Positions 1 to 8,768 are shown, counted from the stretch's first letter. The stretch is DNA of 8,768 nucleotides from Candidatus Altarchaeum sp. (GCA_018260755.1 JAGTWP010000055.1:1-8768), one strand, 5' to 3'. Notes: generated from the sequence alone by a model not told the origin. Numbers and translations are program-made.

Positions 1-533
1 TTGGTTGCAATGGCTGCACGGCTTTTCACAGGGTTGGTGGCCAAAAACAAGTAGTGGAATTTGCAGAACTGCTCAAAAAAAATTTAGATATTGAGATTAC
101 AAACTTGTGTGTTGCACGCCAGTGCGGAAAGGAACTCGTTGAAGACGCATTAAATGAAGTTATAAAAGGATGCGATGCTGTTATTTCGCTTGCCTGCGGT
201 GCAGGAGTTCAGCAAATCGCAGAAATTTATGAAACAATTCCTGTTTATCCTGCAAATGATACATTTTTGGTCGGAATTGAAAACAGGAAAGAAGAAAAAC
301 TTGTTGAGGTCTGCAGGGGATGTGGAGATTGCATTTTGGGGGAAACCGTAGGAATATGCCCAAAAACAAGATGTAAAAAGGGATTATTAAACGGACCCTG
401 CGCAGGTGTTCATGACGGATTATGCGAATTAAGCACAAATGAAAATAAAATACCCTGTGCGTGGATAGAAATTTGTAATAAAATGGTTAAGATGGGAATG
501 AAAGATAAACTTTTGGAAATAAGGATGCCATGA
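1..533 (+). CDS. metV: MetV-like methylenetetrahydrofolate reductase C-terminal (cysteine-rich) subunit, 5' truncated
   Basis: The reading frame is already open at the window edge (first full codon at base 3) and encodes 176 residues before TGA. The GTG at base 54 is internal: the codons before it read GCNGCTAFHRVGGQKQV, which matches the N-terminal C-x-x-C and GG-K region of the MTHFR_C/MetV family, so some tens of residues are missing upstream. Further family marks are the cysteine cluster CRGCGDCILGETVGICPK, then LLNGPCAGVHDGLCEL and PCAWIEI near the end, which correspond to the usual KGLLNGPCGG...G.CE and PC.W motifs. MetV proteins bind metal or Fe-S through these cysteines and partner with MetF to feed electrons into methylene-tetrahydrofolate reduction in the cytoplasm. 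The partner metF lies at 1655, separated from it by thyX. The family call is secure; the electron donor cannot be read from the sequence. Confidence 0.88.
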   Translation, partial: GCNGCTAFHRVGGQKQVVEFAELLKKNLDIEITNLCVARQCGKELVEDALNEVIKGCDAVISLACGAGVQQIAEIYETIPVYPANDTFLVGIENRKEEKLVEVCRGCGDCILGETVGICPKTRCKKGLLNGPCAGVHDGLCELSTNENKIPCAWIEICNKMVKMGMKDKLLEIRMP

Positions 534-544
534 GTTAATGATAG

Positions 545-554
545 TATAAAAATT
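545..554 (+). promoter_or_regulatory. TATA-like box upstream of thyX
   Basis: TATAAAAATT is centred about 36 bases before the thyX ATG in the 51-base gap after metV. An archaeal start site 25-27 bases downstream would leave a leader of about 10 bases. This suggests thyX can be transcribed on its own as well as from any promoter upstream of metV. It rests on motif and spacing only, in AT-rich DNA where such matches arise by chance. Confidence 0.4.
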
Positions 555-584
555 AAAAAAATTAAATCTAAAATTCAAAGTAAA

Positions 585-1454
585 ATGTCCGAAGGAATTT
601 CAGTCAGGATTATAAAACCAACAGTATGGAATTTTGAAGTTGTAAACGGAGAAAATGCATTTAAAGAAGTAGTATATTCTGCGAGGGTTTCGGGAGTTCC
701 TGATGTGGTAAAGGACGATCAGGTATTTTCCATGCTCGTTGAAAACGATTACGGTTCTGCATTAGAACACATAATAATAAAATTTGACCTGAAGATGTCC
801 AAAGGCAATGCACCTGAGTTTTTAGAGCATCGTTTGGTAAGTCATAGCGGATATTCAACGAGATATATAGAAGTTAGCAAAGGGATAGATAAAGATAGCG
901 AAGGTTACGAAGTAATTGTGCCATTACATTTATTAAGTGATGAATATAAAGACGAAACCATGAGAACAATAACTGAAAATTTAAGGGCTGCCATATCTGC
1001 ATACAGAAAAATAAATAAAGGCGGCGTTCCGAGAGAAATTGCCAGATATGTTCTGCCTTTTGCGATTGCCGCCGGAACATATCATGTAACAATAAATTTA
1101 AGGTCGCTGTTAAATTTTTTAGGACTACGATTATGCGTAAGGGCATCACCTGAAATCAGGGCAATTGCTTCGCAGATATACTTTGCTTTAACTGAAAAAC
1201 TACCTCAATTGAAAGGTCTGATAGGATGCAGGGGATTTATGAGGGGTTGCTGTCCCGAAAGCAATGTAACAGGAGTAAGAACCGGAAAACAAATAAAGTC
1301 ATATCCGGTTTGCATATTTAAATCCCCCGAAAGCGAAATTTACATTCCGACAATAAAGGAAATGCGAAATAATGAAAAAGTTATTAAATTTGATAAAGAA
1401 AAAGCAGTAAAATCACAGGAAATTTTATTTAAAAAATGGGCGGAATGGGAATAA
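585..1454 (+). CDS. thyX: Flavin-dependent thymidylate synthase ThyX, with variant signature motif and C-terminal extension
   Basis: 289 residues, ATG start in the context AGTAAAATG with no Shine-Dalgarno. ThyX methylates dUMP to dTMP using methylene-tetrahydrofolate, FAD and NAD(P)H, releasing tetrahydrofolate. Family marks in order: SALEH at 58-62, the signature EHRLVSHSGYSTRY at 81-94, PREIARYVLPF at 149-159, and the substrate-binding block NLRSLLNFLGLRL (171-183) followed by SPEIRAIA. The signature departs from the usual RHRxxSxNExSxRY: Glu81 replaces the first Arg, Ser88 the Asn and Gly89 the Glu, while the S-x-R-Y half is kept. The protein exceeds the usual 220-250 residues because of a tail of about 75 residues after position 210, with cysteines at 215, 222, 223 and 243. 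A shorter Cys/Pro tail (C..G.CPEG..) is known in other ThyX proteins. It lies between metV and metF, which use the same folate substrate. Family call firm; activity of the variant motif is not certain. Confidence 0.9.
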   Translation: MSEGISVRIIKPTVWNFEVVNGENAFKEVVYSARVSGVPDVVKDDQVFSMLVENDYGSALEHIIIKFDLKMSKGNAPEFLEHRLVSHSGYSTRYIEVSKGIDKDSEGYEVIVPLHLLSDEYKDETMRTITENLRAAISAYRKINKGGVPREIARYVLPFAIAAGTYHVTINLRSLLNFLGLRLCVRASPEIRAIASQIYFALTEKLPQLKGLIGCRGFMRGCCPESNVTGVRTGKQIKSYPVCIFKSPESEIYIPTIKEMRNNEKVIKFDKEKAVKSQEILFKKWAEWE

Positions 1455-1461
1455 ACAAAGA

Positions 1462-1527
1462 ATGGAACAAGATAACGGATTAGTTGTATTTCAGGGAAAC
1501 AAAACCAGAAGAAAAAGTAAAAAATAG
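1462..1527 (+). pseudogene. Probable remnant N-terminus of a BRO-N / phage antirepressor-type protein
   Basis: A 21-codon ORF starts 8 bases after the thyX stop and reads MEQDNGLVVFQGNKTRRK before ending SKK-stop. The stretch LVVFQG.K.RRK closely resembles the first residues of BRO-N/antirepressor and RhuM-like proteins, which typically begin with LVVFQGKKIRR and continue with a W-x-x-x-x-W-F block. That continuation is missing in all frames of the next 100 bases, so this looks like the stub of a deleted or degraded phage- or plasmid-type gene rather than a working one. The match is short and recognised from memory of the family, so a chance peptide remains possible. Confidence 0.35.
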
Positions 1528-1570
1528 AGAGTAAAAAATCCGGAAAGGGAACTAATAAATAATTAGAAAT

Positions 1571-1647
1571 AAATTTAAAATATAAAATTTAACTTTGAAT
1601 AAATTTAAACATCTAAAAATTTAAAATTTAAAACATAAAATAAATTT
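1571..1647 (+). promoter_or_regulatory. AAATTT-rich metF upstream region with candidate TATA element
   Basis: Six copies of the palindrome AAATTT begin at 1571, 1585, 1601, 1617, 1624 and 1642. The stretch 1598-1656 contains no G at all, so no Shine-Dalgarno can exist before the metF ATG. TTTAAAATTT at 1620-1629 is centred about 31 bases before that ATG and could act as a TATA box for a nearly leaderless transcript; TATAAAATTT at 1581-1590 is a second candidate. The palindromes may only reflect extreme AT richness. The rest of the 1528-1654 gap shows nothing else recognisable. Confidence 0.35.
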
Positions 1648-1654
1648 AATTAAA

Positions 1655-2602
1655 ATGAGTTTGTTAAGGGAAAATTTTAACAGGAAATTTATCGCAACTG
1701 GAGAAGTAAGCCCTCCGCCGTGTCCCGACAAGACAGTATTTGCACACGAAGTTGAGGGAATGAAACCATTGATGGGAAGAATTTTGGGTGTAAATGTCGT
1801 TGACGGTCCCGGAGGAAGAGTGCTAATGTCATCACTTGGAGCAAGTATTTATATGATTCAACACGGCGTTGAGCCGATACTCGAGCAGGTTGTCAGAGAT
1901 AAAAACAGTGTTGCATTACAAAACGATTTGCTTAGTGCGGCAATATTCGGAATAGAAAATGTGCTTTCAATTACAGGAGACCATCCCGCATGTTTGGCAT
2001 CAGACAATCCAAAATCAAAGCCGGTTTATGATATGGACTCAACGACACTGATCGTTATGCTGAAAAAATTAAACGAAGGAAAATTATGGAATGGAAAGGA
2101 CACAAATTATGAAAACAAAAATTTAAATGCAAAGACAAATTTCTTCATCGGAGCAAGTTTAAGCCCGACTTCATCGCCGCTTGACGGAGAAATTTATAAA
2201 GTTAAGAGAAAATTAATTGCAGGATGTGATTTCTTTCAGACGCAGGGAGTATTCAGCATAGATCCGATAACAAATTTTCTAAATTTATACGAAAAAACAA
2301 TAGGTGAAAAAATAGCCGACAAAGTTCTTATCGGAATCGTTCCGATATGGAGTTATGGTATGTTTAAATATTTACTTACTTTGCCGGGAATAGTTGTCGG
2401 TGAAAAATTTACGAATGAAATAAATGAGGCAAGGAAAAAGCAAAAAGAAACGGGACAAAAAGGTCTTATTGAAGAAGCAGGAGTAAATTTATGTGTTGAT
2501 TTAATTGACAAAATCAAAAGTTCGGGCGTTAAAGGTGTTCATATAATGCCTGTCGGGAATTTGCACGCAATGAAGGAAATTATGGATAAAGCGGGATTGT
2601 GA
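1655..2602 (+). CDS. metF: 5,10-methylenetetrahydrofolate reductase, catalytic flavoprotein subunit
   Basis: 315 residues, a normal MetF length, with ATG in the context TTAAAATG. It is a TIM-barrel FAD enzyme that reduces methylene-tetrahydrofolate to methyl-tetrahydrofolate in the cytoplasm. Visible family marks: ATGEVSPPP (residues 14-22), whose Glu corresponds to the conserved catalytic acid near the N-terminus; VLSITGDHP, the folate/FAD-binding LTGD.P segment; KPVYDMDST, typical of the acetogen-type MetF group; FFIGASLSPT and DFFQTQGVFS, matching the G...P and F-x-Q-T-Q strands; and a C-terminal helix starting VKGVHIMPVGN. It pairs with MetV upstream rather than with a fused C-terminal domain. 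With CdhC in the same window, a role in the methyl branch of the acetyl-CoA pathway is likely, though supply of methyl groups for methionine is also possible. T-rich tracts follow the stop. Confidence 0.93.
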   Translation: MSLLRENFNRKFIATGEVSPPPCPDKTVFAHEVEGMKPLMGRILGVNVVDGPGGRVLMSSLGASIYMIQHGVEPILEQVVRDKNSVALQNDLLSAAIFGIENVLSITGDHPACLASDNPKSKPVYDMDSTTLIVMLKKLNEGKLWNGKDTNYENKNLNAKTNFFIGASLSPTSSPLDGEIYKVKRKLIAGCDFFQTQGVFSIDPITNFLNLYEKTIGEKIADKVLIGIVPIWSYGMFKYLLTLPGIVVGEKFTNEINEARKKQKETGQKGLIEEAGVNLCVDLIDKIKSSGVKGVHIMPVGNLHAMKEIMDKAGL

Positions 2603-2606
2603 GAAA

Positions 2607-2674
2607 TTTTTTATTTCCAAATGTTGCATAAGCGTGTTCTATAACTAAAAATACTCTCTTTTATTCTTTTATTT
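2607..2674 (+). terminator. T-rich termination region after metF
   Basis: A T6 run starts 5 bases after the metF stop (2607-2612), and a second pyrimidine tract, CTCTTTTATTCTTTTATTT, lies at 2656-2674. There is no hairpin before either, which suits archaeal intrinsic termination on T tracts. The remaining gap up to the purL promoter holds only a weak 4-bp hairpin (ACCG/CGGT, 2679-2691). Confidence 0.45.
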
Positions 2675-2726
2675 AATGACCGATAAGCGGTGTGACATGT
2701 GTTTCTATTAGTTTTTCTTTCTGAAT

Positions 2727-2736
2727 TTTATAAATA
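2727..2736 (+). promoter_or_regulatory. TATA-like box upstream of purL
   Basis: TTTATAAATA is close to the archaeal TATA consensus and stands out in its surroundings. Transcription would start about 2757-2763, leaving a leader of roughly 45 bases. A weaker candidate, TTTTAAAAG at about 2765-2773, would give a leader of about 10 bases. No purine-binding riboswitch fold was recognised in the leader. Confidence 0.45.
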
Positions 2737-2804
2737 TTTATGGTTAGTTAAATTTCAAATCAAATTTTAAAAGTAATGAAATTTTAATTAGCAATACTCA
2801 TAAA

Positions 2805-5800
2805 ATGCAAAATTTCATATTTGTCGGTTTTAAGGAAATACTAAAGGACGCAAATGCGGAAAATTTAAGAAATAAGATTTTGGACGATTTACATTTAAAT
2901 TCTGAAGGTATAAAAACAATAAAAATAGTTGATTGCTATCTGATTGATGGGGACTTAAGCGAAAACGATTTAAATTTTATTGGAAAAAATGTATTTGCTG
3001 ATAAAATCACACAAAATTTGACAATCAATGAATCTTTTACAACAAATTTTGATAAGTTAATCTGGGTTTCTTTCAAACCAGGAGTTACGGACAATGTCGG
3101 AAAAACAGCAAAAGAGGCAATTATAGATGTAATTACTAAGGATGTTGATGTCTATGTTGATGTCTATGTTGATGTCTATACTTCAAAGCAATACTTCTTT
3201 ATAGGAAATTTAAGCAAAGAAGATGCGGTAAAAATTTCAAAATATTTATCAAATGAATTGATTCAGGACAGCAAAATTTTTGAAAAAGGGGAAGCTGATT
3301 TAAAACAAATTAAAGCACCAAAAGTTTTACTTAAAGAAAAAATTAAAGTTGATGAGCTCAATTTAAATGTGAGTGATGAGGAATTGATGAATATTAGCAA
3401 AGAAAGGGTGCTTGCTCTGAATTTGGAAGAAATGAATGCAATAAGGGCTCATTTTAAAAAGCAGAACAGAAATCCGACGGATGTTGAAATTGAATGTCTT
3501 GCACAGACATGGAGCGAACACTGCAAGCATAAAATTTTTAACGCTGAAATTTATTACAATGAATATGGAAAAGAGGAAAAGATCGAATCATTATTTAAGA
3601 AATTTGTTTTTAAAGTAACAGAAGAAATAAAAAGGACTAATACGAGAAGGAATGAAGACCTGATTTCAGTATTTTCCGATAATGCGGGAATTGTGAAATT
3701 TAACGAAAATTTTAACATATCAATTAAGGTTGAAACACATAATGCCCCGTCCGCATTAGACCCTTATGGTGGTGCATTGACTGGAATTCTGGGAGTAAAC
3801 AGGGATATAATGGGCGTCGGATTAGGGGCGAAGCCAATAGCGAATACAGATGTTTTCTGTTTTGCAAATCCATTTTATGACAAAAATTTGCCGGTAAAAA
3901 TTTTGCATCCCAAACGGATATTTGAAGGCGTTGTTAAAGGTATAGAAGACGGAGGAAACAAAAGTGGAATCCCGACTGTAAACGGAGCGATTGTTTTTGA
4001 TGACAGATTTCTTGGAAAACCATTAGTTTTTTGTGGAACAATAGGGATAATGCCTGCAAAACTAAAATTTAAAGACGAAGAAAAGGAAACACATATTAAA
4101 GAAATTTATAATGGTGATTATGTGGTAATGGTTGGCGGAAGGGTTGGCAAAGACGGAATTCACGGGGCAACATTTTCATCGGAAGAATTCCATGAAGGAA
4201 GTCCTGCAACTGCTGTTCAGATTGGCGACCCAATAACCCAAAAGAAGATGCTTGATTTTTTGATGGATGCGAGAGCTCATTTGCTTTACAGGGCAATTAC
4301 CGATAACGGAGCAGGGGGATTAAGCAGTTCAATCGGGGAGTTGGCAGAAATAAGCAACGGATGTGAAATTGAGCTTGCTCATGTTCCGCTAAAATATGCT
4401 GGTTTGCAGCCATGGGAAATTTTAGTAAGTGAATCACAGGAAAGAATGAGTGTTGTTTTGCCACCGGAAAACATGCAAAAATTTTTAGACATTGCAGAGA
4501 AATACGATGTTGAAGCAACGATTGTCGGAAAATTTACAAACACAGGAAAATTTGTCGCTTTTTATGAAGGCGAAGTTGTTGCAAACATAGATATTAAATT
4601 TTTGCACAAAGGCGTTCCCAAGATGAAGTTAAAGGCGGAATGGAATGAAATAAATTATCCAGATGAAGAACACAATGAAAAATACGCAGAGAAGGAAATA
4701 AATGTTGAAAATTTAAAAGAAATTTTAAAGAAAATTTTATCTCGGCTTAATATTGCAAGCAAAGAAGGTATTATAAGAAAATACGACCATGAAGTTCAGG
4801 GCGGAAGTATAATAAAACCAGTTATGGGAAAAAACAGGGACGGATTGAGTGATGGTGCAGTAATAAAACCGATACTTGCTCGTAAGAAGGGTGTTGTAAT
4901 TGCGTGTGGAATTTGCCCGAAATTTAGCGATATTGATACCTATTGGATGGCTGCAAATGCCGTTGATGAAGCAATAAGGAACATTATTTGCTGCGGTGGA
5001 AATTTTGAAGACATTTCTTTGGTTGATAATTTCTGTTGGCCGTCTCCGCTTCATGATAAATTTAAGGCGGCACAACTTGTAAGAGCATGTAAAGGACTTT
5101 ACGATACCTGTCTGGCTTATGAGACGCCTTTAATTTCGGGAAAAGATAGCATGTCAATTGACTATACGGGAAAGGATGAAAAGGGAAATGTTGTTAAAAT
5201 TTCAGGGGTTCCGACGCTGTTAATTACTGCAATAAGTAAAATTGATGATGTTCGTAAATCAATGACTGCCGAGTTCAAAAATACAAAGGATTTGATTTAT
5301 ATTGTAGGATTGACAGATGATGAATTAGGAGCAGGTGAATTTTATGCGGAATTTAGTTTGACCGGAAAAAATGTCCCAAAAATAAATTTTGAAATTTCAC
5401 GAAAAATTTACGAAAAGATAAGCAAAGCAATAGCTCAAAATTTAATTGAATCATGTCATGACTGCTCTGACGGAGGGCTTGCTGTTGCACTTGCAGAAAG
5501 TGCATTTTCAGGGGATGTCGGAATTGAAGTGAATCTGGAAAATGTTGTGGTTGCTGGTTTATTGAGCAATAATAAAATTTTATTTTCAGAGTCCGCAAGC
5601 AGATTTATTGTTAGTATTAAAGAGGAAAATAGGGGGAAATTTGAAAATTTAATGAATGAGGGTAAAGGGATAAATTTTGCTAATATAGGGTTTGTGAGAA
5701 AGGATAGAAAATTTATAGTTAAGGGAAATGAAGGAAAAGAAGAAAAGGAAATAATTAATGTGAATATTGAGGAATTAAGAGACGCGTGGAAAACTCCCTT

Positions 5801-5807
5801 AAACTGA
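2805..5807 (+). CDS. purL: Phosphoribosylformylglycinamidine synthase, PurS-PurL fusion without glutaminase domain
   Basis: 1000 residues, ATG in the context CATAAAATG. The enzyme makes FGAM from FGAR, ATP and ammonia, the fourth step of purine synthesis. Residues 1 to about 165 form the PurS-like N-terminal region, about 190-245 the linker, and the rest the paired ATP-binding/AIRS-type halves. Key motifs: TWSEHCKH (235-242) with the conserved His; SDNAG (291-295); KVETHNAPSALDPYGGA (308-324); GGRVGKDGIHGATFSSE (444-460); TDNGAGGLSS (499-508); SGKDSMS (about 778-784); and SCHDCSDGGLAVALAES (about 883-899). It ends where the large PurL of E. coli type (about 1300 residues) would continue into a glutamine amidotransferase, so ammonia must come from a separate PurQ, not present here. 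It matches the PurSL fusion class rather than small PurL (about 600-750 residues). Odd point: a VDVY triplet repeat at 114-125. It is followed by convergent cdhC. Confidence 0.95.
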   Translation: MQNFIFVGFKEILKDANAENLRNKILDDLHLNSEGIKTIKIVDCYLIDGDLSENDLNFIGKNVFADKITQNLTINESFTTNFDKLIWVSFKPGVTDNVGKTAKEAIIDVITKDVDVYVDVYVDVYTSKQYFFIGNLSKEDAVKISKYLSNELIQDSKIFEKGEADLKQIKAPKVLLKEKIKVDELNLNVSDEELMNISKERVLALNLEEMNAIRAHFKKQNRNPTDVEIECLAQTWSEHCKHKIFNAEIYYNEYGKEEKIESLFKKFVFKVTEEIKRTNTRRNEDLISVFSDNAGIVKFNENFNISIKVETHNAPSALDPYGGALTGILGVNRDIMGVGLGAKPIANTDVFCFANPFYDKNLPVKILHPKRIFEGVVKGIEDGGNKSGIPTVNGAIVFDDRFLGKPLVFCGTIGIMPAKLKFKDEEKETHIKEIYNGDYVVMVGGRVGKDGIHGATFSSEEFHEGSPATAVQIGDPITQKKMLDFLMDARAHLLYRAITDNGAGGLSSSIGELAEISNGCEIELAHVPLKYAGLQPWEILVSESQERMSVVLPPENMQKFLDIAEKYDVEATIVGKFTNTGKFVAFYEGEVVANIDIKFLHKGVPKMKLKAEWNEINYPDEEHNEKYAEKEINVENLKEILKKILSRLNIASKEGIIRKYDHEVQGGSIIKPVMGKNRDGLSDGAVIKPILARKKGVVIACGICPKFSDIDTYWMAANAVDEAIRNIICCGGNFEDISLVDNFCWPSPLHDKFKAAQLVRACKGLYDTCLAYETPLISGKDSMSIDYTGKDEKGNVVKISGVPTLLITAISKIDDVRKSMTAEFKNTKDLIYIVGLTDDELGAGEFYAEFSLTGKNVPKINFEISRKIYEKISKAIAQNLIESCHDCSDGGLAVALAESAFSGDVGIEVNLENVVVAGLLSNNKILFSESASRFIVSIKEENRGKFENLMNEGKGINFANIGFVRKDRKFIVKGNEGKEEKEIINVNIEELRDAWKTPLN
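3144..3179 (+). repeat. Perfect 12-bp tandem repeat, three copies, inside purL
   Basis: GTTGATGTCTAT occurs three times head to tail (3144-3155, 3156-3167, 3168-3179) and encodes VDVY x3 at residues 114-125 of the PurS-like region. The unit is a multiple of three, so gain or loss of copies keeps the frame. Identical third-position bases in all copies point to recent duplication by slippage. Confidence 0.9.
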
Positions 5808-5877
5808 TAATAAAAACAGCCATGCAGGAATGAATAAAATTTTCACCTTTTTACCATCGCTCATATACCTATGAACA

Positions 5878-5960
5878 TTGAACTTTTGTGTTTTGCATTT
5901 TTAGTGTATTTTACTTAATTTATATTTGAATTTGTGCTTGAATTTTAAAATTTGCAAAAC
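5878..5960. repeat. Imperfect inverted repeat in the purL-cdhC convergent gap
   Basis: GTTTTGCA at 5890-5897 is the exact reverse complement of TGCAAAAC at 5953-5960, and the flanks partly extend the match (TTGAACTTTTG at 5878-5888 against CAAAACTTCAA ending at 5965, one mismatch in 11). The spacer is over 50 bases, so a hairpin would be weak. The 225-base gap (5808-6032) holds no convincing gene; the pyrimidine-rich stretch TTTTCACCTTTTTACC at 5840-5855 may end purL transcription. Confidence 0.3.
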
Positions 5961-6007
5961 TTCAACAATGTGTTTATCTCTATCAGTGAAAATCAACATA
6001 AGAGCGA

Positions 6008-6030
6008 TTAAAAATTTAGAATAAAAATTT
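6008..6030 (-). terminator. T-rich tract after cdhC
   Basis: Read on the - strand, the bases just past the cdhC stop are T-rich: two T5 runs, in TTTTTATTCTAAATTTTTAA. No hairpin precedes them. The position directly after the stop supports archaeal-style intrinsic termination. Confidence 0.4.
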
Positions 6031-6032
6031 CA

Positions 6033-7412
6033 CTATCTCTTTTTCACAACCGCACTTTCCGCATCAATTCGGACATCCTTTAACAAAATTTTTGTATAAC
6101 TTACTGACGGAAACGGAACATCCAAAAATATATCCGGAAGTTCTGTTTCTTCCTCCTTTTCTTTCTCTGCTTCCTCCCACCTCTTTACTATCGGATGCTC
6201 CTTCTCTTTTAAAAAATTTTTCAGCTCATCAAGGTTATGGACATCCTTTTCTGTCGGAATTTTATCAGCTAATTCCGGTGGTATTGCCTCCTTTATTCTT
6301 TCCTTTAAAGTCGAAGGAAGCCAGACCATTCTGTTCCACCCTCCGTCCGCCGAAAGAAATTTTCTTGAATAAAACCACTGAATACCTATTCCAAGAAAGC
6401 CCTCTATTTGCTGTCCTCCTCCAGCCTGCGCTGCTAATTGTGAGAATTTCATTCCGTTAGGGGATGCACCGTTAAAATTTCTATCAACCACACCTATTCC
6501 GTCAACCTCCGGAATGTAAAAACCAATTGATTCAAAACACCCGCAACTTGTATGCACGGACTCAAACATAGTATATAAGGCAACCTGCTGAAATTTTCCG
6601 TTAGAATACTTTTGAACCGCTGCATTTGATCCTGTCCATATTCCTTTTACAGCATCTAAACATTCTCCTTTCGGAATCGGAAAATTTGCTCCTTCTGGAT
6701 CAATCTTTGCCGCTGCTCTTGCATCAAGCCAGGAAATTGCACCACACAGTGAAATTCTTTCTGGAGAAATAATACAAACATGCCCCGGCGCAAAGGACTG
6801 ACAAAGCGTGCAGCCATAAAATGTATCAATATCTTCATCCTTCATCCCCTTTGTTTTCATATCTCTTGCACTATATACCTCAACCGCCTTTTTGTGAAAC
6901 TCTATAACATCCTGCTCATTTGTAATTAAAGTGCATCGGATTTTTTCTATAAAAGGGAAGTGTTTTTTCAGTAAAGACATGATTACAATTCCGATATGTT
7001 CAAATTTAAGTCCTTTTTCTTTGTCTGCTTTACTTATTCTGCACCATATATCATACCTTTGATTTAAATGCATCATCCCCTGAATGTTATTTATAAAATC
7101 GTGAATTTTTCTCTCAAAAATACCTTCCAAATCAACTTCAACCTTTTCGCCATAAACCTCTACAAATATTCCGAAAGGAATGGTTTCTCCTCCGTTATAT
7201 TCTGGAATATCCTTTCCGATTAATTTAAAACCATTGTTAACAGTAATATCGTCCTTTCCGACAACCCTAATCAATTCAAATTTAAATTTTACTTTAGGTC
7301 CCCCTAATTCCAAAAACATATCAGGACCTCTAATCCTTTCACCTTCATACGAAGGACCCACATCAACCGGAAGTTTCTTTAAGTCCAAATCACAATTTTT
7401 AAATTCATTCAT
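6033..7412 (-). CDS. cdhC: CO dehydrogenase/acetyl-CoA synthase subunit beta (acetyl-CoA synthase, archaeal-length CdhC)
   Basis: 459 residues from the ATG at 7412. The open frame extends to a TTG at 7445, but the added 11 residues lie in repeat DNA and ATG has a TATA-like box at the right distance, so ATG is preferred. CdhC condenses a corrinoid-bound methyl group, CO and CoA to acetyl-CoA at a Ni-Ni-[4Fe-4S] A-cluster. All six ligands are present: Cys201, 204, 213, 223, 290 and 292, in GCTLCQSFAPGHVC, ISLCG and SCGCFES. Their spacing (3, 9, 10, 67, 2) equals that of known acetyl-CoA synthases. Other marks: YEGERIRGPDMFLELGGPK near the N-terminus, GFLGIGIQWF, GGWNRMVWLPSTLKERI, and the family ending KILLKDVRIDAE. 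The N-terminal CO-dehydrogenase-docking domain of bacterial AcsB (about 730 residues) is absent. No other Cdh subunit gene is in the window. An acidic/lysine-rich linker (about 410-425) precedes the C-terminal strand. Confidence 0.95.
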   Translation of the reverse strand: MNEFKNCDLDLKKLPVDVGPSYEGERIRGPDMFLELGGPKVKFKFELIRVVGKDDITVNNGFKLIGKDIPEYNGGETIPFGIFVEVYGEKVEVDLEGIFERKIHDFINNIQGMMHLNQRYDIWCRISKADKEKGLKFEHIGIVIMSLLKKHFPFIEKIRCTLITNEQDVIEFHKKAVEVYSARDMKTKGMKDEDIDTFYGCTLCQSFAPGHVCIISPERISLCGAISWLDARAAAKIDPEGANFPIPKGECLDAVKGIWTGSNAAVQKYSNGKFQQVALYTMFESVHTSCGCFESIGFYIPEVDGIGVVDRNFNGASPNGMKFSQLAAQAGGGQQIEGFLGIGIQWFYSRKFLSADGGWNRMVWLPSTLKERIKEAIPPELADKIPTEKDVHNLDELKNFLKEKEHPIVKRWEEAEKEKEEETELPDIFLDVPFPSVSYTKILLKDVRIDAESAVVKKR

Positions 7413-7429
7413 TTTGGATAAATTTTTTG

Positions 7430-7483
7430 GATAAATTTTAAACAATTAATTAATTAGATAAATTTTAAACAATTAATTAATTA
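7430..7483. repeat. Perfect 27-bp tandem duplication in the cdhC/radical-SAM divergent promoter region
   Basis: Bases 7430-7456 and 7457-7483 are identical. Each unit is GATAAATTTTAAAC followed by AATTAATTAATTA. On the - strand each copy presents TTTAAAATTTATC, a TATA-like element; the copy nearer cdhC is centred about 25 bases before its ATG, fitting a leaderless transcript, and the other lies 27 bases further out. A related partial copy, TTGGATAAATTTT, repeats at 7414-7426 and 7427-7439. The duplication therefore doubles the candidate cdhC promoter element. Confidence 0.85.
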
Positions 7484-7511
7484 AATTTATAATATATAAT
7501 TTTAATAAACC

Positions 7512-7521
7512 ATTATAAAAT
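7512..7521 (+). promoter_or_regulatory. TATA-like box upstream of the radical-SAM gene
   Basis: ATTATAAAAT is centred about 30 bases before the ATG at 7547, implying a start site within a few bases of the start codon, i.e. an almost leaderless mRNA. A second AT-rich element, TTTATAATATATAAT at 7486-7500, lies between the two divergent genes and could serve either strand. Confidence 0.4.
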
Positions 7522-7546
7522 TATAATAATCAACTCAAGAATAAAA

Positions 7547-8293
7547 ATGTCAAAAATAAATTTTGCCGGAATTGTTGACTATTCATCACTTGATTTTCCG
7601 GGGCATGTTTGTGCGGTAATATATCTTTGCGGATGCCCGTACAGATGTCCCTGGTGCCAGAATGCCGATGTTGCACTCTCAAAGTCAGAAACATGCAAAC
7701 CAAAGGAAATTTTCGAAATAATAGAAAATCTAAAGGAAAATTTTATTATTGATAGTGTAACGATTACAGGCGGAGAACCATTAATGCAAAATGAGACTTA
7801 TGAATTATGTCAAAAAATAAAGAGCGAAACAAATTTATTGCTGAAAATTGACCATAACGGATTTTATCCTGAAATATTACAAAATTTTCTACCTTTGCTT
7901 GATTTTGTTAGCGTTGATATAAAGGCACCATTCAATGAAAAATACAAAATATCAACACAAAGAAATGACTGGAAAAATGTTGTTGAGAAAGTTAAAAAGA
8001 CATGTGAAATTTTATCGCTTTGGAACAAAAAAAAGGAAGCAAGAACAACAGCTGTGCCAACCTTGATAGACGAAGACGAGATTGTTGAAATAGCGAAGGC
8101 GATAAATAAATATAAATTTTCCTTTTATACATTAAATGAATTCAGAGCGGAGAGAACGCTTGATGAGAAATTTCAAAGCATAACGCCATATTCTTATGAA
8201 AAGATGCTCAATTTGGGAAAAATAGCAAAGCAACATCTTGATAACATTGATGTCTATGTTGTAACATCAAAAAAAGGAAAGGAAAAAATTTAA
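7547..8293 (+). CDS. Radical SAM glycyl-radical-enzyme activase, NrdG2-like (anaerobic ribonucleotide reductase activating protein type)
   Basis: 248 residues, ATG in the context ATAAAAATG. The N-terminus (FAGIVDYSSLDFPGHVCAVI, 6-25) followed by CGCPYRCPWCQN has the radical-SAM CX3CX2C motif at Cys30, Cys34 and Cys37, which binds the [4Fe-4S] cluster that cleaves S-adenosylmethionine. TITGGEPLM (72-80) is the SAM-binding GGEP motif, and DFVSVDIKAPF and RTTAVPTLIDEDE are typical later strands of the NrdG2/activase group. Such proteins usually place a glycyl radical on a partner, often the class III reductase NrdD. No partner is in this window, so the substrate is unknown; related proteins in archaea are commonly annotated by family only. 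It is short, with no extra ferredoxin domain. It is divergent from cdhC across 134 bases, which could allow joint control. Confidence 0.85.
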   Translation: MSKINFAGIVDYSSLDFPGHVCAVIYLCGCPYRCPWCQNADVALSKSETCKPKEIFEIIENLKENFIIDSVTITGGEPLMQNETYELCQKIKSETNLLLKIDHNGFYPEILQNFLPLLDFVSVDIKAPFNEKYKISTQRNDWKNVVEKVKKTCEILSLWNKKKEARTTAVPTLIDEDEIVEIAKAINKYKFSFYTLNEFRAERTLDEKFQSITPYSYEKMLNLGKIAKQHLDNIDVYVVTSKKGKEKI

Positions 8294-8303
8294 ACAACAA
8301 GAG

Positions 8304-8381
8304 ATGAAAATAAAATTTGTTATACGATATGAGATATATGAAGACTGCAGCATAAAGGAAATTAAAGTTCCAAGAGAATAA
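8304..8381 (+). CDS. Possible 25-residue small ORF, unknown function
   Basis: An ATG 10 bases after the radical-SAM stop opens a 25-codon frame (MKIKFVIRYEIYEDCSIKEI, then KVPRE) ending in TAA. The peptide has a plausible beta-strand-like, charged composition and reads like the start of a small folded protein, but it is too short to assign and has no promoter of its own. It could be a translated small protein, a gene remnant, or chance. The rest of the 8294-8432 gap holds only A-rich sequence. Confidence 0.2.
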   Translation: MKIKFVIRYEIYEDCSIKEIKVPRE

Positions 8382-8387
8382 TCAGAT

Positions 8388-8407
8388 AAAAAGAAAAAAA
8401 TAAAAAA
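8388..8407 (-). terminator. T-rich terminator after the small membrane protein gene
   Basis: On the - strand this reads as a T6, a T7 and a T5 run broken by single A and C bases, about 25 bases past the stop at 8433. It is the strongest T tract in the window and is well placed to end the leftward transcript. Confidence 0.5.
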
Positions 8408-8432
8408 TTTAACCCCTCTATTGCTTAAAAAT

Positions 8433-8729
8433 TTACTTTAAATTTTTGAAAACATAAAATTCCCTATTCTGCACAAAAGCAACTCCGTCAAGCAACGCCC
8501 AAATCCACACTAAAAATGAGACAAAAGACCCTATAACAATAAATACTGTTGTCGTGAAGATATACTCTATGGGGGGAAATATATATGCGATAATTACAAA
8601 GAGCATAGCCATAAAAATACCTGCTATTTGTGTTAGTCCTCTTCTTCTTTCTCCATGTATTATTGTTCCAAGACCTGGTAAAATCACATTCACCACCAAA
8701 CCAATTATGTTTTTTGTATCCTTGTCCAT
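8433..8729 (-). CDS. Small three-helix membrane protein, unknown function
   Basis: 98 residues, ATG in the context TTTAAAATG. Hydrophobic segments lie at about 8-24, 32-51 and 58-80. A positively charged turn, HGERRRG (25-31), separates the first two and suggests that loop is cytoplasmic. The motif NVILPGLGTIIHGERRRG resembles the N..LPGLG....G....G pattern seen in many small TM2-like or otherwise unnamed membrane proteins, and the WIWALLDGVAF end is also common there. No catalytic residues are evident. It is convergent with the radical-SAM gene and has its own TATA-like box and T-rich terminator, so it is probably a single-gene unit. I cannot assign a function. Confidence 0.75.
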   Translation of the reverse strand: MDKDTKNIIGLVVNVILPGLGTIIHGERRRGLTQIAGIFMAMLFVIIAYIFPPIEYIFTTTVFIVIGSFVSFLVWIWALLDGVAFVQNREFYVFKNLK

Positions 8730-8748
8730 TTTAAATTTTCTGCAAACA

Positions 8749-8760
8749 TTTTTTTAAATT
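8749..8760 (-). promoter_or_regulatory. TATA-like element upstream of the small membrane protein gene
   Basis: On the - strand AATTTAAAAAAA is centred about 26 bases before the ATG at 8729, the distance expected for a leaderless archaeal transcript. The region is highly AT-rich, so the match could be chance. Confidence 0.3.
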
Positions 8761-8768
8761 TTTAAATT

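Follow-up and report, generated by a model that had tools for sequence, protein, structure and literature searches.

Candidatus Altiarchaeum hamiconexum, which belongs to the same genus as the organism studied here or is a close relative of it, has been described as using a methanopterin pathway in which a methylene-tetrahydrofolate reductase (MTHFR) replaces Mer, and in which NAD(P)H enzymes of kinds found in methylotrophs or anaerobic methane oxidisers take the place of the F420-dependent dehydrogenase and reductase (PMC4500143). The electron donors and acceptors of Altiarchaea were stated to be unknown in the same work. MTHFR and MtdB were found in all Altiarchaeales examined, and folate synthesis genes were reported in the Alti-1 core genome (PMC4975002). 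A swap of Mer for MetF has also been proposed for ANME-1 and Candidatus Syntrophoarchaeum, in which MetF adjoins MetV (PMC9012536, PMC10322722), and in Syntrophoarchaeum the MetFV genes are grouped with those for HdrA and MvhD. Moorella thermoacetica and Sporomusa ovata have a MetVF-HdrCBA-MvhD complex, with metV and metF adjoining the genes for HdrA, HdrB, HdrC and MvhD (PMC9430772). Methanosarcinaceae carry a MetF-MetV-FolP-FolD-GlyA-PurN cluster, and their MetFV has been inferred to be a biosynthetic folate enzyme (PMC9012536).

The locus described here shares with Ca. A. hamiconexum a methanopterin branch, a MetF that would serve in place of Mer, a bacterial-type MtdB in place of Mtd and an archaeal CODH/ACS. 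It resembles ANME-1 and Syntrophoarchaeum in its paired MetF and MetV, methanopterin branch and lack of Mer, but those organisms are methane or alkane oxidisers. Because the replacement of Mer has already been published for Altiarchaeum, the locus is a further member of that arrangement.

The window, meaning the whole 8768-bp stretch that was analysed, is the entire contig C11 of a 1.32-Mb genome (1,319,019 bases in 78 contigs; 85% complete, 0.3% contaminated). Its CdhC is 88% and 84% identical to the proteins of two Ca. Altarchaeum MAGs. This sequence comparison places the host in the Ca. Altarchaeum group of uncultured subsurface archaea. An earlier note made from the window alone had supposed an archaeon, and the bacterial host that the note held up as the alternative is ruled out. 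Because the window ends with the contig, metV is truncated at its 5' end; the full-length MetV of a relative has 206 aa. The earlier note had left thyX and purL unnamed. PurL has about 200 residues ahead of its core and an FGAR-AT linker domain, with no glutaminase domain listed, and resembles a large-type PurL minus the C-terminal part. The NrdG2-type radical SAM gene is a neighbour only and lies outside the pathway. No phage match to the window was found.

Table 1. Genes of the window, with the evidence for each assignment.
Gene and product	Position	Strand	Evidence
metV, C-terminal ~176 residues, 5' end missing	1..533	+	83.9-bit match to PF12225 (Methylene-tetrahydrofolate reductase C terminal) in the frame spanning bases 3 to 533; 90% identity to congener's full-length MetV
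thyX, flanked by metV and metF; FAD-dependent thymidylate synthase	585..1454	+	TIGR02170 over cut-off; congener G003 shares order
metF, divergent methylene-tetrahydropterin reductase, 315 aa	1655..2602	+	PF02219; residues E17, D109, Q197; tree
purL, FGAM synthase, 1000 aa	2805..5807	+	TIGR01736 over cut-off, residues 206-999
cdhC, archaeal CODH/ACS beta subunit (acetyl-CoA synthase), 459 aa	6033..7412	-	TIGR00316 and PRK04456 over cut-off; A-cluster ligands
NrdG2-type radical SAM activase	7547..8293	+	TIGR02495 over cut-off

The family matches confirmed the MetF and MetV motifs that the earlier note had reported, and MetF (PF02219) is encoded together with MetV (PF12225), as in MetVF-type reductases. 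MetF scored 89 bits, above the PF02219 gathering score and far under the NCBIfam MTHFR equivalog cut-offs, and is therefore a divergent MTHFR. Alignment showed that E17, D109 and Q197 are conserved; we take these to be the equivalents of the catalytic-site residues E28, D120 and Q183 of E. coli MetF. Single-sequence searches of the PDB returned weak matches only for MetF and none for MetV. In a tree built with no bacterial or Methanosarcina outgroup, the window MetF fell within a 22-row clade (clade A; support 97/95), which includes divergent second copies from two relatives, G014 and G022, on a long branch of unsure placement. Both of these genomes have two MetF types (L078 and L079; L081 and L082). 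One type is encoded with mtdB and Fwd genes, and the other belongs to a separate, strongly divergent metV-metF pair with altered active-site D and Q positions (GEHP; HTR or HTW).

The earlier note's second element, a 459-residue CdhC with intact A-cluster ligands, was also borne out. The protein has this length from ATG (470 residues from an upstream TTG), falls under the cut-offs of bacterial fused-ACS models, and lacks the bacterial N-terminal ACS region. C201, C204, C213, C223, C290, G291 and C292 align with Moorella ACS (3git) and the archaeal chain 9c0s_E, giving a complete A-cluster: four Cys of the 4Fe4S cluster and the CGC motif (C290-G-C292). As the note had recognised, cdhC lies on the strand opposite metVF, which rules out an operon link between metF and cdhC. 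The distance between purL and cdhC is about 9 kb at locus L003, and no purL follows metF in G003. CdhD/E and CdhA are encoded on contig C27 of the same genome. This contig carries tandem CdhA-like genes of 1082 and 909 aa (L066:1679-7669), the second of which reaches 479 bits where the cut-off is 781, and matches Prismane only in part; it may therefore be a divergent or non-catalytic copy.

Other contigs of the genome encode Mch and MtdB (C51, about 0.4 kb apart), Ftr (C71) and RFAP synthase (C72, over cut-off, by a model that also matches in Haloferax and is not exclusive to methanopterin users). The genome has the Altiarchaeum-type set of Ftr, Mch, MtdB, MetF and CdhC/D/E, and Mer was found neither in it nor in 28 relatives. 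It also encodes FolD (PF02882, C54), FolP (dihydropteroate synthase over the TIGR01496 cut-off, plus a TIGR00284 dihydropteroate-synthase-like protein) and GlyA, for which the best matches of solved structure are serine hydroxymethyltransferases from bacteria; folD, folP and glyA all lie on contigs other than that of metF. Formate-THF ligase (Fhs, PF01268) is absent from the genome and its genus (G000-G003), so no known formate/CO2 route to folate was found. The presence of Ftr, Mch, MtdB and RFAP synthase alongside FolD, dihydropteroate synthase and GlyA makes it likely that the genome has two pterin systems, with folate serving biosynthesis and methanopterin the reduction of CO2, and suggests that GlyA, FolD, FolP and ThyX form a separate biosynthetic folate pool. 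The earlier note had looked to the genome for fhs and folate genes as against a methanopterin branch. Of these, the genome has folD and other folate genes together with cdhA/D/E, and also mch and mtdB of the methanopterin branch; fhs and mer were not found. The outcome that the note named as contrary to its view, a full set of methanopterin genes including Mer with other folate enzymes missing, was found only in part: Ftr, Mch and MtdB are there, but Mer is absent and folate enzymes are present.

We consider it probable that MetVF stands in for the missing Mer and reduces methylene-H4MPT to methyl-H4MPT, with folate kept apart and Hdr-linked electrons driving the step. The branch would run from CO2 to formyl-methanofuran and through Ftr, Mch, MtdB and MetVF to the CdhD/E corrinoid protein and CdhC, and the folate pool would be fed from serine. 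Electrons would probably reach MetVF via HdrA(MvhD)-HdrC-HdrB, encoded just upstream in relatives. From gene content, distribution and neighbourhoods we infer which pterin MetVF uses, what donates its electrons, whether it bifurcates and in which direction the flux runs. Weighing against this reading are the FolD and FolP genes, the placing of metF beside thyX in the genus, a clade A MetF in three genomes that have folate enzymes only, and the 85% completeness of the assembly.

The distribution of these genes was compared across the class, in the window's own genome and the 28 relatives. Of the 29 genomes, 22 have one or more of Ftr, Mch and MtdB, and the other seven have none. Fhs was found in 1/22 genomes with methanopterin-branch genes and 5/7 without (Fisher p = 0.001), and CdhD/E in 12/22 and 0/7 (p = 0.02); because the genomes are related and incomplete, these p-values are indicative only. 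The CdhD/E count excludes a weak PF03599 match on the FolP gene in G021 and G024. CdhD/E is thus missing from all seven genomes without the methanopterin branch, the five Fhs carriers included. Clade A MetF is present in 16 genomes that have Ftr, Mch and MtdB together, nine of which lack FolD and Fhs. Three genomes with a clade A MetF (G010, G021 and G024) have folate enzymes and lack Ftr, Mch and MtdB altogether, and membership of the clade is therefore no proof of methanopterin use by itself.

Gene neighbourhoods connect MetF to the methanopterin branch more directly. The metF gene lies no more than about 2 kb from mtdB or mch in ten genomes (G004, G006, G008, G013, G014, G015, G019, G022, G023 and G025), those of G004 and G006 encoding a MetF outside the window clade. 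In G014, a single strand carries mini-metV-metF-mtdB-fwdA-fwdC-fwdD-fwdB-mch, each start overlapping the preceding stop (FwdA and FwdB assigned by family model, FwdC and FwdD from gene order and weak domain matches), and G022 has metF-mtdB-fwdA-fwdC. The G014 run is the strongest evidence that a MetF of the window clade acts in the methanopterin branch. Within the window's genus, metF adjoins thyX and not mtdB. In the congener G003, thyX and metF are separated by BRO-N-like genes (L071:7586-8804), an apparent insertion. G026 has no thyX at metV-metF, and a dCMP deaminase-like ORF (L042:4505-4942, identified by eye) follows metF there; ThyX and this ORF both touch dTMP synthesis.

The thyX and dCMP deaminase-like neighbours speak for the alternative that MetVF is a biosynthetic folate enzyme, with serine giving methylene-H4F through GlyA for purines, dTMP and methyl-H4F, and with the methanopterin branch using an unrecognised reductase. 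GlyA, FolD and FolP are all encoded in the genome, and the Methanosarcinaceae offer a precedent for MetFV beside folate enzymes in a methanopterin archaeon. Methanosarcinaceae retain Mer and cluster their folate genes with MetF, whereas here Mer is absent and the folate genes lie elsewhere. We judge this explanation unlikely, given that Mer is missing from all 29 genomes, that nine relatives keep a clade A MetF without FolD or Fhs, and that the G014 run joins MetVF to MtdB, Fwd and Mch.

MetVF could also take both pterins and serve the acetyl-CoA pathway and folate biosynthesis together. A single metF gene was found in the genome alongside both pterin systems, genomes with methanopterin only and genomes with folate only share this MetF clade, and use of both pterins is already known for MtdA (PMC9012536). 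The second, divergent MetVF of G014 and G022 suggests instead a division of labour where both pools exist, and we regard dual use as improbable. The proposal of the earlier note, that folate brings the methyl group to an archaeal CdhC, draws on MetVF, FolD and FolP sharing a single archaeal genome with CdhC and CdhD/E, but is very improbable and was rejected as the main reading: the genus has no Fhs, Ftr, Mch, MtdB and RFAP synthase are all present in the genome, no genome lacking the methanopterin branch has CdhD/E, five Fhs carriers among them, and the relatives without FolD and Fhs and the G014 run oppose it as well. The methyl carrier is most likely methanopterin, not folate. What stands of the hybrid acetyl-CoA pathway is the combination of MetVF with an archaeal CODH/ACS, folate genes and no Mer; what finds no support is folate as the carrier. 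An archaeal CdhC fed by folate would have been the more surprising result, but the data do not support it.

Under the methanopterin reading, a source of electrons for MetVF is suggested by Hdr genes near metV. The congener G003 has hdrA, hdrC and hdrB, then, about 3 kb on, metV, thyX and metF; G026 has hdrC, hdrB, metV and metF; G012 has hdrA, hdrB and metV; and in G001, hdrA, hdrC and hdrB lie at a contig end. No MetF match was found in G012, where the assembly breaks off metV at an N run and an IS1634 transposase, so the missing MetF may be an assembly gap. HdrA of the Altarchaeum relatives, 1170 aa long, combines two flavin units of the HdrA type with an FlpD/MvhD domain at its C terminus. 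In the first unit, E and K of the bifurcation type align with E356/K409 of 5odc, and these residues mark bifurcating flavins (PMC9430772). This arrangement suggests Hdr-linked electron input to MetVF as in Moorella and Sporomusa, although those systems are bacterial and folate-based with MvhD as a separate gene, whereas MvhD is fused to a double HdrA in the Altarchaeum relatives. For the window's own genome we infer the Hdr link, because the contig ends within metV and the assembly yielded no HdrB, an absence that could be due to the break immediately upstream. The Ca. A. hamiconexum papers describe NAD(P)H-linked enzymes, whereas hdrA-hdrC-hdrB lies upstream of metV in relatives here; across PMC4500143, PMC4975002 and PMC12133352, a set without the original 2014 genome paper, we found no mention of Hdr.

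It is possible, if doubtful, that MetVF, the double-HdrA/MvhD fusion and HdrCB make up a flavin-based electron-bifurcating methylene-H4MPT reductase that couples the reduction of ferredoxin to the methyl branch, and that related families of Altiarchaeota swapped methanopterin for folate around the same MetF. If true, an Hdr-linked MetVF working on methanopterin would be a testable energy-coupling site in autotrophic Altiarchaea. Because the MetF clade spans methanopterin-only, mixed and folate-only genomes, it offers a natural comparison for studying how a reductase changes its pterin.

One family in the comparison (f4: G009, G010, G021, G024 and G028) has Fhs and FolD and lacks Ftr, Mch, MtdB, RFAP synthase and CdhD/E. 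In the papers covered we found no earlier description of folate genes without the methanopterin branch in this sister family. Relatives of the family carry the methanopterin set, and G019 has both; pterin exchange inside the class is possible.
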